NCBI GenBank assembly: GCA_002356435.2
Contig: AP018040.2
Coordinates: 2,356,001 to 2,420,000, forward strand
DNA: 64,000 nucleotides
DNA from: Petrimonas sp. IBARAKI
GTDB lineage: Bacteria; Bacteroidota; Bacteroidia; Bacteroidales; Dysgonomonadaceae
Direction of reading: 5' to 3'
Shown here: in pieces, positions 1-64,000 of the stretch
Numbering within the stretch: the stretch's first letter is position 1
How the letters are laid out: every line of letters begins with the position of its first letter
Translations under genes and position numbers: made by a program
The notes under the pieces: generated by a model
Databases searched by the model: none
What the model saw: only the letters and a program-made list of their open reading frames with translations
What the model was told of the DNA's origin: nothing

Positions 1-1474
1 CATGTTCAACCCGGCAGTCTCCACCAACCTGAAAATCAACGAAAAGCTATCGGCATCGTTGAGCGGCGAATGGCTGTCCGCTAACGGTGAGTACCCGTAC
101 ATCTTGCATTACGGTGAGGCCGGAAGAGACAGCTCATCGGTAGAGAAACGCGAAAATACCGATGTGAAGAACCTCCGGCTGGAGGGTGCCCTGTTCGCCA
201 ACTTTTCCGATAAAAGCAGCGGAAACCTGCGCACCTACTACTACCAGTCGGAACGCGGACTGCCCGGAGCCACCATCCTCTACAACACGTCCGGCTTTTC
301 CAAACAACGGCTCCGGGACAACACCTTTTTCACGCAGGCACACTACCTCAACAACCTCTCCGGGCGGTGGGCCTTACAGGCAAATGCCAAGTATAACCAC
401 GGCTATGTGTATTACCTCGATCCGGAATTTTTAAATGCGGAAGGGAAACTGGAAAACAGGTACCGGCAAAACGAATTTTACGGATCGGTTTCTGCCCTGT
501 TCAGGGCGTTGGAGAACCTCTCGTTCTCGGCATCAACGGATGTCGTGATGAACAACATGTCGGCCAATCTACCGGATTTTGCCTACCCCACCCGCTACAC
601 CTCACTCTCGAGCCTTGCCGCGAAGTACGTCTCCGACCGGCTCCTGGCCACGGCCAGCCTGCTTTACACACAGACATCGGAGCACGTACGGTCGGGTACG
701 GCTGCAGACAACCGGCACAGGCTTTCCCCATACTCCAGCCTAACGTTCCAGCCTTTCGAAGCGATCGATTTCCGCCTGAGGGCGTTCTACAAAAATATTT
801 TCCGGCTACCCACCTTCAACGACCTGTATTATTCGCGCGTGGGGAAACGGGACCTGAAACCCGAAGATACGCATCAGTTCAACATAGGGTTCACTTATTC
901 TACGTCCGCGGGCGAACGGCTCCTGCTGCTGACAATGACCACAGATGCCTATTTCAACAAGATCAACAACAAGATTGTCGCCTACCCCAACCGGAACATC
1001 TTCGAGTGGAGCATGATGAACTTTGGCTCGGTGGAGATCTGCGGCGTGGACATTGCGCTGGAAAGTGCTTTTGCGCTTTCCTCCAAGGTAAAGCTGCTTG
1101 CCGGAAGTTCGTTCACCTTTCAGGATTCCCGAAACAAGTCCAACCCCGGCAGCCCAGCCTATAACCATCAATTGCCCTATACGCCCCGCTTCTCGGGTTC
1201 GGGCAGGGCTGTTGTGGAAACGCCCTGGCTAAACGCGGCTTACACGTTGCTGTGGTCGGGAACACGGTACACCTCGGCACAGAACATGCCGGAGAACAGG
1301 TTGAGCGGGTATGCCGATCACGGCATTTCGCTGTCGAAGAGTGTTGAGATAAAACACAACAGGATCGGCCTGTCGGTCGAGGCCCTCAACCTGGGAAACA
1401 AGAACTACGAGATCGTCCGCAACTTTCCGATGCCCGGACGGTCATTCAGGGGAACCATTTCCATAAACTTTTAA
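1..1474 (+). CDS. TonB-dependent outer-membrane receptor, BtuB-like (5' end outside window)
   Basis: This is the C-terminal part of an outer-membrane beta-barrel receptor that uses TonB energy to import a ligand. About 490 residues are visible, made of alternating aromatic/polar strands, with the barrel motif RLPTFNDLYYSRVG near residue 275 and a terminal beta-strand ending in Phe (GTISINF), as usual for barrel insertion. The plug domain and signal peptide are missing because the gene starts before the window; the Met at base 2 is probably internal. The next gene, 12 bp downstream, is a beta-propeller lipoprotein of the kind that partners BtuB in Bacteroidetes (BtuG), so vitamin B12 or another corrinoid is the likely ligand. 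The receptor class is clear; the ligand is an inference from context, and a siderophore or other receptor remains possible. Confidence 0.85.
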   Translation, partial: MFNPAVSTNLKINEKLSASLSGEWLSANGEYPYILHYGEAGRDSSSVEKRENTDVKNLRLEGALFANFSDKSSGNLRTYYYQSERGLPGATILYNTSGFSKQRLRDNTFFTQAHYLNNLSGRWALQANAKYNHGYVYYLDPEFLNAEGKLENRYRQNEFYGSVSALFRALENLSFSASTDVVMNNMSANLPDFAYPTRYTSLSSLAAKYVSDRLLATASLLYTQTSEHVRSGTAADNRHRLSPYSSLTFQPFEAIDFRLRAFYKNIFRLPTFNDLYYSRVGKRDLKPEDTHQFNIGFTYSTSAGERLLLLTMTTDAYFNKINNKIVAYPNRNIFEWSMMNFGSVEICGVDIALESAFALSSKVKLLAGSSFTFQDSRNKSNPGSPAYNHQLPYTPRFSGSGRAVVETPWLNAAYTLLWSGTRYTSAQNMPENRLSGYADHGISLSKSVEIKHNRIGLSVEALNLGNKNYEIVRNFPMPGRSFRGTISINF

Positions 1475-1486
1475 ATATTTAAATAA

Positions 1487-2563
1487 ATGAAGAAGTATTT
1501 TGTATTTATTCTGCTGCTCACAACTGCGTTTTTTACGGCCTGCACGCCCGAGACCGTTATCGATGAAACTGAACTTCCGGCAAAGGAAGCCAAGCGTATT
1601 CTGATCCTTTCCGAAGGATTTTACGGAGACAACAGCGCGTCGCTTGCGCATTACGACTTTGATAAACAGGTATTGACCAAGGATTATTTCACGTCTGTCA
1701 ACCAAAGGGGTTTGGGCGACACAGCCAACGACGCCATCCGGTACGGAGCCAAAATCTACGTTGTGGTCAACTCGTCCAGCACCGTTGAGGTGATTGCCGC
1801 TAACACGGGGAAATCACTGAAACAGATCCCGATGAAAACCGCTACTAACCAGGCAAAGCAACCCCGGTATGCCGCGGCTTACGGAGGAAAAGTGTATGTC
1901 ACTTCACACGATGACACCGTCACCCGCATCGACACCACAACGCTGAGCATAGACGGTTCGGTGCAGGTGGGAGCAGATCCCGAAGGCATCTGTATCGCCA
2001 ACAACAACATTTACGTGGCAAACTCGGGAGGGATGAATTTTCCCAACTACGACAAAACCGTTAGCGTAATCGACCTGAAGAGCTTTATGGAAACGAAAAA
2101 GATTGAGGTCGGTTTAAATCCCAAAAGGGTCTATGCCGATAAGGAAGGCGACGTTTATGTGTACTCGGTAGGCAACTATACAACGGTGCCGGCAACGTTT
2201 CAAAAGATCACCCCAAAAGGCGAGGTAGCCGCTTTTGATGAAGTGAAGAACATAATGGATTTCACCCTGTCCGGCGACAAGGCATTTATCTATTACAAGG
2301 ATTACGCCACCTCTGAAACCGTGGTTTCTGTTTTTGACTGCCTGAACGACAAGCTACTCACCGGCAAGCTCATTGCCGACAAATCGATAGCTATTCCTTA
2401 CTCCATTACCGTAAACCCCTTTAACGGCGATATTTACCTGACCGACGCCGTTGAATACGTGAAGATATTGGGAAATGTCTACTGCTACGACAAAACAGGA
2501 AAACGTAAGTTCACGCTCGAGAACCCGGGTTACCTGCCTAACAGGGTGCTGTTTCTGAACTAA
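1487..2563 (+). CDS. Surface beta-propeller lipoprotein (YncE/DUF5074-like; candidate BtuG)
   Basis: A 358-residue protein with a lipoprotein leader (hydrophobic run, then TACTP, with Cys 19 as the lipidation site). The body holds repeated YVTN-type propeller blades, such as YVTSHDDTVTRID and IYVANSGG, spaced about 45 residues apart, which fits a seven-bladed propeller. In Bacteroides, proteins of this type (BtuG) sit on the BtuB receptor and capture cobalamin with very high affinity. Here the gene lies 12 bp after the receptor gene on the same strand and is surely co-transcribed with it. The propeller fold and lipoprotein nature are seen directly; the cobalamin role rests on family and context. 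The gene ends 3 bp from the convergent stop of the next gene. Confidence 0.75.
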   Translation: MKKYFVFILLLTTAFFTACTPETVIDETELPAKEAKRILILSEGFYGDNSASLAHYDFDKQVLTKDYFTSVNQRGLGDTANDAIRYGAKIYVVVNSSSTVEVIAANTGKSLKQIPMKTATNQAKQPRYAAAYGGKVYVTSHDDTVTRIDTTTLSIDGSVQVGADPEGICIANNNIYVANSGGMNFPNYDKTVSVIDLKSFMETKKIEVGLNPKRVYADKEGDVYVYSVGNYTTVPATFQKITPKGEVAAFDEVKNIMDFTLSGDKAFIYYKDYATSETVVSVFDCLNDKLLTGKLIADKSIAIPYSITVNPFNGDIYLTDAVEYVKILGNVYCYDKTGKRKFTLENPGYLPNRVLFLN

Positions 2564-2566
2564 CGG

Positions 2567-2968
2567 TTACCGGCTCCGGACGTTTGTGTCATAATCCACA
2601 GCGTCCCGGCTGCCGTTACCGGAAAACGAATTTTTCCTCCGCAGCAGGAAGAATTCCCGATTGTCTTTTTCGCTGCGCATGATCTCAAATAGTTCGAAAC
2701 CGTTGCGGCTCATCAGGTTAAGCACAGCAAGCATTCCGTTGAACGACATCGGACGGCGGCGTTCATCAGTTATCTGCGGCGTTCTACCGCCCTGCCCATA
2801 GTCTACCCGCACCGTGATCTTCGATGTCAGGATCGGGCCCGAATCCGACCAGATCATGACGTAGTCCGCGTCAATATCGCTTATGGCTACTTCATTCACG
2901 TACTGTGCTTCGACAAACGATACGCTGCCGATAAGAAAAAGTGTCAGTAGGAAAAGTTTTGATTTCAT
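2567..2968 (-). CDS. Small secreted protein of unknown function
   Basis: A 133-residue protein beginning with a clear signal peptide (MKSKLFLLTLFLIGSVSFVEA, cleavage probably after VEA). The mature part contains a region like ITVRVDYGQGGRTPQITDERR and then MNLMSRNGFELFEIMRSEKDNREFFLLRRK-like charged sequence; no family was recognised. A -7 element reading TACTTTTG on the minus strand lies at 3031-3038, 63 bp upstream of the start, which supports expression. It converges on the propeller gene with a 3-bp gap and no visible terminator between them. Periplasmic or exported location is inferred from the leader only. Confidence 0.65.
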   Translation of the reverse strand: MKSKLFLLTLFLIGSVSFVEAQYVNEVAISDIDADYVMIWSDSGPILTSKITVRVDYGQGGRTPQITDERRRPMSFNGMLAVLNLMSRNGFELFEIMRSEKDNREFFLLRRKNSFSGNGSRDAVDYDTNVRSR

Positions 2969-3030
2969 GTCCGTAATAATTAAAATGATCAGGGCCGGGA
3001 ATCAATGGGTTAAGCCGGCCGTTCCAGAAA

Positions 3031-3038
3031 CAAAAGTA
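3031..3038 (-). promoter_or_regulatory. -7 promoter element for the small secreted protein
   Basis: On the minus strand the bases read TACTTTTG, a match to the Bacteroidetes -7 consensus TAnnTTTG, 63 bp before the start codon at 2968. No clear -33 TTG was seen at the expected distance. Confidence 0.4.
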
Positions 3039-3127
3039 AACAAAAAAACAATACGTTAAACCGGAACTGCTTTGAGGGGATCCCGCATTTTTTATCCTAA
3101 AAGTTAACATTCTTTTAAAAAAAAATT

Positions 3128-3135
3128 TATCTTTG
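3128..3135 (+). promoter_or_regulatory. -7 promoter element for the M23 peptidase gene
   Basis: TATCTTTG matches TAnnTTTG. Transcription would start near 3142, only 2 bp before the ATG at 3144, so the ATG at 3168 is the more likely start codon of the downstream gene. Confidence 0.5.
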
Positions 3136-3167
3136 CAATATCGTTGTGCTATTTCCGGAAAATCAAC

Positions 3168-3992
3168 ATGCGTAGTCACAAAACATCCATTCTGATTATC
3201 AATACCGAGGGAAAAAGAAACAAAACCCTTCTTGTTCCAACCAGGATACTTCTGCACTGGAAAAAATACGCAGCCGTAGCGGTGCTTGTGGTGCTTTGCC
3301 TCATTGCCGCCCTGGGGGTGACGGTGTTTCACAAAACAAGCAAAATCTACCAACATGAGATCGCCAAGGCAGACAAGATCAAGAGCCTCGTTGACGTCCC
3401 CAAAGCGCAACAGACCTTCCAGTCGATCGATGAAAGTATTTTCCGTATAAACGAACTGCTGAAATCGAGGGGGCTGGTCCAGATGGAGGTTGAGAACCTG
3501 GGCGGCCCGGAAAACGTAGAAGTGGTAAAAATAAACGAGCTGGCGGACTTTTACAGGGAGCAGCTCGATAACCTGGAGAAGACACTGAAGAATGTTCCCA
3601 TCGGGAACCCCACCCCATCCGACAAGATCATTTCATCCTACGGTTACAGAAGGAACCCGTTCACCGGCCGCGGTGCAGAGTATCATTCCGGGATCGACAT
3701 CAAGGGCGAAAGGGGTACTCCGGTTAAAACAACGGCAAACGGCAAGGTAGAAGTTGCGGGATGGTACGGAGGATACGGAAAATGCGTGATTGTAAAACAC
3801 GAAAACAAGCTGAAAACGCTGTACGGCCATTTATCGGAGATAACCGTCCGCGAAGGCGATGAGATAGAGAGCGGACAGGTTATCGGCAGACTCGGGAGCA
3901 CGGGGCGAAGCTCAGGCCCCCACCTGCATTACGAGATCATAAAAGACGACGAGAAAGTGAACCCGGGCGACTACATTAATTTTCACGAATGA
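3168..3992 (+). CDS. M23 family metallopeptidase (membrane-anchored peptidoglycan hydrolase)
   Basis: The product is a LytM/M23 zinc endopeptidase that cuts peptide cross-links in peptidoglycan. From the chosen start it has 274 residues: a short cytoplasmic N-terminus, one membrane helix (VAVLVVLCLIAALGVTV, about residues 32-50), a coiled-coil-like stretch, then the catalytic domain. The domain shows the zinc ligands in YHSGIDIKG (H and D) and the HLHYEI motif near the end. The start at 3168 is preferred over 3144 because of the promoter position. The next gene, a bactofilin, begins 7 bp downstream. Pairs of M23 peptidase and bactofilin act together in cell-shape control in several bacteria, where the bactofilin positions the enzyme. 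Substrate specificity cannot be read from sequence. Confidence 0.9.
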   Translation: MRSHKTSILIINTEGKRNKTLLVPTRILLHWKKYAAVAVLVVLCLIAALGVTVFHKTSKIYQHEIAKADKIKSLVDVPKAQQTFQSIDESIFRINELLKSRGLVQMEVENLGGPENVEVVKINELADFYREQLDNLEKTLKNVPIGNPTPSDKIISSYGYRRNPFTGRGAEYHSGIDIKGERGTPVKTTANGKVEVAGWYGGYGKCVIVKHENKLKTLYGHLSEITVREGDEIESGQVIGRLGSTGRSSGPHLHYEIIKDDEKVNPGDYINFHE

Positions 3993-3999
3993 ATATCCG

Positions 4000-4413
4000 A
4001 TGAGAAACAGCAAAAGCAAAAGCAAAAGCGATCATTCCATTGAGTCACAACCGATAGACACGGTGATTGGCACGGATATCCTGTTCAAGGGAGACATACG
4101 GGGGGAAAGCATCATCCGCGTCGATGGAACCGTGGAGGGCAACCTCTCCCTGTCGAAAGGCATTGTTGTTGGGGAAAAAGCCAAGGTGACCGGAAACCTG
4201 AAAAGCGACCGCATCATCATCTACGGAAGCATTTCCGGCGACATCGAATGCAAAGAGTTGAACATCAAAAGCTCGGGAACCGTGAACGGCAACATCCAGG
4301 CAGACAATGTTGAAATAGAAATGGGAGGAAAGTACAACGGAAATCTATCCATGCAACCCTCTCCCCCCCTTCATCGGCAAAAGACAAAGAAAACCGCTGA
4401 ATCCAACGGTTAG
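4000..4413 (+). CDS. Bactofilin (polymer-forming cytoskeletal protein)
   Basis: A 137-residue bactofilin. After a polar, Ser/Lys-rich head come the right-handed beta-helix repeats typical of the family ([65 protein letters not shown]), one turn about every 17-18 residues, ending with a short Pro/Lys-rich tail. Bactofilins polymerise without nucleotide into filaments under the membrane and serve as scaffolds for wall enzymes. It is translationally close to the M23 peptidase gene (7 bp), so the two probably work together in local wall remodelling. Its stop codon overlaps the convergent lepA stop by 4 bp. Confidence 0.9.
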
Positions 4414-6197
4414 TCGAGCTTCAGTACCGCTAAAAACGCTTTTTGCGGAACTTCCACGTTACCTACCTGCTTCATGCGCTTCTTCCCTTCCTTTTGTTTT
4501 TCGAGCAGCTTGCGCTTACGGGAGATGTCCCCACCGTAGCACTTGGCCGTTACATCTTTCCGGACTGCCTTTACAGTCTCCCGGGCAATAATCTTGGCCC
4601 CGATCGCCGCCTGTATGGCGATATCGAACTGCTGTCGGGGGATCAGTTCTTTCAGCTTCTCACACATCCTGCGTCCGAAAGATTGTGCGTTGTCGGCATG
4701 GGTGAGTGTGGAAAGTGCATCCACCGGCTCTCCGTTGAGCAGGATATCGAGCTTCACCAGTTTCGAAGGCCGGAAATCGTGGATGTGGTAATCGAACGAC
4801 GCATACCCTTTGGAGATGCTCTTCAGCTTATCGTAAAAATCGATAACGATCTCTCCCAGCGGCAAGTCGAAAATAATCTCCACCCGGTCTCCCGAAATGT
4901 ACTCCTGCTTGATGAGGATACCCCGCTTGCCCAGGCACAGGGTCATGATCGGGCCGATGTATGTCGTGCTTGTAATGATGGACGAACGGATATAAGGCTC
5001 GTCGATATGGTCGATCAGTGTGGGATCGGGCAATCCGGCGGGGTTGTGCACCTCCTTCATGTTGCCTTTCTTGTCGTACACCTTGTACGAAACGTTGGGA
5101 ACGGTGGTGATCACGTCCATATCGAACTCGCGCTCCAGCCGCTCCTGAATGATTTCCATGTGCAGCAATCCGAGAAAACCGCAGCGGAAACCGAATCCCA
5201 GGGCCACCGACGATTCGGGTTGGAAAGTGAGCGAAGCATCATTCAGCTGCAACTTTTCCAGCGATGCCCGCAAGTTTTCAAACTCCTCGCTTTCGATGGG
5301 GTAAACACCGGCAAAAACCATTGGCTTCACCTCTTCGAAGCCGGCGATGGCTTTGTCGCAGGGGTTCTTCACGTGCGTGATGGTGTCCCCCACCTTTACC
5401 TCTTTCGACGTTTTAATTCCCGAGATGATATACCCCACGTTGCCGCATTCAACCCGCTGGCGGGGGTCCATGCCAAGGCGAAGGATACCCACCTCGTCGG
5501 CATCGTACTCTTTCCCGGTATTTACGAACTTCACCAGGTCACCTTTGGCAATGCTGCCGTTCATGATTTTGAAGTACGCAATGATTCCCCGGAACGGATT
5601 AAAAACCGAATCGAAGATCAAAGCCTGTAGTGGAGCATCGGGGTCGCCTGTTGGCGCGGGAACACGTTCGATAACGGCCGCCAGAATCTCTTCAATGCCG
5701 ACTCCCGTTTTTCCGCTTGCGCGAAGGATATCGGTACGCGGGCAGCCGAGCAACTCCACGATCTGATCTTCCACCTCATCGGGCATTGCACTCTCCAGGT
5801 CAATCTTATTGATGATGGGAATAATCTCCAGATCATGCTCAATGGCCATGTAGACGTTGGAGATGGTTTGCGCCTGGATTCCCTGGGCAGCGTCCACAAT
5901 GAGCAAAGCGCCTTCGCAGGCGGCGATGGATCGGGACACCTCGTACGAAAAGTCCACGTGTCCCGGAGTATCAATCAGGTTCAATGTATATTTTTCACCA
6001 CCATACTCGTAAATCATCTGAACGGCGGTACTCTTTATCGTGATGCCGCGCTCGCGTTCCAAATCCATGCTGTCGAGCACCTGCGCCTGCAGGTCCTTGC
6101 TATCGATGGTTTTGGTAAACTCGAGCAACCGGTCGGCCAGGGTACTTTTCCCGTGATCGATATGAGCGATGATACAAAAATTACGTATATTCTTCAT
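4410..6197 (-). CDS. lepA: Elongation factor 4 (LepA), ribosome back-translocating GTPase
   Basis: A 595-residue translational GTPase, normal length for LepA. The G domain shows G1 AHIDHGKST, switch region [10 protein letters not shown]3 DTPGHVDF and G4 NKIDL; the family-specific C-terminal domain is present ([21 protein letters not shown]). LepA acts on stalled or mistranslocated ribosomes and in 30S assembly. The gene follows asnS with a 14-bp gap on the same strand and is probably co-transcribed with it. Long open frames on the opposite strand here are codon-bias shadows. Confidence 0.97.
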
Positions 6198-6211
6198 TTA
6201 AAAACCTATTC

Positions 6212-7609
6212 TTAAAAATCTGCGTTATTGGGTGTTCTCGGGAACGGGATCACGTCGCGGATGTTTGTCATGCCGGTAACGAAAAGCATCAGCCTTTCAA
6301 AGCCGAGGCCAAAGCCGGCGTGCGGTGCCGTGCCGAATTTACGGATCTCCAGGTACCACCAGATCGGGTCGATGTGCATGTCTATTTCTTTTACACGCTG
6401 CATGAGCTTGTCGTAGTTCTCTTCACGTTCAGACCCGCCGATGATCTCACCTATTTTCGGGAAAAGGACATCCATGGCCCGGACAGTTTTACCGTCATCG
6501 TTCTGTTTCATGTAGAACGATTTTATCTCCTTGGGATAATCGGTAAGGATCACCGGGCACTTGAAATGTTTTTCCACCAGGTAACGTTCGTGCTCCGACT
6601 GCAGGTCGGCTCCCCAGTACACGGGAAACTCAAAGGAGTGGCCCGATTCTTCGAGGATCTTCACACCCTCGGTGTAGGTAAGGCGTACAAAATCGTTGTT
6701 CACCACAAAGTTCAGGCGGTCTATCAATTCGTTGTCATACATCTTTGCCAGAAACTCGATATCTTCCATGCAGTTATCCAGCGCGTACCGGATAAGGTAT
6801 TTCAGGAAATCCTCTGCCAGGTTCATGTTATCGGTATTGTCGTTGAACGCCACTTCGGGTTCAATCATCCAGAACTCGGCCAGGTGTCGCGGTGTATTGG
6901 AGTTTTCGGCACGGAAAGTGGGCCCAAACGTATAAATGGCACCGAGCGCCATCGCACCGAGCTCGCCTTCGAGCTGTCCGGAAACCGTCAAGTTCGTTTG
7001 CCTGCCGAAAAAATCCTGCGAATAATCAATTTTTCCTTCCTCCGTCCTGGGCACATTGTTCATATCCAATGTGGTCACCTCGAACATGGAGCCGGCACCC
7101 TCGGCATCGGAAGCCGTGATGACGGGCGTGTGGAAATAGTAGAATCCCCGGTCGTTGAAGAACTTGTGAATGGCATACGACATGTGGTGACGCATGCGAA
7201 AAATGGCTCCAAACGTGTTTGTCCTCGGGCGCAGGTAAGCGATCTCCCGCAGGAACTCCAGCGAGTGACCCTTCTTCTGCAGCGGATACGTTGCCGGATC
7301 TGCCGTTCCGTAGATTTCAATCCCGGTTGCCTGGATCTCCACAGACTGTCCCTGTCCCTGCGATTCCACCAGCTTGCCGTTCACATTCAGGCAGGCCCCG
7401 GTGGTGATGGGTTTAAGATACTCTTCACCAAACTGGGCTATATCTATGACTACCTGTATATTATTTATGGTCGTCCCATCATTTAACGCTACAAAGCTCA
7501 CATTTTTATTTCCGCGGCGGGTACGCACCCATCCCTTTACATTTACTTCTGTTCCGGTTTGCGCCGATTTTAACGCATCGGCAATCGTTGTTCTTTTCAG
7601 TTGTTTCAT
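6212..7609 (-). CDS. asnS: Asparaginyl-tRNA synthetase
   Basis: A class II aminoacyl-tRNA synthetase of 465 residues that charges tRNA-Asn. It has an N-terminal OB-fold anticodon-binding domain ([22 protein letters not shown]) and the class II core with motif 2 ([21 protein letters not shown] region) and motif 3 ([15 protein letters not shown]). A longer frame starts at 7645, but the ATG at 7609 is preceded by a strong ribosome binding site (AGGAG, 6 bp away) and matches the family's usual N-terminus, so 7609 is chosen. It lies between rluB-like and lepA genes on the same strand. Confidence 0.97.
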
Positions 7610-7683
7610 ATTACTCCTAATCCCTTGTATCCTCGTCAGATTCAAGGGAATATAATTTAAATATTCGTTTTACAGATATCTCC

Positions 7684-7717
7684 CCGCCATCCGGCGGACC
7701 GGCCTGCAGGAGGCCGG
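7684..7717 (-). terminator. Two adjacent GC-rich hairpins downstream of the pseudouridine synthase gene
   Basis: Two perfect stems sit just after the stop codon at 7721: CCGGCCT/AGGCCGG with a 5-base loop (7699-7717) and CCGCC/GGCGG (7684-7697). On the minus strand no run of T follows, so this may slow or end transcription, or be a repeated intergenic element. It separates the upstream gene from asnS. Confidence 0.4.
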
Positions 7718-7720
7718 GAG

Positions 7721-8827
7721 CTAATCAAATGCACCCATCCTCAGCATGTTCACCTCTTTTTCCGACAAGTAACGCCATTTTCCGCGCGACAGGTTTTTCT
7801 TTGTCAGTCCGGCAAAGTACACCCGGTCGAGCTTCAGCACCCGGTACCCCAGCTTTTCAAAAATACGGCGTACAACGCGGTTTTTTCCCGAGTGGATCTC
7901 GATGCCTATCTGGCTCAGGTCCTCTTCGGTAACGTAGCTGATGGCGTCAGCATGGATTTCACCGTCCTCCAGTTCAATACCGTCGGCGATAGCTTGCATA
8001 TGCTCCATAGCCACGGGTTTATCCAACCATACCTGATAAATTTTACGTTTCTCGTACTTGGGGTGCGTCAGTTTCGATGCCAGGTCGCCGTCGTTTGTCA
8101 GCAGCAGTACTCCGGTGGTAGCCCTGTCGAGGCGGCCAACAGGATAAATCCGCTCTTTGCAGGCAGCTTTCACCAGGTCCATGACCGTTTTCCGGTTCTC
8201 GGGATCATCGGTAGTGGTGACAAAACCCTTGGGTTTGTTCAGCAGCACGTAAACCTTGCTTTCCAGCGATACTACCTGGTCGTTGAACATCACCTCGTCG
8301 GCACGGGTGATCTTTGTGCCCAGCTCGGTAACCACCTCGCCGTTCACCTTCACAACTCCAGCCTGGATAAACTCATCGGCCTCACGGCGCGAGCAAACTC
8401 CGGCATTGGCCAGGTATTTGTTGAGACGGATCGGTGCTGTTGGATCGGCATTTTCCTTGTATTTGATCTGCTTGAAGATTTTCTTCTTCTTCACCAGCTT
8501 TTTCGGTCCCTGGTTCACAGGTTGTGCGTTACGGGGCCTTCCCGGCGCGTTGCCGTAAGCGTTATAATTTCTTTCACCTCCTCCGCCATGGGCACCCGAA
8601 GAGACTCTCTCCCCCACTCTCGGACGGCGTTTTTTGCTACCTTCAGGGCTATTGGGGTTGCTTTCATAGTTTCTGTTGTAATTTTCTTCATACGATGGGC
8701 GATAGTTACCATCTTCCCGCTGTGGTCTTCTTTCTACGTTGTAATTTCTGTTTGAAGAAGAGTGTCTCTCATTGTTCGCGTTGCCATAACTCCGGCTGGG
8801 TCGCGAATCGTTGTTGTTCGTTGCCAT
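7721..8827 (-). CDS. RluB-type 23S rRNA pseudouridine synthase with long disordered N-terminus
   Basis: A 368-residue enzyme that converts a specific uridine in rRNA to pseudouridine. Residues 1-115 are low-complexity and rich in Asn, Arg, Ser and Gly (NNERHSSSNRNYNVERR), typical of Bacteroidetes versions. Then come an S4 RNA-binding domain (RLNKYLANAGVCSRREADEFI, about 136-195) and the catalytic domain with the RsuA/RluB signature GRLDRATTGVLLLTNDGDLA, whose first Asp is the catalytic residue. The family (RsuA/RluB/E/F) is certain; RluB, modifying helix 89 of 23S rRNA, is the usual assignment in this phylum but is not proven here. Confidence 0.88.
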   Translation of the reverse strand: MATNNNDSRPSRSYGNANNERHSSSNRNYNVERRPQREDGNYRPSYEENYNRNYESNPNSPEGSKKRRPRVGERVSSGAHGGGGERNYNAYGNAPGRPRNAQPVNQGPKKLVKKKKIFKQIKYKENADPTAPIRLNKYLANAGVCSRREADEFIQAGVVKVNGEVVTELGTKITRADEVMFNDQVVSLESKVYVLLNKPKGFVTTTDDPENRKTVMDLVKAACKERIYPVGRLDRATTGVLLLTNDGDLASKLTHPKYEKRKIYQVWLDKPVAMEHMQAIADGIELEDGEIHADAISYVTEEDLSQIGIEIHSGKNRVVRRIFEKLGYRVLKLDRVYFAGLTKKNLSRGKWRYLSEKEVNMLRMGAFD

Positions 8828-8934
8828 TTTTCTTTTTTAAATTTTAATTTTCAATAACCTCACGGTTTCCTTTTAAACAATACCTAAAACTTTTTCGTTT
8901 CCATGTTCCTTGCAGAAAAAAGTCTTTCTGTCAA

Positions 8935-10278
8935 TCAAATACCTGTATAGTTTTTTGGCGAAATCGCCTTGAGTTCTTTTTTTATTTCTTCGTTTACCTC
9001 CAACGTATCGATGAAGTCCGAAATGCTTTCTTTCGTTATGTGCCGGTTTGTGCGCGTCAACGCTTTCAGTGCCTCATAAGGTTTTGGATAGCCTTCCCGG
9101 CGCAGGATGGTTTGAATCCCTTCTGCCACCACTGCCCAATTGTTTTCCAGATCCCGCTCTATCGCCTCCTCATTTAACAACAATTTATGCAGCCCTTTTG
9201 TTGTGCTTTTTATCGCAATTAATCCGTGCGCCAGTGGCATTCCGATGTTGCGGATCACCGTTGAGTCGGTCAGGTCCCGTTGCAGCCTCGAGATCGGGAG
9301 TTTAGCCGCCAGGTGTTCCAGCCATGCATTGGCAATCCCCAGGTTCCCTTCGGCATTTTCAAAATCGATGGGATTTACCTTATGCGGCATGGCCGATGAG
9401 CCCACTTCCCCTTCCCGGATACGTTGTTTAAAATATTCCATCGATACATACTGCCACACATCGCGTGTGAAATCGATGAGGATGGTGTTAATCCGCTTCA
9501 GGGCGTCGCAGGAGGCCGCCAGCGCATCGTAATTGGATATCTGTGTGGTATACTCCTCGCGTACCAGTCCCAGCTTGTTCGACAGGAAACTGTTTGCAAA
9601 CTCTTTCCAGTCGATGTGCGGATAAGCCACCCGATGAGCGTTGAAGTTCCCTGTCGCGCCGCCGAACTTCGCTTTCGCCGGGATTCGTTTCAGCACTTCG
9701 GTCTGGTTCCTCAGCCGATATTCAAAAACTTGTATTTCCTTTCCCAGCCGTGTAGGTGATGCCGGTTGCCCGTGTGTTCGCGCCAGCATGGGCACCTCTT
9801 TCCACTCTTCGGCAAACTTGCCGATCAGTGCGGTCAGCTCCTCCAGTTGCGGGATGTACGTGTTCTGTAGCGCCTCTTTCCACATCATCGGCGTAGCCGT
9901 ATTGTTGATGTCCTGTGAGGTGAGCCCGAAATGGATGAACTCCTTGAATGCATCAAGGTGCAGCTCGTCGAATTTCTCTTTCAAGAAATATTCCACTGCC
10001 TTAACGTCGTGGTTGGTAATCTTCTCTATCTCCTTGATCCGTTGCGCGTCCTGTTCCGAAAAGTCTTCCGCCATTTTCCTCAGCACACCGAAAACGGGCT
10101 TTTCCACTTTATCGAGCGGGGAGATGCCCAGTTCACAAAGTGCAATAAAATATTCCACCTCCACTTGCGTGCGGTATTTTATCAGTGCATATTCCGAGAA
10201 ATAAAGAGCCAATTCGCGGGTTTTATCCCTGTATCGTCCGTCAATAGGAGATATGGCGGAAAGTTCGTCGAGTTTCAT
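8935..10278 (-). CDS. purB: Adenylosuccinate lyase
   Basis: A 447-residue enzyme of the fumarase/aspartase superfamily that splits SAICAR to AICAR and adenylosuccinate to AMP, releasing fumarate, in purine synthesis. The superfamily signature GSSAMPHKVNPIDFENAEGN is present at about residues 292-311; the catalytic His region is TRTHGQPASP. Length and N-terminus (MKLDELSAISPIDGRYRDKT) match the E. coli-type PurB. A minus-strand -7 element (TACTTTTG) lies at 10410-10417, divergent from the tRNA-Val promoter. Confidence 0.97.
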   Translation of the reverse strand: MKLDELSAISPIDGRYRDKTRELALYFSEYALIKYRTQVEVEYFIALCELGISPLDKVEKPVFGVLRKMAEDFSEQDAQRIKEIEKITNHDVKAVEYFLKEKFDELHLDAFKEFIHFGLTSQDINNTATPMMWKEALQNTYIPQLEELTALIGKFAEEWKEVPMLARTHGQPASPTRLGKEIQVFEYRLRNQTEVLKRIPAKAKFGGATGNFNAHRVAYPHIDWKEFANSFLSNKLGLVREEYTTQISNYDALAASCDALKRINTILIDFTRDVWQYVSMEYFKQRIREGEVGSSAMPHKVNPIDFENAEGNLGIANAWLEHLAAKLPISRLQRDLTDSTVIRNIGMPLAHGLIAIKSTTKGLHKLLLNEEAIERDLENNWAVVAEGIQTILRREGYPKPYEALKALTRTNRHITKESISDFIDTLEVNEEIKKELKAISPKNYTGI

Positions 10279-10409
10279 TGTTAACGCATTGGTTTTATAG
10301 ATTTCGAAACAGGCGAAAAATCACTTCCTACCCTGCTTCACTCATCATAATTTTGATTTTCAGTACGTGCCGAATCAGTAAATTTTTATCTTTCTTTTTA
10401 TTGAGAGTA

Positions 10410-10417
10410 CAAAAGTA
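10410..10417 (-). promoter_or_regulatory. -7 promoter element for purB
   Basis: The minus strand reads TACTTTTG, matching TAnnTTTG, about 130 bp before the purB start. It is divergent from the tRNA promoter at 10467-10498. Confidence 0.45.
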
Positions 10418-10466
10418 GTGATAAATACAGTGCCGTAAAAATTTTTGTAAAAATATTTACGAATTA

Positions 10467-10498
10467 TTTTGCAGCAAACGAAAAACGACTTATCTTTG
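10467..10498 (+). promoter_or_regulatory. Promoter of the tRNA-Val gene (-33 TTTTG, -7 TATCTTTG)
   Basis: TTTTG at 10467-10471 and TATCTTTG at 10491-10498 are separated by 19 bp, matching the Bacteroidetes sigma-ABfr consensus. The start would be near 10505, 50 bp before the tRNA. Confidence 0.6.
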
Positions 10499-10554
10499 CA
10501 TCACTTTTTCAGAAAGCAACCTCCGGGAGCGGACAAAAAGCAGAAGAAGTAACC

Positions 10555-10629
10555 GGGCGTTTAGCTCAGCTGGTTCAGAGCATCTGCCTTACAAGCAGAG
10601 GGTCGGCGGTTCGAATCCGTCAACGCCCA
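10555..10629 (+). tRNA. tRNA-Val, anticodon TAC
   Basis: A complete 75-base cloverleaf: acceptor stem GGGCGTT/AACGCCC, D-arm GCTC/GAGC, anticodon stem TCTGC/GCAGA with loop CTTACAA (anticodon TAC, Val), T-arm GGCGG/CCGTC with loop TTCGAAT, and discriminator A. CCA is not encoded. A good promoter lies upstream and a terminator downstream. Confidence 0.97.
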
Positions 10630-10641
10630 CACCTAATGATC

Positions 10642-10680
10642 AAGCACTTATCGATAATTTTCGGTGAGTGCTTTTTTCTT
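10642..10680 (+). terminator. Rho-independent terminator of the tRNA gene
   Basis: Stem AAGCACT (10642-10648) pairs with AGTGCTT (10667-10673) and is followed by a T-rich tract TTTTCTT. Confidence 0.75.
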
Positions 10681-10859
10681 TGCCCACAATTTGCCACAGA
10701 AGAATTAAATTGGATTTGATTTATAAATTACCTTCGTGATTCCTTTTAGCGTAGAGATCTTATATTTTATCGTCATCTTCTTCGCCACGAAACAATAAAT
10801 CTGGGGTAGTTATCCATTTCTTTCATAAGAATACGGGCTGTCCGGGTATCAAAAAGGAA

Positions 10860-11000
10860 TGAGGATTTCTATAGCTCGTATTTTGAAATGGCTTTAGTTT
10901 CGTTGTTTCTGCATAAGTTCGAAGCCTTCCCGAGGATGATCCTGAGCCAATCGTCGCAACTTGATCAGACGTGCTGTCATCCTTTACTGATATAATATAA
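10860..11000 (-). pseudogene. Possible fossil of an IS3-type transposase (orfB fragment)
   Basis: Read on the minus strand, the segment around 10910-10980 translates to LIKLRRLAQDHPREGF, resembling the part of IS3-family OrfB that reads like RLAEEHPREGFWK. The frame breaks soon afterwards and no complete transposase or terminal repeats remain. The rest of the 374 bases between the tRNA and the ATPase fossil shows nothing else recognisable. Confidence 0.35.
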
Positions 11001-11003
11001 ATT

Positions 11004-11186
11004 CTACATATCCTCCAACGATAAAGAAACCATCTTAATTTGATACTTTGGTAACACCTTATTCTTAAGATGTTCAACTTTTCTTGCCAATAAATCCGGT
11101 TTGAAGTTCTTCTTTTGCCGCTTTACTTCGGCAACCATGGCCTTATTTTTCTTCAATTTCAGAGCAACAATATCTTTTTCATGTAG
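11004..11186 (-). pseudogene. 3' remnant of an AAA ATPase gene (DUF234-type, Bacteroidetes)
   Basis: A 60-codon open stretch on the minus strand, bounded upstream by a stop and ending in TAG, encodes a tail containing AEVKRQKKNFKPDLLARKVE, then KNKVLPKYQIKM and LSLEDM. I recognise this as the usual C-terminus of a large family of Bacteroidetes ATP-binding proteins (AAA domain plus DUF234-like nuclease-type domain). There is no start codon and no ATPase domain, so only the last fragment of the gene survives. An overlapping longer frame at 10823-11077 is a shadow. Confidence 0.6.
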
Positions 11187-11997
11187 TTACACCCGTAATA
11201 GTTACGGAGGTTACAAAGTTAAGAATAAGTTTAGATATACATGCAAATAACTCGTAGAATAGCAGAAATATAATACACAAACAAAACAACGATGGAGTTA
11301 CAATCCATTCTTGACAAAAATTATCTCTACCAAAATCTTTAAAAGATTTATCTAGAAGCAGAACTAAATGCCAAAGAGGTTGAATAGAAAGGACGAGACG
11401 AGTCAAATGTATCAGACTTTAAAATAGCAAGGTCATTTTAACATTAGAAATATTCAACATTTTCAGATTCAAAATTTAATGATGTTCATGGTCGTTTTAA
11501 ATTGTTTGAAAAAAACGAACCGATGACGACTATAATACCGGAAATTTGAAATACAGTAAAAATGGGAATCTCTGTCTCGTCCTGAAATAGGTTGACACAA
11601 TAAAATTATTTATGCAAGGACAGAAAAAGAAAAATGCCAGCCTATAACAGCCATTTTGTAAAAGCGAGGGTTCAGTTGCTTCTATGACATGGAGTGCTTA
11701 AAATACTTAGTTCGACATAGAAGTGTAACTTTCAGGATATTATTTTGTTTGTTTAAGGAATTATTTATAGCTTTAGGCCTTTAAATCGGATTTAGCCATG
11801 TTCGAAGGTTGCAATAGTAATTATGCCTTGAGAAAATATTTCATTTCGTTGAAAAGAACCAGTTTTCTGTCCTAATTATTCCCCGATTAACGCACAAAAA
11901 TAGATAAAAAATGCATAATAAAACAAAAATATATTTTATTGACATAAGTTGTCAAATTGTTGTTTTTCCTTAGTTCTTTATTCAATTATTCATTGAC
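11187..11997. other. Gene-poor stretch upstream of the cas operon with insertion-element traces
   Basis: About 810 bases with no intact gene. CCTGAAATAGGTTGACAC at 11581-11598 looks like the terminal sequence of an IS3-type element, and the codons after it (MPAYNSHFVKARVQLLL at about 11634) could be a decayed orfA start; both are uncertain. TACAGTAAAAATGGGAA at 11552-11568 has close relatives at 53677 in this window. The last 60 bases before cas6 contain AAGTTGTC (11946-11953), matching the first eight bases of the CRISPR-leader palindrome arm. A clear promoter for cas6 was not found. Confidence 0.35.
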
Positions 11998-12786
11998 ATG
12001 AGATTCAAACTTTCCTTACATATTGATAAATCAGTCTTTGGAGATAAACTGCCGCTAAACTATACTTACGAGCTAAGCTCAGTCGTTTATAAAATTTTTT
12101 CCAAATCCGATAAAGAATTTGCTGTCTGGCTCCATGAAAACGGTTTCAGTTCAGGAAATAAAAAATTCAAATTATTCACTTTTTCCCGACTTCATGTACC
12201 TTTGTTTCGTATAGAAGGCGAGTTCATGCATATTCTTTCCGATACGGTGGAATGGCAGATTTCTTTTCTACCCGAGCGCAGCACCCTGGAGTTTATCAGC
12301 GGTGTTTTTCAGAACCAGACTTTTGAACTAGGTACACGTCAGGCAAATGTCCGTTTTAACGTATACGAAATCAGCGTGATGCCGCCACCCATTTTTACCG
12401 AAACGATGGAATTTGAAACGCTTTCGCCCATCTGTATTTCACTTCGCCGCGAAAACGAAAAAGTGGATTATCTATCGCCTGACAATCCCGAAGCCCTACC
12501 AATTATCCGACAAAACTTACTGAATAAATATTTTGCTTTTCATGGCAAAGAATATGATTCGAAATTTGATTTCAATTTCGAGGTGCTGTCCAAGCCTAAA
12601 TCTGTGCTTGTCACCATCAAATCAAACACACCGCAGCAAACCCGCGTTCGTGGCTTTATGTGCAGGTTTCGGATGACAGCACCGCTTGAGCTGATGAAAG
12701 TGGCGTATGATGCAGGAGTTGGAGAAAAGGGAAGTACAGGGTTTGGGATGGTAAAAAGTAGACAGGAATTAAAAGCATACAGCTAA
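11998..12786 (+). CDS. cas6: CRISPR repeat endoribonuclease Cas6 (first copy)
   Basis: A 262-residue RAMP-fold nuclease that cuts the CRISPR transcript within each repeat to release crRNAs with an 8-base 5' handle. The N-terminus (MRFKLSLHIDKSVFGDKLPLNYTYELSSVVYKIF) and the glycine-rich loop GVGEKGSTGFGMVK near the C-terminus are typical. His 46 in WLHENGF lies where the catalytic His of Pyrococcus Cas6 sits. It is the first gene of the cas cluster and is separated by 135 AT-rich bases from a second, quite different Cas6. Which copy processes the adjacent array cannot be told from sequence. Confidence 0.92.
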   Translation: MRFKLSLHIDKSVFGDKLPLNYTYELSSVVYKIFSKSDKEFAVWLHENGFSSGNKKFKLFTFSRLHVPLFRIEGEFMHILSDTVEWQISFLPERSTLEFISGVFQNQTFELGTRQANVRFNVYEISVMPPPIFTETMEFETLSPICISLRRENEKVDYLSPDNPEALPIIRQNLLNKYFAFHGKEYDSKFDFNFEVLSKPKSVLVTIKSNTPQQTRVRGFMCRFRMTAPLELMKVAYDAGVGEKGSTGFGMVKSRQELKAYS

Positions 12787-12921
12787 TCATATCATTGTAT
12801 AATGATGACTTTCAATTTAAAAAATAAAAGATTCCATTTGGTGCGATTAAAATAAAACATTCAAATAATTATTAAAATTCAAAACGTACAATTAATTTGG
12901 CAAAATCTAATTTTATTACAA

Positions 12922-13581
12922 ATGAGACTACACATAAAGACATCAAAATCTAACCAGGAAATTGATTTTAATTATCAACCATTATTAGCCGGATGCATTC
13001 ATAAATGGTTAGGGGTCAACAATCTTGAACATGGAAAAATGAGTTTATACTCTTTTTCATGGCTCCAGAATATTGACACGTCAAAGAAAGGTATTAAACT
13101 TAAAAATGGTTCTTATTTCACACTAAATTTTTATGATATTCAATTGGTAAAAACAGTCGTGAAAAATATATTGGAGAAGCCTGAAATGTTTGCGGGGTCA
13201 AGAGTTTTGGATATTCGGATAGAATTTACACCTCAATTCTCGGAAAAAGAGCATTTTTTCTTAGCAAGTCCCGTTTTGGTAAAAAGATATAACGAGGATA
13301 AAGAAACACACTACACTTATTTAGACGACGAAGCAAATAATTTTATGACTGAAACGTTAAAAGCTAAAGCTAAAATTGCAGGGTTAAACACAGAAAAACT
13401 AAAAGTATATTTTGATAGAAGTTATCACTCTCCCAAAACCAAAATCATTTCTTACAAAGGCATTCAAAATAAGGTCAATATATGTCCGGTAATTATTGAA
13501 GGATTACCTGAAATGATTGCTTTTGCCTGGGATGTGGGTTTGGGAAATAGCACAGGTATTGGATTTGGAGCTTTAAAATAG
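12922..13581 (+). CDS. cas6: Second Cas6 endoribonuclease (divergent paralog)
   Basis: A 219-residue Cas6-family protein, shorter than the first copy and clearly different in sequence. It has the N-terminal strand (MRLHIKTSKS), the motif IHKWLGVNNLEHG with candidate catalytic His 27, SLYSFSWL, and the C-terminal glycine-rich loop GLGNSTGIGFGALK. It lies 6 bp before cas5 and so belongs to the effector operon more tightly than the first cas6. Both copies keep their Gly-rich loops, so neither looks dead. Two Cas6 genes in one locus may serve different repeats or different steps; a second array elsewhere in the genome would explain it. Confidence 0.88.
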   Translation: MRLHIKTSKSNQEIDFNYQPLLAGCIHKWLGVNNLEHGKMSLYSFSWLQNIDTSKKGIKLKNGSYFTLNFYDIQLVKTVVKNILEKPEMFAGSRVLDIRIEFTPQFSEKEHFFLASPVLVKRYNEDKETHYTYLDDEANNFMTETLKAKAKIAGLNTEKLKVYFDRSYHSPKTKIISYKGIQNKVNICPVIIEGLPEMIAFAWDVGLGNSTGIGFGALK

Positions 13582-13587
13582 TCAACT

Positions 13588-14175
13588 ATGAAGAATAAAT
13601 TGTTTGTGGTAAAATATTCCGGTCCGTTCGGTTTTATAAAACCCTGGACTGCGGTGCGAGATAGCGAAACTTTCTCACAACAGTTTCTTACTCCGTCAAT
13701 TGTTGAGGGAATTGAAAAAAAGTTGTTCCCTGAATTGTTGGGCATTGTGGGTATAAGAAAGATTGTGGGACACCGGTTGAGCTATGATCAAATCTCTCAA
13801 CAACAAGAAGTTATTCAGACCCGGGGATGGAATAGTAAGAGAAAAGGAACGCAAATTCACTTTGAACGGCCTACTGCAATCATTGTCCGTGGTCTGTTGC
13901 TAAATCCCGTTCTTTTTTTAGCTTTTGAGAACGAAGATGATGCGGATGTCGCTTTTAACCAACATATCTGTCTTTGTAGAAACGAAGACATACTTTTACC
14001 TATAGAAACTTTTAAAATTGATGTGGAAGATTTCGACAACGAAGACACTTTTTCAGGATTTGAACTAATGTTTGAAAAAAACGACAAATCATTTCCTGTT
14101 GGTATTGACAGAAATACCGGACATCAGATGTTTGGATGGTTGAAAATTATAGGTACACCAGTAAAAGAATTCTAA
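13588..14175 (+). CDS. cas5: Cas5 subunit of Cascade (PGING/I-B-like)
   Basis: A 195-residue Cas5 that caps the 5' handle of crRNA in the type I effector complex. The N-terminal RAMP strand and the loop KYSGPFGFIKPWTAVRDSETF are the Cas5 signature; FLTPSIVEGIEKKLFP follows. It fits the Cas5 form found in the Porphyromonas-type (PGING) subset of type I systems. The stop codon overlaps the cas3 start (TAATG), implying translational coupling. In the standard I-B order cas5 follows cas7; here it precedes cas3 and cas8. Confidence 0.82.
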   Translation: MKNKLFVVKYSGPFGFIKPWTAVRDSETFSQQFLTPSIVEGIEKKLFPELLGIVGIRKIVGHRLSYDQISQQQEVIQTRGWNSKRKGTQIHFERPTAIIVRGLLLNPVLFLAFENEDDADVAFNQHICLCRNEDILLPIETFKIDVEDFDNEDTFSGFELMFEKNDKSFPVGIDRNTGHQMFGWLKIIGTPVKEF

Positions 14176-16316
14176 TGAATATTTATGCGAAATCGGGACC
14201 GGAGTGGACACCACTTGTGGAGCATTTAAAATATGTTTGCACTGCCGTAGAGAAAGTTGCTATTCATTTGGGGATGGACACCGAAGTGGCTAGAAACGGA
14301 GCCATTTTACACGATATAGGCAAATCTCATCCTGTTTTTCAAAAACGATTACGAGATAAACATCAAGTCTATGTCGATGTTTTTAGACATGAAATCGCCT
14401 CTCTATTTTTTCTTTCTGCTTTTCCTCGTGAACAATGGAATGAACTAATCGAAATGGTCGTGAGTCATCACAAGTCGGTGAGAAATGACGTTAATAAACT
14501 CGGGCTCCTTGATTTAGAACAACTCTGCGATTACGAAGAGTTTCACTTGGGCAATTGGGACAAATGGAGTGAAGATGCATGGAAAATTCTTTTGGAGTTA
14601 GGTGTGTCCTATAAACTTATTACTGTTCGTGAAGCAAGAGAAAACCTGCTTTACTGTGTAAAATACTGTGCTCAAAAGAACAAAAGAAGAGGTTTTTCCG
14701 AATGGAAAGGCTTAATGATGGTGGGCGACCATTTGGCTTCTGCCCTGATTGACAAAACGGCAGAAAACTCAACGAAACTTTTCACTAAACCTGATCTATC
14801 TTTTTACAATAGAACACACTCGTTATATCCATTATCCCAAATAAAAGCAGACAGTCCCGGAAAACATACTATCGTTGTGGCTTGTACCGGTGCAGGAAAA
14901 ACCGATTATCTTTTCAGAAGATGCAAGGGACGAGTTTTTTACACCTTGCCTTTTCAGGCATCAATCAATGCTATGTTTAAACGGGTAGGGAAAGATCTGG
15001 AAAAAGACAATCCCGATTTAGACATTCGCGTGCTTCACTCAACATCAAAGATAATTAAGAGAAAAAATACAGATGAAGAGGTCGTTTTGCAATCCCAGAT
15101 AGGAGCTTCCGTGAAAATTCTCACACCACATCAGTTGAGTGCACTTGCCTTTGGAATGAAAGGTTACGAGGCATTGATTTTAGATTTAAAAGGTTGTGAT
15201 GTGATTTTAGACGAAGTCCATACATATACAAGAGTTTCACAGGCAATTGTGCTGAAATTAGTGGAGGTGTTGAAACGAATAGGTTGCAAAATACACATAG
15301 GTACAGCCACAATGCCCATAATTCTTTATAAAAAGATTAAAGAACTTCTCGGAAATGATGTATTGGAGATAAAGTTATCGCCTGCCGAATTAGATAAATT
15401 TGACAGACATATTATTCATAAGATAAGTTCTTTTCATGATTCGGAGGCGTTGATAAAGAAAGCAATATCCAAGAAGGAAAAAGTACTGATAGTACTCAAT
15501 AAAGTAAAAACGGCACAAGATATTTTTGATTATATAAAAAGTAAAAAAGAGTTTGAAAATATTCCGACAATGCTTCTGCATAGCCGATTTAAACGTGGAG
15601 ATAGAAATCAAAAAGAAAAGAACTTAATCGGTTTAGATGAAGATGGAAAATCATTGAATGTTTATAATACTTCATCAGATGGTTGTATTGTAATTTCAAC
15701 CCAGATTTTGGAAGTTAGTTTAGATATTAGTTTCGATATAATGATTACAGAATGTGCTCCATTAGACGCCTTAATCCAACGGTTTGGGCGTGTAAACAGA
15801 GTAAGAAACTTACAAACCATTGGAAAGTATAAGCCCGTTTATGTAATCTCGCCACCGGACGATGAGAAAAATGCAAGACCTTACGATTTGGAAGTTTTGA
15901 AAAAATCGTATGCGCAGTTAGATGACGGGCAGGTGTTACACGAACGAGATTTGCAAAATAAAATTGACAATGTATTTACGCAAATTGACTTTATGAGCAT
16001 TGAGGAACATTCTGTTTTTAAAAGCAATGGAGAAATTAGCATCGACTGCTTGTCGCATAACGGCAAAGCTATTTTATTTGACTTGCTTGAAATAGACAGC
16101 GTTGCGTGTGTTACAGAAAGCGATTTGTATAAATATGAAAACAGCAGTTTTGAACAAAGACTAAACTTGGAAATTCCTACTTATTACTACACAGTCTCAA
16201 AAAAACGTCAGTCAGATAAAGGAAATCGTCCTTTCATTATACCCGATTATGCATATTGCACCGAAAAGGGCTTATTAGCTGATAAAATTAATTCATCAAC
16301 AGGAGTTATATTATGA
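14175..16316 (+). CDS. cas3: Cas3 nuclease-helicase
   Basis: From the ATG at 14175 the protein has 713 residues; a longer frame from 14136 would overlap cas5 and is rejected. Cas3 is recruited to Cascade-bound DNA, nicks it and degrades it. The N-terminal HD nuclease shows ILHDIGK (H46, D47), RHE (H72) and SHH (H98, H99). The SF2 helicase shows Walker A ACTGAGKT, Walker B as ILDEVH, TATMP (motif III) and LIQRFGRVNR (motif VI). All catalytic motifs are intact, so interference should be active. It overlaps cas8 by 4 bp (ATGA). Confidence 0.95.
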   Translation: MNIYAKSGPEWTPLVEHLKYVCTAVEKVAIHLGMDTEVARNGAILHDIGKSHPVFQKRLRDKHQVYVDVFRHEIASLFFLSAFPREQWNELIEMVVSHHKSVRNDVNKLGLLDLEQLCDYEEFHLGNWDKWSEDAWKILLELGVSYKLITVREARENLLYCVKYCAQKNKRRGFSEWKGLMMVGDHLASALIDKTAENSTKLFTKPDLSFYNRTHSLYPLSQIKADSPGKHTIVVACTGAGKTDYLFRRCKGRVFYTLPFQASINAMFKRVGKDLEKDNPDLDIRVLHSTSKIIKRKNTDEEVVLQSQIGASVKILTPHQLSALAFGMKGYEALILDLKGCDVILDEVHTYTRVSQAIVLKLVEVLKRIGCKIHIGTATMPIILYKKIKELLGNDVLEIKLSPAELDKFDRHIIHKISSFHDSEALIKKAISKKEKVLIVLNKVKTAQDIFDYIKSKKEFENIPTMLLHSRFKRGDRNQKEKNLIGLDEDGKSLNVYNTSSDGCIVISTQILEVSLDISFDIMITECAPLDALIQRFGRVNRVRNLQTIGKYKPVYVISPPDDEKNARPYDLEVLKKSYAQLDDGQVLHERDLQNKIDNVFTQIDFMSIEEHSVFKSNGEISIDCLSHNGKAILFDLLEIDSVACVTESDLYKYENSSFEQRLNLEIPTYYYTVSKKRQSDKGNRPFIIPDYAYCTEKGLLADKINSSTGVIL

Positions 16317-17632
16317 TAACAACAATTATAGGGAAAACTTTTCTAAAAGTATACAATGAGCTGTTCGGAAAAGATTATTCAGCAAAAGAGTTTTTTGTGA
16401 AAGAATATTTTGAATTGTTCTTTAATCATCCAAAATACATGCAATGGGTTACAAATTCGCCTTTTGTACAAATGAAAAAAGGACAAAAGCCAGAGCTGTT
16501 AAGTACAGATGAACGATTGGAAAAGCTAATGAACTTACATGAAAAAGTTAGTGAAGAGGTTGCTGACGCCAGCTTTGCCATTGGCTACCCAGCATCGGAA
16601 AGTGGAGATTTTGCAAGTACGTCCGGATTGGTTTCAGATATTATAACTACTGCGGATGAAGAAGACATTTACTTTTCGTGGATTGGTTCTGGATTGGGAA
16701 TTGGCGTAGCAGGCGGATATAATCTATTGATTGATGACGCTACTATTCTTATGGAAATTTACGAGGGTTGGAGGCATTATCGTAAATATCTGAATGACCC
16801 AACATTGGACAAACTGCGCGGCAATCAAATCAATACATGGAACGGGCAATGGTTGACCTTTAAATTAGGAAATGATTTTGTAAAAGATTTTGATTTCACA
16901 CGTTTACATACCCAACAGATATTTTCAATAACCGATAAGGTAATGGAGATTAATACTGTTAATTGGTCTAACCTGTTTTTCAGCTTATCCAATCTTTATC
17001 CAAACGGTAATGTAACTGCTTATGTTTACAGTTTTGGGCAGACAAATAAAACAGTAGGATTCATTCCTTTCTACTTTAGATCCGGGTCAAGGCTGAAAGA
17101 TATCTGGCGACAGTTGTATGGAAACCCTGAACGGTTTAACGATAAAGAATTTCAATCGCTTTTCGGGATGCACATAAAACGAGCTTGTGAAATAGGAAGC
17201 ATCGGACTTCACGCTTTACGTCCCGAAGGATTAAAAAAATATATGGATGAAGCAAAAAATATTTCATTCAAAAAAGAAGAAGATACAATAATTTATCAAT
17301 CCTATAAAACTTGGTTAATAGCTATGATGTCAAGAAACAAAGAAGAAATTACGGATTTTACCGAAAATTTAGCAGAACTAATTCTACGGTTTAGAAAAGG
17401 AGCTTCCGGTACCGACCGGAAAAACCTTATAGAGCAAAGGCTCTTTGGAGGTAAAACAACCAAAAAGGTGTTTTTAGATGCACTTACAGAAATGGCTGCA
17501 GGAGTGGAAGGAGAAGATTTGGAGAGATTAAAAGAGTTAAGAAACGACATTCATTTGATGACGAATGAGGAATTCGGATACTTCAACACACTTTTGAAAT
17601 TCGATTACGCTTATTTAGAGAAAAACAGTTAA
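16313..17632 (+). CDS. cas8: Type I Cascade large subunit (Cas8; Csp2-like)
   Basis: A 439-residue protein in the position of the large subunit, which reads the PAM and helps open target DNA. I assign it by context (between cas3 and cas7, 4-bp overlap with cas3) and by likeness to the Csp2/Cas8 proteins of Porphyromonas-type loci: N-terminal GKTFLKVYNELFGKDYSAKEFF, a central Gly-rich GSGLGIGVAGGYNLL and a helical C-terminus (ERLKELRNDIHLMTNEEFGYF) that may act as the small subunit. No nuclease motif is seen. Cas8 proteins diverge greatly, so family placement is less sure than role. Confidence 0.75.
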   Translation: MITTIIGKTFLKVYNELFGKDYSAKEFFVKEYFELFFNHPKYMQWVTNSPFVQMKKGQKPELLSTDERLEKLMNLHEKVSEEVADASFAIGYPASESGDFASTSGLVSDIITTADEEDIYFSWIGSGLGIGVAGGYNLLIDDATILMEIYEGWRHYRKYLNDPTLDKLRGNQINTWNGQWLTFKLGNDFVKDFDFTRLHTQQIFSITDKVMEINTVNWSNLFFSLSNLYPNGNVTAYVYSFGQTNKTVGFIPFYFRSGSRLKDIWRQLYGNPERFNDKEFQSLFGMHIKRACEIGSIGLHALRPEGLKKYMDEAKNISFKKEEDTIIYQSYKTWLIAMMSRNKEEITDFTENLAELILRFRKGASGTDRKNLIEQRLFGGKTTKKVFLDALTEMAAGVEGEDLERLKELRNDIHLMTNEEFGYFNTLLKFDYAYLEKNS

Positions 17633-17656
17633 ATCATTAATTAAATACATAAAAAC

Positions 17657-18709
17657 ATGAGTACGATTTACGTAAGGACATTGAAAAGGGCAGAGCATAC
17701 GGTTTTTTGCGTTGCAGACGGACAAAAAACATACTATGATGTTCAATTTGACCGCTACATTCCGTTTTCAAGCGGACAACAGGTTAAAAGATCTATTGTT
17801 GACGCTATCAGCAATGCATTGAATGAAGTTCCCAGTCCAACCACTTTTTTATTTGACGTTACTAAACAAAAAGAATTGAAAGAAGGCGAAGTTTACGGGA
17901 CTTGCGATCCATCTTATGCCGATCAACTATTTGGGGGTTGGATGAAAGCCGCAAAAGGTGGAAAAGACCGTACATTAAAAAGACGAAGTCCGCTGTCCAT
18001 TTCGGCAATGCGGGCGCTACATCCATTATTGGCTGGTGTGAGCAGAGAAAACATCTCTTTCGACAGAAGTGACCGTCCTAATAATGAAGTAATAGTAAGA
18101 AATGCCGATGGAGAAATAATGACCGAGGAGGAAATATCTGCATTTTTAGAAGGAAAAGACAGAAGCCTTAGTCGCAAGTGGATACCTAACAATAGCAGAG
18201 CAACCGGTTTATTTGTTTTCGATATTGCTATCGATTTGCGAAGATTATTTTGTGTTTCCACCAGCCAATTAGAGCCTGAAATAACAGAAGAAACCATTGT
18301 TAAATTAAGAGAAAATGGTTGGATTGACACAAAAAATGCTTTTGGCGAATGCCTGTTGGCACCATTAGCATTAAGAGAAAAATGGGCAAAAGCATTGGCA
18401 TATGCCATTGTTAATTGGAAGATAACATCCAACCAATCCCGCACATTCAGCTTGATGGATACTTTGGCAATAGCTATTAGCGATAATGCCAATTTAATAG
18501 GAGGTTCAATTCGTGCAAAGCTCTCAGAAGAAAATTCAGAAAAAGCTCAGCCTATCATTGAAGAAGACATGAAGAATGTTGATACGTTTATTTCACTTCA
18601 AGCCGGAGGCTTCATTCAAACCAAGGGAGAAAAAATCGATGCACTCGAAAAAGCCGAACAAAAACTAATTGATTTAATGATGGCTTTTGATTACGGAAAT
18701 CAGCTATAA
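17657..18709 (+). CDS. cas7: Cas7 backbone subunit of Cascade (Csp1-like)
   Basis: A 350-residue RAMP protein that forms the crRNA-binding backbone of the effector complex. The start MSTIYVRTLKRAEHTVFCVADGQ and the later pattern RRSPLSISAMRALHPLLAG and NNSRATGLFVFDIAIDLRRLF resemble Cas7-type proteins of the PGING (Csp1) group rather than the DevR group of other I-B systems. It follows cas8 after 24 bp. Role is strongly supported by context; the exact family name would need a profile search. Confidence 0.78.
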   Translation: MSTIYVRTLKRAEHTVFCVADGQKTYYDVQFDRYIPFSSGQQVKRSIVDAISNALNEVPSPTTFLFDVTKQKELKEGEVYGTCDPSYADQLFGGWMKAAKGGKDRTLKRRSPLSISAMRALHPLLAGVSRENISFDRSDRPNNEVIVRNADGEIMTEEEISAFLEGKDRSLSRKWIPNNSRATGLFVFDIAIDLRRLFCVSTSQLEPEITEETIVKLRENGWIDTKNAFGECLLAPLALREKWAKALAYAIVNWKITSNQSRTFSLMDTLAIAISDNANLIGGSIRAKLSEENSEKAQPIIEEDMKNVDTFISLQAGGFIQTKGEKIDALEKAEQKLIDLMMAFDYGNQL

Positions 18710-18746
18710 ATAAAAGCGGTGTAACAGCCGCTTTATCTTTACTACA

Positions 18747-19277
18747 ATGAACCTCACCGCCACTCATATCAACTACTATCAAATCTGCAAGCGAAAGCTC
18801 TGGCTTTTTGCCAATGGCATCAATATGGAACACACATCCGACATGGTGTACGATGGAAAACTGCTGCACGAAACATCGTATCCCCAACGTGCAGAACGAT
18901 ATGAAGAGATGCTTATCTCCGCTGAATATGAAGGTGTCTCGCTGTTCGGGCAAATCGATTACTTCGATGCCCGCATCAACATTGTTCATGAAACCAAACG
19001 AAGCGATAAAGTAGAAGAGGCACACGCACGTCAGCTCAAATTCTACCTCTGGTTGCTGGAAATCAACGGCGTGGAAGGTGCTACAGGACTCCTTGAGTAT
19101 CCTAAACTACGCAAAACCGATGGGATATTTCTTGAAGATACGGACCGCGAACAACTCAAAAAATCAGTATTGGAAATTAAAACATTGATAGAAAGAGATA
19201 CGTGCCCACCAGTTATCAACGCGAAAATTTGCAAGAGTTGCAGCTATTTTGATTTTTGTTATTCTTCGGAACCTTAA
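18747..19277 (+). CDS. cas4: Cas4 exonuclease (adaptation)
   Basis: A 176-residue RecB-family nuclease that trims prespacers and selects the PAM during spacer acquisition. Cys 14 (YQICKRKLW) and the C-terminal CKSCSYFDFC supply the four Cys of the iron-sulfur cluster; ETKRSD and QLKFYLWLL are the nuclease motifs. It directly precedes cas1, as in most I-A to I-D loci. Confidence 0.93.
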   Translation: MNLTATHINYYQICKRKLWLFANGINMEHTSDMVYDGKLLHETSYPQRAERYEEMLISAEYEGVSLFGQIDYFDARINIVHETKRSDKVEEAHARQLKFYLWLLEINGVEGATGLLEYPKLRKTDGIFLEDTDREQLKKSVLEIKTLIERDTCPPVINAKICKSCSYFDFCYSSEP

Positions 19278-19343
19278 TTAATGAATTTTCAAAAGTTTTT
19301 TAAAATCAGAATATCTCAATCCCATAAAATCTCGGTTTATACG

Positions 19344-20360
19344 ATGAAAAAAACCTACTATCTATTCAATCCCGGTCGTCTGTCGCGAAAGGACAATACA
19401 TTGAAGTTTGTTCCGATGGAAGAAGACGGAAACGGCATTCCGTGCGAAGGGCAGCCGCGGTATATTCCGGTGGAGACCGTCGATCAGTTTTATGTTTTCG
19501 GTTCGTTGGATGCCAACAGTTCGCTCTATAATTTTCTCGGCCAGAACGATATTGCTCTGCATTTTTTCGATTATTACGAAAATTATACAGGTTCGTTTAT
19601 GCCACGTGATTCACTACTTGCCGGACGGATGATTTTGGCACAGACCAAAGCATTTCAGAATAAGAAAAAGCGTATGGAAATTGCCCGTCAGTTTATTTAT
19701 GGTGCGTCATTTAATATGCAGAAAAACCTGCAATATTATAATCGTCGGGGCAAAGATATGGAGGGCACGATGGAGCTCATCGCCGTGCATTCGGCAAATA
19801 TCGAAAAAGCTACGGCGCCCCATGAACTTATGGGCATTGAAGGAAATATACGTCAGGTTTATTACGATGCATTCAATCTTATTCTTAACGATTTTGAGAT
19901 GGGCAATCGCACAAAGCAACCTCCTCGTAATGAAGTGAATGCCTTGATTTCATTCGGAAATATGATGTGCTATTCCGAGTGCCTTCGAGCCATTCATCAA
20001 ACGCAACTCAATCCCACCATCAGTTACCTGCATACACCCGGCGAGCGGCGATATTCGCTGGCATTGGATATTGCCGAAATTTTCAAGCCCATTATCGTAG
20101 ACCGTGTCATTTTTAAGCTACTCAACAAGAAAGAAATCCAAGAACGCCACTTCGATAAACGGCTGAACAGTTGCTTGCTGAATTCAGCAGGAAAAAAGAT
20201 TTTTGTAAAAGCGGTGGAGGAACGGTTTAATGAAACCATCAAACATCGCTCTCTTAATAGAAATGTAAGTTACAAGTATCTAATCAAATTGGAGTGTTAT
20301 AAGCTGGCAAAATGTTTATTGGGAATGGAGACCTATCAACCTTTCAAAATGTATTGGTAA
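19344..20360 (+). CDS. cas1: Cas1 integrase
   Basis: The frame opens at 19281, but the ATG at 19344 gives the usual family start MKKTYYLFNPGRLSRKDNTLKF and a normal length of 338 residues, so it is chosen. Cas1 with Cas2 inserts new spacers at the leader end. Metal-binding residues are visible as Glu in GIEGNIRQVYYDAF, His in YLHTPGERRYSLALDI and the following DIAEIFKP. The next gene, cas2, starts 1 bp after the stop. Confidence 0.96.
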   Translation: MKKTYYLFNPGRLSRKDNTLKFVPMEEDGNGIPCEGQPRYIPVETVDQFYVFGSLDANSSLYNFLGQNDIALHFFDYYENYTGSFMPRDSLLAGRMILAQTKAFQNKKKRMEIARQFIYGASFNMQKNLQYYNRRGKDMEGTMELIAVHSANIEKATAPHELMGIEGNIRQVYYDAFNLILNDFEMGNRTKQPPRNEVNALISFGNMMCYSECLRAIHQTQLNPTISYLHTPGERRYSLALDIAEIFKPIIVDRVIFKLLNKKEIQERHFDKRLNSCLLNSAGKKIFVKAVEERFNETIKHRSLNRNVSYKYLIKLECYKLAKCLLGMETYQPFKMYW

Positions 20361-20361
20361 G

Positions 20362-20625
20362 ATGTATGTGATTTTGGTTTATGACTGCGGCGAAAAGCGT
20401 GTAGGAAAGATGTTAAAGCTTTGTCGTAAATACTTGACATGGATACAAAATTCGGTGTTTGAAGGTGAGATTACTGAAGTTAAATTAAAAGAGTTAACTT
20501 TGAAAGCAGAGAAAATAATGGATTCGGAAGTAGACAGCCTGATAATTTTTTCTAGCAGGCAAGAAAAATGGCTTGAAAAACAAATCATTGGAAAAGAACG
20601 TAGTAGAACCAATAATTTTCTTTGA
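20362..20625 (+). CDS. cas2: Cas2 adaptation subunit
   Basis: An 87-residue ferredoxin-fold protein that bridges two Cas1 dimers. MYVILVYDCGEKRVGKMLK carries the conserved Asp 8; SVFEGEITEVKLKEL and a C-terminal extension of the I-B type (EKWLEKQIIGKE) follow. It ends the cas operon, 10 bp before the leader region. Confidence 0.96.
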   Translation: MYVILVYDCGEKRVGKMLKLCRKYLTWIQNSVFEGEITEVKLKELTLKAEKIMDSEVDSLIIFSSRQEKWLEKQIIGKERSRTNNFL

Positions 20626-20835
20626 TAGATTGTCGAAGTCACTTTTTTTGCGATAAATATAAAATTTCTCACATCATGAGTTCTTTGACATATTGAAAAT
20701 CAACCTATAAACCAAGTTGTCGAAGTACGGGGCTTTTTATATCTTTGTACTTCGACAACTTTACTGCTCGTTTTATGGCTTTTTTCTGTTGCTGATTACT
20801 TGAAAATCAGTTATATTTTTTGCCGTTGGTAACGG
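20626..20835 (+). promoter_or_regulatory. CRISPR leader with palindrome-embedded promoter
   Basis: This is the 210-base region between cas2 and the first repeat. A perfect 15-bp inverted repeat AAGTTGTCGAAGTAC (20714-20728) and its complement (20747-20761) flank an 18-base loop. A -33 TTG (20717-20719) and a -7 TATCTTTG (20740-20747) are spaced 20 bp apart, so the promoter lies inside the palindrome and would start near 20754, reading into the array. TTGTCGAAGT recurs at 20630-20639 and TTGAAAATCA occurs twice (20693, 20800). The palindrome may bind a regulator or the adaptation complex. Confidence 0.7.
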
Positions 20836-23800
20836 CTTTTAATCGTACTATCGTAGAATTGAAATGGGGCCGCAAAACTTAACGACATGATGGTCCTGTC
20901 TTTTAATCGTACTATCGTAGAATTGAAATACGATATACAAGCCGAGGAAGAACAGTAGTTCCCGGACTTTTAATCGTACTATCGTAGAATTGAAATAAAT
21001 AATAAAAGACTTTATTTTTTTCATCTCATAATTCTTTTAATCGTACTATCGTAGAATTGAAATGATAATGCTCCGATACTTTTCATGTTTTCAAAGCCTT
21101 TTAATCGTACTATCGTAGAATTGAAATTTAAGCCCGGCACATACCCACAAGTCGGCGTTGTCTTTTAATCGTACTATCGTAGAATTGAAATGATGTAACC
21201 TAGATCATGTGTTGATCTTTCATAATTCTTTTAATCGTACTATCGTAGAATTGAAATTCTCGTCGTATGTTACAGGAACACCCAATATATTAGCTTTTAA
21301 TCGTACTATCGTAGAATTGAAATATATATAGGTGCAACGTTAAAAACTTCAACTATTAACTTTTAATCGTACTATCGTAGAATTGAAATTTCACATTAGT
21401 GAAAATAAGCGAAAAATGGCAAATACTTTTAATCGTACTATCGTAGAATTGAAATTTCGCAGGAGCGATGGTTACAGGACTTGCCGAAGCTTTTAATCGT
21501 ACTATCGTAGAATTGAAATTCCGTCGATGCAGGCAAAACGTCCGCCTCGTTGCTCACTTTTAATCGTACTATCGTAGAATTGAAATTCAAAAAAATCGAC
21601 GAGTTGTACGACGTATCACCCGCTTTTAATCGTACTATCGTAGAATTGAAATCCTCGTAACCATCTGTACCGCATTCGCCTCCTGAACTTTTAATCGTAC
21701 TATCGTAGAATTGAAATTTATATGGAACTACTGACGTGGAAACAAACTATCTTTCTTTTAATCGTACTATCGTAGAATTGAAATCCTCGTAACCATCTGT
21801 ACCGCATTCGCCTCCTGAACTTTTAATCGTACTATCGTAGAATTGAAATCTGTTTTACACGGCGTGCGGGTGGCCACGGAACGGCTTTTAATCGTACTAT
21901 CGTAGAATTGAAATCTCGATATTCAGTGCCGGGAAATTATTAGAGATTCTTTTAATCGTACTATCGTAGAATTGAAATTTCCTTGCTTATTGTCGCTTGC
22001 TATTCCTCCGGAACTTTTAATCGTACTATCGTAGAATTGAAATTCATGGGATGAAATTTATAATATAATCCATCGGAGCTTTTAATCGTACTATCGTAGA
22101 ATTGAAATTCGACACTTCCTCTAAAATGGGCGGTGCGTGGAAAGCTTTTAATCGTACTATCGTAGAATTGAAATTCCTCAAACGAGGCGGCATTGGCGAC
22201 TGGGCGCAAACTTTTAATCGTACTATCGTAGAATTGAAATACGGTTTTGATTTGTCTAATTTGAAATCAGTTCTACTTTTAATCGTACTATCGTAGAATT
22301 GAAATGCACGTCAGAGTTTGTTAACCTGATTGCTTCAGGTCTTTTAATCGTACTATCGTAGAATTGAAATGGATACGGTGCTTGATCAGATCAAGGCGGT
22401 CAAGCTTTTAATCGTACTATCGTAGAATTGAAATTGAGGATGCGCTGTATGATGCGCTGCCTGGTGCGGTCTTTTAATCGTACTATCGTAGAATTGAAAT
22501 CTTAGCCACATATTGGATAAAGTCTCCCGTATGTCTTTTAATCGTACTATCGTAGAATTGAAATAAAGTATTAGAAGGTAATTATGATAACAGAAGTAAA
22601 CTTTTAATCGTACTATCGTAGAATTGAAATTTAAGAATCTCATACAACGACGTTCTACTTTTCACTTTTAATCGTACTATCGTAGAATTGAAATTTATTA
22701 CGTTGATCGCTTGTAGTTGTGCGATGGCTTCTTTTAATCGTACTATCGTAGAATTGAAATTAAAGTAAATGAATGTTTGGAATGAAACAGTTTACTTTTA
22801 ATCGTACTATCGTAGAATTGAAATCTCTGACAAGTCCCTTTTTTACAAGGCTTGAAATACTTTTAATCGTACTATCGTAGAATTGAAATACGTGGAAAAC
22901 ACGTAAAAGCGGGTAAAGGTACTCTCTTTTAATCGTACTATCGTAGAATTGAAATGAAGTCTCAAAATAAGGAACAGGCGATGGGAGACGCTTTTAATCG
23001 TACTATCGTAGAATTGAAATCATACGAACGGCGAGATTGATCACCTGACCATTCAAACTTTTAATCGTACTATCGTAGAATTGAAATTGTTTTATTTCTT
23101 TAATTTTAGAATTGATTCCATTCTTTTAATCGTACTATCGTAGAATTGAAATCTACGCCAAAACGCAGGTAAAGTTGTACGCATTCTCTTTTAATCGTAC
23201 TATCGTAGAATTGAAATCAATGTGATCACACCCAGATGCTATACCGTAAGCTCTTTTAATCGTACTATCGTAGAATTGAAATATATATTACAGAAATAAA
23301 ATATATTCCGACGATGACTTTTAATCGTACTATCGTAGAATTGAAATTAAGAAAAAGTTCATACACATAAGTTACTCAATCCTTTTAATCGTACTATCGT
23401 AGAATTGAAATTATATATCCCAGATCATGTGTTGATCTTTCATAATTGCTTTTAATCGTACTATCGTAGAATTGAAATAACTAAATCTACAAGCCATAAG
23501 GGTAGCCGAGAGACCTTTTAATCGTACTATCGTAGAATTGAAATTCGACACTTCCTCTAAAATGGGCGGTGCGTGGAAAGCTTTTAATCGTACTATCGTA
23601 GAATTGAAATATTCCTGGCGTTGGTTCCAATACATTTCGCACTCCTTTTAATCGTACTATCGTAGAATTGAAATACGCGTATATTTCCGACAATGTAACA
23701 AAAACTGGGGCTTTTAATCGTACTATCGTAGAATTGAAATATCATATACAGGACTGTAGCGCTCAGCTTCGTGTTCCTTTTAATCGTACTATCGTAGAAT

Positions 23801-25247
23801 TGAAATTCGTATTATTCCCTTTCCCTTCATCATCGAAAAACTTTTAATCGTACTATCGTAGAATTGAAATTCGCTTTCAGCATAACGAAGTAAATATCGC
23901 CTGCTTCTTTTAATCGTACTATCGTAGAATTGAAATATAAATGGACCTGCTGATTTTCAGAACATATCTAACTTTTAATCGTACTATCGTAGAATTGAAA
24001 TTTCTTGATATGGGTAAGATTGGAATCAAGGTTCAAACTTTTAATCGTACTATCGTAGAATTGAAATTTATGAGTAAAATGAATTTCGCCATAGCCCTAC
24101 GGACTTTTAATCGTACTATCGTAGAATTGAAATATCAATATTTAACCCAAATCTATCTTTTAGAATAGCTTTTAATCGTACTATCGTAGAATTGAAATGG
24201 AGAACCGCTCCGTCGAGTTGCTTGTGCGCCAGCTGCTTTTAATCGTACTATCGTAGAATTGAAATGCTTCAAACAATTCTTTTAGAGAATCATCAGACAA
24301 CTTTTAATCGTACTATCGTAGAATTGAAATTGCAGACAATTCATTTGCTTTTGTGCAACCGGTTTCTTTTAATCGTACTATCGTAGAATTGAAATGTCGC
24401 AACCTTGAAGCTCTTACAACGCTCCAAAAGCCTTTTAATCGTACTATCGTAGAATTGAAATTCCTTCACAAATCCGACATTCAAACCTGGATCAATCCTT
24501 TTAATCGTACTATCGTAGAATTGAAATCCGGAAGCATCACGTGCTAATTGATTGTACTCGTTCTTTTAATCGTACTATCGTAGAATTGAAATCCATTTCA
24601 AAAGTAGATGCCTATACAAAGGACGTTTCTTTTAATCGTACTATCGTAGAATTGAAATGGATATTTTCTTCCCCCTCCATGCTCGTGATACACTTTTAAT
24701 CGTACTATCGTAGAATTGAAATCTCTCAATCCTTTCTTAAGATAATACTTTATCACCTTTTAATCGTACTATCGTAGAATTGAAATCCGGGAAAACGCGC
24801 GACGCCGCAAATCGAATTTGCCTTTTAATCGTACTATCGTAGAATTGAAATACAAGCAGGAAATTCAACAGCGTTTGCGTCAGAATGCTTTTAATCGTAC
24901 TATCGTAGAATTGAAATATTTTGAAACTAAAGAAATGAAAACATGGAAGAATGTCTTTTAATCGTACTATCGTAGAATTGAAATTTGATTATTATGCCCT
25001 CCATTACATTCATCTCATCCTTTTAATCGTACTATCGTAGAATTGAAATCTTTTGGCGTTTCCGAAAACGGATCGAACGCGGGCAATCTTTTAATCGTAC
25101 TATCGAGGAATTGAAATCGCTGTTCGTCTTCGCGGCATGATATTCGTCCAGGACTTTTAATCGTACTATCGTAGAATTGAAATTTTTGCTTTTCGTTTTT
25201 GACTACATTTCCGTTTGCTTTTAATCGTACTATCGTAGAATTGAAAT
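20836..25247 (+). CRISPR. CRISPR array, 68 repeats of 30 bp and 67 spacers
   Basis: The repeat starts CTTTTAATCG, ends GAATTGAAAT and is 30 bp long; I counted 68 copies by position, at a period of 64-68 bp, with spacers of 34-38 bases. The ATTGAAAT end is the expected 8-base crRNA handle. All copies appear identical except the one at 25088-25117, which reads ATCGAGG instead of ATCGTAG. Orientation (leader at the cas2 end, variant near the far end) means newest spacers are at low coordinates. Two pairs of spacers are identical and one pair is nearly so (see findings). Short open frames inside the array are artefacts of the repeat. Confidence 0.99.
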
Positions 25248-25480
25248 GCTCAATAACAACACTTCATCGTTAATTATCTAAAGCAAAACAGTTATCTTTT
25301 TTAGAGGAAATCGTGTTGAACAACGGGTAAAACGATGAAAATAAGCGTGTGCTAAATAGTAAGGGTTGTAAACAGAACAAGGATATTCTTAATTTATCTC
25401 AACATTTTGTTTCCAAAACGCACTATTTTTGCAGCATAATGGAAATAAAAAGTTTGATTTGCTTGAATTTTCGGCCTTCG
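25248..25480. other. Downstream flank of the CRISPR array, no gene seen
   Basis: 233 AT-rich bases. A TATTTTTG element (25424-25431) matches the -7 consensus on the plus strand but leads only into a frame antisense to the DsrE-like gene. No terminator or further repeat copy was recognised. Confidence 0.4.
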
Positions 25481-25813
25481 TTAAAAAGTTACCGTTTTGT
25501 CTGCCCAAACGACGAGGTTGACGCAATCCACCATTGTCGAGATCGGGCAGGCTTCCGTGCTATTGAGCTGCCTCGAGGTCAGACAAGTACCACAAGCCAA
25601 AATCTCTCCTCCGACATTCACAAATGCCTTTAATTGCTCGTCGACATTGTATTTTTCGTGGGTCAACCCTTCGCATTCAACGGCCTCTCCCATCAGAAAA
25701 ACTTTCACTTCATGTCCCTGCTTTCTTGCAGTAACAGCAAACCGGAAAGCATTCCATGCCTTTTCAAACTCTTTTGTTTCCAGGATAATTCCAATTTTCA
25801 TGATCTGCTGCAT
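25481..25813 (-). CDS. DsrE/DsrF-like family small protein
   Basis: A 110-residue protein (106 if translation begins at the second ATG, 25801, which gives the tidier start MKIGIILETKEFEKAW). The alpha/beta pattern, with IGIILET, VKVFLMGEAVE and the Cys-containing segment ILACGTCLTSRQL, matches the DsrE-like sulfur-relay and peroxiredoxin-like family. The two Cys (CGTC) could carry sulfur or be redox-active. No sulfur-metabolism genes lie nearby, so the role is unknown; it stands alone between the CRISPR array and the first glycan locus. Confidence 0.7.
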   Translation of the reverse strand: MQQIMKIGIILETKEFEKAWNAFRFAVTARKQGHEVKVFLMGEAVECEGLTHEKYNVDEQLKAFVNVGGEILACGTCLTSRQLNSTEACPISTMVDCVNLVVWADKTVTF

Positions 25814-25937
25814 TTTTTCGAAATGAACAACCCCTTCCGTGTAAAATCACTATCAGGATCCAATTACAAATTTAATGATTATTCAGACAAAACAGCAGGA
25901 GCCTCGTTTTCTGAATATAAACGTTAACACCTATAAA

Positions 25938-26846
25938 TTATTTATGATAATTTCCCTTGAACGTTATAATTGTAGCCACCCCTCTTTCTCCTTCGTTGTC
26001 AAACAGTTTATTATCACTTGGGTGATTAACTACACCTTTGTTATTTATCCACATTGTAGAAGAGCCACCACCGTCCATGTTTAGTGCCTCCACGCATCCT
26101 AATGCTTTCATCAATATCGATAGTTCCTCAATATTCATTCCTTGCGATTGAGCATTCCTCCCATCAACTACAACCGCGATAATATGATTGTTTGCCGTAA
26201 TGCCTATTGCAGTTCTCGGATGCCGGTTAAGGTTAAACGCCGTTTGTTCCTGTTCGATAATTTCGTTGCCATAAATCAATAATGGCCCGGAAGATAGAAT
26301 AGTTTCAGAATCTGCACTTTCCCATCCCGAAGAAGGACGTTTTATAATTGCGGGAGAATTTTCCCGGGTAATGGCAAAAGCACCGTTTTCCCTATAGTGT
26401 GTGAAGCCTTCTTCTGTATTTTTCACAATAATACCATTCTTTCTAAAGAAAACGGTTGAACCGCCAGCTGTTGTGTTGAAATAGCTGCCATTTATCGCCG
26501 CTGTTGCCCCATTGTCTAAAGCCGCCTGGCTAGTCTTTATAAATCCTTCTGTAACATGGGGTATGTCAATTGCAATTTCTGCGACGGATAAATTAACATC
26601 CAATACATTCACAAACTGGTTGGAGGCAAAGAGGTTGGAGAAATGATAATGTTTCCACACAACACCAGTTGCAAGGGTAGAATCATTCCATGCAGTTGCT
26701 TTAATGGTCTTGTAATCCGGAGAAAGCTCTTCAGATTGAGAGGCAGGACTTTTTGTTAATTGTCCGGCTGTTTTTTGTCCGTAAACGCCTAATTGGAAGA
26801 TTACTAAACCTAACACTGTAAAACAAACGTAAAATATATTCCTCAT
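25938..26846 (-). CDS. Secreted phosphodiester glycosidase family protein (NAGPA/DUF2233-like)
   Basis: A 302-residue exported protein with a signal peptide (ILGLVIF-type hydrophobic leader ending near VYGQ). The family signatures are visible: AAINGSYFNT, RTAIGITANNHIIAVVVDGR and NMDGGGSSTMWINN near residue 255, then GVATIITF. The human member removes GlcNAc from a GlcNAc-phosphate-mannose diester; bacterial members act on or modify exopolysaccharide. It follows a PHP-type phosphoesterase and a SusC/D pair on the same strand, so the locus may process glycans containing phosphodiester links. The substrate is inferred. Confidence 0.85.
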   Translation of the reverse strand: MRNIFYVCFTVLGLVIFQLGVYGQKTAGQLTKSPASQSEELSPDYKTIKATAWNDSTLATGVVWKHYHFSNLFASNQFVNVLDVNLSVAEIAIDIPHVTEGFIKTSQAALDNGATAAINGSYFNTTAGGSTVFFRKNGIIVKNTEEGFTHYRENGAFAITRENSPAIIKRPSSGWESADSETILSSGPLLIYGNEIIEQEQTAFNLNRHPRTAIGITANNHIIAVVVDGRNAQSQGMNIEELSILMKALGCVEALNMDGGGSSTMWINNKGVVNHPSDNKLFDNEGERGVATIITFKGNYHK

Positions 26847-26953
26847 AATTTATTATTCTAAAAAAGAACTGTTTGAAACCGACTATAAAAGTAATCAGAA
26901 TCAAACAGCTAAAAAAATTCAAAAGTGGGTAATGAGTTTATGACAAATAGAAA

Positions 26954-28108
26954 TTATTTGTTTATAATGATGCTGGTCTCTAAATGATTATCCGGAGATA
27001 TGGCAATATTAAACACATCTACTTGCAATTTCACCTGTTCCGGATGATTCCACAGTTCCTTTATTATTACCTGCCTCGGCTGATTGGGCTCCAGCACTAA
27101 CTGGCCCAAAGGATAGTTCTCAATGTTGTGCTCGGATCGAATTCTAATCCGATAAGGGACAGAGCTTTCATTTGTTATTGAAACAATCCAGATTGGCTCT
27201 CCGTTTCTGTCTCTGCTTTCTTTTGATATGTTTAATGAAGCTTTAAAAAGAGCATCAGCCTCCGGTAAACGTGCTATAATATTGTCATCCGTATAGACGG
27301 CAGTACGTCTGTTTATCAAGGCTTCCTTAACCGCCGCCTCACTTTTTTCTTTCGCGAAAACTAACGTCATGGGACGATGAGAATTGCGGTATGTGTAGAA
27401 AATATCTCCATGCGCATCACTGTTTCCCAGCATCGTGAGGTTGTATTTCTCCGCCATTCTGTGGGCAATGATATTGTATCGTCCATTTACTACCTCCACC
27501 CCTCGTAGTATTCCTTTATCAAACAGTTCACGATGAAACTGTGTGAAAATGGCGGTGTCTTTTTTATCCCACCACGAATATCCGGGGTGATTGTAAAATA
27601 CAAAAGCTCCCTGGCTTTGAGCCTCAAGAAAAGGAGCCATTAATTCCTCTTTCCTGATATTCTCTTTCATTACAAACTTCTTTTTGGTCTCTTGCATGTA
27701 ATCGATGGGGAGTTTGTTGACATCCTTGAGGAAAATGGCATTGTTGTGGTAGGGTGAAACTCTTGGAGAAATCTCACCGCCGTTTATCACGATCAACCCT
27801 TTGTCTTTTACTGCCTGAAGTGCAATTTCGTACGGCTTGTTGTAATCCCTTGCAATTAATTCGGGGAACCCCTCGTAATCGATATGATCGGTCATGGCAA
27901 TAACATCCAAACCGTCCCGTATAGCCTCGTTTACCCTGAGATTAGGCCAGACAGACCCGTCGGAGAATACGGTATGCAAATGAAAATCGCATTTCAAGGT
28001 TTTATAACCGGGGATATCGGGGATATTTACTGTTTGTTGAGCAGAGATATTACTCACAGCAAAGAGAAGAGCTGTGAGTAATAGTGCACTGACTGAATTT
28101 AATTTCAT
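26954..28108 (-). CDS. Exported PHP-domain metallophosphoesterase
   Basis: The frame opens at 28132 but that start would overlap the SusD stop; ATGs at 28111 or 28108 give a clean signal peptide (MKLNSVSALLLTALLFAVSNISAQ), so 28108 is chosen (384 residues). The PHP metal ligands are visible: DFHLHTVFSDGS, AMTDHIDYEGF, GEISP, YNHPGYSWWDK and GNSDAHGD. PHP proteins hydrolyse phosphate esters and diesters with two or three metals. A C-terminal beta-sandwich of about 110 residues (from IWIVSITNESS) follows. Its place after SusC/D and before a phosphodiester glycosidase suggests periplasmic dephosphorylation of an imported glycan. Confidence 0.85.
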   Translation of the reverse strand: MKLNSVSALLLTALLFAVSNISAQQTVNIPDIPGYKTLKCDFHLHTVFSDGSVWPNLRVNEAIRDGLDVIAMTDHIDYEGFPELIARDYNKPYEIALQAVKDKGLIVINGGEISPRVSPYHNNAIFLKDVNKLPIDYMQETKKKFVMKENIRKEELMAPFLEAQSQGAFVFYNHPGYSWWDKKDTAIFTQFHRELFDKGILRGVEVVNGRYNIIAHRMAEKYNLTMLGNSDAHGDIFYTYRNSHRPMTLVFAKEKSEAAVKEALINRRTAVYTDDNIIARLPEADALFKASLNISKESRDRNGEPIWIVSITNESSVPYRIRIRSEHNIENYPLGQLVLEPNQPRQVIIKELWNHPEQVKLQVDVFNIAISPDNHLETSIIINK

Positions 28109-28122
28109 CATAATAATATTAA

Positions 28123-29871
28123 TTAGTTCCAACCGGGATTTTGAGTTAATGCGGAATTAAGCGTTATATCTGTCTCGGATATCGGATAGAGATATTTCTT
28201 GTCTTCAAACTTCCTGACTTCGTCTTCTCGCCAAAGAATATGCCCTTTATCTCCTTCTGATAATCTGGATGCCTTATTGTCGATAACAAAATAGAAAATT
28301 CCCGTGGTTCCTTTTGCCGGAGCTTTGGCTACAAATGAGACATCAGGTGTGCCGTTGCCGTCAAGATCCATCGGATAGTCCATTGCGGGAATATATATTC
28401 CTTTCCATGACATTTCCAGTAAATGTCCTTTTTTCCATCTCAAAAGGTCATCATACCTGAACCCCTCATAGCACAGTTCAATTCCTCTTTCTCTTCTTAT
28501 TTCCAGTAAATACTTATCCGAAATTTCGGGGAAATAAACCTCCTGCAAATAAGTATCTGCTGCATCGGGCGCTTTCGCATTCACTCCAGCTCTTTTACGC
28601 AACAAGGCAATTGTTTGATTCCATGTAGTTTCATCGAACCGGTTAAGTTCCGCCAAGGCTTCTGCATGATTTAACAAGACCTCTGCGTACCTTATTATAC
28701 TAATGGAGTTATAAGCTTCTGATGTACCGTCTAATCTTTTATCGTCCAGGCTGAATTTTAAAATATGGTATCCGGTGTACGTATATCCGAAATTTGGTGG
28801 AGCCGCCGAGCCATCGCTCCGTTTATACCCCAATGAACGAATTGTTTGTGCCAGGCGATAATCACGATCCTTCATCTCTTCTGTAAACAAGAGCATATCG
28901 TAATTGGTTTTGTCGGTAAACCTTGAGCCATCTGTCATTAGGTATGTATTAACAAATTGCTTGTTTAACCCCCAGCGACTCCCATAAGTGGCACTGTTAA
29001 ATTTCCAGGTAATATTATGCCATCTTCTTAAAGCATTGTTGTAAATTACAGCCAACATCACTTCAGTATTTACTGGATTTTCACTGATAAAAAGTGTTCT
29101 ATAATCGGTTTCAGGGTTTCCGGTGTTGTAAATAGAATATTTTTTAGAATTTATCACCTTTGTTGATGCGTCAACTGCTTCTTCTAAAAACTTGTTCGCA
29201 GATGATTGCAAATTAAATTCGGGATGATACTTTCTGAATGTGCCTTCGAATAGACAAACTCTCGACTTGAAGGCTAGCGCAACTTGTCTTGTGATCAACG
29301 AAGACGTATTGTCTTTTGTATCCCTGATATTTTCGCAGGCAAAATTTAAGTCAGCCAGTACAGAATCCATAACCGCTGCCCTTGGATCGCGAGGCTTATA
29401 TAAATCTTTGTCGTCCGTAGCAAGTGCTTTTGAATACCACGGTACATCTCCATAGGTTTTCACTTTCTCGAAGTAAAAATGCGCTCTCCAAAATCGCGCG
29501 ATACCTTCATAATGATTCCTTGCCTCCTGAGGGATTGCATTGTTATTGAAATTCATCAAGAAATAATTGATATTCCTCAAGTCGCTCCAATTCCAAGCGG
29601 GGGCATCTCCTGAGTCATAAGAGCCTGCAATAAATTTAGGAGATTGTATCTTCGATGTGTAATCACCCATTTCATCAGATTGAACCAAAGCTAATCCATC
29701 CGGCAACCCCCTTTGATAAAACGAGTTCGTATATAATTCCAAATCTTTTTCGGTTTGAAAAAAAGTAGAGGGAACAAGTTTATCTACCGGCTCACTGTTT
29801 AGGAAATCTTCACAAGAAGACAAAGATATGATTATGAATAAAACGGTTGTGAGAATATTAAACTTTTTCAT
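28123..29871 (-). CDS. SusD/RagB family glycan-binding lipoprotein (locus A)
   Basis: A 582-residue SusD homolog with lipoprotein leader (IIISLSSCEDFLNSEP, Cys 20). The TPR-like helical core is shown by EGIARFWRAHFYFEKVKTYGDVPWY, YAEVLLNHAEALAEL and RRERGIELCYEGFRYDDLLRWKKG, and the usual C-terminus LTQNPGW. SusD proteins sit as a lid on the SusC barrel and capture glycan. The SusC gene ends 14 bp upstream, so the pair is co-transcribed. Confidence 0.95.
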   Translation of the reverse strand: MKKFNILTTVLFIIISLSSCEDFLNSEPVDKLVPSTFFQTEKDLELYTNSFYQRGLPDGLALVQSDEMGDYTSKIQSPKFIAGSYDSGDAPAWNWSDLRNINYFLMNFNNNAIPQEARNHYEGIARFWRAHFYFEKVKTYGDVPWYSKALATDDKDLYKPRDPRAAVMDSVLADLNFACENIRDTKDNTSSLITRQVALAFKSRVCLFEGTFRKYHPEFNLQSSANKFLEEAVDASTKVINSKKYSIYNTGNPETDYRTLFISENPVNTEVMLAVIYNNALRRWHNITWKFNSATYGSRWGLNKQFVNTYLMTDGSRFTDKTNYDMLLFTEEMKDRDYRLAQTIRSLGYKRSDGSAAPPNFGYTYTGYHILKFSLDDKRLDGTSEAYNSISIIRYAEVLLNHAEALAELNRFDETTWNQTIALLRKRAGVNAKAPDAADTYLQEVYFPEISDKYLLEIRRERGIELCYEGFRYDDLLRWKKGHLLEMSWKGIYIPAMDYPMDLDGNGTPDVSFVAKAPAKGTTGIFYFVIDNKASRLSEGDKGHILWREDEVRKFEDKKYLYPISETDITLNSALTQNPGWN

Positions 29872-29885
29872 TTTTATTTTCTATT

Positions 29886-32800
29886 TTAAAAAGTAAGATT
29901 TAACCCTATGGTCCATGTTTTTAACATCGGATATGCATCTCCCTGTCCATGGCTATTTGTCATTTCTCCCAAAGGGTTTTCAATCACTTCGGGATCGAAA
30001 CTGTCGGTATGTTTGAAAATACCCGAGAAGGTCAGTATATTTTGTCCGGATATAAATACCTGGGCGCTGGAGATTTTCATATTATCTACTAACTGCTTGG
30101 GTAAAGTATAGTCAACCATGAGATTTTTCAGTCTTATATAACTGGCATCCTGCAAATATCTGGTTTGAGGTGCACCAAGAGACCGATTAGTTCCCAATGC
30201 CGTGTAGCCTCTATACCTTGGAAAGTATCCATTTGGATTATCTTCTGACCACATATCCTCGTATAACTTAACAGGCTGAAAACCATAAGGCCTATTGTAA
30301 GGTCCGTAAAAAAGGTCTGCTTCCGGTGCAAAATACCAGTCTCTTTTGCCAATCCCCTGAAAGAAAGCCGAAACGCCAAATCCGTTCCAGTTTCCCGATA
30401 GTGTAAATCCGAATTGGTATCTAGGAGAGTCGTTCCCAATAATTTTCCTGTCACCCGGATTATCGAGCGTGTTATTTCCCTGATTGATAACATCATCATT
30501 ATTCAAGTCCGCAAATTTAAGATCTCCCGGCAACCACTTGTTGCTATTGGAGTTTCTAAGATAGCTCTGATCCGCATGTTTGGCGACTTCCTCCTCCGAA
30601 GTAAACAACCCCAACGTTTCAAAACCCCATATTTCACCCATCTGCTTCCCTACGTAATGAGAGTTGATAAGCTTGATGGGGTTACCAGATTCATCCAGAG
30701 GGCTATTAAACTTGGTTATGAACGACTTGCTGTCCCAGAGAGACCCTGTAAATCCATATCTGAAAGGCTTTCCGCCAAGCATAAACTGATCTTTCCACGA
30801 CAGGGTAAACTCCCATCCTTTGGTAGATAAGTCTGCGTAATTGCCATAAGGGACTGTAGCTCCAAAAACATTTGGCAGCGGTGGCCCTGCAGTAAACATA
30901 TCGGTTGTTTTTCTGTTGTACCAGTCGTAAGTCAGGCTAAGCCTGTTATCTAGAAGGATCACATCGGCACCCACATCAAACGTAGTGGCTCTTTCCCAGG
31001 TTAGTCCGTCGGGTATTACAGAAGGCATGCTGGTATAACCGGGCTGTACTCCCCCAAGAATAACCCCTGTTTTTGAAACGGACATGGTTTCCAGGAATCT
31101 GTAAGGAGCAACGTTTCCGTTACCTAAAGAACCGTACGATGCTCTAAGTTTCAGGTAGTCAAGTCCATGCTGGATGTTTTTCATAAATGTCTCTTCCGTA
31201 ACATTCCACCCCGCTGAGACTGAAGGAAAGAATCCCCATTGCTGAGTAATTGGAAATTTCGAAGATCCATCGTAACGGCCATTCAGCTCTATAAGGTATT
31301 TATTCAAATAATTGTAGTTGAGGCGATAGAAGAGCCCAACATACGCCCAATCATTTCCTCCGCCTGTGATACGGTAATTTAGTCCATCCAGCAGATTATA
31401 ATCCGGTTTGGATTCAACTAATAAGACATCGCGATCAGTGTTTAATTTTTCCAGTCTGTTTTTTTCTATATTCAGCCCTGCCAGCATGTTTACGGTATGG
31501 GATTCTTTGAAGGTCTTATTGACATTTGCAGTTAAATTAGATACCCAATAGGTTGTCTCATCGTTAAACTGCCGGAGGCGGCTGTTCCCGTATCTGTTTA
31601 TTTCTCCGGGAGCATTGCTGTAATTTATAAAGTTGTTCCACCGTTTATCTTTATCCCATTTTTTCGAAAAAGTGATATCTGCCTTGAGCTGCAGTAAATC
31701 CTTTATCGGTTCGGCAATTACAGCTGCAGTATTTCTCACATAAAAATTTCTTTGTTCTGACTTGCTGTTTCCTTCCACGAACGACGCCATGGTATATGCC
31801 GTGTTATGCGTATAGGTCCCATCGGGATTTTTTAATACCGTCATAGGGAATCCTTGTACAGCAAAGTATCTCCAAATTCCCGCATCACCATTAGGCAATA
31901 ATGGATAACTGTAAGTATATGTGCTGATGTCGAAGTTATCTTGAAACGTTAACCAGTCATTTGCTTTAACCTCTCCCTTGGCCCTTACATTAAAACGATC
32001 ATAGTTGTCTGAGGAGTTATTGAAAATCCCATCTTGATGGTAATATCTCCCTGAAATATAGAAGTTGGTGTTCCTGGTACCGCCGGCCACATTTAATGCG
32101 ACATCGGTGGCAGGCATCACATCTTTATACAATACGTCAAACCAATCCGTATTTCCAAAATACTCATACCTGTTCAATTGTTCATTGAAAACCACTTCAG
32201 GGAGATCAGGATTTTCATCGTGTTCTTTAAGTCGGTCCAGGTATTCCAGAGAAAAAGGGAATATGCTATTCACTGAAATTGGATGGGTTATATAATCGTA
32301 CCAAGCGTAAAAAGCATCATCAAAATTTTTCGCCCATTGATAACCATTCGTAACCAGGCCTGGATCAATCGTGCGTTTATTAAATGACTGACTGATATTT
32401 AAATTGACTTTTGGTTTCCCTTCCTGTGCCGATCTTGTGATAATGAGTACCACTCCAAAAGCCGCCCGAGAGCCATAGATTGCCGCGGATGAGGCATCCT
32501 TTAATATGGAGACGCTTTCTATGTCATTCGGGTTCAACAAGTTTGGATCACCCTCCACTCCGTCTATCAAAACCAACGCACTTCCTCCTGCGCCAATTGA
32601 GGTTATACCCCTGATATTGTAATCTGCCGTTCTTGTAGGACTTCCATCCGACATCCTGATATTGAGGTTTGGCAAGGTTCCCTGCAAAAGCCTTGTCAGG
32701 TTTGGGGCAGGCCTATTTTCAAGCACCTCATTACTTACTTGAGAAACAGCACCTGTCAGGTTTACTTTCCTCTGGGTTCCATAACCTACAACAACCACTT

Positions 32801-33122
32801 CATCCAACAACTCCGAATCTTCACGAAGGACAACATTCATCACGGAATTTCCATCCCAGACAAGTTCTTGTTCCGCAAATCCAATATAAGTGAATATAAC
32901 GGTAGAGTGTGTCTTGACATTTATTGAAAAATTTCCATCAATATCCGTCACTGTTCCATTCGTAGTCCCTTTCTCTACCACATTAACCCCGATAAGTGGA
33001 ATGCCATCCACATCTTTTACAACTCCTTTAAGAGTACTGTTTTGTCCTGAAACTCTTATAGAAAGAGCAAAAAAGAGTACAATCAAACAAATAAAAGTGT
33101 TTGATAAATTAACTTTAACCAT
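29886..33122 (-). CDS. SusC/RagA family TonB-linked glycan transporter (locus A)
   Basis: A 1078-residue outer-membrane transporter. After the signal peptide come a carboxypeptidase-D-regulatory-like domain (VKDVDGIPLIGVNVVEKGTT, about 34-110), the plug with VVVGYGTQRKVNLTGAV and FVLID-like GVEGDPNLLNPNDIES, and a 22-strand barrel ending in GLNLTF. First gene of the locus A operon, which continues with susD, the PHP phosphoesterase and the phosphodiester glycosidase. A 20-bp motif shared with locus B lies upstream at 33201-33220. Confidence 0.97.
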   Translation of the reverse strand: MVKVNLSNTFICLIVLFFALSIRVSGQNSTLKGVVKDVDGIPLIGVNVVEKGTTNGTVTDIDGNFSINVKTHSTVIFTYIGFAEQELVWDGNSVMNVVLREDSELLDEVVVVGYGTQRKVNLTGAVSQVSNEVLENRPAPNLTRLLQGTLPNLNIRMSDGSPTRTADYNIRGITSIGAGGSALVLIDGVEGDPNLLNPNDIESVSILKDASSAAIYGSRAAFGVVLIITRSAQEGKPKVNLNISQSFNKRTIDPGLVTNGYQWAKNFDDAFYAWYDYITHPISVNSIFPFSLEYLDRLKEHDENPDLPEVVFNEQLNRYEYFGNTDWFDVLYKDVMPATDVALNVAGGTRNTNFYISGRYYHQDGIFNNSSDNYDRFNVRAKGEVKANDWLTFQDNFDISTYTYSYPLLPNGDAGIWRYFAVQGFPMTVLKNPDGTYTHNTAYTMASFVEGNSKSEQRNFYVRNTAAVIAEPIKDLLQLKADITFSKKWDKDKRWNNFINYSNAPGEINRYGNSRLRQFNDETTYWVSNLTANVNKTFKESHTVNMLAGLNIEKNRLEKLNTDRDVLLVESKPDYNLLDGLNYRITGGGNDWAYVGLFYRLNYNYLNKYLIELNGRYDGSSKFPITQQWGFFPSVSAGWNVTEETFMKNIQHGLDYLKLRASYGSLGNGNVAPYRFLETMSVSKTGVILGGVQPGYTSMPSVIPDGLTWERATTFDVGADVILLDNRLSLTYDWYNRKTTDMFTAGPPLPNVFGATVPYGNYADLSTKGWEFTLSWKDQFMLGGKPFRYGFTGSLWDSKSFITKFNSPLDESGNPIKLINSHYVGKQMGEIWGFETLGLFTSEEEVAKHADQSYLRNSNSNKWLPGDLKFADLNNDDVINQGNNTLDNPGDRKIIGNDSPRYQFGFTLSGNWNGFGVSAFFQGIGKRDWYFAPEADLFYGPYNRPYGFQPVKLYEDMWSEDNPNGYFPRYRGYTALGTNRSLGAPQTRYLQDASYIRLKNLMVDYTLPKQLVDNMKISSAQVFISGQNILTFSGIFKHTDSFDPEVIENPLGEMTNSHGQGDAYPMLKTWTIGLNLTF

Positions 33123-33157
33123 AAAATTTCTATCTAATTATATTAAAAACTCGGCGG

Positions 33158-33220
33158 CAAAGGAAAGGTATTATTGTTACGAGGTGGTTTCGTTTATATT
33201 AAGAGTTTGTTAATTAACAT
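33158..33220 (-). promoter_or_regulatory. Promoter and shared upstream motif of locus A susC
   Basis: On the minus strand the motif ATGTTAATTAACAAACTCTT (33220-33201) lies 43 bases before TTCCTTTG (33165-33158), a near match to the -7 consensus, 35 bp before the start codon. Locus B has the same arrangement at exactly the same distance, which supports a common regulator. Confidence 0.5.
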
Positions 33221-33311
33221 ATGGATTAGTCTGCATGGCTAACCTCATAAAACAGTAGGTGAAGTACCGTTGGATGCAGGCTTCACTATCACTATCCTGC
33301 ATGAACGTCAA

Positions 33312-33348
33312 CACCCGTAAGAAGGGTTATAAAACCGACTTACGGGTG
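33312..33348 (-). terminator. Hairpin terminator after the DUF6528-like gene
   Basis: Perfect 10-bp stem CACCCGTAAG/CTTACGGGTG with an inner GGTT/AACC stem in the 17-base loop. It lies 34 bp beyond the stop at 33382; the minus strand after it has only a weak T tract. Confidence 0.55.
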
Positions 33349-33381
33349 CTTTACTGCAGTGCTGATTAAAACGTATCCGAA

Positions 33382-34287
33382 TTATTTGATGACCCTCACT
33401 TTATACACGTCAATTTCGGGGATCGTTATTTTTTTGGTTGGATTTATGGAGTATATGTTGTGGGTCCACCAGCTTATCTCACCCTTTGTATAGATGAGAT
33501 GATCCGCTTTTTCGTCGTAATAGACCGACTTGACATCGGGCTCGTTCGCAAGGGGAGCAAAAGGCTCAAACGCATTGCTGTTTAAATCGAACTTCCATAC
33601 TTTTTTCGACGTGGTTATCAGCAGCTGGTTTTCCGAAGAGGCATACAGGTCATGCCCGCCCGTTTCCGGCAGTGTCCATTTCTCCTCCAGTTGTAAACCC
33701 GGGTTGGGAGTGTCCCAGTCAACCAGCGAATACGCCCTCAGCTCATCGTATCCCAACGCATAGAGCAGGTTCCTTCCCGCCATCCAGGTAACGCCGTGGC
33801 CGGAATACAACGAATCGCTGAACAACACGATATTTGAACGGCCCGCATCGTAAATTTCCAACCGGTTCCCCTTGTCGGCGGTAGACAATGCAACCGCTAT
33901 ACGATTGCCGGGAAGGTACTCAACGGAGTGCGCATTGGGTGTGATGGCGTAAAAGAGGCATTTCCGGGTCGCACGGTCCACCAGCAGGGTTCCTCCGCTC
34001 GAGGAACAGATCAGGATCTTGGTATGGTTGTCTACCGATTTGTGATCATCCACGGTCCTCATGTGCCGGATCATTGTATCGGGCATGTTCATGACTTCGG
34101 ATGTCTTCAGGTACCAATTGACTTTCTTTACGCTGTCGGCCGAGTTGTCGAAATCCAGGATCATCACCACATTGTCTCCCCCGACGATTATTTCCCGCGG
34201 AAGCTTCGAGTTTGATTCGCTGCACGAAACGGCAACGAAAAGGAAGAAAACGAGAGCGATCCAATCAACACATTTACATTTTGTCAT
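33382..34287 (-). CDS. Lipoprotein with beta-propeller-like repeats (DUF6528-like), locus B
   Basis: A 301-residue lipoprotein (leader ending VAVSCSES, Cys 22). The body has propeller-like strands such as IIVGGDNVVMILDFDN, LLVDRATRKCLFY, NRLEIYDAGRSNIVLF and SENQLLITTSKKVWKFDLNS. I take it as a member of the DUF6528 family by pattern, which is common in glycan loci; function unknown. It starts 8 bp after the SusD gene of locus B and ends that operon. It may bind glycan at the surface. Confidence 0.6.
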   Translation of the reverse strand: MTKCKCVDWIALVFFLFVAVSCSESNSKLPREIIVGGDNVVMILDFDNSADSVKKVNWYLKTSEVMNMPDTMIRHMRTVDDHKSVDNHTKILICSSSGGTLLVDRATRKCLFYAITPNAHSVEYLPGNRIAVALSTADKGNRLEIYDAGRSNIVLFSDSLYSGHGVTWMAGRNLLYALGYDELRAYSLVDWDTPNPGLQLEEKWTLPETGGHDLYASSENQLLITTSKKVWKFDLNSNAFEPFAPLANEPDVKSVYYDEKADHLIYTKGEISWWTHNIYSINPTKKITIPEIDVYKVRVIK

Positions 34288-34294
34288 CGTTCTT

Positions 34295-36064
34295 TTAGTT
34301 TAAGTTATCCCATCCGGGATTTTGTTTCAACATTTTATTTAACGTAAGCTCTTCAGTAGGAATCGGGTTGAGGTATTCCCAGTCTTTAAATTCGGGCAAT
34401 TCTCTTGAGTAAGGTATTATTCTGCCATATTCCCCCTCACTCAATGCCGCCACATCCGCCAAACGAAAATACTGAACTCCTGCGATGCGATCGGACGGAG
34501 GAGTCTGATTATTTTTTAGGACATATAAGTCGGGACTCCCATCATTATTCAGATCGATATAGGTGTTGAATTCTTTTATATACATACCTTGATAACGATC
34601 CCTGAAGAGCTGTCCTTCTTTCCATCTTTTTAAATCTTCCGTTCTAAATCCTTCAAAAGCCAACTCCACCCTCCTCTCTCTTCTTATTTCAAGAATCATG
34701 GGGTCTGAAGTATTTTTATAATAATCATCCAAATAAGGATCCAGAGGCGAATTTATGGAAAGAGGAGGTAAATTTACTCTTTTTCTGATTAAATTCACAG
34801 AAATATCCAAGTCTTCTTGTGTTAAAATGCCTAGCTCAGCTTTCGCCTCCGCATAATTTAATAAAACCTCTGCATACCTGATCATGATCACATCCCTCAG
34901 TCCGCCGCCCTGATCTTCTATAGGGGGCCCTACTCTTTTATGTATCATATAACCGGTAGTATTCTGATTGAAATCGGTCAAAGCTTCGGCACTTGTCCCT
35001 ACCCTTACGTATCCGGGGAAAACCAGGGTTTGCCATAGACGGGGATCTCTGTCCTTAAACTCATCCATATAAGGTAATGCACGCCTCTTGCTCTCATCGG
35101 GATATCTTTTCTGGAATGTCTCCCCATTACTCATCAAGTAATCAGAAATTAAAGAATAAGTAGCGCCATAGTTTCCATTCGAAGTGGATGTGAAATTAGG
35201 AGTATAATAAAAGTATTGGTTCTGTGTGGACCGGGCTAAAATAACCTCCTCCGTATAAGCATCCTTGGGCTGGAAAAGATTAAAGTAATCACGATGCGGA
35301 TCTCCCGTAGAATAAATCGTATACATTCCGGATTCCATTAACTCCTTGCTTGCGTCAACAGCCTCCTGAAGAAGTACCTTGCAGGCATTTGCGTCCCTAA
35401 GCCCATGATATTTTGAATATGTTCCTTCGTATAACAGTATACGGGACTTCAACGCAAGTCCCATCCATTTTGAAATTCTGTTTTTTGTTTTTTCGACAGG
35501 AAGATACCGGATGGCAAAATCTACATCCTTTCTTATTGAATCAACAATTAAGGTACGGGGATCTCTCGGTTTAAAGATCAAATCTTCATCACTTGTCGCT
35601 AGCGGCTGGGAATACCAGGGGACATCTCCGAATTGCTGCACTTTCTTATAATAGAACCATGCCCGGAAAAATTTTCCTAAAGCTATGTGTTTATTTTTTA
35701 CAGACGGATCCAGCTTAGAGTTATTCACGTTATGAATGAAATAGTTGATATTCCTTAATTGAGACCAGTTCCATCCGCCACTGCCAAGTGCTGTAGGCAT
35801 TGAATAAACGCCCCTGCGAAGAGCCGGAGGTGAAGTTTTGTGTTCGCAATTATCGCTTGTGAAATCTGCAAGAATATCGCCTCTATCGATGTAATTGTAG
35901 AAACTGTTCGAAAAAGTTTCAATGCTACTTTCATTTTCCCAGAATGCCTCGGATTCCGCCAGTTTTGTCAATGGTTTTAATTCCAAAAAATCGTCGTTGC
36001 AGGAATACAGAAATATTATTGCTGTAATTATTACGGTGAGGTGTAAATATTTTATTGTTTTCAT
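34295..36064 (-). CDS. SusD/RagB family glycan-binding lipoprotein (locus B)
   Basis: A 589-residue SusD homolog with lipoprotein leader (IIFLYSCNDDFLELKPL, Cys 22), the core YYKKVQQFGDVPWYSQPL, YAEVLLNYAEAKAELG and RRERRVELAFEGFRTEDLKRWKEG, and C-terminal LKQNPGWDN. It lies 11 bp after the susC gene. It is related to the locus A protein but clearly distinct, suggesting a different ligand. Confidence 0.95.
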   Translation of the reverse strand: MKTIKYLHLTVIITAIIFLYSCNDDFLELKPLTKLAESEAFWENESSIETFSNSFYNYIDRGDILADFTSDNCEHKTSPPALRRGVYSMPTALGSGGWNWSQLRNINYFIHNVNNSKLDPSVKNKHIALGKFFRAWFYYKKVQQFGDVPWYSQPLATSDEDLIFKPRDPRTLIVDSIRKDVDFAIRYLPVEKTKNRISKWMGLALKSRILLYEGTYSKYHGLRDANACKVLLQEAVDASKELMESGMYTIYSTGDPHRDYFNLFQPKDAYTEEVILARSTQNQYFYYTPNFTSTSNGNYGATYSLISDYLMSNGETFQKRYPDESKRRALPYMDEFKDRDPRLWQTLVFPGYVRVGTSAEALTDFNQNTTGYMIHKRVGPPIEDQGGGLRDVIMIRYAEVLLNYAEAKAELGILTQEDLDISVNLIRKRVNLPPLSINSPLDPYLDDYYKNTSDPMILEIRRERRVELAFEGFRTEDLKRWKEGQLFRDRYQGMYIKEFNTYIDLNNDGSPDLYVLKNNQTPPSDRIAGVQYFRLADVAALSEGEYGRIIPYSRELPEFKDWEYLNPIPTEELTLNKMLKQNPGWDNLN

Positions 36065-36075
36065 ATTTTCATCTT

Positions 36076-39000
36076 TTAAAATTGAATTTGTGCTCCGAAA
36101 GAATAAACCCTTTGGATGGGGTACGCAGTACCCAGGCCTACACTTCCCTGATTGGCGTCCGGATCCTTCATCAACCCTTCAGGATCGAGGCTGAAATGCA
36201 GTTTTGTATATTCCCAGAGATTTTGCCCGGAAACAAAGAATCTCAGGCTGTTCAGTTTGATTTTCTTCACTAGATCATGGGGTAAGGAATAGCCGAATGA
36301 AAAGTTTTTCAACCGTATATAGGCGGCATTTTGCATGTACTTGGTTTGAGGTTGCCCCAGATCATTCCCCCCTAATGCAATATATCCCTGTGGTTTGGGA
36401 AAGTATGCATTCGGATTTTCAGGTGTCCATCTATTTTCTATCACATGCTTTGTCATCACCTGATATTTCCGGTTATAAGGCCCCCAGAAATTAACGGCTT
36501 CGGCGCCGGGATAAATGTCCCTTTTCCCAACGCCATTAAAAAACACATTCATGTCGAACCCTTTCCAGGCACCATTAAGCGTTAATCCAAACTGATAACG
36601 GGGAGTCTCATTCCCTATAACCCTATAATCTCCAGGATTATCCAATGTCCTGTCTCCCCAACTAATGACACCGTCGTTGTTCTTATCTTCAAACTTTATC
36701 GTTCCCGCACTGGCATAGACCCTGCTGGTTGAGCTCGACGACAAGACCGCACTCTTTTTGGCCTCTTCATCCGTAAGAAAATACCCCAACGTAGTCAAGC
36801 CCCAGATTTCTCCAATAGTTTGTCCCACGTAATAATCTGCCAAATAATTTGTCGGATTATAATAATCCGTTATTTGGGACATGTAGTCCGACACGTTAAA
36901 ATACACGCCGTACATAAACCTGTCATCCAGCAGAGTAAAAGAATCGTTCCAATTGACATTCAACTCCCATCCTTTCGTTCTTAAAGATGCAATGTTTTCT
37001 TTAGGGACACTTGCTCCGAAAACAGATGGCAATGACCTGTAGTTGGCAAGCATATCTTTGGTGTCTCTCCTGAAAACATCCAATGTCGTATTGAATTTAC
37101 TGTTGAACAAAGAAAAATCCAGGCCTAAATTGAACGACTCGACCGTTTCCCAGGTAAAGTTGTCAGACTTCGGGGCAGGAGCAGACGTCAGGTTAACGAG
37201 GTTTCCGTCCAACGAAAAACCGGATTGGCTCACACTCATAATAGGAATATAGTCATAAGAGCCTATATTCGCATTACCCAATGAGCCGTACGAAAACCGC
37301 AATTTCAGATTAGGTACAATTGTCTTTAAAGGCTCGAAGAACGCTTCCTCGGATATTCGCCATGCAGCCGATGAAGAAAGATAGCCGTGTCCCCGTTTTT
37401 GTTTTTCAAATCTCGATGACAAGAAATAACTGGTATTAAATTCCACGAGATACCTGCTTTTCCAATTGTAGTTTAAGCGGGAAAAGATACTGCGTGACGA
37501 ATTCCGATTGTCGTCATCCCGCGTGTTTGAAGCGCCCGTTGCCAGGTTGAGAGAATGTTGGTCTACAGGAAGTGGATACAGTTTTTCAGCATAAGAATAC
37601 AAATAGTCATAATGTTCCTGGTTATACCCTCCCATGACCTTTATGTCATGGTCATTGATCAGTTTACTATACGTACCGTAGGCGTTAATGTTGGTCAATA
37701 CGCTTTTCCAGTTACTCCGGTATATTTTGGCCGGCCCGGCATCCGAATAATAATCCAAGACTATGTTTCTGTTGTTGAAAGAATTTGACAAGTACGGCCC
37801 AACATTATCCCACCACCTTAGGTAGTCTGTATTTTCATTTTGGTATGTCCCGTCTATTCGTATTTCCAAATCCTTGTTCAACAAAGAAATATCCACTCCC
37901 AATGTGGTTTTCACATCATGCACATCTTTCTCAATACCCGATTGTTTTTCGAGAAATCTCCTGTAGAACCCGATATCGGTAGGCACCATTTTCCCATCGA
38001 TATCTACATATTCAGGCATCATCGCGTTTGAATTCTCAATAAACCTGTATACATTGGAGGTAAAGCCATATAAATACTGGTTGGGATGCTCCTCATCCCT
38101 TTTAACCATTGTCGTATTATTAAACAAGGAAACATTCTTGTTGAGGTTGTACCTCAAATTAGACAACAAAGTGTATCTTTTAATTTTCTCGGGTTTGAAC
38201 TTAATATTCCCCTCTTCGTAATTGTAATCTCCCGCCAGGTAATATTGAAAAGAGTCGTTGGCTCCGCTGACACTGATCTGATGGTTTTGTTGAGGAGTAT
38301 ATTTGCGCAACCACTCTTTATAATAGTTATATACTTTTCCACCCAACAGCAAAGTCGATCGGCCGCCGATTATTTCTAATTTTGCCTGTGGAAGGGTCGG
38401 GTCCTTTTCATACAAGTAGGGATACTCCACCTGGGCATCGGTAAAATACGATTGCCCTATGTACTTATTGAATTCATTTTGATTTATATCGATATAATCT
38501 ACCGGATTATCGTATATTTCAGGGACAATGGTAGCTTTGCTGAATCCGAAGTAATTGTTGTATTCCACCTTGGATTTTCCCTTTTTTCCTGTTTTTGTGG
38601 TGATAAGGATAACCCCAAACGATGCACGTGCGCCATAAATAGTTGCCGAAGCGGCATCTTTCAAAATAGATATATCTTCAATATCATTCGGCGATAAATT
38701 ATTCAGACTATTGCTCGACTGAGGAACCCCGTCAATAACAATTAAAGGGTCACCTCCATTTATGGAGGTAGTTCCCCGTATATTAAAAGACGAGAATCTT
38801 CCCGGCTTCCCGTCGGCAGTAGACACATAAACACCCGGCAGCTGGCCTTGCAAAGCCTCCCCCATCGTGTTTACATGAAGAGACGCCAATCGGCTTTCGG
38901 ACATATTGTCCACAGCTCCTGTCAAATTCACTTTTTTCTGTGTTCCATAACCAACCACTACAACCTCATCCAATAGCTCTGCATCTTCGTGCATAACCAC

Positions 39001-39288
39001 ATTCATTGCGGAAGCACCGTCCCAGACAACTTCCTGCGCTGAAAAACCGATGTACGTAAAGACTATCGCCGCGTTTGCGGGAACGTTGATCGAGAAGTTC
39101 CCGTCTACGTCCGTCACCGTTCCGTTTGTGGTACCTTTTTGAATCACATTCACCCCTATGAGCGGGATGCCGGTAATGTCTTTCACGGTCCCCCTCAGGG
39201 TACTGTTTTGCGCAACTGCTCCTGCTGAAAGAGCCCAAAATAACACAATCAAGCTTATAAATACACTTGACAATTTACTTCTAACCAT
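36076..39288 (-). CDS. SusC/RagA family TonB-linked transporter (locus B)
   Basis: A 1070-residue transporter with regulatory-like domain (VKDITGIPLIGVNVIQKGTT), plug motif VVVGYGTQKKVNLTGAVDNM and a barrel ending in FGAQIQF. Its N-terminal 130 residues closely resemble those of locus A, while the barrel differs, as expected for paralogs handling different glycans. Confidence 0.97.
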   Translation of the reverse strand: MVRSKLSSVFISLIVLFWALSAGAVAQNSTLRGTVKDITGIPLIGVNVIQKGTTNGTVTDVDGNFSINVPANAAIVFTYIGFSAQEVVWDGASAMNVVMHEDAELLDEVVVVGYGTQKKVNLTGAVDNMSESRLASLHVNTMGEALQGQLPGVYVSTADGKPGRFSSFNIRGTTSINGGDPLIVIDGVPQSSNSLNNLSPNDIEDISILKDAASATIYGARASFGVILITTKTGKKGKSKVEYNNYFGFSKATIVPEIYDNPVDYIDINQNEFNKYIGQSYFTDAQVEYPYLYEKDPTLPQAKLEIIGGRSTLLLGGKVYNYYKEWLRKYTPQQNHQISVSGANDSFQYYLAGDYNYEEGNIKFKPEKIKRYTLLSNLRYNLNKNVSLFNNTTMVKRDEEHPNQYLYGFTSNVYRFIENSNAMMPEYVDIDGKMVPTDIGFYRRFLEKQSGIEKDVHDVKTTLGVDISLLNKDLEIRIDGTYQNENTDYLRWWDNVGPYLSNSFNNRNIVLDYYSDAGPAKIYRSNWKSVLTNINAYGTYSKLINDHDIKVMGGYNQEHYDYLYSYAEKLYPLPVDQHSLNLATGASNTRDDDNRNSSRSIFSRLNYNWKSRYLVEFNTSYFLSSRFEKQKRGHGYLSSSAAWRISEEAFFEPLKTIVPNLKLRFSYGSLGNANIGSYDYIPIMSVSQSGFSLDGNLVNLTSAPAPKSDNFTWETVESFNLGLDFSLFNSKFNTTLDVFRRDTKDMLANYRSLPSVFGASVPKENIASLRTKGWELNVNWNDSFTLLDDRFMYGVYFNVSDYMSQITDYYNPTNYLADYYVGQTIGEIWGLTTLGYFLTDEEAKKSAVLSSSSTSRVYASAGTIKFEDKNNDGVISWGDRTLDNPGDYRVIGNETPRYQFGLTLNGAWKGFDMNVFFNGVGKRDIYPGAEAVNFWGPYNRKYQVMTKHVIENRWTPENPNAYFPKPQGYIALGGNDLGQPQTKYMQNAAYIRLKNFSFGYSLPHDLVKKIKLNSLRFFVSGQNLWEYTKLHFSLDPEGLMKDPDANQGSVGLGTAYPIQRVYSFGAQIQF

Positions 39289-39329
39289 AATTTTTTTTGT
39301 TAATCAAATTAAAATTTCCAATCGAGACG

Positions 39330-39392
39330 CAAAGAAAAATTATACATGTTAAGAAGCGGTTACTTTTTAACGAAGAATTTGTTACTTAACAT
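39330..39392 (-). promoter_or_regulatory. Promoter and shared upstream motif of locus B susC
   Basis: On the minus strand ATGTTAAGTAACAAATTCTT (39392-39373) lies 43 bases before TTTCTTTG (39337-39330), the probable -7 element. The motif differs from that of locus A in 2 of 20 positions and has the same spacing. Confidence 0.5.
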
Positions 39393-39409
39393 TTGAGGAT
39401 TGAACACAA

Positions 39410-39453
39410 CCCAATAAAAACCCCTCAAGACAGTTTTGAACCGCCTTGAGGGG
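39410..39453 (-). terminator. Rho-independent terminator after the GH123-like gene
   Basis: Stem CCCCTCAAG/CTTGAGGGG (39421-39453) with a 15-base loop; on the minus strand it is followed by TTTTTATT. It ends the locus C operon, 41 bp after the stop at 39494. Confidence 0.8.
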
Positions 39454-39493
39454 CAAACATTTACCGGTTTCATTGCCGGTGATATCGAGGAGT

Positions 39494-41233
39494 TTATTCA
39501 GACAACAGTTCCATCAACCTCCTCCTGTGCTCTCTGAACGCAGTTATGTTGTTATCATATCTATCAAAACTGTAAATCACTTTATCAATGATATCGCGGG
39601 CCGCTTCTGGATCTTTCTTTTCGAGCATCTTGAAAAGTTCATAATCCACAATTCCATCACGCATAGCTTCAAACCGGATTGAACTAAGAAGTTTATCACC
39701 TTGTGGATAAATTATCCAGGAGTCGCCTCCCGGTAAAATATTTCCTCCTTCATAATTAATTGAAGTTTGTTCATCCCAGGGATCCGTTCGCCAATGATTG
39801 AGCCCCCAATGCAAATAACCGGGTATGTTATACTTGAAGTTTAACCAATGTATATACCGGGTTTTAAGTAAAGGCAACTCAATAAACCGATTGGCGTATT
39901 CTCCCTTGGGAGACAGGCATGTATAAAACCATGCTTCTTTCCCTTCACTATTTTTATTGATGTTATTGTAAAAATAATAATCCTTGTTCATGAAATCCAG
40001 TTGAGGCACGTATATGTCCACGATATCCTCCAGATCTTTGCTATGTGTAGCTTCAATAATTTTAATCTCCGGGTACACTTGCTTGACAAACCGTGCAATT
40101 TCCACATAACTTTGTACGTTAGTAGGTGTAGGTTCGTCGGCAATATATTGTAAATAATTACCCTCCCACCCTTTTTCCTTCAGGTGTTGTTTAAGAGAAG
40201 TGAAGAAATCAACGTAAAACTGCTGAGCTCGCTCATTGGATAATGGCAGTTTTTCAAACCTATTTTCGGCGTTTCTATCCACTGAAGGCACCCTCACCAC
40301 AAACTGTGAATCCCAATTACTTTCTCTCGTCCCAATGTGCCCCCCTTCTAACCTGCCAATAACCCCTTCCTGTATGAAAATTTCTACCACTTTGTCGAAT
40401 CGGCCGAAATCTACTTGCCACTTCCCATTTATGAATGCAAAATCAGATAAATCCAGTGGGGAAATTCTGGCCGAGTTCTGTCTGTATTCCGCCATCATTT
40501 TTGCCAGTTTCCGGATGTACTCCCAATGTTGTGGAGAAAAAGATTCAAAATCTTCACCCCGGTTCATCCATTTAAGTTGAGCCGCATCTATTGTGAACCA
40601 ATTTGTTACCCATAAACTGGTTTTATCAATTGTTACAGGATAAACCCTGACAGAATAGTCCTTTTCGATATGAAATTCTTTGTTTTCAATATTCCCATTA
40701 ATTATCACCTTGCCACTATACAGTCCGGGGCTAGCATCCGAGGGGATGGGTATAGTGATCCAAATTGGCTGTGAATTACCAAATTTCACATCAATCTCAT
40801 CCTCTTCCAATAACGGATCGGGAAAATAACCTGAAGGTGAATTGATTCTGTCCCGGGAATAATCCCAGATACTTCGCCCAACTTTAACAAAACCAACAAA
40901 TCTTACTTTCGATGCGGGGAGCAGTTTGTCTTTATTTGATGCTTGGGTAACCGTTACCCTTAAGTTGTTTATTGTATAGGGTGAGCGAACAACAAACTGT
41001 AGACTGGCATGTTCGCCTCGGACCACTTCACTAATTGCTTCTTGTGAACCCGGGAAAAAACTGCTTTCGGCAAGAATTTTCTCCATAGGGTCAACATATT
41101 CAAATTGAATCTCTTTACTGTCGCAACTAAAACCAGAGAAACAAATCACAAATAGTAAAATGATTGCATTCAAAAAAGTTCTTTTTACTGAATTAGACAG
41201 ATAAGATGTGTTATTTTTCAACGTCATGTTCAT
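39494..41233 (-). CDS. GH123-like glycoside hydrolase (DUF4091 family), lipoprotein, locus C
   Basis: A 579-residue exported protein. The leader ends FSGFSCDSKE, with a likely lipid Cys near residue 37; translation may start at the third Met-proximal ATG (MTLKNN). An N-terminal beta-sandwich (LQFVVRSPYTINNLRVTVTQ) precedes a TIM-barrel catalytic part. IADEPTPTN near residue 365 carries adjacent Asp and Glu, the catalytic pair of GH123 beta-N-acetylgalactosaminidases; GYLHWGLNHWRTDPW and YPQGDKLLSSIRFEAMRDGIVDYELFKML are typical of the DUF4091 C-terminal region. Retaining, substrate-assisted cleavage of beta-GalNAc is the known family activity; the actual substrate here is not known. It is the last gene of locus C. 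Confidence 0.82.
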   Translation of the reverse strand: MNMTLKNNTSYLSNSVKRTFLNAIILLFVICFSGFSCDSKEIQFEYVDPMEKILAESSFFPGSQEAISEVVRGEHASLQFVVRSPYTINNLRVTVTQASNKDKLLPASKVRFVGFVKVGRSIWDYSRDRINSPSGYFPDPLLEEDEIDVKFGNSQPIWITIPIPSDASPGLYSGKVIINGNIENKEFHIEKDYSVRVYPVTIDKTSLWVTNWFTIDAAQLKWMNRGEDFESFSPQHWEYIRKLAKMMAEYRQNSARISPLDLSDFAFINGKWQVDFGRFDKVVEIFIQEGVIGRLEGGHIGTRESNWDSQFVVRVPSVDRNAENRFEKLPLSNERAQQFYVDFFTSLKQHLKEKGWEGNYLQYIADEPTPTNVQSYVEIARFVKQVYPEIKIIEATHSKDLEDIVDIYVPQLDFMNKDYYFYNNINKNSEGKEAWFYTCLSPKGEYANRFIELPLLKTRYIHWLNFKYNIPGYLHWGLNHWRTDPWDEQTSINYEGGNILPGGDSWIIYPQGDKLLSSIRFEAMRDGIVDYELFKMLEKKDPEAARDIIDKVIYSFDRYDNNITAFREHRRRLMELLSE

Positions 41234-41267
41234 CGATTTTTTAATAAATTAGACAAAACTTTATCAC

Positions 41268-43043
41268 TCACTCCCAACCCGGGTTTTGCGTCAACTCACC
41301 GTTCAGTGATATTTGGGCAGGAGGAACCGGATATAAATAATCCCTGTCGGGTTTGAATCCGAACCCGTTTGGTAGATTTTTCTGATACGGATCGAGGTAG
41401 CCGTCTTCATTCACAAAAATATCTTTTCCAGGAATTAACAAAGGGCCTCCATCTACATAGTTATCCTCACTATCCTGAACTCCCGTCCAGAAGTCCTTGT
41501 CGAACCAGTAACCAAGAGGACGTTTGCCAACAATCAAATGATGCGCCCTCCATCTCAGCAGGTCATCAGCCCTATATCCTTCACACGCCAGTTCTACTCT
41601 TCTTTCCCTACGCACCTCGTTAATAATGGGTGAAAGTTCCGGAAATTGCCAATCAGGATCGTTCGCCATGGAGTGTAAACTTAGAGCCGGCATGGCTGCC
41701 CTTGAACGAATTTTGTTTATTGTCAAATCTATATCGTTTTGTGTTATAGTCCCGAGCTCCGCTTTTGCTTCCGCATAATTTAAAAGTGCCTCTGCATAGC
41801 GAAAGATAGGCATGGATGTTTCCGATGCATTTTGTTCCGGTTGTCCTTTTGATTCGGTGTCAAGCCCCTTTTTCAACATATAACCCGTAGTGTTTCCTCC
41901 TTCCCCGCCCTGATCTATGTAAGGCCGGGTAAATTCATATCCGGGTACTAGAACTCCGTTTTGGGTTCTTCTGGGCTCCCCTTCTTTCCAATAAATCATT
42001 TGCCTTAATCGTGGATCCCTATTCTCCACTACCATTTCCAATGACTTGTCACCCCTATATAACGGGCTTAAAGATATAGGCTTTCCGTCCTCGCACAGGT
42101 AGCTCTCTATTAGCGATTTAGTCAATCCCGTTCCGGCGCCGCTCGTTGTATATCGTTGAAGATTATGCACTGTGTTCAGCGAAATATTATAATCCCTCGA
42201 GAGTAAAACCTCACCTATACCGCTTAGGTCATCACGGTTAAACAATGAAGCATAATCAACTTCGGGATTGCCGGTGGAGTATAGTTCTATGGTATTCATG
42301 TCCATCAGCTGCTTCGCCGCAGAGGCAGCGATTTCCAGGTACTCCTGTCCATTACTACCCTTCACTCCAAAGACAGTTTCCTGATGATACTTCTCCCATG
42401 TTCCTTCATAAAGAGCCACTCGCGATTTATATAAAAGAGCGGACTCCTTATTGATGCGATTACGTGTTGATGCTGCTTTAGGAGGTAGTTTTTCTATTGC
42501 CTGGGAAAGGTCATCCAGAATGTAGTCGATAACCTCTTTACGGGGGGTACGTGCTGCAAAAAGTTCTTCTGAATCAGGGGTCAGCACTTGCGAAACATAC
42601 GGAACATCCCCATACTGTCTTACTAGATTAAAGTATGCAAATGCTCTGAAGAAATATGCCTCACCCACATATGGAGCTATTTCAGACTCGGAAACACTCA
42701 TCTCTTTGTATTTGTTTAACATGATATTGATGCTCCTGATTCGTGAATAATCCCAACTTCCGTTATTTGTCGTAATCGTGTTGGTTCCGGCTAAACGATT
42801 ATCATAAAAGCGGCTTGCCATATTGTCACTGTTGTTATCTTCCCACAGATATCCTCCTCCCCAGCTGGGAAATTGAGGCAGCATCGTATAAAATTGATTA
42901 ACGTATAGCTGCAGGTCCGATGCAGACTTCCAATAATCGACATCTGTAATGGAGTCAAGCGGTGTTTTATTCAGGTAATCATCCAAATCACAACTTGTGA
43001 GAACCGTAAAGGAGAATACTATTAAATATATAATTTTTTTCAT
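41268..43043 (-). CDS. SusD/RagB family glycan-binding lipoprotein (locus C)
   Basis: A 591-residue SusD homolog with leader FTVLTSCDLDDYLNKTP (Cys 18), core AYFFRAFAYFNLVRQYGDVPYVS, YAEALLNYAEAKAELGTI and RRERRVELACEGYRADDLLRWRAH, and C-terminal LTQNPGWE. It starts 20 bp after susC and is followed by the GH123-like gene. Confidence 0.95.
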   Translation of the reverse strand: MKKIIYLIVFSFTVLTSCDLDDYLNKTPLDSITDVDYWKSASDLQLYVNQFYTMLPQFPSWGGGYLWEDNNSDNMASRFYDNRLAGTNTITTNNGSWDYSRIRSINIMLNKYKEMSVSESEIAPYVGEAYFFRAFAYFNLVRQYGDVPYVSQVLTPDSEELFAARTPRKEVIDYILDDLSQAIEKLPPKAASTRNRINKESALLYKSRVALYEGTWEKYHQETVFGVKGSNGQEYLEIAASAAKQLMDMNTIELYSTGNPEVDYASLFNRDDLSGIGEVLLSRDYNISLNTVHNLQRYTTSGAGTGLTKSLIESYLCEDGKPISLSPLYRGDKSLEMVVENRDPRLRQMIYWKEGEPRRTQNGVLVPGYEFTRPYIDQGGEGGNTTGYMLKKGLDTESKGQPEQNASETSMPIFRYAEALLNYAEAKAELGTITQNDIDLTINKIRSRAAMPALSLHSMANDPDWQFPELSPIINEVRRERRVELACEGYRADDLLRWRAHHLIVGKRPLGYWFDKDFWTGVQDSEDNYVDGGPLLIPGKDIFVNEDGYLDPYQKNLPNGFGFKPDRDYLYPVPPAQISLNGELTQNPGWE

Positions 43044-43063
43044 ACTTGTAATTCTTTTGTATT

Positions 43064-46000
43064 TTATAAATCAACATTTAATCCAAACGAAAAAGTTCTT
43101 CTCAGGGGATAAGCTTTTCCCGATCCGTAAGCCCCAACAAATGCAGTTTCAGGATCAAATGTTTTATTCATTTTAGTTAGTGTAAATAAGTTTTCACCCG
43201 TGATAAAAAATCTGATTTTCTCAATTGGGAATTTTATCTTTTTTTCTACCGGGAGTGTATATCCAAATTGAAAACTCTTCAACCTGAAGTAAGCTGCATT
43301 TTGCAGAAAACGAGTCTGAGTCTGAATGTTTTTTGAATGTTCATTCGTACCTAAATAGGGTTTTGGATAATAAGCGTTCGGATTTTCCGAACTCCAGTAA
43401 TCCAGATGTTGAACGAAAACACTGCTTTGCCATACGTCTCCTGTTATTCCGTAAAACATATTACCCGACGGTGCTGCATCACGCTTGCCAACACCCTGAC
43501 AAAAAACACTTAAATCAAAATTCTTCCAGTCAAGTCCAAGATTAATACCGTAGCTAAAGCGCGGAGTTGAGTTTCCAATAATAGACAAGTCGCCATGATC
43601 GTCTAACGTATTGTTTCCGGGATTAATTTTTCCATCCTTATTTAAATCTGCGTATTCGATGTCCCCCTCACCCCACCGCGAGAAGAAATATGTTTGATCG
43701 GGGCCGGCATCAGCTTCTTCCTGGCTTTGATAGATACCCACGGTATTATATCCCCAGATCTCCCCTATCTTACGTCCTACATAATAATCAGACAGTACTC
43801 CATTGTCATTTTTATACCTGGTAATTGTTGTCTGGTTGTCTGAAAGATTAAAAGCCATGTTGTATCCCAAATCACCAATTTTATCACGCCATGCTATTTG
43901 CATTTCAAACCCTTTGGTCTGGAGGTCTGCATTATTTCTTTTTGGCGCAGATGCTCCTAAAGTTGCCGGCAAGCTTTCTGCCGGGCCAAACATATTTTTT
44001 GTCTCCCTTACGAAATAATCATAAATCAAGCTCAACCTGTTATTCAAAAAGTAAGAGTCAAATCCAATATTTGCTGTCCGTACCGTTTCCCAGGTCACAT
44101 CAGGTGATATTAATCCGGCTGCTCTAACGTATATGGGACGAGCGCCATTAATTATCCAATTGAGGTTTTTAGTTATACCCATTGTCGGCAGGTATAAATA
44201 ATTTGCAACGTCCTGGTTACCCACCTCACCCATAGAACCTCGAATCTTTAAAAAGCTGACTTTAGATGCCAGGTTATCCTCCCAAAAATCATTGTTTGAG
44301 ATTACGTAACCTGCCGAGAACGCGGGGAAAAACCCCCAGTTATATCCGGGTGCAAACCTGGAAGAACCATTGTATCTGCCAAGTACTTCGAATAAGAACG
44401 TATCGTTGAAATTGTAGTTTATCCGGCCAAAGTAACTTAAAGTGCTCCAATGGCCTTTATTACCCGAGAGGTAAATTTGACCCGTAGCTGTTTTTAAGGA
44501 CGGGACTGATTCTGTAACCAAGTCATTATTTCTACCTTCTACGGATGTATGGTAATAATATTCATTCTGCATACCGCCCATAAAAGTAATTTTATGCTTT
44601 GCGATATTTAAATCAAAATTAGAGTATAAATTGTTGGTGTTGTAAAAGTCACGGGAACAGTTTTCCAGATAAAAATTCGGAAAAGAAACCCCGCTCCTGC
44701 TTTTAGTTATACCATCCGCCAATGTACTGTAGACCGTTTTTTTATGGTTGGTCTGGTTGTTGAAATTCTGGCGTATATTGGTTTCAAAGTTAATTTTCCA
44801 GCCTTTAAGAGGTTCAAGAATAACATTGACGCTATTCAACAATTCATTTTGATTTCTTTTGTTCCTGCCCGCTTGTGATAACAACAAGTGATAACTTTCG
44901 TAATAGTTGCCGTTTGGATCTTTTTCCGGCATATTCGACCAGGTTCTGGCAATTGAATGATGAAAGTCCCCAATGTCGGAGTAGTTATGAGGTGTATCTA
45001 TATCGCGCCGTGTGTATCTGTTGTTGAATTGTAACGATAGCCAATTGCTGATTTTTGAATCAATATTCGCAACGAAATTATACCGTTGGAATTTCTCATC
45101 TCCAATTCTGTAAATTCCATCTTCATTATAGAAACCACCTGAGATGAAATAGTTAGCTTTTTGACTTCCTCCGCTTACGTTGATATCATGTTTTTGCGTA
45201 AGTGCCCACGGTTTATAATACACCTGATACCAGTTAGTGTTACCAACAGCATCGTAATAGCTGGTAAACCGATCAGGATTAGTCGGATTAACCGTGATAG
45301 CAGGATGTGTACCGGGATTTTCGTGGTTCTCCCTGGCTTTTTGTAACGTTTCGCTTGTTATGGGAGAGGTTAACCCTGCATTGTGAAAAGCTGTATCCAA
45401 TGTGTACAACCATTCATAACCTGAAGCAGGTTGAGGAAGATTAACAGGGCCATTCATTCCGAAAGTAGAATTAAGCCGGACCGATATTTTTCCTGCGGTA
45501 TCCCTTCCCCTTTTCGTTTTTATGTTGAGTACTCCAAAAGCTGCCCTGGAACCAAAAATAGCTGTCGCGGTAGCATCTTTCATGACAGCAATAGATTCAA
45601 CGTCATTCGGGTTTATATTTTCCAATTTAGACTCAACACCATCAATAATTACCAATGGATTGCTTCCCGACAAAGAACCATAGCCACGGATATTAATAGA
45701 GGGAACCGAGCCGGGCTCGCCTCCTTGATTGTTAATGGAGACATTTACGTTAGCCAAAACCCCTTGTAATGCAGATGTCATGTTAGAGGTTATTCGGTTT
45801 TCCAGTTCCTCTCCCCTAACCTGGGCAATGGCACCTGTGAGGGTTTCCTTTTTCTGTACCCCATAGCCCACAACCACCACTTCATCGAGCGTTTCCGCAT
45901 CCTCCTGTAACACGATATTGAGGGTTGTTCTTCCGTTAACAGCAACACTTTGTGAAGCCATACCCACGTAAGATATTTCCAAAGTAGCGTTGGAAGGGAC

Positions 46001-46207
46001 GTTTGAAAGAATAAAAGTGCCATCGATATCCGTAACTGTGCCTACGGATGTTCCTTTCACCTGCACCGTTACGCCTATCAACGGTTCTCCCGAGGTATCG
46101 GTCACCGTGCCTCTTACCGTTATGTTTTGGGCAGGCAGACATAAGGAAAATAACCACATAAAGAGAAAAAATATCCCTTTTTTTACACTTGAAAACACTT
46201 GTTTCAT
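43064..46207 (-). CDS. SusC/RagA family TonB-linked transporter (locus C)
   Basis: A 1047-residue transporter with signal peptide, regulatory-like domain (VTDTSGEPLIGVTVQVKGTS), plug motif VVVGYGVQKKETLTGAIAQV and barrel ending FSFGLNVDL. It is more distant from the loci A and B proteins than those are from each other, and its upstream region lacks their shared motif. Confidence 0.97.
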   Translation of the reverse strand: MKQVFSSVKKGIFFLFMWLFSLCLPAQNITVRGTVTDTSGEPLIGVTVQVKGTSVGTVTDIDGTFILSNVPSNATLEISYVGMASQSVAVNGRTTLNIVLQEDAETLDEVVVVGYGVQKKETLTGAIAQVRGEELENRITSNMTSALQGVLANVNVSINNQGGEPGSVPSINIRGYGSLSGSNPLVIIDGVESKLENINPNDVESIAVMKDATATAIFGSRAAFGVLNIKTKRGRDTAGKISVRLNSTFGMNGPVNLPQPASGYEWLYTLDTAFHNAGLTSPITSETLQKARENHENPGTHPAITVNPTNPDRFTSYYDAVGNTNWYQVYYKPWALTQKHDINVSGGSQKANYFISGGFYNEDGIYRIGDEKFQRYNFVANIDSKISNWLSLQFNNRYTRRDIDTPHNYSDIGDFHHSIARTWSNMPEKDPNGNYYESYHLLLSQAGRNKRNQNELLNSVNVILEPLKGWKINFETNIRQNFNNQTNHKKTVYSTLADGITKSRSGVSFPNFYLENCSRDFYNTNNLYSNFDLNIAKHKITFMGGMQNEYYYHTSVEGRNNDLVTESVPSLKTATGQIYLSGNKGHWSTLSYFGRINYNFNDTFLFEVLGRYNGSSRFAPGYNWGFFPAFSAGYVISNNDFWEDNLASKVSFLKIRGSMGEVGNQDVANYLYLPTMGITKNLNWIINGARPIYVRAAGLISPDVTWETVRTANIGFDSYFLNNRLSLIYDYFVRETKNMFGPAESLPATLGASAPKRNNADLQTKGFEMQIAWRDKIGDLGYNMAFNLSDNQTTITRYKNDNGVLSDYYVGRKIGEIWGYNTVGIYQSQEEADAGPDQTYFFSRWGEGDIEYADLNKDGKINPGNNTLDDHGDLSIIGNSTPRFSYGINLGLDWKNFDLSVFCQGVGKRDAAPSGNMFYGITGDVWQSSVFVQHLDYWSSENPNAYYPKPYLGTNEHSKNIQTQTRFLQNAAYFRLKSFQFGYTLPVEKKIKFPIEKIRFFITGENLFTLTKMNKTFDPETAFVGAYGSGKAYPLRRTFSFGLNVDL

Positions 46208-46976
46208 TCTTGAATTTTGTTTTAAATTAATTATTGATTATTAGATATTATGTATCCCGTAAAGTCTTTATACGTCATGGTAAATTACATACTGCAGGCC
46301 GATAACTTCATTTCTACAGGCAGATCAACAGCATGCGAAACCTGAACTAAACGGGTATTTCCGGCGAAAGCCGGCTGAAAGAGAAGAGAGTTTGCAGATA
46401 ACTGAAACCCGGTGCGGTAACGGGCAATCGTAGTATGCGCGGGGGTATAAAAAAAGAGGCGCGGACGATTGTCAATATCCCTCACAACAGGCTCCGCAAG
46501 GGCCTTTCCAAGAGAATATAACAATGTCCACGCCCTTATTTCTAAGGGCGCTTCCATTCTTTGATCTCTTGGTTTGAATTTTGCGGATTCGTCGTGAAGA
46601 TCAAAAAAGCGCTATGTAATTTGTACCGTATTTAACAATACAAAAATACTCATTCTTTTTAATTTCTATGTTTTCATAGGCATTTTGTTTACGTTCTAGA
46701 TATTTTTTGTAACTTTACTTTTATCATTTCAAAGATGGATTATCCCTTTGAAATCGACTTTCTGTGTAGATAGTCATCGTTCAATAATATGCAAATGAAT
46801 AAAAAAACATCGTAACTCTGTGTTATATTGAAATGTTTTGCACAAGCGTAGTCAAAAAACTTACAAGAGTAAAATGTATTGTACAAGGAGGTATACAAGT
46901 TGTATAACTTCTTATAAAATTATCTTCATCTTCGATTTTCTATTATCTTTGTTATAAAATTCAATTTGAGTCAGCT
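46208..46976. promoter_or_regulatory. Divergent intergenic region between locus C and the AT-rich island
   Basis: 769 bases. It holds a GNRA-type hairpin CCGGC-GAAA-GCCGG (46361-46374), a minus-strand -7 candidate TATTTTTG (46648-46641) that would give susC a long leader of about 430 bases, a 9-bp inverted repeat ATTTCAAAG/CTTTGAAAT (46726-46754), and two palindromes near the XRE gene, TTGTACAA (46879-46886) and TATACAAGTTGTATA (46892-46906). A -7 element TATCTTTG (46944-46951) should drive the XRE gene. An open frame at 46285-46557 was not accepted as a gene. Confidence 0.45.
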
Positions 46977-47384
46977 ATGAATAATACGGAAAACAATAAA
47001 AAAAGTGTTCATCAAGGTAAAAATGCGAAGTTATTCAGGGAAACCAAGGGCATTAAACAAGAAGTAATTGCTATTGAATTGAATATTACCCAACAAGCTG
47101 TATCCCAGTTGGAGAAGCGTCAGGAACTTGATGATGAAACAATAGAAGCGTATGCCAGAATTGTGGGGATAGACGAATATTTTATCCGGAATATGCCTGA
47201 TAATTCTCTACCGGAAGTCACTTCTAACTTCTTTGACCAAAGTTCTCAAATATTAAATTTTAACCCTTTGGATAAGTTAGTGGAACTTTATTCGGAAAAG
47301 GATGAGTTATATGAACGAATGCTTTTAGAGAAGGAAAAAGTAAATAATTACCTTGAAAAAGTCTTGGACAAATTATCTAAATAA
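46977..47384 (+). CDS. XRE-family helix-turn-helix regulator
   Basis: A 135-residue DNA-binding protein. Residues 16-70 form a Cro/C1-type HTH: NAKLFRETKGIKQEVIAIEL, then NITQQAVSQLEKRQ as the recognition helix region. The rest is a predicted helical, charged tail (ELYSEKDELYERMLLEKEKV), probably a coiled coil for dimerisation. It is the first gene of the AT-rich island and lies 241 bp before the methyltransferase, with palindromes in its own upstream region, an arrangement like that of controller proteins of restriction-modification systems. That role is inferred. Confidence 0.85.
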   Translation: MNNTENNKKSVHQGKNAKLFRETKGIKQEVIAIELNITQQAVSQLEKRQELDDETIEAYARIVGIDEYFIRNMPDNSLPEVTSNFFDQSSQILNFNPLDKLVELYSEKDELYERMLLEKEKVNNYLEKVLDKLSK

Positions 47385-47625
47385 ATGGCATCCAAACGAA
47401 TGCTTCTCACAAAGGCAGAAAAATTGAGAGGATGCATTGGTTTTGGGAAATAATCCAAATAAAATTAAGGAATATACTGGTATTGAATTTATTAGCGGTC
47501 ACTATCATGTTTGGACATTGAAGGTCAAATTTATCTTTTGGCTAAGTTTTTGCAATTTGTTTGAACAGCAAATGACCGACTAAATTTTTTAACTTATCTT
47601 TGAGCAAAATTGTATCCTGTCATCT
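47385..47625 (+). promoter_or_regulatory. Intergenic region with promoter of the methyltransferase operon
   Basis: TATCTTTG at 47595-47602 matches the -7 consensus 24 bp before the methyltransferase ATG. TTTGC/GCAAA half-sites (about 47546-47573) lie just upstream and could bind a regulator. No gene is seen in the rest. Confidence 0.5.
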
Positions 47626-48966
47626 ATGACGAATTTATATACGGATAACAGTATCCATTTTCTGATCAATGAACTTGAGAAAATAGATCAACGAATATTA
47701 GATGGAGATACTCATCAAAGCGATGAAAACATCCATCGAATATTTGCTTATCCTGCAATGATGGTACCCAAAACACAAAAAAGGATAGTTGAAATAATAA
47801 CAAAGTACCTCCCAGAGAATGCTAAAATGATAGATCCCTTTATGGGATCTGCAACGTCTTTACTTTCATGTATGGAGAATGGTTTACACGTGTATGGACA
47901 AGATATAAATCCATTATCTGTATTAATAAGTAAAGTAAAAACAGGACCATTAGATTATGAATTATTTAAGGAGCGATTAGACGTATTATCAGTAGAAATA
48001 GAGAAAGATAAGTCTCCTACGGTAGATGTTTTTTTTGATAAAATTGATAAGTGGTTTGAAAAACAAGTACAAATAGATTTATCAAAAATAAGAAGATCAA
48101 TAATTTTGGAGCCAGACATTCATGTTCGTCGTTTCTTTTGGGTTGTTATGGCTGAGGTTATCAGAACATGTAGTAATGATCGAACTTCAACTTTTAAACT
48201 TCATCGAAGACCTGATGAAGAAATCAAATCAAGAAAAATTTCTACCATTTCAGAATTTAAAAAATTAGCAGAGCGAAGCATCTGGGATGTGAAAAAATTC
48301 AAGGAAAAGTTACTCGAGAATTCTTTATTAAATGACAGAACTTATTTTAAGCATGCTGAAGTTAAATGGGGAAATACAATGTCTAAAATAGACGCATTGG
48401 AAAAATTCTCCTTATTAGTATCTTCCCCTCCTTATGGAGATAACCATACAACGGTCACTTATGGACAACATTCTTTTTTACAACTGCACTGGATAAATAG
48501 AAAAGACATTAGTGATAATGACATAGATTTGGATTACTTGCGTACTACACAGGAGATTGACCGTGAAAGTTTGGGAGGACATTCATGTAAAGTAAGTGAA
48601 AGTCACAGGCAAGGGGTCTTAAAAAAGACCCCTACGCTAGAAAAGTTGATATCCAATATTTCTGAAAATGAATTAGTAAGGTATCATAAAGTTGTTTCTT
48701 TCATAGATGATTTTGACAAATCACTTGATGTGATTATTAATAGTATGGAAAAGGATGCATTCTATGTATGGACTATAGGTAATAGAAGTGTGAATAAAAG
48801 GGAAATAGCGAATGATTTGATTTTGGTAGATTTAATGCAATATAGAGGTATACCGTTGATTCATCAAGCTGAAAGAGTGATTCACAATAAGAGAATGCCA
48901 AGTCGTAATAAGACAACAAAAACAATGGATAAAGAGAAAATTCTTATTTTCCATAAGTATATATAA
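47626..48966 (+). CDS. DNA methyltransferase (N4-cytosine/N6-adenine type, SPPY motif)
   Basis: A 446-residue SAM-dependent DNA methyltransferase. Motif I appears as DPFMGSATS (residues 70-78) and the catalytic motif IV as SPPYGDNH (267-274), with about 190 residues between them that may carry target recognition; that order is the alpha-type arrangement. SPPY favours N4-methylcytosine but N6-adenine cannot be excluded. No endonuclease gene is recognisable beside it. It is 1 bp before the dual-ATPase gene and clearly in one operon with it. Its codon use is very AT-rich compared with the flanking glycan genes, pointing to acquisition by transfer. Confidence 0.85.
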   Translation: MTNLYTDNSIHFLINELEKIDQRILDGDTHQSDENIHRIFAYPAMMVPKTQKRIVEIITKYLPENAKMIDPFMGSATSLLSCMENGLHVYGQDINPLSVLISKVKTGPLDYELFKERLDVLSVEIEKDKSPTVDVFFDKIDKWFEKQVQIDLSKIRRSIILEPDIHVRRFFWVVMAEVIRTCSNDRTSTFKLHRRPDEEIKSRKISTISEFKKLAERSIWDVKKFKEKLLENSLLNDRTYFKHAEVKWGNTMSKIDALEKFSLLVSSPPYGDNHTTVTYGQHSFLQLHWINRKDISDNDIDLDYLRTTQEIDRESLGGHSCKVSESHRQGVLKKTPTLEKLISNISENELVRYHKVVSFIDDFDKSLDVIINSMEKDAFYVWTIGNRSVNKREIANDLILVDLMQYRGIPLIHQAERVIHNKRMPSRNKTTKTMDKEKILIFHKYI

Positions 48967-48967
48967 A

Positions 48968-51430
48968 ATGAAAGATAAGATTCGGTTTGATATAAATCCA
49001 CACGTTATAAAACAATTAGGTGCAGAATTAGTCTCAGATGAAATAACTGCCCTAATGGAAATTGTGAAAAACTCTTATGATGCTGATGCCAGTTATGTTA
49101 GTATTGACATCAATACCGTTGGAGTATATGATGGAGAACCGATAAAATATAAGAACAAGTCAGGCTATATCGTCGTAGAAGATGATGGTTTTGGCATGGA
49201 TGAAGATACGATTATAAAATCTTGGCTCACAATATCATATTCGAATAAACGTGCGATAAATGGTATGAAACCAAAAACGCCTAAAGGAAGAACTCCTCTT
49301 GGTGATAAAGGATTAGGACGTCTAAGTACTCAACGTTTAGCAAATATTTGCGAAATATTTACATCAAAAGAAGATACTAAAGAGAGAATTCATATCGCTT
49401 TTGACTGGAAAGACTTTGAGGCTTACGATGCATTAGGAGAAGTACCGGTTTCAGTGTCTTTTTTGAAAAAAAAGAATTCAGGAACAACTCTTATTCTATC
49501 TGACTTAAATAACCCCAAAATCTGGCAAGGAGAGAAATTGGAGAAATTAAAAGGTGAACTTTCTCAAATGGTTTCCCCTTATAAAGCTAATAGACCTTTT
49601 GAAGTCTATATTCAGGTAAACGGACAAAAAATTGATCTAATTAAGGAGAATGAAGATTTACGAGAAATTGCACTGGCAAAATATGGATTTGAGTTTGATG
49701 GAAATCAACTATCTATAACTGGGCGTATAAAACCTGAAAAACTAATAGGCAATAAGAAAGATGATTATTTTGCTTTTATTGCTCCTGATAGTGGAAAAAA
49801 ATTTAATAATTATTTTTTCAGTAAATTTAATTCACAAGATATTAAGCGAGGAAAAGACAACTATTTATTGGAATTCCACAGAGTTTTTGATATAAATTTT
49901 GGAGAGATAGCTGGTTTGGAATTTGATGAAGGTCAGGTTGTAAGTCCTGGAGCCTTTTCAGGTGAGATTAACGACTTCTCTTATGATAATTGGATATCTA
50001 ATGATGACAGAATAAGAAGCACATTTGACTCATTAGCAAATTATAAGGCATTTGCACAAAGTCAGGCTGGAATAAAACTATATAGGAATGGATTCGCAGT
50101 TAAACCGTTTGGGATCGATGGCCAAGACTGGTTGAAACTCGGAGATGCACAAACATCTGCATCTTCATATTACACCCTTCGTCCTAAAAATGTGATAGGA
50201 TATGTAGCCATTAGTGAAGATAAAAATAATCATTTGAAAGAAAAAACAGATAGGGAGGGGCTTATATCTAATGCGTATTCTAGAAACTTTATGTCTATAA
50301 TGTATTTCGTAAGAGATAGTTGTAATTCTTTTATTGATCAAGTTAGACGTTCCTATAATAATTTTTTGACTGAGTATAAAATTGAAAACACTAAAGTCAA
50401 AACAGTTTCTCAGGCATTTAATGAAATAAAAGATACTTCTTTAAAAGCATCAAATATCAAAGACGACTTTTATCGGATCAAAACAGAAATAAAAGAAACG
50501 CGAACCAATACCGATAAATATGCGAAGTCAGTGGAGAGTTCTTCCCTCTTTATGACAGACGAACAAAAAGAGGCTGCAAGTTTACTTCAAAAAATTAATG
50601 CTGAATTATTGAATGCTGAGAATCTGCTTGAACTCATACAACCTATAATTAATAAAGCTGAAAATCTTCCTGATGTAATTAATATCCTTGAACCGAAAAT
50701 ATCAGTTCTTGAGGAGCAATTAGAGAACTTTTCTGAATTAGCATCTTTAGGTTTAACCGCAGAAGCAGTAAGTCATGAGTTTGCTACTATATCTGACAAC
50801 TTAGCAGAAAGATCAGTTTTGTTTTCCCAAAAGCTTGGCGGGGGAAATTACTCTGAATCAGATATATATATACTTATGGAGTATATCAATTCAACAGTTA
50901 ATGGATTGAAAATACAATTAAAGCATCTAGATCCAACTCTAAAATATAATAAAGAGCAACGAGGAGTTATTAATTTAGAAAAATTTTTCACGATTGACGA
51001 GAGTGAATATTATGATACCCGATTACAAAAGAATGGGATTAGCTTTGAAATAGAGATCATTCATAATTTTAGTATATATACAAATAAAGGAAAGATAACT
51101 CAAGTATTTGACAATATAATAAATAATTCAGAATATTGGTTAAAAGAACGACTAAAAAGTGATTCCGATTTCTCTCCTATTTTAACCATTAAAATTGATA
51201 AACCTTGGGTGTATTTATATGATAATGGTTATGGTATTGCACCATCCATCAAAGATCTTATTTTTCAACCATTCTTCACTTCAAAACCTAATGGTAGAGG
51301 TTTGGGATTATTTATTGTGCAACAATTGCTAGATTCTATTGGATGTACAATATCTATGGAACCTAAACGCAATAATTACGATCATTACTATATATTTTCC
51401 TTGAATCTCTCAAATATTATTAGTGAATAG
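48968..51430 (+). CDS. Dual GHKL ATPase: MORC-like N-terminus plus histidine-kinase-like C-terminus
   Basis: An 820-residue protein with two separate GHKL-type ATP sites. The first (about 1-210) has ALMEIVKNSYDADA (E31, N35, D38), EDDGFGMD (73-78) and GDKGLGRLS (112-120), as in HSP90/MutL/MORC-type ATPases, followed by an S5-like middle part. A long helical linker (about 470-590) leads to LGLTAEAVSHEFATISDNL with His 603 placed like a phospho-acceptor, then N-box FDNIINN (714-720), G1 DNGYGI (752-757), FFTSKP and G2 GRGLGL (776-781) of a histidine kinase. The first domain recalls the prokaryotic paraMORC proteins linked to restriction-modification; the kinase half is not usual there. It lies between a methyltransferase and a receiver-like gene with gaps of 1 and 2 bp. 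Confidence 0.85.
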   Translation: MKDKIRFDINPHVIKQLGAELVSDEITALMEIVKNSYDADASYVSIDINTVGVYDGEPIKYKNKSGYIVVEDDGFGMDEDTIIKSWLTISYSNKRAINGMKPKTPKGRTPLGDKGLGRLSTQRLANICEIFTSKEDTKERIHIAFDWKDFEAYDALGEVPVSVSFLKKKNSGTTLILSDLNNPKIWQGEKLEKLKGELSQMVSPYKANRPFEVYIQVNGQKIDLIKENEDLREIALAKYGFEFDGNQLSITGRIKPEKLIGNKKDDYFAFIAPDSGKKFNNYFFSKFNSQDIKRGKDNYLLEFHRVFDINFGEIAGLEFDEGQVVSPGAFSGEINDFSYDNWISNDDRIRSTFDSLANYKAFAQSQAGIKLYRNGFAVKPFGIDGQDWLKLGDAQTSASSYYTLRPKNVIGYVAISEDKNNHLKEKTDREGLISNAYSRNFMSIMYFVRDSCNSFIDQVRRSYNNFLTEYKIENTKVKTVSQAFNEIKDTSLKASNIKDDFYRIKTEIKETRTNTDKYAKSVESSSLFMTDEQKEAASLLQKINAELLNAENLLELIQPIINKAENLPDVINILEPKISVLEEQLENFSELASLGLTAEAVSHEFATISDNLAERSVLFSQKLGGGNYSESDIYILMEYINSTVNGLKIQLKHLDPTLKYNKEQRGVINLEKFFTIDESEYYDTRLQKNGISFEIEIIHNFSIYTNKGKITQVFDNIINNSEYWLKERLKSDSDFSPILTIKIDKPWVYLYDNGYGIAPSIKDLIFQPFFTSKPNGRGLGLFIVQQLLDSIGCTISMEPKRNNYDHYYIFSLNLSNIISE

Positions 51431-51432
51431 TT

Positions 51433-53175
51433 ATGCTACAGGTAGATGATCAGATTGTTGAGGCTGTTAAATCTATAAAGGCCTTACTAGAAGCCGGTAA
51501 TGTAAAGAAAATAATATATATTGATGATCGATTCGATTATCAATATCATAAAGAAATATTTATAGGTTTACTCAGGACTTTAAGAAATCGATTAAATCAT
51601 CTACCAGGAAGAAAGCCTAAATATAATTTTGTGCAAAGTTGGCAAATGGCGGAACCTGCTTTTTCCCAATTTGCTGAGCAAAAATGGAATAATGCAACGA
51701 TCCCTGAGAGAGAAAAATATTTGACGACCTTATATACTAAATTAAATGAGCCTGATTATTTGGCGGTAAATATTTTAGAAGACAGTATTGGAGATTTATT
51801 TCTAACTTTTACGCCTACTCAATGGAGTGAGCAAAAGGAAATTCTTTTTGGTGAGTTGCAAGATTATGAAAAATATTTATGTCTATTCGATTATGAATTA
51901 AATGACGGACGTAAAGGAGGACAATTAGTACAATCACTACTAAATAGTCCAAATGCTCCACAGGTATATTGTGGTATTTATTCTCATATCTTAGAACCGT
52001 ATGAAGAACATGAAAAAAAAGAAGAATGGGCAAAATCTTTAGGGGTATCTAATTTTTATCCAATCTCAAAGAAACGACTCCAGAATAAGCCAAGCATTGC
52101 TGGATTTTGTAATGGATTAAGGAACGTGCTTCTAGTGAAAGATATTGAGGAGTTAAAGACTAAATCATTAGAACTAATCAATGCTTCTTTTGATAAAGTC
52201 AAGGATAGAATAGATAAGATACATCCAGATACATTTAATTATGTTGTGCAGAGGAGTTCTCTTGGAGAAGGAATATGGGAAATAGAAACCTTTTTAAGAT
52301 TATCGAACGTATTGATGGATCAAGAAACTAAAAGGAGCCTTTTGCCAAAAGAAATAAGAGAACAATATAATGGTTCTATAAATCATATTCGAAGTATTGA
52401 TTTGATAGAAACTATAAATCCGGACCGTTTTTATCAAGAGCAAACAAAAATAATAGAAGAGGAAGAAAAATACTACTCGTCCGAAATAATAAACAGATTA
52501 CATTATCCTTTGAGGAATGGAGACATTTTACGAATAAAAGAAAAAGAATATATACTTCTCTGTCAACCATGTAATTTATCTGTTCGGAATAACGGGAAAA
52601 GAGCAAATGGTATTGATAATGCTTTCTTATTAGAAATACATTCTAAAGACAAATTCATTAATAGTGATATAGCAAAAATAGATACTTCACGAGAAGGCGA
52701 GATAAAATCTTTTAATTTAAACAGTAATCAAATTAGATATGTAAAATTTTCACAATTTACATATGTTCAACTGCTATTATTAGATTTAGTTATGTATCAA
52801 GATGATGGAATAGCAAAAATCGATTTGAATATTTCAGAAGAAAGTTTGCCGCATTCTATTCATTTGCCTCTTGTGAAAAGATATAAAGAATTAAGAAAAG
52901 AGTATAGAAAATATGCAGAAATACTTACTTCATATTCAACAATCATAAATGGTAGAAACGATAACCATAAACGAACTTTAGATGCCTATATTAATAAGCC
53001 TAAATATCTTAGTGATTTTAAAATCAATGGTGCAGAATGTTATCATGCAGAACATGAAATATTTGAATTTCCTATAAAACGCATAAGACACTATAAATCA
53101 ACATATTCAACGGAGTTATTAAAGAAATTCATGGATTATCTATCCCGTACAGGATTTGACAAAGACTTTATATAA
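51433..53175 (+). CDS. Protein with receiver-like N-terminal domain and novel C-terminal region
   Basis: A 580-residue protein I do not recognise as a whole. The first 220 residues look like a response-regulator receiver with a large insertion: acidic pair in IIYIDDRFD (D31, D32), candidate phospho-acceptor Asp 153 in YLCLFDYELNDGRKGG, Ser 184 in VYCGIYSH and Lys 213 in FYPISKKRL, in the right order for strands 1, 3, 4 and 5. Roughly 70-90 extra residues separate strand 1 from strand 3. The C-terminal 360 residues contain ILLCQPCNLSVRNNGKR and no nuclease motif I can name. It begins 2 bp after the dual-ATPase gene, so the two products probably interact. It may be the output component of the system. 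Confidence 0.6.
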   Translation: MLQVDDQIVEAVKSIKALLEAGNVKKIIYIDDRFDYQYHKEIFIGLLRTLRNRLNHLPGRKPKYNFVQSWQMAEPAFSQFAEQKWNNATIPEREKYLTTLYTKLNEPDYLAVNILEDSIGDLFLTFTPTQWSEQKEILFGELQDYEKYLCLFDYELNDGRKGGQLVQSLLNSPNAPQVYCGIYSHILEPYEEHEKKEEWAKSLGVSNFYPISKKRLQNKPSIAGFCNGLRNVLLVKDIEELKTKSLELINASFDKVKDRIDKIHPDTFNYVVQRSSLGEGIWEIETFLRLSNVLMDQETKRSLLPKEIREQYNGSINHIRSIDLIETINPDRFYQEQTKIIEEEEKYYSSEIINRLHYPLRNGDILRIKEKEYILLCQPCNLSVRNNGKRANGIDNAFLLEIHSKDKFINSDIAKIDTSREGEIKSFNLNSNQIRYVKFSQFTYVQLLLLDLVMYQDDGIAKIDLNISEESLPHSIHLPLVKRYKELRKEYRKYAEILTSYSTIINGRNDNHKRTLDAYINKPKYLSDFKINGAECYHAEHEIFEFPIKRIRHYKSTYSTELLKKFMDYLSRTGFDKDFI

Positions 53176-53959
53176 ATAAACTATAATAGTTGTAAGATAA
53201 TCATTCGGTAAGGTCTATATAGAATTGTAAGTATATTTGGTTTTTACAAATTCTGGCATTATCCTTAAAATTGTGTAATTTTATGGGGAAGCATACAGGA
53301 TAAGGCATGGCTAACCGTTGGCAGTAAGCTTGAAAAAGACGCAACACTATATACACAATGCTCTTAAAATAAATTAATTTCAAATTTGCTGACAAAATAA
53401 ATCAAAATTGTACCAATGAAAATTAAAGTAAGCACCCGAGCAACTACCTCTTGATTATTCCGGAGCATACGCACCCACGGATTTGATCTGATTATTCATT
53501 CCGACAGTTACTGGATCTCCAGTAAATTGTTAGCGTATTATTAGAGTGCCTATAGGCATTTATTAGAGCATTATTAGATTTTGACTGGTGATTCGCTAGT
53601 TTCCTTCGTTTTTCCAGTAATGCGGCAAGAGCTTCTTCAGGTTTTCATCATTCCCCGTGTAAACAGGAATTAAAAATACAGTGAAAATGGGAAAATCCTG
53701 TACAGTTTTTTGGGAACATTACCTACAGTATTTTCGGGAACAGGAATACAGTAAATTCTGAGCAAAAATAAACAGTCCTCAAGGTACCTTAAAAGAAGAA
53801 GACACCATAAGTATATACAAATGACTCGATTTTAAGTTTTGCTTAGGAATTTGAAAAACCACACAGGGTAACATAGCATTTACGACTACAAAGATAAAAA
53901 TTTCAATTCAGATTTTTCATATTTTATGTACCAAAGCTAAAAATCCCAAATAAATTACA
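53176..53959. other. Non-coding stretch with short direct repeats and a palindrome
   Basis: About 780 bases with no gene. GTAAGCACCCGAGCAACT at about 53429 vaguely resembles an IS66-type end. TTATTAGA occurs at 53538, 53560 and 53571 (22 and 11 bp apart) around the palindrome TGCCTATAGGCA (53547-53558). Four TACAGT-headed units follow at 53677-53769. On the minus strand, 53580-53650 reads NDENLKKLLPHYWKNEGN, possibly a gene fossil of unknown type. Confidence 0.4.
53677..53769. repeat. Four iteron-like direct repeats, 23-24 bp period
   Basis: TACAGT begins at 53677, 53701, 53724 and 53747. The first three units continue with similar bases ending GGGAA (approximate consensus TACAGTnnnTTnGGGAA); the fourth is looser. 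A single similar unit lies at 11552. Confidence 0.6.
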
Positions 53960-54002
53960 TACATTTGCAAACAACTACAGGTTATGTAGTGTTTTGCAAA
54001 TG
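53960..54002 (+). promoter_or_regulatory. Promoter with 18-bp inverted-repeat operator of the AbiEi-like gene
   Basis: CATTTGCAAACAACTACA (53962-53979) and TGTAGTGTTTTGCAAATG (53985-54002) are inverted copies matching in 16 of 18 positions around a 5-base spacer. The -7 element TACATTTG (53960-53967) overlaps the left arm, so binding would block transcription. AbiEi antitoxins are known to repress their own promoter by binding inverted repeats. Confidence 0.65.
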
Positions 54003-54008
54003 TGATTT

Positions 54009-54233
54009 ATGGCCAATTTGGAATCGGAGAGAAGTAATAAGTGGGATCAATTCTTTGTTGAACTGCAATCCCAAGGACGTTATGCCTTTACGTTTGAAGA
54101 ATTACGTAGCCGTTTCAAGTCATCTGAAAAGACACTGCTACAGGGCTTGTACAGATATAAAACCAAAAAACAGATAGCTTGCAAATTCCGTTTTATCCTG
54201 CCCCCCCATTCCGGAATACTGACCCCTCTATAA
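54009..54233 (+). pseudogene. Truncated AbiEi-family (type IV) antitoxin gene
   Basis: The 74-codon frame begins MANLESERSNKWDQFFVELQ and continues GRYAFTFEELRSRF and LLQGLYRYKTKKQI, matching the N-terminal winged-helix domain of AbiEi-like antitoxins of Bacteroidetes. After KKQI the expected sequence is lost by deletion or frameshift: a later ILPPHSGILTPL matches the normal continuation, then a stop follows. A complete protein would be about 190 residues or more. No AbiEii nucleotidyltransferase toxin gene remains downstream. The operator upstream is intact. Confidence 0.65.
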
Positions 54234-54371
54234 CTACATCCAGACAAGTAATATTTTAAATGGATAACAGGGGGTCAACCTGCCGGAATGTCTGCAACCT
54301 GGATATAACGGTTTGATTTGTGCCACTTTGAAAAGATCAAGTTATCTTGTCCCTAAAAAAGGGGTAGCATG

Positions 54372-57008
54372 TCATTCTTTCTGCATACCCTTCCAGGTGT
54401 ATCCTTTGATCTCCTTTTTGTTGGGTAACAAAAAACTTGACAGCCAGGCAATCAGGATACTTACCGACACTCCGATAAAACCGTACAGCAAAAACGACAA
54501 GGGAGTATGCTCCTTGATGATCAGTAGCAGGAAGAGCCCTGTAATCACGCCGACAAGGGCTGCCCCTGCACCCACCCGGGGAAAGAATATTCCCAGGATA
54601 AAGAGGGCCCCCATTCCGCTGGTGAGAAGTCCCAGGAACGTGTTGAACTGGTCCCACAAAGAAGCGATGTTCCAGGTGGCCAGCATCAATGCCATACCCA
54701 TTCCCAGTAATCCGCAGAGGAGACCCGACCAGCGGGCCATTTTCAGTTGTGATGAAAAAGTACTTTTCGGGAAAATGGTCTGGTAGAAATCGGATGTGAG
54801 CACGGCGGCAGAGGAGTTGATGTTGGATGAAAGGGTTGACATGGCTGCGGCAAAAATGGCGGCAATGAGCAGTCCGGCAAACCCTACCGGCATCTCCGAC
54901 ACGATAAACTGCGGAAATACCGAATCGATATTGGGATTGGTAACCATCATGCTTGCGGGGTTATCTTTATAGAATGCGAAAAGGCCGGTTCCTATCAGAA
55001 AAAACAAAATGGTGACCGGAACACTTAGGATACCATTCAGCCAGATGCTGCGGGAAGTGGATTTTTCATCTTTTGTGCTCATATAACGTTGTACGATAGA
55101 CTGATCGCTGGTGTAGGTGATGAGCGAATTAGCCACTCCGCCAATCAATACGACCCAGAATACCGGCTGTGTAAAATCAAACCGGAAATCGAACGTCCGG
55201 AATTTGTGAAACTCGATGGAAGTATGCCAGAATTCTCCCAAGCCTCCATCGATACCCATTACCATCAAAACAAATGCAGCAAGTGCTCCAAAGACGAGAA
55301 TAAATCCCTGTATGACGTCTCCCCAGACAACGGCCTCCATACCGCCGCTAGTACTGTAGATAATGGTTACCAACCCCATGACTACGATAGAGAGATAAAT
55401 ATCGAACCCTGTCACCGCATTCAGTGCCAGTGCCGGCAAAAACAGCACAATGGCAATGCGGCTCACCATAAAGACAACAAACAGGGCAGAAGCCAGCCAT
55501 CTTGTGGTGCGGTTGAAGCGTTTCTCCAGGTATTCGTAAGCAGTACCCAACCGGAAGCGGGTAAAGAAAGGAAGAAAATAACGAATGACCACCGGGACAA
55601 TGAGAATGATGCAGATATTAAAGACAAGCATACGCCAGTCGGTTGCATAAGTCTTTGCAGGTATCGACAGGAATGTAATAGCACTCAGCGTTGTGGCAAA
55701 AATACTGATTCCCGCGGCCCACCAGGGAATGCGTCCGCTCGCTTTGAAGAAATCCTCGGTATTCTCATTTCGTTTCATGAAGTAGAAGCCCATCAGCAGC
55801 ATTCCTCCAAAATAGAGGATAAGCACCAGGTAGTTGATCCATCCGAAAGAGGGTTGTGAGGTATAATAAAGCTGCGTGATGAGGGGGGAACGCACTCCGG
55901 GGCGAATTTCCCCGCTGGCAATATAAACATTCTTTCCGTCGGATACATCCGATGTGACAGCCACGGGAGGATTCACGGTTTCTCCTGCTTCAAACCATGT
56001 ATCGGTGATGGTATTGTAGATCAATATCTTGTTATGAAATCCCGTATGATGTATCCACAAACTATCTCTTTTAGCTGTATTGCCTTCCCGGACAGCCTTC
56101 TCTACCTGGTTAAAAATATGGCCAGTATCACCGCCGTAGAGCAGCACATGTGAACCACCCACAGCTGAGGCGGTAGCCATTGCCAAAGAAACTGAAGTGT
56201 CCTTATCGTGCTGGATATCTCCTTTTTGGGTCCACCTGTTGAGTGAAGGTCGGAAATGGTAAACAGATGCATAAAAGATTGTGGCTTCTCCGGCAGTTCT
56301 TCTGGCCCTTCCGCCAAAAGAGAAGAGAGCCACCTCTTCCCCATCCTGCTGGGAAGTAAGGGTAGCTCCCGAAACCGGTACTGGAAAATTGGGTAGTTTT
56401 TCCCATCCTTTTGTCGGATTGGAGAGGTCGAGCACCAAAAACTGGTCGGTTGAGGTGCCGTCGGCCAGTTCGCCGCCAACCAAATAAACCTTTGAGCCTA
56501 TGACTGTAGCTGTGGAATTTTTTACCGGCACTGGTAGCGAGGGATATTCTGTGACAGTGATGCCGCTGCCGGAGTATGCCAGCAACCAGGATTTTCCGGT
56601 GATGCCATCCGGGGTAAGTCCACCCACACAGAGCAGTCCGCCGGGAAGCGTGGCATAGGAGCCTTCCGCCAAGGGTACAGGCAGGTCATTTCCCTGATAG
56701 ACCTTGCTGAAAGACCCGTCAGGGAGTTGTTCAAAAACAAATACCTGATCCGAAAAATGTTTGATTCCATCCTGCCATGGTTTCCCTCCGGGGAAAGCGG
56801 ATCCTCCAGCCATGATAAACCGGTTTTCCTGTTTACCGAAAAAAGTACCTGCCAGCCCCTCCCACAGGGTAGAATCTTCCAATGTCTCCATGGAGAAACA
56901 GTTGATCTGGTGAAGGGTATTTAGATTATCCGCTTTTAGGAAAGTGACGGATATGGATAACCACATCCATATAAGGAGATAGATACGTGAAATTTTCTTT
57001 CGGATCAT
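54372..57008 (-). CDS. Fusion of sialic-acid mutarotase (kelch propeller) and sodium:solute symporter
   Basis: An 878-residue two-part protein. After a signal peptide, residues about 30-375 form a kelch-type propeller resembling the cyclically permuted N-acetylneuraminate mutarotase (NanM-like) family: IMAGGSAFPGGKPW, LLCVGGLTPDG, VYLVGGELADG, ALFSFGGRARR, VLLYGGDTGH. From about residue 388 (INYLVLILYFGGMLLMGFYF) the rest is an SSS-family sodium symporter with roughly 13 membrane helices, for example ATTLSAITFLSIPAKTYA. The propeller would lie in the periplasm, so sialic acid freed outside is converted to its preferred anomer and then imported. It is the last gene of the sialic-acid operon. 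Similar fusions occur in other Bacteroidetes. Confidence 0.85.
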   Translation of the reverse strand: MIRKKISRIYLLIWMWLSISVTFLKADNLNTLHQINCFSMETLEDSTLWEGLAGTFFGKQENRFIMAGGSAFPGGKPWQDGIKHFSDQVFVFEQLPDGSFSKVYQGNDLPVPLAEGSYATLPGGLLCVGGLTPDGITGKSWLLAYSGSGITVTEYPSLPVPVKNSTATVIGSKVYLVGGELADGTSTDQFLVLDLSNPTKGWEKLPNFPVPVSGATLTSQQDGEEVALFSFGGRARRTAGEATIFYASVYHFRPSLNRWTQKGDIQHDKDTSVSLAMATASAVGGSHVLLYGGDTGHIFNQVEKAVREGNTAKRDSLWIHHTGFHNKILIYNTITDTWFEAGETVNPPVAVTSDVSDGKNVYIASGEIRPGVRSPLITQLYYTSQPSFGWINYLVLILYFGGMLLMGFYFMKRNENTEDFFKASGRIPWWAAGISIFATTLSAITFLSIPAKTYATDWRMLVFNICIILIVPVVIRYFLPFFTRFRLGTAYEYLEKRFNRTTRWLASALFVVFMVSRIAIVLFLPALALNAVTGFDIYLSIVVMGLVTIIYSTSGGMEAVVWGDVIQGFILVFGALAAFVLMVMGIDGGLGEFWHTSIEFHKFRTFDFRFDFTQPVFWVVLIGGVANSLITYTSDQSIVQRYMSTKDEKSTSRSIWLNGILSVPVTILFFLIGTGLFAFYKDNPASMMVTNPNIDSVFPQFIVSEMPVGFAGLLIAAIFAAAMSTLSSNINSSAAVLTSDFYQTIFPKSTFSSQLKMARWSGLLCGLLGMGMALMLATWNIASLWDQFNTFLGLLTSGMGALFILGIFFPRVGAGAALVGVITGLFLLLIIKEHTPLSFLLYGFIGVSVSILIAWLSSFLLPNKKEIKGYTWKGMQKE

Positions 57009-57064
57009 GCAGTAAATTTATATGAAGTTTGTGGTGAATAAAAAATTGTAAGTCTTCGAACGCA

Positions 57065-58690
57065 TCATGGTTGTATCTCTTTAAGAGAAACCGTCTGGAA
57101 GACCATGTCAGCCTGGCTGCTCTCATACAGAATGCCAAGGGTGGAGTCGTTCACCGATGTGATGCAGGAATAGCCACGTCCGCTGTATTCATCAAGCAGG
57201 ATCTGTTTCTCTTCGGGCCAGGTATTGCCACCGTCGTAACTCACTTTCAGGGTGATGTTATTCCGTTTTGAGGTAGATGCCGGATTGACAAACAGTAGCA
57301 ACGATTTTTTCACACCATCCTCCATATAATGATGTGTATGGAGACTAGCCATGCAGGTGGGTTCTATAAGAGCTTTCCGGGAGGTGGGGTGCTCTTTCCA
57401 AGTCTCACCCAGATCACTGGTAACAAACACCGATCGGCCGTTCACCTCCTCATTGCCCCTGTTGCGGTTATCCCGCATATTCAGCATCAGTGATCCGTCT
57501 TGGAGTTCAACCACGGCACACTCTGTCGTATTTTTGGTTGCCGGGTTACTTGTTTTCCATGTCTTTCCTCCATCTTTGCTCCAGGTAATGTTAGAGAATG
57601 AGGTGCCATTTTCATCCCTACCTTGTGATGGAAAAACCAACGTGCCGTCAGTCATGGTGATTCCCTGTCCGGGTGCCGGCGCAAAGAGCCACCACTCCTT
57701 CTTTTTTGCGGAGGTGATGTTGATTGGCTCGCTCCAGGTGAGGCCATCGTCGCTGCTTTTCGTAATCAGGAACTGGGAGGTTTCCTTCACACCAAAGCCG
57801 GGCTGAGAACCTTTCGCACGCCATTGGTGTAGCCACCGTGTGCTGTCGGCAGTCAAACCCTCAACCCATTTCCCTGTCTCCGCATCCAACAATCCGTGCA
57901 TCCACAGGCCGGCTACATAAATGTCTCCTGTTCGATCATCCACCAGGATGCAGGCATCGCTCACCCCGTTATATTTTTCCGGCATGCCACCCCACTCCTT
58001 CCTATCGAGTACTACCTGCATGGGTTCCCAAGTGCGTCCGCCATCGAAGCTCCGGTTCAAGGCAATGTCCATATGACCCTGCAGGTCGCGCGCACTTTCG
58101 TAGCGTGCGTCATAGATTGCCAACAACGTACCTTTTTTTGAAGTAGCCAGACCGGGTATGCGTGAGGTGTGTACACCATCCTGTCCATGTTGCCGAAGGG
58201 CCACACCTGTCCGCAGGGGCTGCGCGTCACTGTCGGGGAGGCGTAGCCTGCCCTTGTCGGTGACGATCTCGCTGCACTGTATGCCGATGCGGTGGGTGAG
58301 GTCAATCTCCTCCTTCAGGGTGACGGTCACCCAGAGGGTGAGTGTGTCTCCGGTCACGGGGAAGTGATCGGTAAAAGTAGCCATAGTGCCCTGCAGCACT
58401 GCCTCGCCCACCGTGACCCCAGTATCGGGAAGCCCTTTCTCGTTGGCTCCGAAGAGCGTCACCTTCGTGATATCGCCGATATCGGTGGTCCCCTTCAGCG
58501 AGAGCACCACCTTCTCCAGCGTATAGTCGCCCGGCTGCTGCCGTATCAATGCTATCTTCTGTACCGGGTTAAACTCTTTTCCGGTAAGCACAGGAAGCAC
58601 CGGGGAGGTGAGGGAAACTTCCACCTCTCCGGTTGTTCCGCAGGAAATCAGCAGCAATGCCGCTATCAGTATGATTTCTTGTCTGATCAT
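57065..58690 (-). CDS. Exo-alpha-sialidase (GH33) with N-terminal BNR-associated domain, lipoprotein
   Basis: A 541-residue sialidase that removes terminal sialic acid from glycans. Leader LLLISCGTTGE places the lipid Cys at 17. Residues about 25-170 form a beta domain like the N-terminal domain of BNR-repeat neuraminidases (VLTGKEFNPVQKIALIRQ). The catalytic propeller has SRIPGLATS as the Arg-Ile-Pro motif and five Asp boxes: SFDGGRTW, SSDDGLTW, SKDGGKTW, TSDLGETW and SYDGGNTW. It is the longest of three sialidases in this operon. Confidence 0.93.
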   Translation of the reverse strand: MIRQEIILIAALLLISCGTTGEVEVSLTSPVLPVLTGKEFNPVQKIALIRQQPGDYTLEKVVLSLKGTTDIGDITKVTLFGANEKGLPDTGVTVGEAVLQGTMATFTDHFPVTGDTLTLWVTVTLKEEIDLTHRIGIQCSEIVTDKGRLRLPDSDAQPLRTGVALRQHGQDGVHTSRIPGLATSKKGTLLAIYDARYESARDLQGHMDIALNRSFDGGRTWEPMQVVLDRKEWGGMPEKYNGVSDACILVDDRTGDIYVAGLWMHGLLDAETGKWVEGLTADSTRWLHQWRAKGSQPGFGVKETSQFLITKSSDDGLTWSEPINITSAKKKEWWLFAPAPGQGITMTDGTLVFPSQGRDENGTSFSNITWSKDGGKTWKTSNPATKNTTECAVVELQDGSLMLNMRDNRNRGNEEVNGRSVFVTSDLGETWKEHPTSRKALIEPTCMASLHTHHYMEDGVKKSLLLFVNPASTSKRNNITLKVSYDGGNTWPEEKQILLDEYSGRGYSCITSVNDSTLGILYESSQADMVFQTVSLKEIQP

Positions 58691-58702
58691 CTGTCTGTAT
58701 GA

Positions 58703-60271
58703 TTAATAGTTATACAGGTCTCTGGCTTCCTCATCGCTCAACGCTCTTTTATAGAGAATGTAATCATCGAGGTAACCGTTCAAAAAGTTCTCCGGGCTGA
58801 ATGCCCCGCTGGTGATCCTGTAGTTACAGCCGATGTAGTAGGGCGTTCCGTCGATGGTTTTGATGTCCTTGCCCAGGTTGCTCACCTTCAGTACGCCGTC
58901 GATGTACATGTAGCCGTCCTTGCGGCCTGCCACCTCCTTGTAGATGCAGACAAAGTGGTGCCACTGGCCGTCGGTCATCGACTGATCCTTGTACTCGACC
59001 CAGTTACCGGCTTTGCCCTTCTGCTCCACGACAAAGCGGGCAAAGGGACTGGCCGGCTGGAAACGGAACCAGCTCTGACGGTTCTCGTTGTCGGGGCGTG
59101 CACCGGGGCCGGAGCCATGGTGATATACCGCCTGATTGCGCGTGATGGGAGGCACCTTGACCCAGAAGGCGACGGTGAAGTCGGACGTCTGGAAATCGAG
59201 ATAACTGGTCTCCGGTACCGACAGGATGGCATAGTTGCCGGCGTCGACGCTCATGAACTGCGCTGCCGTGCGTCCTTCCGCGCTGACACCACTATACCGC
59301 GTGTCGGCATTGAAGAGGATATTCACCTCACCCTTGCTGATGATGTCGGGGTTGAGTCCGTGAGGACCGGCATCGGCGCTGCTTCCGTCGAAGGGATAGA
59401 AGAGTACCAGCTCTTCCGCGGGGATGACCGAGACATATGCCTCCTTGGTGATGGTAGAGCTGTTGATCTCGTTGGAGGTGGTGAGTGTCACCTTGTACCG
59501 GCCCGCTGCGGCATAGGTCACGACGGGGTTCTGCTCGCCCGAGGTGGCGGGGGTTCCTCCCTCGAAGGCCCACGACCAGCCTGTGGCGTTGCCGGAGCTG
59601 TTATCCTGAAAATGGATGCTGCCGCCGGCATAGGTCATTCTTGCCTGGGCAGCAAAGTTGGCCGCAACAGAATATTTGTCGATCACCGTCAGGTAGTCTG
59701 TCATTGTCTTGCTCGATGAGGTGTTGGGGTTCGTGGCGGTCAACTTTACGGTGTAAATCCCCGGCACGAAGGTGAGAGAAGGGTGCTGCTCGCTGCTGGT
59801 GATTACCGCTCCCTCCAGAGGGGTAAACTCCCAGCGCCATTCGGTGGGATAACCCACGGAGAGGTCGGTGAAGGTGATGACATCTTCGTTGGTGGCGATG
59901 GTCTTGTCGGCAGTAAAGTCGACGGTGATCACCGACGGGTGGTTCACCGTGATGAACGACTCCCGCGTGATGGTCTGGGAGTTGCTGCCTCTGCCCACGA
60001 CAAGGCGTACGCTGTAGGTCCCGGGTGTCTCGTACTTCACCTTCGGGCTGAAGAGGATGGAGCTGTCGGGCGATCCTCCCTCGAAATACCAGTTCCATTT
60101 GCTGGGGTTCCCCAGCGATTCATCCCTGAAGGAGACCTCTTCGCCGGCGACGATCTCCTGGGCGTCGGCGCTGAACTCAGGTGTCAGCACCTGTGCTGCC
60201 TCATCGGTGCAGGCAACCATCAGGGTGATGACGGCACAACCGAGTAAACAGAGTAATTTGATTGTCTTCAT
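58703..60271 (-). CDS. Lipoprotein with three PKD domains and a LamG-like domain
   Basis: The frame opens at 60328, but the ATG at 60271 begins a proper lipoprotein leader (MKTIKLLCLLGCAVITLMVAC), giving 522 residues. Three PKD repeats follow (for example SKWNWYFEGGSPDSS, TEWRWEFTPLEGA and TGWSWAFEGGTPATSGEQNP, about 85 residues apart), then a concanavalin-like LamG domain of about 220 residues (LVLFYPFDGSSADAG to YLDDYILYKRALSDEEA). Such surface lipoproteins usually bind glycan for the enzymes encoded beside them. No catalytic motif is seen, so a binding role in the sialic-acid locus is inferred. Confidence 0.85.
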   Translation of the reverse strand: MKTIKLLCLLGCAVITLMVACTDEAAQVLTPEFSADAQEIVAGEEVSFRDESLGNPSKWNWYFEGGSPDSSILFSPKVKYETPGTYSVRLVVGRGSNSQTITRESFITVNHPSVITVDFTADKTIATNEDVITFTDLSVGYPTEWRWEFTPLEGAVITSSEQHPSLTFVPGIYTVKLTATNPNTSSSKTMTDYLTVIDKYSVAANFAAQARMTYAGGSIHFQDNSSGNATGWSWAFEGGTPATSGEQNPVVTYAAAGRYKVTLTTSNEINSSTITKEAYVSVIPAEELVLFYPFDGSSADAGPHGLNPDIISKGEVNILFNADTRYSGVSAEGRTAAQFMSVDAGNYAILSVPETSYLDFQTSDFTVAFWVKVPPITRNQAVYHHGSGPGARPDNENRQSWFRFQPASPFARFVVEQKGKAGNWVEYKDQSMTDGQWHHFVCIYKEVAGRKDGYMYIDGVLKVSNLGKDIKTIDGTPYYIGCNYRITSGAFSPENFLNGYLDDYILYKRALSDEEARDLYNY

Positions 60272-60350
60272 ATGATTTGTCTTTTTTTTGTATGATGATG
60301 CGGGTGACGGGGTACAGACGTGTGTCATGTTGCAATGCCCGGCCCTGCGG

Positions 60351-61502
60351 TTATTTTATTCTTTCCTTGTTGATTTTTTCGAAGCTGATCTTCTCGTAAG
60401 GGTTGTTGACTCCCCGTTCATAGAGAATGCCTACCTCACTGTCGGAGACCATCACGATGTCGGAGTAGGCCGAAGGGCCGCTGTGTACCACGTAGGAGGC
60501 CGGCCAGGTGGTGCCGTCGTCGCTGCTACGCCGCAAGGTCATATTCACCCTTTTGGAGCTGGCGGCATTGGAAAAGAAGAGCAGGTGCTCACCGTCGGTC
60601 GTGTGGTTGAGGATGCTCGCCTGGCAGGTGGGGTCGATCAGCGCATAGTCCTGCCGCGACGGGGACCAGCTTGCGCCGCCGTCGCTGCTGAAGGCAACCG
60701 TACGGTAGGGGCTAGCGTTCCGCATGTTGAGAACCAGGCGTCCGTCGGAGAGCTCCGCCACGGTAGATTCGTTGCCGCCCAGCGATTTGCCACCCATATG
60801 CCATGTCTCCCCCTTGTCGTCGGAGTAGATGACATGGGAGTACTGCTTCCGGCCTGTACCCACCTCTATGTAGTCGCAGGGTATGACCATCCTTCCCCGG
60901 TAGGGTTCTTTGGTCAGGACGATGCCATGGCAGGGGCCCGTGGCATACCATCCCCAGGAGGGGTCTTTCACCGAGGAGGTGATCTCCTTCGGACGTGTCC
61001 AGGTGAGGCCGTCATCGTCGGACCAGCTGTGGAACACCCGGCGGGTGTCGGTGCTGGTGCCGGCATTGATGGCCCCGATGTTGTCCTCTCCCAGGTTCCA
61101 GGTCATGAGCAGGTGTATTCTCCCGGTTTCGGGATCGACCACCGGACTGGGGTTGCCGCAGGTGTTGCCTCCATCGTCCCATACCATGATGAGGGGGCTC
61201 CACGTCTTGCCATTGTCGACAGAGCGCCGCAGCACCAGATCGATATCGCCCTCATCCTTACAGTTTCTTTTCCTGCCCTCGGCGAAGGCCAGCAGCGTGT
61301 TCTTCTTCGTGCGACTGACGGCCGGTATGCGGAAGCAGCTGTAGCCCTCCGTGGCCGCGCGGAAGATATCGGGAGCCGTGACGGATGTCTCTTCCGGGTC
61401 AGGATCCGGACCGGGCTTGTCGATGGGTGGTGTCTCGGCCGTGCACGCCGTGAAGAGCATCAACCCGATGAGGAAGAGCATGGATGAATAGTCGCTTCTC
61501 AT
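60351..61502 (-). CDS. Exo-alpha-sialidase (GH33), lipoprotein
   Basis: A 383-residue sialidase without the extra N-terminal domain. The leader ends LMLFTACTAE (Cys about 20). YSCFRIPAVSRTKKNTLLAFAEGR contains the FRIP motif; Asp boxes are SVDNGKTW, SDDDGLTW, SDDKGETW, SSDGGASW and SSDDGTTW; Arg and Glu residues of the site are in the usual places. It overlaps the upstream sialidase gene by 4 bp (ATGA) and is closely similar to it, so the two arose by tandem duplication. Confidence 0.93.
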   Translation of the reverse strand: MRSDYSSMLFLIGLMLFTACTAETPPIDKPGPDPDPEETSVTAPDIFRAATEGYSCFRIPAVSRTKKNTLLAFAEGRKRNCKDEGDIDLVLRRSVDNGKTWSPLIMVWDDGGNTCGNPSPVVDPETGRIHLLMTWNLGEDNIGAINAGTSTDTRRVFHSWSDDDGLTWTRPKEITSSVKDPSWGWYATGPCHGIVLTKEPYRGRMVIPCDYIEVGTGRKQYSHVIYSDDKGETWHMGGKSLGGNESTVAELSDGRLVLNMRNASPYRTVAFSSDGGASWSPSRQDYALIDPTCQASILNHTTDGEHLLFFSNAASSKRVNMTLRRSSDDGTTWPASYVVHSGPSAYSDIVMVSDSEVGILYERGVNNPYEKISFEKINKERIK

Positions 61503-62659
61503 TTGATATCGCTGATAGGGATGATTTTGAAATCGAGTCCTTCGGTATAGCGGTTTTTACCGCCTTCATAGAGGATGGCCACCTTGCCGCCCTCCAGCTC
61601 TACCATGTCGGAATAGCCGGAGTTGCCGGTGTAGACAACATGGCTGCCGTTCCAGGTGGCTCCGTTGTCGGCACTCCGGCGGATGGTCATGTTGGTACGC
61701 GTGGCTGCTGCCGCATTGGAGAGGAGCAGCGTGCTGCCGATGGTGAGGATGCTGCCCTGGCACTTGGCATCGAGCTGGGCGGCAGCCACTGCCGGGATGG
61801 ACCAGGTGAGACCGCCGTCGTTGCTCAGGCTCTGCTTGCGGTAGAAGCCGTCACTGGTACGCATGTTGAGGAGGAGTGAGCCGTCGGCCAGCTCAGCCAC
61901 AGTGCATTCACCCACGCTACCCGCAGGGGTAGGGCTGCCCGCCTTCCAGGTGGTGCCGTAGTCGTCGGAGTAGATCACGTGGGAGTAGTCGACGACCTTG
62001 CCGTTCTCTCTGCGGGTGAAGTAACAGGGTGCCACCAGTCGTCCGGCGTGCGCACCTTTCTTCAGCTGGATGCCGTGTACAGGGCCCGTACCGTACCAGT
62101 CCCAGGAGACATCCTTGACGGCTGAGGTGATCTCCGAGGGCTCGCTCCAGGTAACCCCTTCATCGTCGGACCAGGTGTAGTAGGCCCTGCGGGTATCTTT
62201 TCCGGTAGCATTCACCAGGGTGCTCCACTTGTCGTCGCCGTGGTTCCAGCTCATCAGCAGGTGCACCCTTCCCTTGTCGTCGACGATGGGTACGGGGTTG
62301 CCGCAGGTGTTGGCCCCGTCGTCCCATATCATGATCTGGCTGCTCCAGGTCTTGCCGTTGTCGGACGACCGCTTCACCACCATGTCGATATCACCCGTGT
62401 CGCCGTTGCTCCGCAGCTTGCGTGCCTCGGCGAAGGCGAGGAGTGTGCCGCCGTTGGTCTTCACGATGGCGGGGATGCGGTAGACTTCGTAGCCGGCGGT
62501 GGCCTGCCTGAATACATAGTTGAATTCAGAGACGGGTACGGGATCGGGGTTCGGGTCGGGATCGGGGTTGATCACTCCCCCTCCGTCGCCGCAGGCCGAT
62601 AAGAGCGTGGGCGTGAGGAGGAAAAGGATCAACCAGCATTTCTTACTGTAAAATATCAT
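61499..62659 (-). CDS. Exo-alpha-sialidase (GH33), lipoprotein, tandem paralog
   Basis: A 386-residue sialidase with leader LLSACGDGG (Cys about 23) and a Pro/Asp linker (NPDPDPNPDPVP). YEVYRIPAIVKTNGGTLLAFAEARK gives the RIP motif; Asp boxes include SSDNGKTW, SDDEGVTW, SDDYGTTW and SADNGATW. It is the first enzyme after the SusD-like gene (74-bp gap). Close similarity to the next gene shows recent duplication; the linkers and leaders differ, so they may be exposed differently on the cell. Confidence 0.93.
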   Translation of the reverse strand: MIFYSKKCWLILFLLTPTLLSACGDGGGVINPDPDPNPDPVPVSEFNYVFRQATAGYEVYRIPAIVKTNGGTLLAFAEARKLRSNGDTGDIDMVVKRSSDNGKTWSSQIMIWDDGANTCGNPVPIVDDKGRVHLLMSWNHGDDKWSTLVNATGKDTRRAYYTWSDDEGVTWSEPSEITSAVKDVSWDWYGTGPVHGIQLKKGAHAGRLVAPCYFTRRENGKVVDYSHVIYSDDYGTTWKAGSPTPAGSVGECTVAELADGSLLLNMRTSDGFYRKQSLSNDGGLTWSIPAVAAAQLDAKCQGSILTIGSTLLLSNAAAATRTNMTIRRSADNGATWNGSHVVYTGNSGYSDMVELEGGKVAILYEGGKNRYTEGLDFKIIPISDIK

Positions 62660-62733
62660 ACTTACTTGTTTTTTTATCAGGGTGTGCTAAAATAGGAGGA
62701 TGTACAGTCATGGACAGCGGTGTGCTGATGTCA

Positions 62734-64000
62734 TCAGTTGCCAGTGTCATAACCTTCTGTCTGTATCAGGTTGGGATTCAGGTCGAGCTCTCTGAGCGGT
62801 ATGGCCAGGTAGAGCGGGACAGTGACTCCCTCGTCGGCTTTCTTGCGGAGGTTGGGTACCACCTCATACACGTCGATGGTGCCGCCGAAGTGGAAGCGCA
62901 GCAGGTCGGGCCATCTCTTTCTCTCGAGGTAGAGCTCCCTGCCTCTCTCGTCCAGTATCTCCCTCTCCACGGAGAGACGGTCGGTGGCGCCGGTGTAGGG
63001 GCCGGTCTTTGCCCTGTTCCTCACCTTCTCCAGCTCGGCGATTGCCTCGGGGATCCTGTCGAGGGCTGCATAGGCCTCGGCCTTGAAGAGGTACATCTCG
63101 GCCAGGCGGTAGACCACGATGTCGGAGTCGTAGCTACGGTCGCCCTCGGTCTTGGTCCCGCGCATCTTGTTGTCGAAGATGCCGATGAGGTTGCCTGCCG
63201 CATCGACCGCCCTGATGTAGGACTGGTCTCGCCGCACGTCTGCCGCGTTCACCGCGAAGAGGGCCATCAGCTCGTTGCTGGGTGCATAGGTGCTGCGGGC
63301 ACCACCCTTGGCATAGGGTATATCGTCCTTGTTGACCGCCTTCTCCACGAACACATCGCGTGGCTTCAGGCTCTGGCTGTACTGGGCATCCTTCTCGAAA
63401 ATATTGAAATGGATGGCGAAGATGACCTCTTTGCCTTTTTTGGTGGCGTAGATGTTGCCGAAGACCTCTTCGAGGGAGAGTCCTGCCGAAGCCTTGTCGG
63501 CAAGGGTGATCACCTCCTGCAGGTCCTGGTCGGTGCCGTCGAGCACCTTGGCCTTCCACAGGAGTATGTCGGCCTTTAGCGCCCATGCTGCCGGCTTGGA
63601 GGCACGGCCCTTGCCATTGGCATAACCTTCCTTTGGGAAGAGCTCGATGGCTTTGTTCACATCATCGAGTGCTTGCTGCAGCACCGCGGTAGCGGGCGAC
63701 CGGGGCAGCTTGGGTTTGCTGGCACTCTCGGTGGGCTCCAGCTCGATCGGAGCATCGCCCCATACCCTCACCAGGTTGAAGTACATCATGGAGCGGATGA
63801 AATAGGTCTCGGCGAGGATGGCATTCTTCTCCGCTTCAATACCGAAAGGGATGGTCTCCACATTCTTGATCATCAGGTTGCAGTGATGGATCACCGCGTA
63901 GTAGTCGAGCCAGCTGTAGCCGTTCTGCGCGGTGAGGTTCTGTGCCCACAGGTTGGAGGGGCCTCCCTCCAGGCCGGTGGTAAAGGCATCGCCCCTGTCT
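62734..64000 (-). CDS. SusD-like protein of the sialic-acid locus (NanU-type), N-terminus outside window
   Basis: The C-terminal part of a SusD/RagB homolog; the reading frame runs on to the window edge (upstream codons include LWAQNLTAQNGYSWLDYYAV), so 63894 is not the true start. The core AILAETYFIRSMMYFNLVRVWGDAPIELEP, YRLAEMYLFKAEAYAALDRIPEAI and LYLERKRWPDLLRFHFGG mark the family. In Bacteroidetes sialic-acid loci the SusD protein NanU binds free sialic acid with the NanO barrel; the neighbouring sialidases and mutarotase-symporter suggest the same here. The SusC partner should lie just beyond the right edge. Confidence 0.88.
   Translation of the reverse strand, partial: DRGDAFTTGLEGGPSNLWAQNLTAQNGYSWLDYYAVIHHCNLMIKNVETIPFGIEAEKNAILAETYFIRSMMYFNLVRVWGDAPIELEPTESASKPKLPRSPATAVLQQALDDVNKAIELFPKEGYANGKGRASKPAAWALKADILLWKAKVLDGTDQDLQEVITLADKASAGLSLEEVFGNIYATKKGKEVIFAIHFNIFEKDAQYSQSLKPRDVFVEKAVNKDDIPYAKGGARSTYAPSNELMALFAVNAADVRRDQSYIRAVDAAGNLIGIFDNKMRGTKTEGDRSYDSDIVVYRLAEMYLFKAEAYAALDRIPEAIAELEKVRNRAKTGPYTGATDRLSVEREILDERGRELYLERKRWPDLLRFHFGGTIDVYEVVPNLRKKADEGVTVPLYLAIPLRELDLNPNLIQTEGYDTGN

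Follow-up and report, generated by a model that had tools for sequence, protein, structure and literature searches.

A methyltransferase, dual-GHKL kinase and receiver trio in Petrimonas: a candidate mobile, phosphorelay-gated defence module

Why would a DNA methyltransferase share an operon with a histidine kinase and a receiver, where related restriction-modification systems carry a restriction enzyme? The locus that raises this question lies in Petrimonas sp. IBARAKI (GCA_002356435.2, contig AP018040.2), in positions 2,356,001-2,420,000 of the forward strand; this whole stretch of 64,000 nt is referred to as the window, and the coordinates below are those of the window. Three plus-strand genes encode a DNA methyltransferase of 446 aa (47626..48966), a MORC/MutL-like ATPase fused to an HEF_HK-like histidine kinase of 820 aa (48968..51430) and a response-regulator-like protein of 580 aa (51433..53175). 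The gaps are 1 bp between methyltransferase and kinase and 2 bp between kinase and receiver, and the coordinates, lengths and gaps agree with the tight three-gene operon reported in a first-pass annotation of this DNA.

The insertion site and conservation of the trio

The trio lies within a cargo interval (47385..53407) whose left edge is the end of homology with another genome, G041, and whose right edge is a dispersed 250-bp repeat at 53408-53657. Its GC content is 31.3%; the window as a whole has 42.5%, the left flank (30-46.2 kb) 41.8% and the right flank (54.3-64 kb) 54.9%, in keeping with the AT-rich island described earlier; among the 14 of 17 trios covered by the comparison, GC was lower than in the flanks in 13. 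The description of the island as lying between glycan loci comes from translations of the neighbouring genes judged by eye.

The XRE gene upstream (46977-47384) had been noted as a regulator preceding the three genes, and we tried it as a fourth component of the trio. This assignment was rejected: G041 has neither a receiver nor a kinase homologue, and its DNA aligns with the window through the XRE gene to position 47383; a different XRE gene occupies that place in genomes G049 (by Pfam) and G046 (by eye). The XRE gene thus belongs to the insertion site and not to the operon. A reported broken toxin-antitoxin gene likewise found no support, the candidate ORF (54009-54230) having no Pfam match. 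In G049, a genome of the same species, the same site holds caspase, SIR2, HerA and methyltransferase/ResIII cargo; a receiver match in that genome was discarded, since on visual inspection it resembled a short ORF6N protein. The insertion site is a defence hotspot. The mobile, defence-related context suggested for the locus holds up in this swapped cargo, in copies on viral contigs and in AIPR and BrxL genes near two other trios.

Searching with the receiver protein yielded 17 other bacterial loci, in Bacteroidota and Proteobacteria. All three genes were present in the same order and on the same strand in 16 of them, one of these copies being decayed, and the seventeenth locus was cut by a contig end; 15 of the 17 copies are complete, two of them on plasmids. 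Among the proteobacterial copies is one carried by a Rhizobium etli plasmid. At L043 and L044 the three genes were found by tblastn, and L035, on the same contig as L030, was not counted. The three proteins co-diverge (r 0.960-0.969, p 0.0001, Mantel, uncorrected for host phylogeny); this test and the residue counts below used 16 sequences including the window, with L041 and L045 left out. Together, these results show that the trio is a conserved unit, beyond chance, as expected of the single functional unit proposed in the first-pass annotation. Across 235 neighbouring ORFs from the 17 trios and eight related loci with Response_reg_2 receivers (discussed below), no family recurred near more than two trios (HNH type, two; Vsr, one; recombinase-like, two; ribbon-helix-helix-like, two), one neighbour gene being common to two Hymenobacter trios. 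An HNH-type gene (at L030, and as a fragment near L036) or a Vsr gene (L038) lies within 5 kb of 3/17 trios, and no helicase or nuclease partner was recognised in the window operon.

Domain make-up of the three proteins

The methyltransferase matches D12/N6_N4 methyltransferase profiles and the PADLOC MTase_II model, and carries DPFMGS as motif I and SPPYGDN as motif IV. The catalytic SPPY motif (residues 267-270 by alignment columns; 48424..48435, plus strand) bears out its earlier description as an SPPY-type enzyme, and SPPY, D70, P71, G74 and D93 are kept in 16/16 complete trios. The C5 methyltransferase profile PF00145 found no match in it. By these sequence features it is a predicted amino methyltransferase, of the N4-cytosine or N6-adenine class; an SPPY motif favours N4-cytosine.

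Relatives of this methyltransferase, 24-35% identical to it, adjoin MvaI/BcnI restriction enzymes in 10 of the 14 loci opened. Six of these loci came from the upper part of a list of 27 plasmid records that lack a trio, and the other eight from the best-ranked of 82 genomes that lack one. No such restriction enzyme was found in any of the 17 trios: two short matches, one of 26 residues in L037 (E 0.003) and one of 85 residues elsewhere in the window (28963-29211, E 0.008), were put down to chance. PF15515 was not found in the whole host genome by a search that detected it in 3/3 positive genomes, which had been added because the first control genomes gave no match, and PF13391 likewise had no match in the whole host genome. 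On these two null results, the idea of a hidden restriction enzyme elsewhere in the host was set aside.

The second protein does contain the two GHKL ATPase domains that had been assigned to it. Its N-terminal domain (residues 27-151; 49046..49420, plus strand) matches HATPase_c_3 (E 4.7e-17) and its C-terminal kinase catalytic domain (residues 709-801; 51092..51370, plus strand) matches HATPase_c (E 1.4e-12), and both families were matched by 13/13 members of the kinase family. In the N-terminal domain E31, N35, D38, D72, G74, G76, G112, G115, G117 and R118 are conserved in 16/16 trios, as are N716, N720, D752, G756, G778 and G780 in the C-terminal one, with G754 in 15/16. The N-terminal half has an Hsp90/MutL/MORC2/SMCHD1-like fold, with a GHKL and S5-like module whose ATP motifs are intact, so the label of a paraMORC-like ATPase was apt. 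The HEF_HK-type architecture is present, that is, HATPase_c_3, a DHp region with a core His, and HATPase_c. The predicted phospho-acceptor is His603, in the H-box AEAVSHEF (50774..50776, plus strand); this His is found in 16/16 trios, and the structure model around it is of low confidence (block means 45-59). Profile searches recognised no nuclease domain in this protein.

The third protein had been called receiver-like, a label that profiles leave without support (no significant match, the sole NCBIfam one at E 0.28) but that its predicted fold and CheY-type residues uphold. Its AlphaFold model aligns to CheY3 with a VIA Z of 10.8 over 119 residues, and VIA matches of the model cover mainly residues 17-238. 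The N-terminal receiver domain (residues 20-238; 51490..52146, plus strand) is supported by the CheY3 alignment and by conservation of D31, D32, D153, S184 and K213. D31 and K213 occur in 16/16 trios, D32 in 15/16 and Ser or Thr at position 184 in 16/16; the predicted phospho-Asp, Asp153, is in register in 13/16 and lies two residues further on in the remaining three. Because none of the models applied (Pfam, NCBIfam, PADLOC, PHROGs) picks up the receiver, surveys built on such models will tend to pass over this branch.

The C-terminal domain of the receiver protein, the predicted effector (residues 347-580; 52471..53172, plus strand), conserves N354, D364, Q378, C380, R385, R390, D451, R483, R550, R572 and D578 in 16/16 trios. 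Its GDI...ILLCQPCN motif (residues 363-381; 52519..52575, plus strand) is matched in hhalign by the equivalent stretch of Response_reg_2 proteins. The domain gave no PDB sequence match and no Foldseek match below E 0.001 among PDB and viral models. Weak Pfam matches to ten families, each in one of 12 receivers (best E 0.0014), were attributed to chance, and an AbiTi match (E 0.015, 1/12 receivers) was chance-like. The term effector rests on modular replacement, since profile libraries and Foldseek revealed no nuclease or toxin signature in this domain.

Proposed mechanism and alternatives

Relatives of the trio also occur on viral contigs. One complete trio lies behind terminase genes, split copies adjoin terminase and portal genes, and copies stand beside phage head genes; a search of named phage records (50,697) gave no match, and the receiver alone as query found nothing in viral contigs. 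The 66 viral loci, reduced to 64 by removing two truncated kinases, included 58 with room for a next gene, forming 44 clusters (28 in the short and long receiver classes, 16 in the middle). A separate next gene comes after receivers shorter than 300 aa in 8/9 clusters and after those of 430 aa or more in 5/19 (Fisher p 0.0036, with cut-offs set after inspection of the data), and the mid-length class (300-429 aa) has a next gene in 14/16. By eye, seven of the genes next to short receivers encode the kind of CxYC stretch seen in HNH proteins, one of the seven being flagged by a scripted HNH pattern, and one encodes a metallo-beta-lactamase motif. A QxCD motif pattern was discarded as a search tool, being unspecific (5/252 control ORFs matched).

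We propose, at a probability of roughly 0.5, that the trio acts as a mobile defence module akin to restriction, in which a phosphorelay gates the effector. Judging by its family, the methyltransferase would mark self DNA, with m4C at a short and perhaps CCNGG-like site, as for MvaI and BcnI, as the predicted modification. The dual-GHKL protein would combine a DNA clamp ATPase of the MORC/MutL type with a histidine kinase, and the clamp may sense foreign or unmarked DNA, or a DNA state induced by phage. The kinase would then autophosphorylate on the conserved His603 and pass the phosphate to Asp153 of the receiver, a site predicted from the modelled fold and the alignment. Phosphorylation could turn on the C-terminal domain, a putative effector that would replace the nuclease gene of related systems. 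The contrast between short and long viral receivers speaks for such replacement, but as a loose rule, given the next genes of 5/19 long and 14/16 mid-length viral receivers and the HNH or Vsr genes near 3/17 trios.

Several other readings fit parts of these data. The kinase and receiver could form an epigenetic or regulatory two-component system that times the methyltransferase or other host genes and makes no attack on DNA. This is unlikely, although the His and Asp phosphorelay residues are intact, no nuclease was found in the trio, the methyltransferase is the constant partner, and Bellieny-Rabelo et al. (PMC8011034) speculated in the same direction, on signalling that controls restriction-modification systems: profile libraries recognised no helix-turn-helix or other DNA-binding output in the receiver protein, the trio moves as hotspot cargo and on viral contigs, and its short-receiver relatives carry a nuclease-like gene. 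A conventional restriction system, with the receiver C-terminal domain as a site-specific nuclease and the kinase part as a mere clamp or ATPase motor, appears somewhat harder still to credit. The methyltransferase family is that of MvaI/BcnI restriction-modification systems, paraMORCs are linked to nucleases (PMC2292703), and Shedu offers a GHKL-nuclease precedent, but the receiver protein matches no PD-(D/E)xK, HNH or other nuclease profile, and conservation of the entire kinase core and of the receiver residues goes beyond what a simple restriction enzyme would require.

Two further explanations seem to us very improbable. Bacterial copies could be leftovers of a phage self-protection device, in which the methyltransferase shields phage DNA and the kinase and receiver tune the choice between lysis and lysogeny; the viral copies near terminase and portal genes would suit this origin, whereas the completeness of 15/17 bacterial copies, two of them plasmid-borne, and the null search of named phage records speak against it. 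Least probable of all is a module of DNA repair or mismatch correction, with kinship to MutL and very-short-patch repair, that phages and bacteria would keep to mend lesions at the methylated site: the MutL-like fold and the Vsr genes, beside 4/8 Response_reg_2 loci and near one trio, point that way, but 1/17 trios is a low count, and the patchy, hotspot-swapped distribution is unlike that of housekeeping repair.

If the defence module operates as proposed, a kinase and receiver in the place of the nuclease would turn attack into a decision that is regulated and has a threshold; in the usual view, restriction enzymes attack unmarked DNA without delay. The module would also allow the action of a MORC-type clamp to be followed in bacteria through phosphotransfer, an output that can be measured, and hence a direct test of what MORC ATPases sense. 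More tentatively, and on balance doubtfully, the trio may belong to a broad and undescribed immune class of bacteria and phages built on phosphorelay-gated restriction. In such a class a methyltransferase, which varies in type, would mark self, a MORC/MutL clamp-kinase would detect non-self DNA, and the receiver would either act through an effector domain of its own, as in this branch, or relay the signal to an HNH or metallo-beta-lactamase protein encoded separately. Under that broader reading, the receiver C-terminal domain would be a new effector fold, and the two-component system would read DNA instead of a small ligand.

Comparison with known systems

In the paraMORC restriction-modification operons of Iyer et al. 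2008 (PMC2292703), the main partners of the ATPase are superfamily II helicases and nucleases. The trio shares with them the N-terminal GHKL domain, the MutL/MORC-like fold and the link to a DNA methylase, but no helicase or nuclease was recognised in it, consistent with the earlier view that a kinase/receiver pair takes the expected nuclease's place; the word 'receiver' is absent from the text of that paper. Relative to MvaI/BcnI type II systems, the methyltransferase is related, and the kinase and receiver stand where the restriction enzyme would be. The BbrUII/HgiDII restriction enzymes (NF050001) also have an N-terminal GHKL ATPase; the trio kinase matches this model at 93 bits, where the cut-off is 550, and across no more than residues 7-234. 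GHKL Shedu VcSduA (PMC12137116) joins a GHKL ATPase with a nuclease in defence; unlike both, the trio protein has a kinase core, and no nuclease domain was recognised in it. Detocs likewise has three genes and serves in defence, its name referring to two-component signalling, and its best-described member has a PNP effector that destroys ATP (PMC11249213); the trio differs in its MORC-like sensor, its methyltransferase and the lack of a PNP (PF01048) match. With PADLOC 2.0.0 (2023), MTase_II matched the methyltransferase and REase_II partially matched the kinase, the receiver had no match, and no known system had all components, so the suggested check against its models returned none that fits the whole trio.

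The closest counterpart is the HEF_HK (PF19191) and Response_reg_2 (PF19192) pair, described with C5 DNA methylases by Bellieny-Rabelo et al. 2021 (PMC8011034). The claim that no named system has this content thus holds in part: no description of the branch with an SPPY methyltransferase was found in the literature searched, whereas an HEF_HK/Response_reg_2 pair with a methylase was already published in 2021. We compared eight distinct loci above the Response_reg_2 cut-off, from two samples (the receiver of L067 runs into a contig end). The order methyltransferase, dual-GHKL kinase, receiver is the same in 8/8 loci opened, but their methyltransferases are of the C5 type (motifs, by eye), whereas the trio has an SPPY amino methyltransferase in 16/16. 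An HNH-type gene or Vsr lies within 5 kb of 6/8 of these loci, compared with 3/17 trios.

At the profile level, PF19191 did not match the window kinase (E up to 1) and matched 3/13 kinases weakly (best E 0.064), and PF19192 matched 0/12 trio receivers (E up to 1) and nothing in the host genome. The receivers are barely related over their whole length (hhalign probability 17%, E 0.0015; 2% with a thinner alignment, 12 versus 4). Scored against Response_reg_2 in parts, the N-terminal part reached 23.9, attained by 0/200 shuffled decoys, and the C-terminal part 35.2, attained by 2/200, a soft result because one shuffled decoy scored 135.7. Receivers of both branches nonetheless have the DD strand and a GDIF...QxCDxxxR motif at matching places, and the trio receiver, like the Response_reg_2 type, has paired acidic residues, a phospho-Asp, a Ser/Thr and a Lys. 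The kinase is homologous to the HEF_HK profile over nearly its full length (hhalign probability 100, E 2.8e-47), with 818-912 aa across complete trios against 967-1002 aa in the HEF_HK/Response_reg_2 loci. The trio is probably a distant branch of the HEF_HK/Response_reg_2 kind with a different methyltransferase class.

A conserved unit of three genes

The three genes lie where the first-pass annotation had placed them, on the forward strand and separated by 1 and 2 bp: a 446-aa SPPY-type methyltransferase (47626-48966), an 820-aa kinase (48968-51430) and a 580-aa receiver-like protein (51433-53175). Pfam likewise bore out two GHKL domains in the second protein, with HATPase_c_3 in its N-terminal and HATPase_c in its C-terminal part. 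The first protein is an amino-methyltransferase, matching profiles of that class and the PADLOC MTase_II models. Searching Pfam, PHROGs and PADLOC with the third gave nothing at E values up to 1, and NCBIfam gave a single match (E 0.28); because profile libraries were near-silent, the label 'receiver-like' needed proof.

Relatives were collected by searching with the receiver protein, and all loci were thus found through its gene. The search returned two true relatives, own included, in 101 genomes of the family, three, own included, in a phylum sample of 395, two plasmids carrying a relative, and 13 loci in GTDB contigs, one already known, for a total of 17 loci besides the window. A third family match, in the same-species genome G049, was judged spurious. 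Methyltransferase, kinase and receiver follow one another on one strand in 16 of the 17 loci, the exception (L045) being a contig that starts just before the kinase. Intergenic gaps in the 15 complete copies besides the window range from -142 to +57 bp (longest ORF), and one copy, in Maribacter, is decayed, with the receiver split over two frames, a late start of the kinase ORF and a short methyltransferase ORF. Among the hosts are Psychroserpens, Hymenobacter, Chitinophagaceae, Saprospiraceae, Sphingomonas, Mesorhizobium, Variovorax and a Rhizobium etli plasmid. The three proteins diverge in parallel, their distances showing correlations of r 0.960-0.969 (p 0.0001, 9,999 permutations, 16 complete trios), host phylogeny still being contained in these values. 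The first-pass annotation had given occurrence of the genes apart in most genomes as a refutation of its reading; as 16 of 17 loci, all found via the receiver gene, keep the trio, that refutation fails, and the trio is a real conserved unit.

On a Hymenobacter monticola plasmid the receiver-like protein (L008, 8995-10791) is annotated as 'cytochrome P450', likely a misannotation. In two proteobacterial trios a small protein, ribbon-helix-helix-like by eye, overlaps the methyltransferase start (L043, 3243-3482; L044, 3147-3398).

Kinase and receiver anatomy

In structure searches the model of the kinase (mean pLDDT 76.7, with low values near His603) resembles Hsp90, MutL, MORC2 and SMCHD1, and the profile of its C-terminal half matches histidine kinases. 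Across 16 trios the GHKL motif residues are mostly invariant, position 113 being D or E, and His603 lies within the H-box in all 16.

The receiver model (mean pLDDT 79.0) aligned with CheY3 over 119 residues (Z 10.8, rmsd 2.8, model range 17-234), and on this model the third protein has a receiver fold; Foldseek alone returned nothing with E below 0.001. Kinase and receiver residues are both intact. In the receiver, D31 and K213 are invariant in the 16 trios, D32 is present in 15, S or T stands at 184 in all, and Asp153, the predicted phospho-acceptor, occupies its column in 13 and lies two positions later in the remaining three. The C-terminal part (about 347-580) holds many invariant polar residues and gave no recognised fold in a structure search that covered mainly the receiver part.

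Insertion site and viral copies

In G041, a same-genus genome lacking the trio, DNA matches the window up to 47383 and then diverges; the match includes the XRE gene (46977-47384), which is therefore part of the site's flank. In G049 the left flank match ends at 46667 and the right begins at 54300, and the roughly 30 kb between them encode another XRE protein, caspase, SIR2 and HerA proteins, a second SIR2 and an N6_N4-MTase/ResIII pair. On its right, the trio interval abuts a 250-bp repeat (53408-53657) that also occurs elsewhere in G049. From this swapped content and the repeat, we read the site as a defence hotspot and the trio as a single piece of cargo, about 6 kb long, in a mobile defence context. 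In 13 of the 14 loci that were compared, the trio has a lower GC content than its flanks. Two dispersed repeats, 53408-53657 and 53658-53772, lie at the trio's right edge and recur at other places in same-genus genomes. Around the start of a gene judged SusC-like by eye (43064-46207), the stretch 45843-46690 recurs several times in G049 and a further comparison genome, G042, at 65-89% identity.

A complete trio was also found on viral contig IMGVR_UViG_3300027800_000326 (L135), about 1 kb behind the terminase large subunit gene. Two further viral contigs, from one metagenome, end or start within the kinase gene, one carrying the partial gene behind terminase (L136) and the other ahead of genes for the portal, the protease and the major head protein (L134). 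In L163 a more distant row of methyltransferase, kinase and receiver comes after tail-type genes, and in L137 the methyltransferase comes last. Among 50,697 named phage records, neither the receiver nor the methyltransferase had a match.

A kinase scan of viral contigs gave 66 loci. In the 64 with a kinase of at least 600 aa, simple patterns, applied with no control, placed a receiver-like DD start directly downstream in 44 and a methyltransferase motif nearby in 47. Counted over 44 clusters, with length cut-offs chosen after a first look at the data, a gene follows immediately in 8 of 9 clusters with receivers under 300 aa, in 14 of 16 at 300-429 aa and in 5 of 19 at 430 aa or more (short versus long, Fisher p 0.0036, post-hoc cut-offs). 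Of the genes after short receivers, seven show by eye a CxYC stretch resembling that of HNH proteins, and one has a metallo-beta-lactamase motif. The rarity of a following gene after long receivers suggests that their C-terminal domain stands in for a separate effector.

In several prophage-type viral loci (L171, L150, L158, L177 and others) a methyltransferase, a dual-GHKL kinase, a receiver-only protein (209-228 aa) and a separate gene that looks HNH-like by eye (184-222 aa) stand in one row; in L156 a metallo-beta-lactamase-like gene takes the last place. Others (L172, L181, L199 and more) form further branches, in which the receiver is 340-410 aa long and in most cases has behind it an uncharacterised 215-263 aa gene that may be another effector; NPPY-type methyltransferases are often near.

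Possible functions and relation to known systems

We put the probability that the trio is a defence module at about one half. In such a module the clamp would sense DNA, the kinase would transfer a phosphoryl group to the receiver, the receiver's C-terminal domain would act as effector, and the methyltransferase would mark self DNA. A purely regulatory role for the same kinase and receiver is unlikely. Plain restriction, in which the receiver protein's C-terminal domain would be a site-specific nuclease, seems more doubtful still. That the trio, found on viral contigs too, protects the phage itself is improbable, and a function in repair, for all the kinase's likeness to MutL, the least probable of these. 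The defence module remains our preferred reading.

In 14 opened loci holding methyltransferase relatives outside trios (24-35% identical), an MvaI/BcnI-family restriction enzyme adjoins the relative in 10 (six found by tblastn, the others from annotation), as against none of 17 trios. Profile searches of the host genome for PF15515 and PF13391 were negative, the former recovering its family in 3 of 3 positive control genomes, and no family of neighbouring ORFs is shared by more than two of the 17 trios.

The closest known domains are HEF_HK (PF19191) and Response_reg_2 (PF19192; Bellieny-Rabelo et al. 2021, PMC8011034), a two-component-like pair described together with C5 DNA methylases and named, among the papers that literature searches turned up, only there and in one biosynthetic-gene-cluster paper. 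A figure legend of a 2026 paper (PMC13092281) lists 'HATPase' and 'REC' among predicted, untested defence systems, which may include the trio branch. For comparison with the 2021 pair, the eight distinct loci that passed the PF19192 cut-off in two samples were opened. All eight have a C5-type methyltransferase (by eye), then a 967-1002 aa kinase, then the receiver, which in L067 meets the contig end. Six of these eight have an HNH-type gene or Vsr no more than 5 kb away, against 3 of 17 trios; Pfam profiles bear out HNH_2 in L030, L055 and L056, and Vsr in L038. Two loci have, immediately behind the Response_reg_2 receiver, an ATPase of 594-602 aa that by eye is of the AAA type (L065, 1358-3166; L066, 9419-11203), and then Vsr.

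The trio kinase is homologous to the HEF_HK kinase (hhalign probability 100, E 2.8e-47), whereas the receivers are barely relatable, with a 44-column match on GDIF...YILLxQxCDxxxR (E 0.0015). Their N-terminal domains scored 23.9, reached by none of 200 decoys (maximum 18.9), and their C-terminal domains 35.2, equalled or exceeded by two of 200. None of 12 trio receivers matched PF19192, and 3 of 13 trio kinases matched PF19191, at E 0.064 or worse. On these sequence comparisons, the trio is therefore placed as a sister branch of the HEF_HK/Response_reg_2 pair and not as a member by its published definition.
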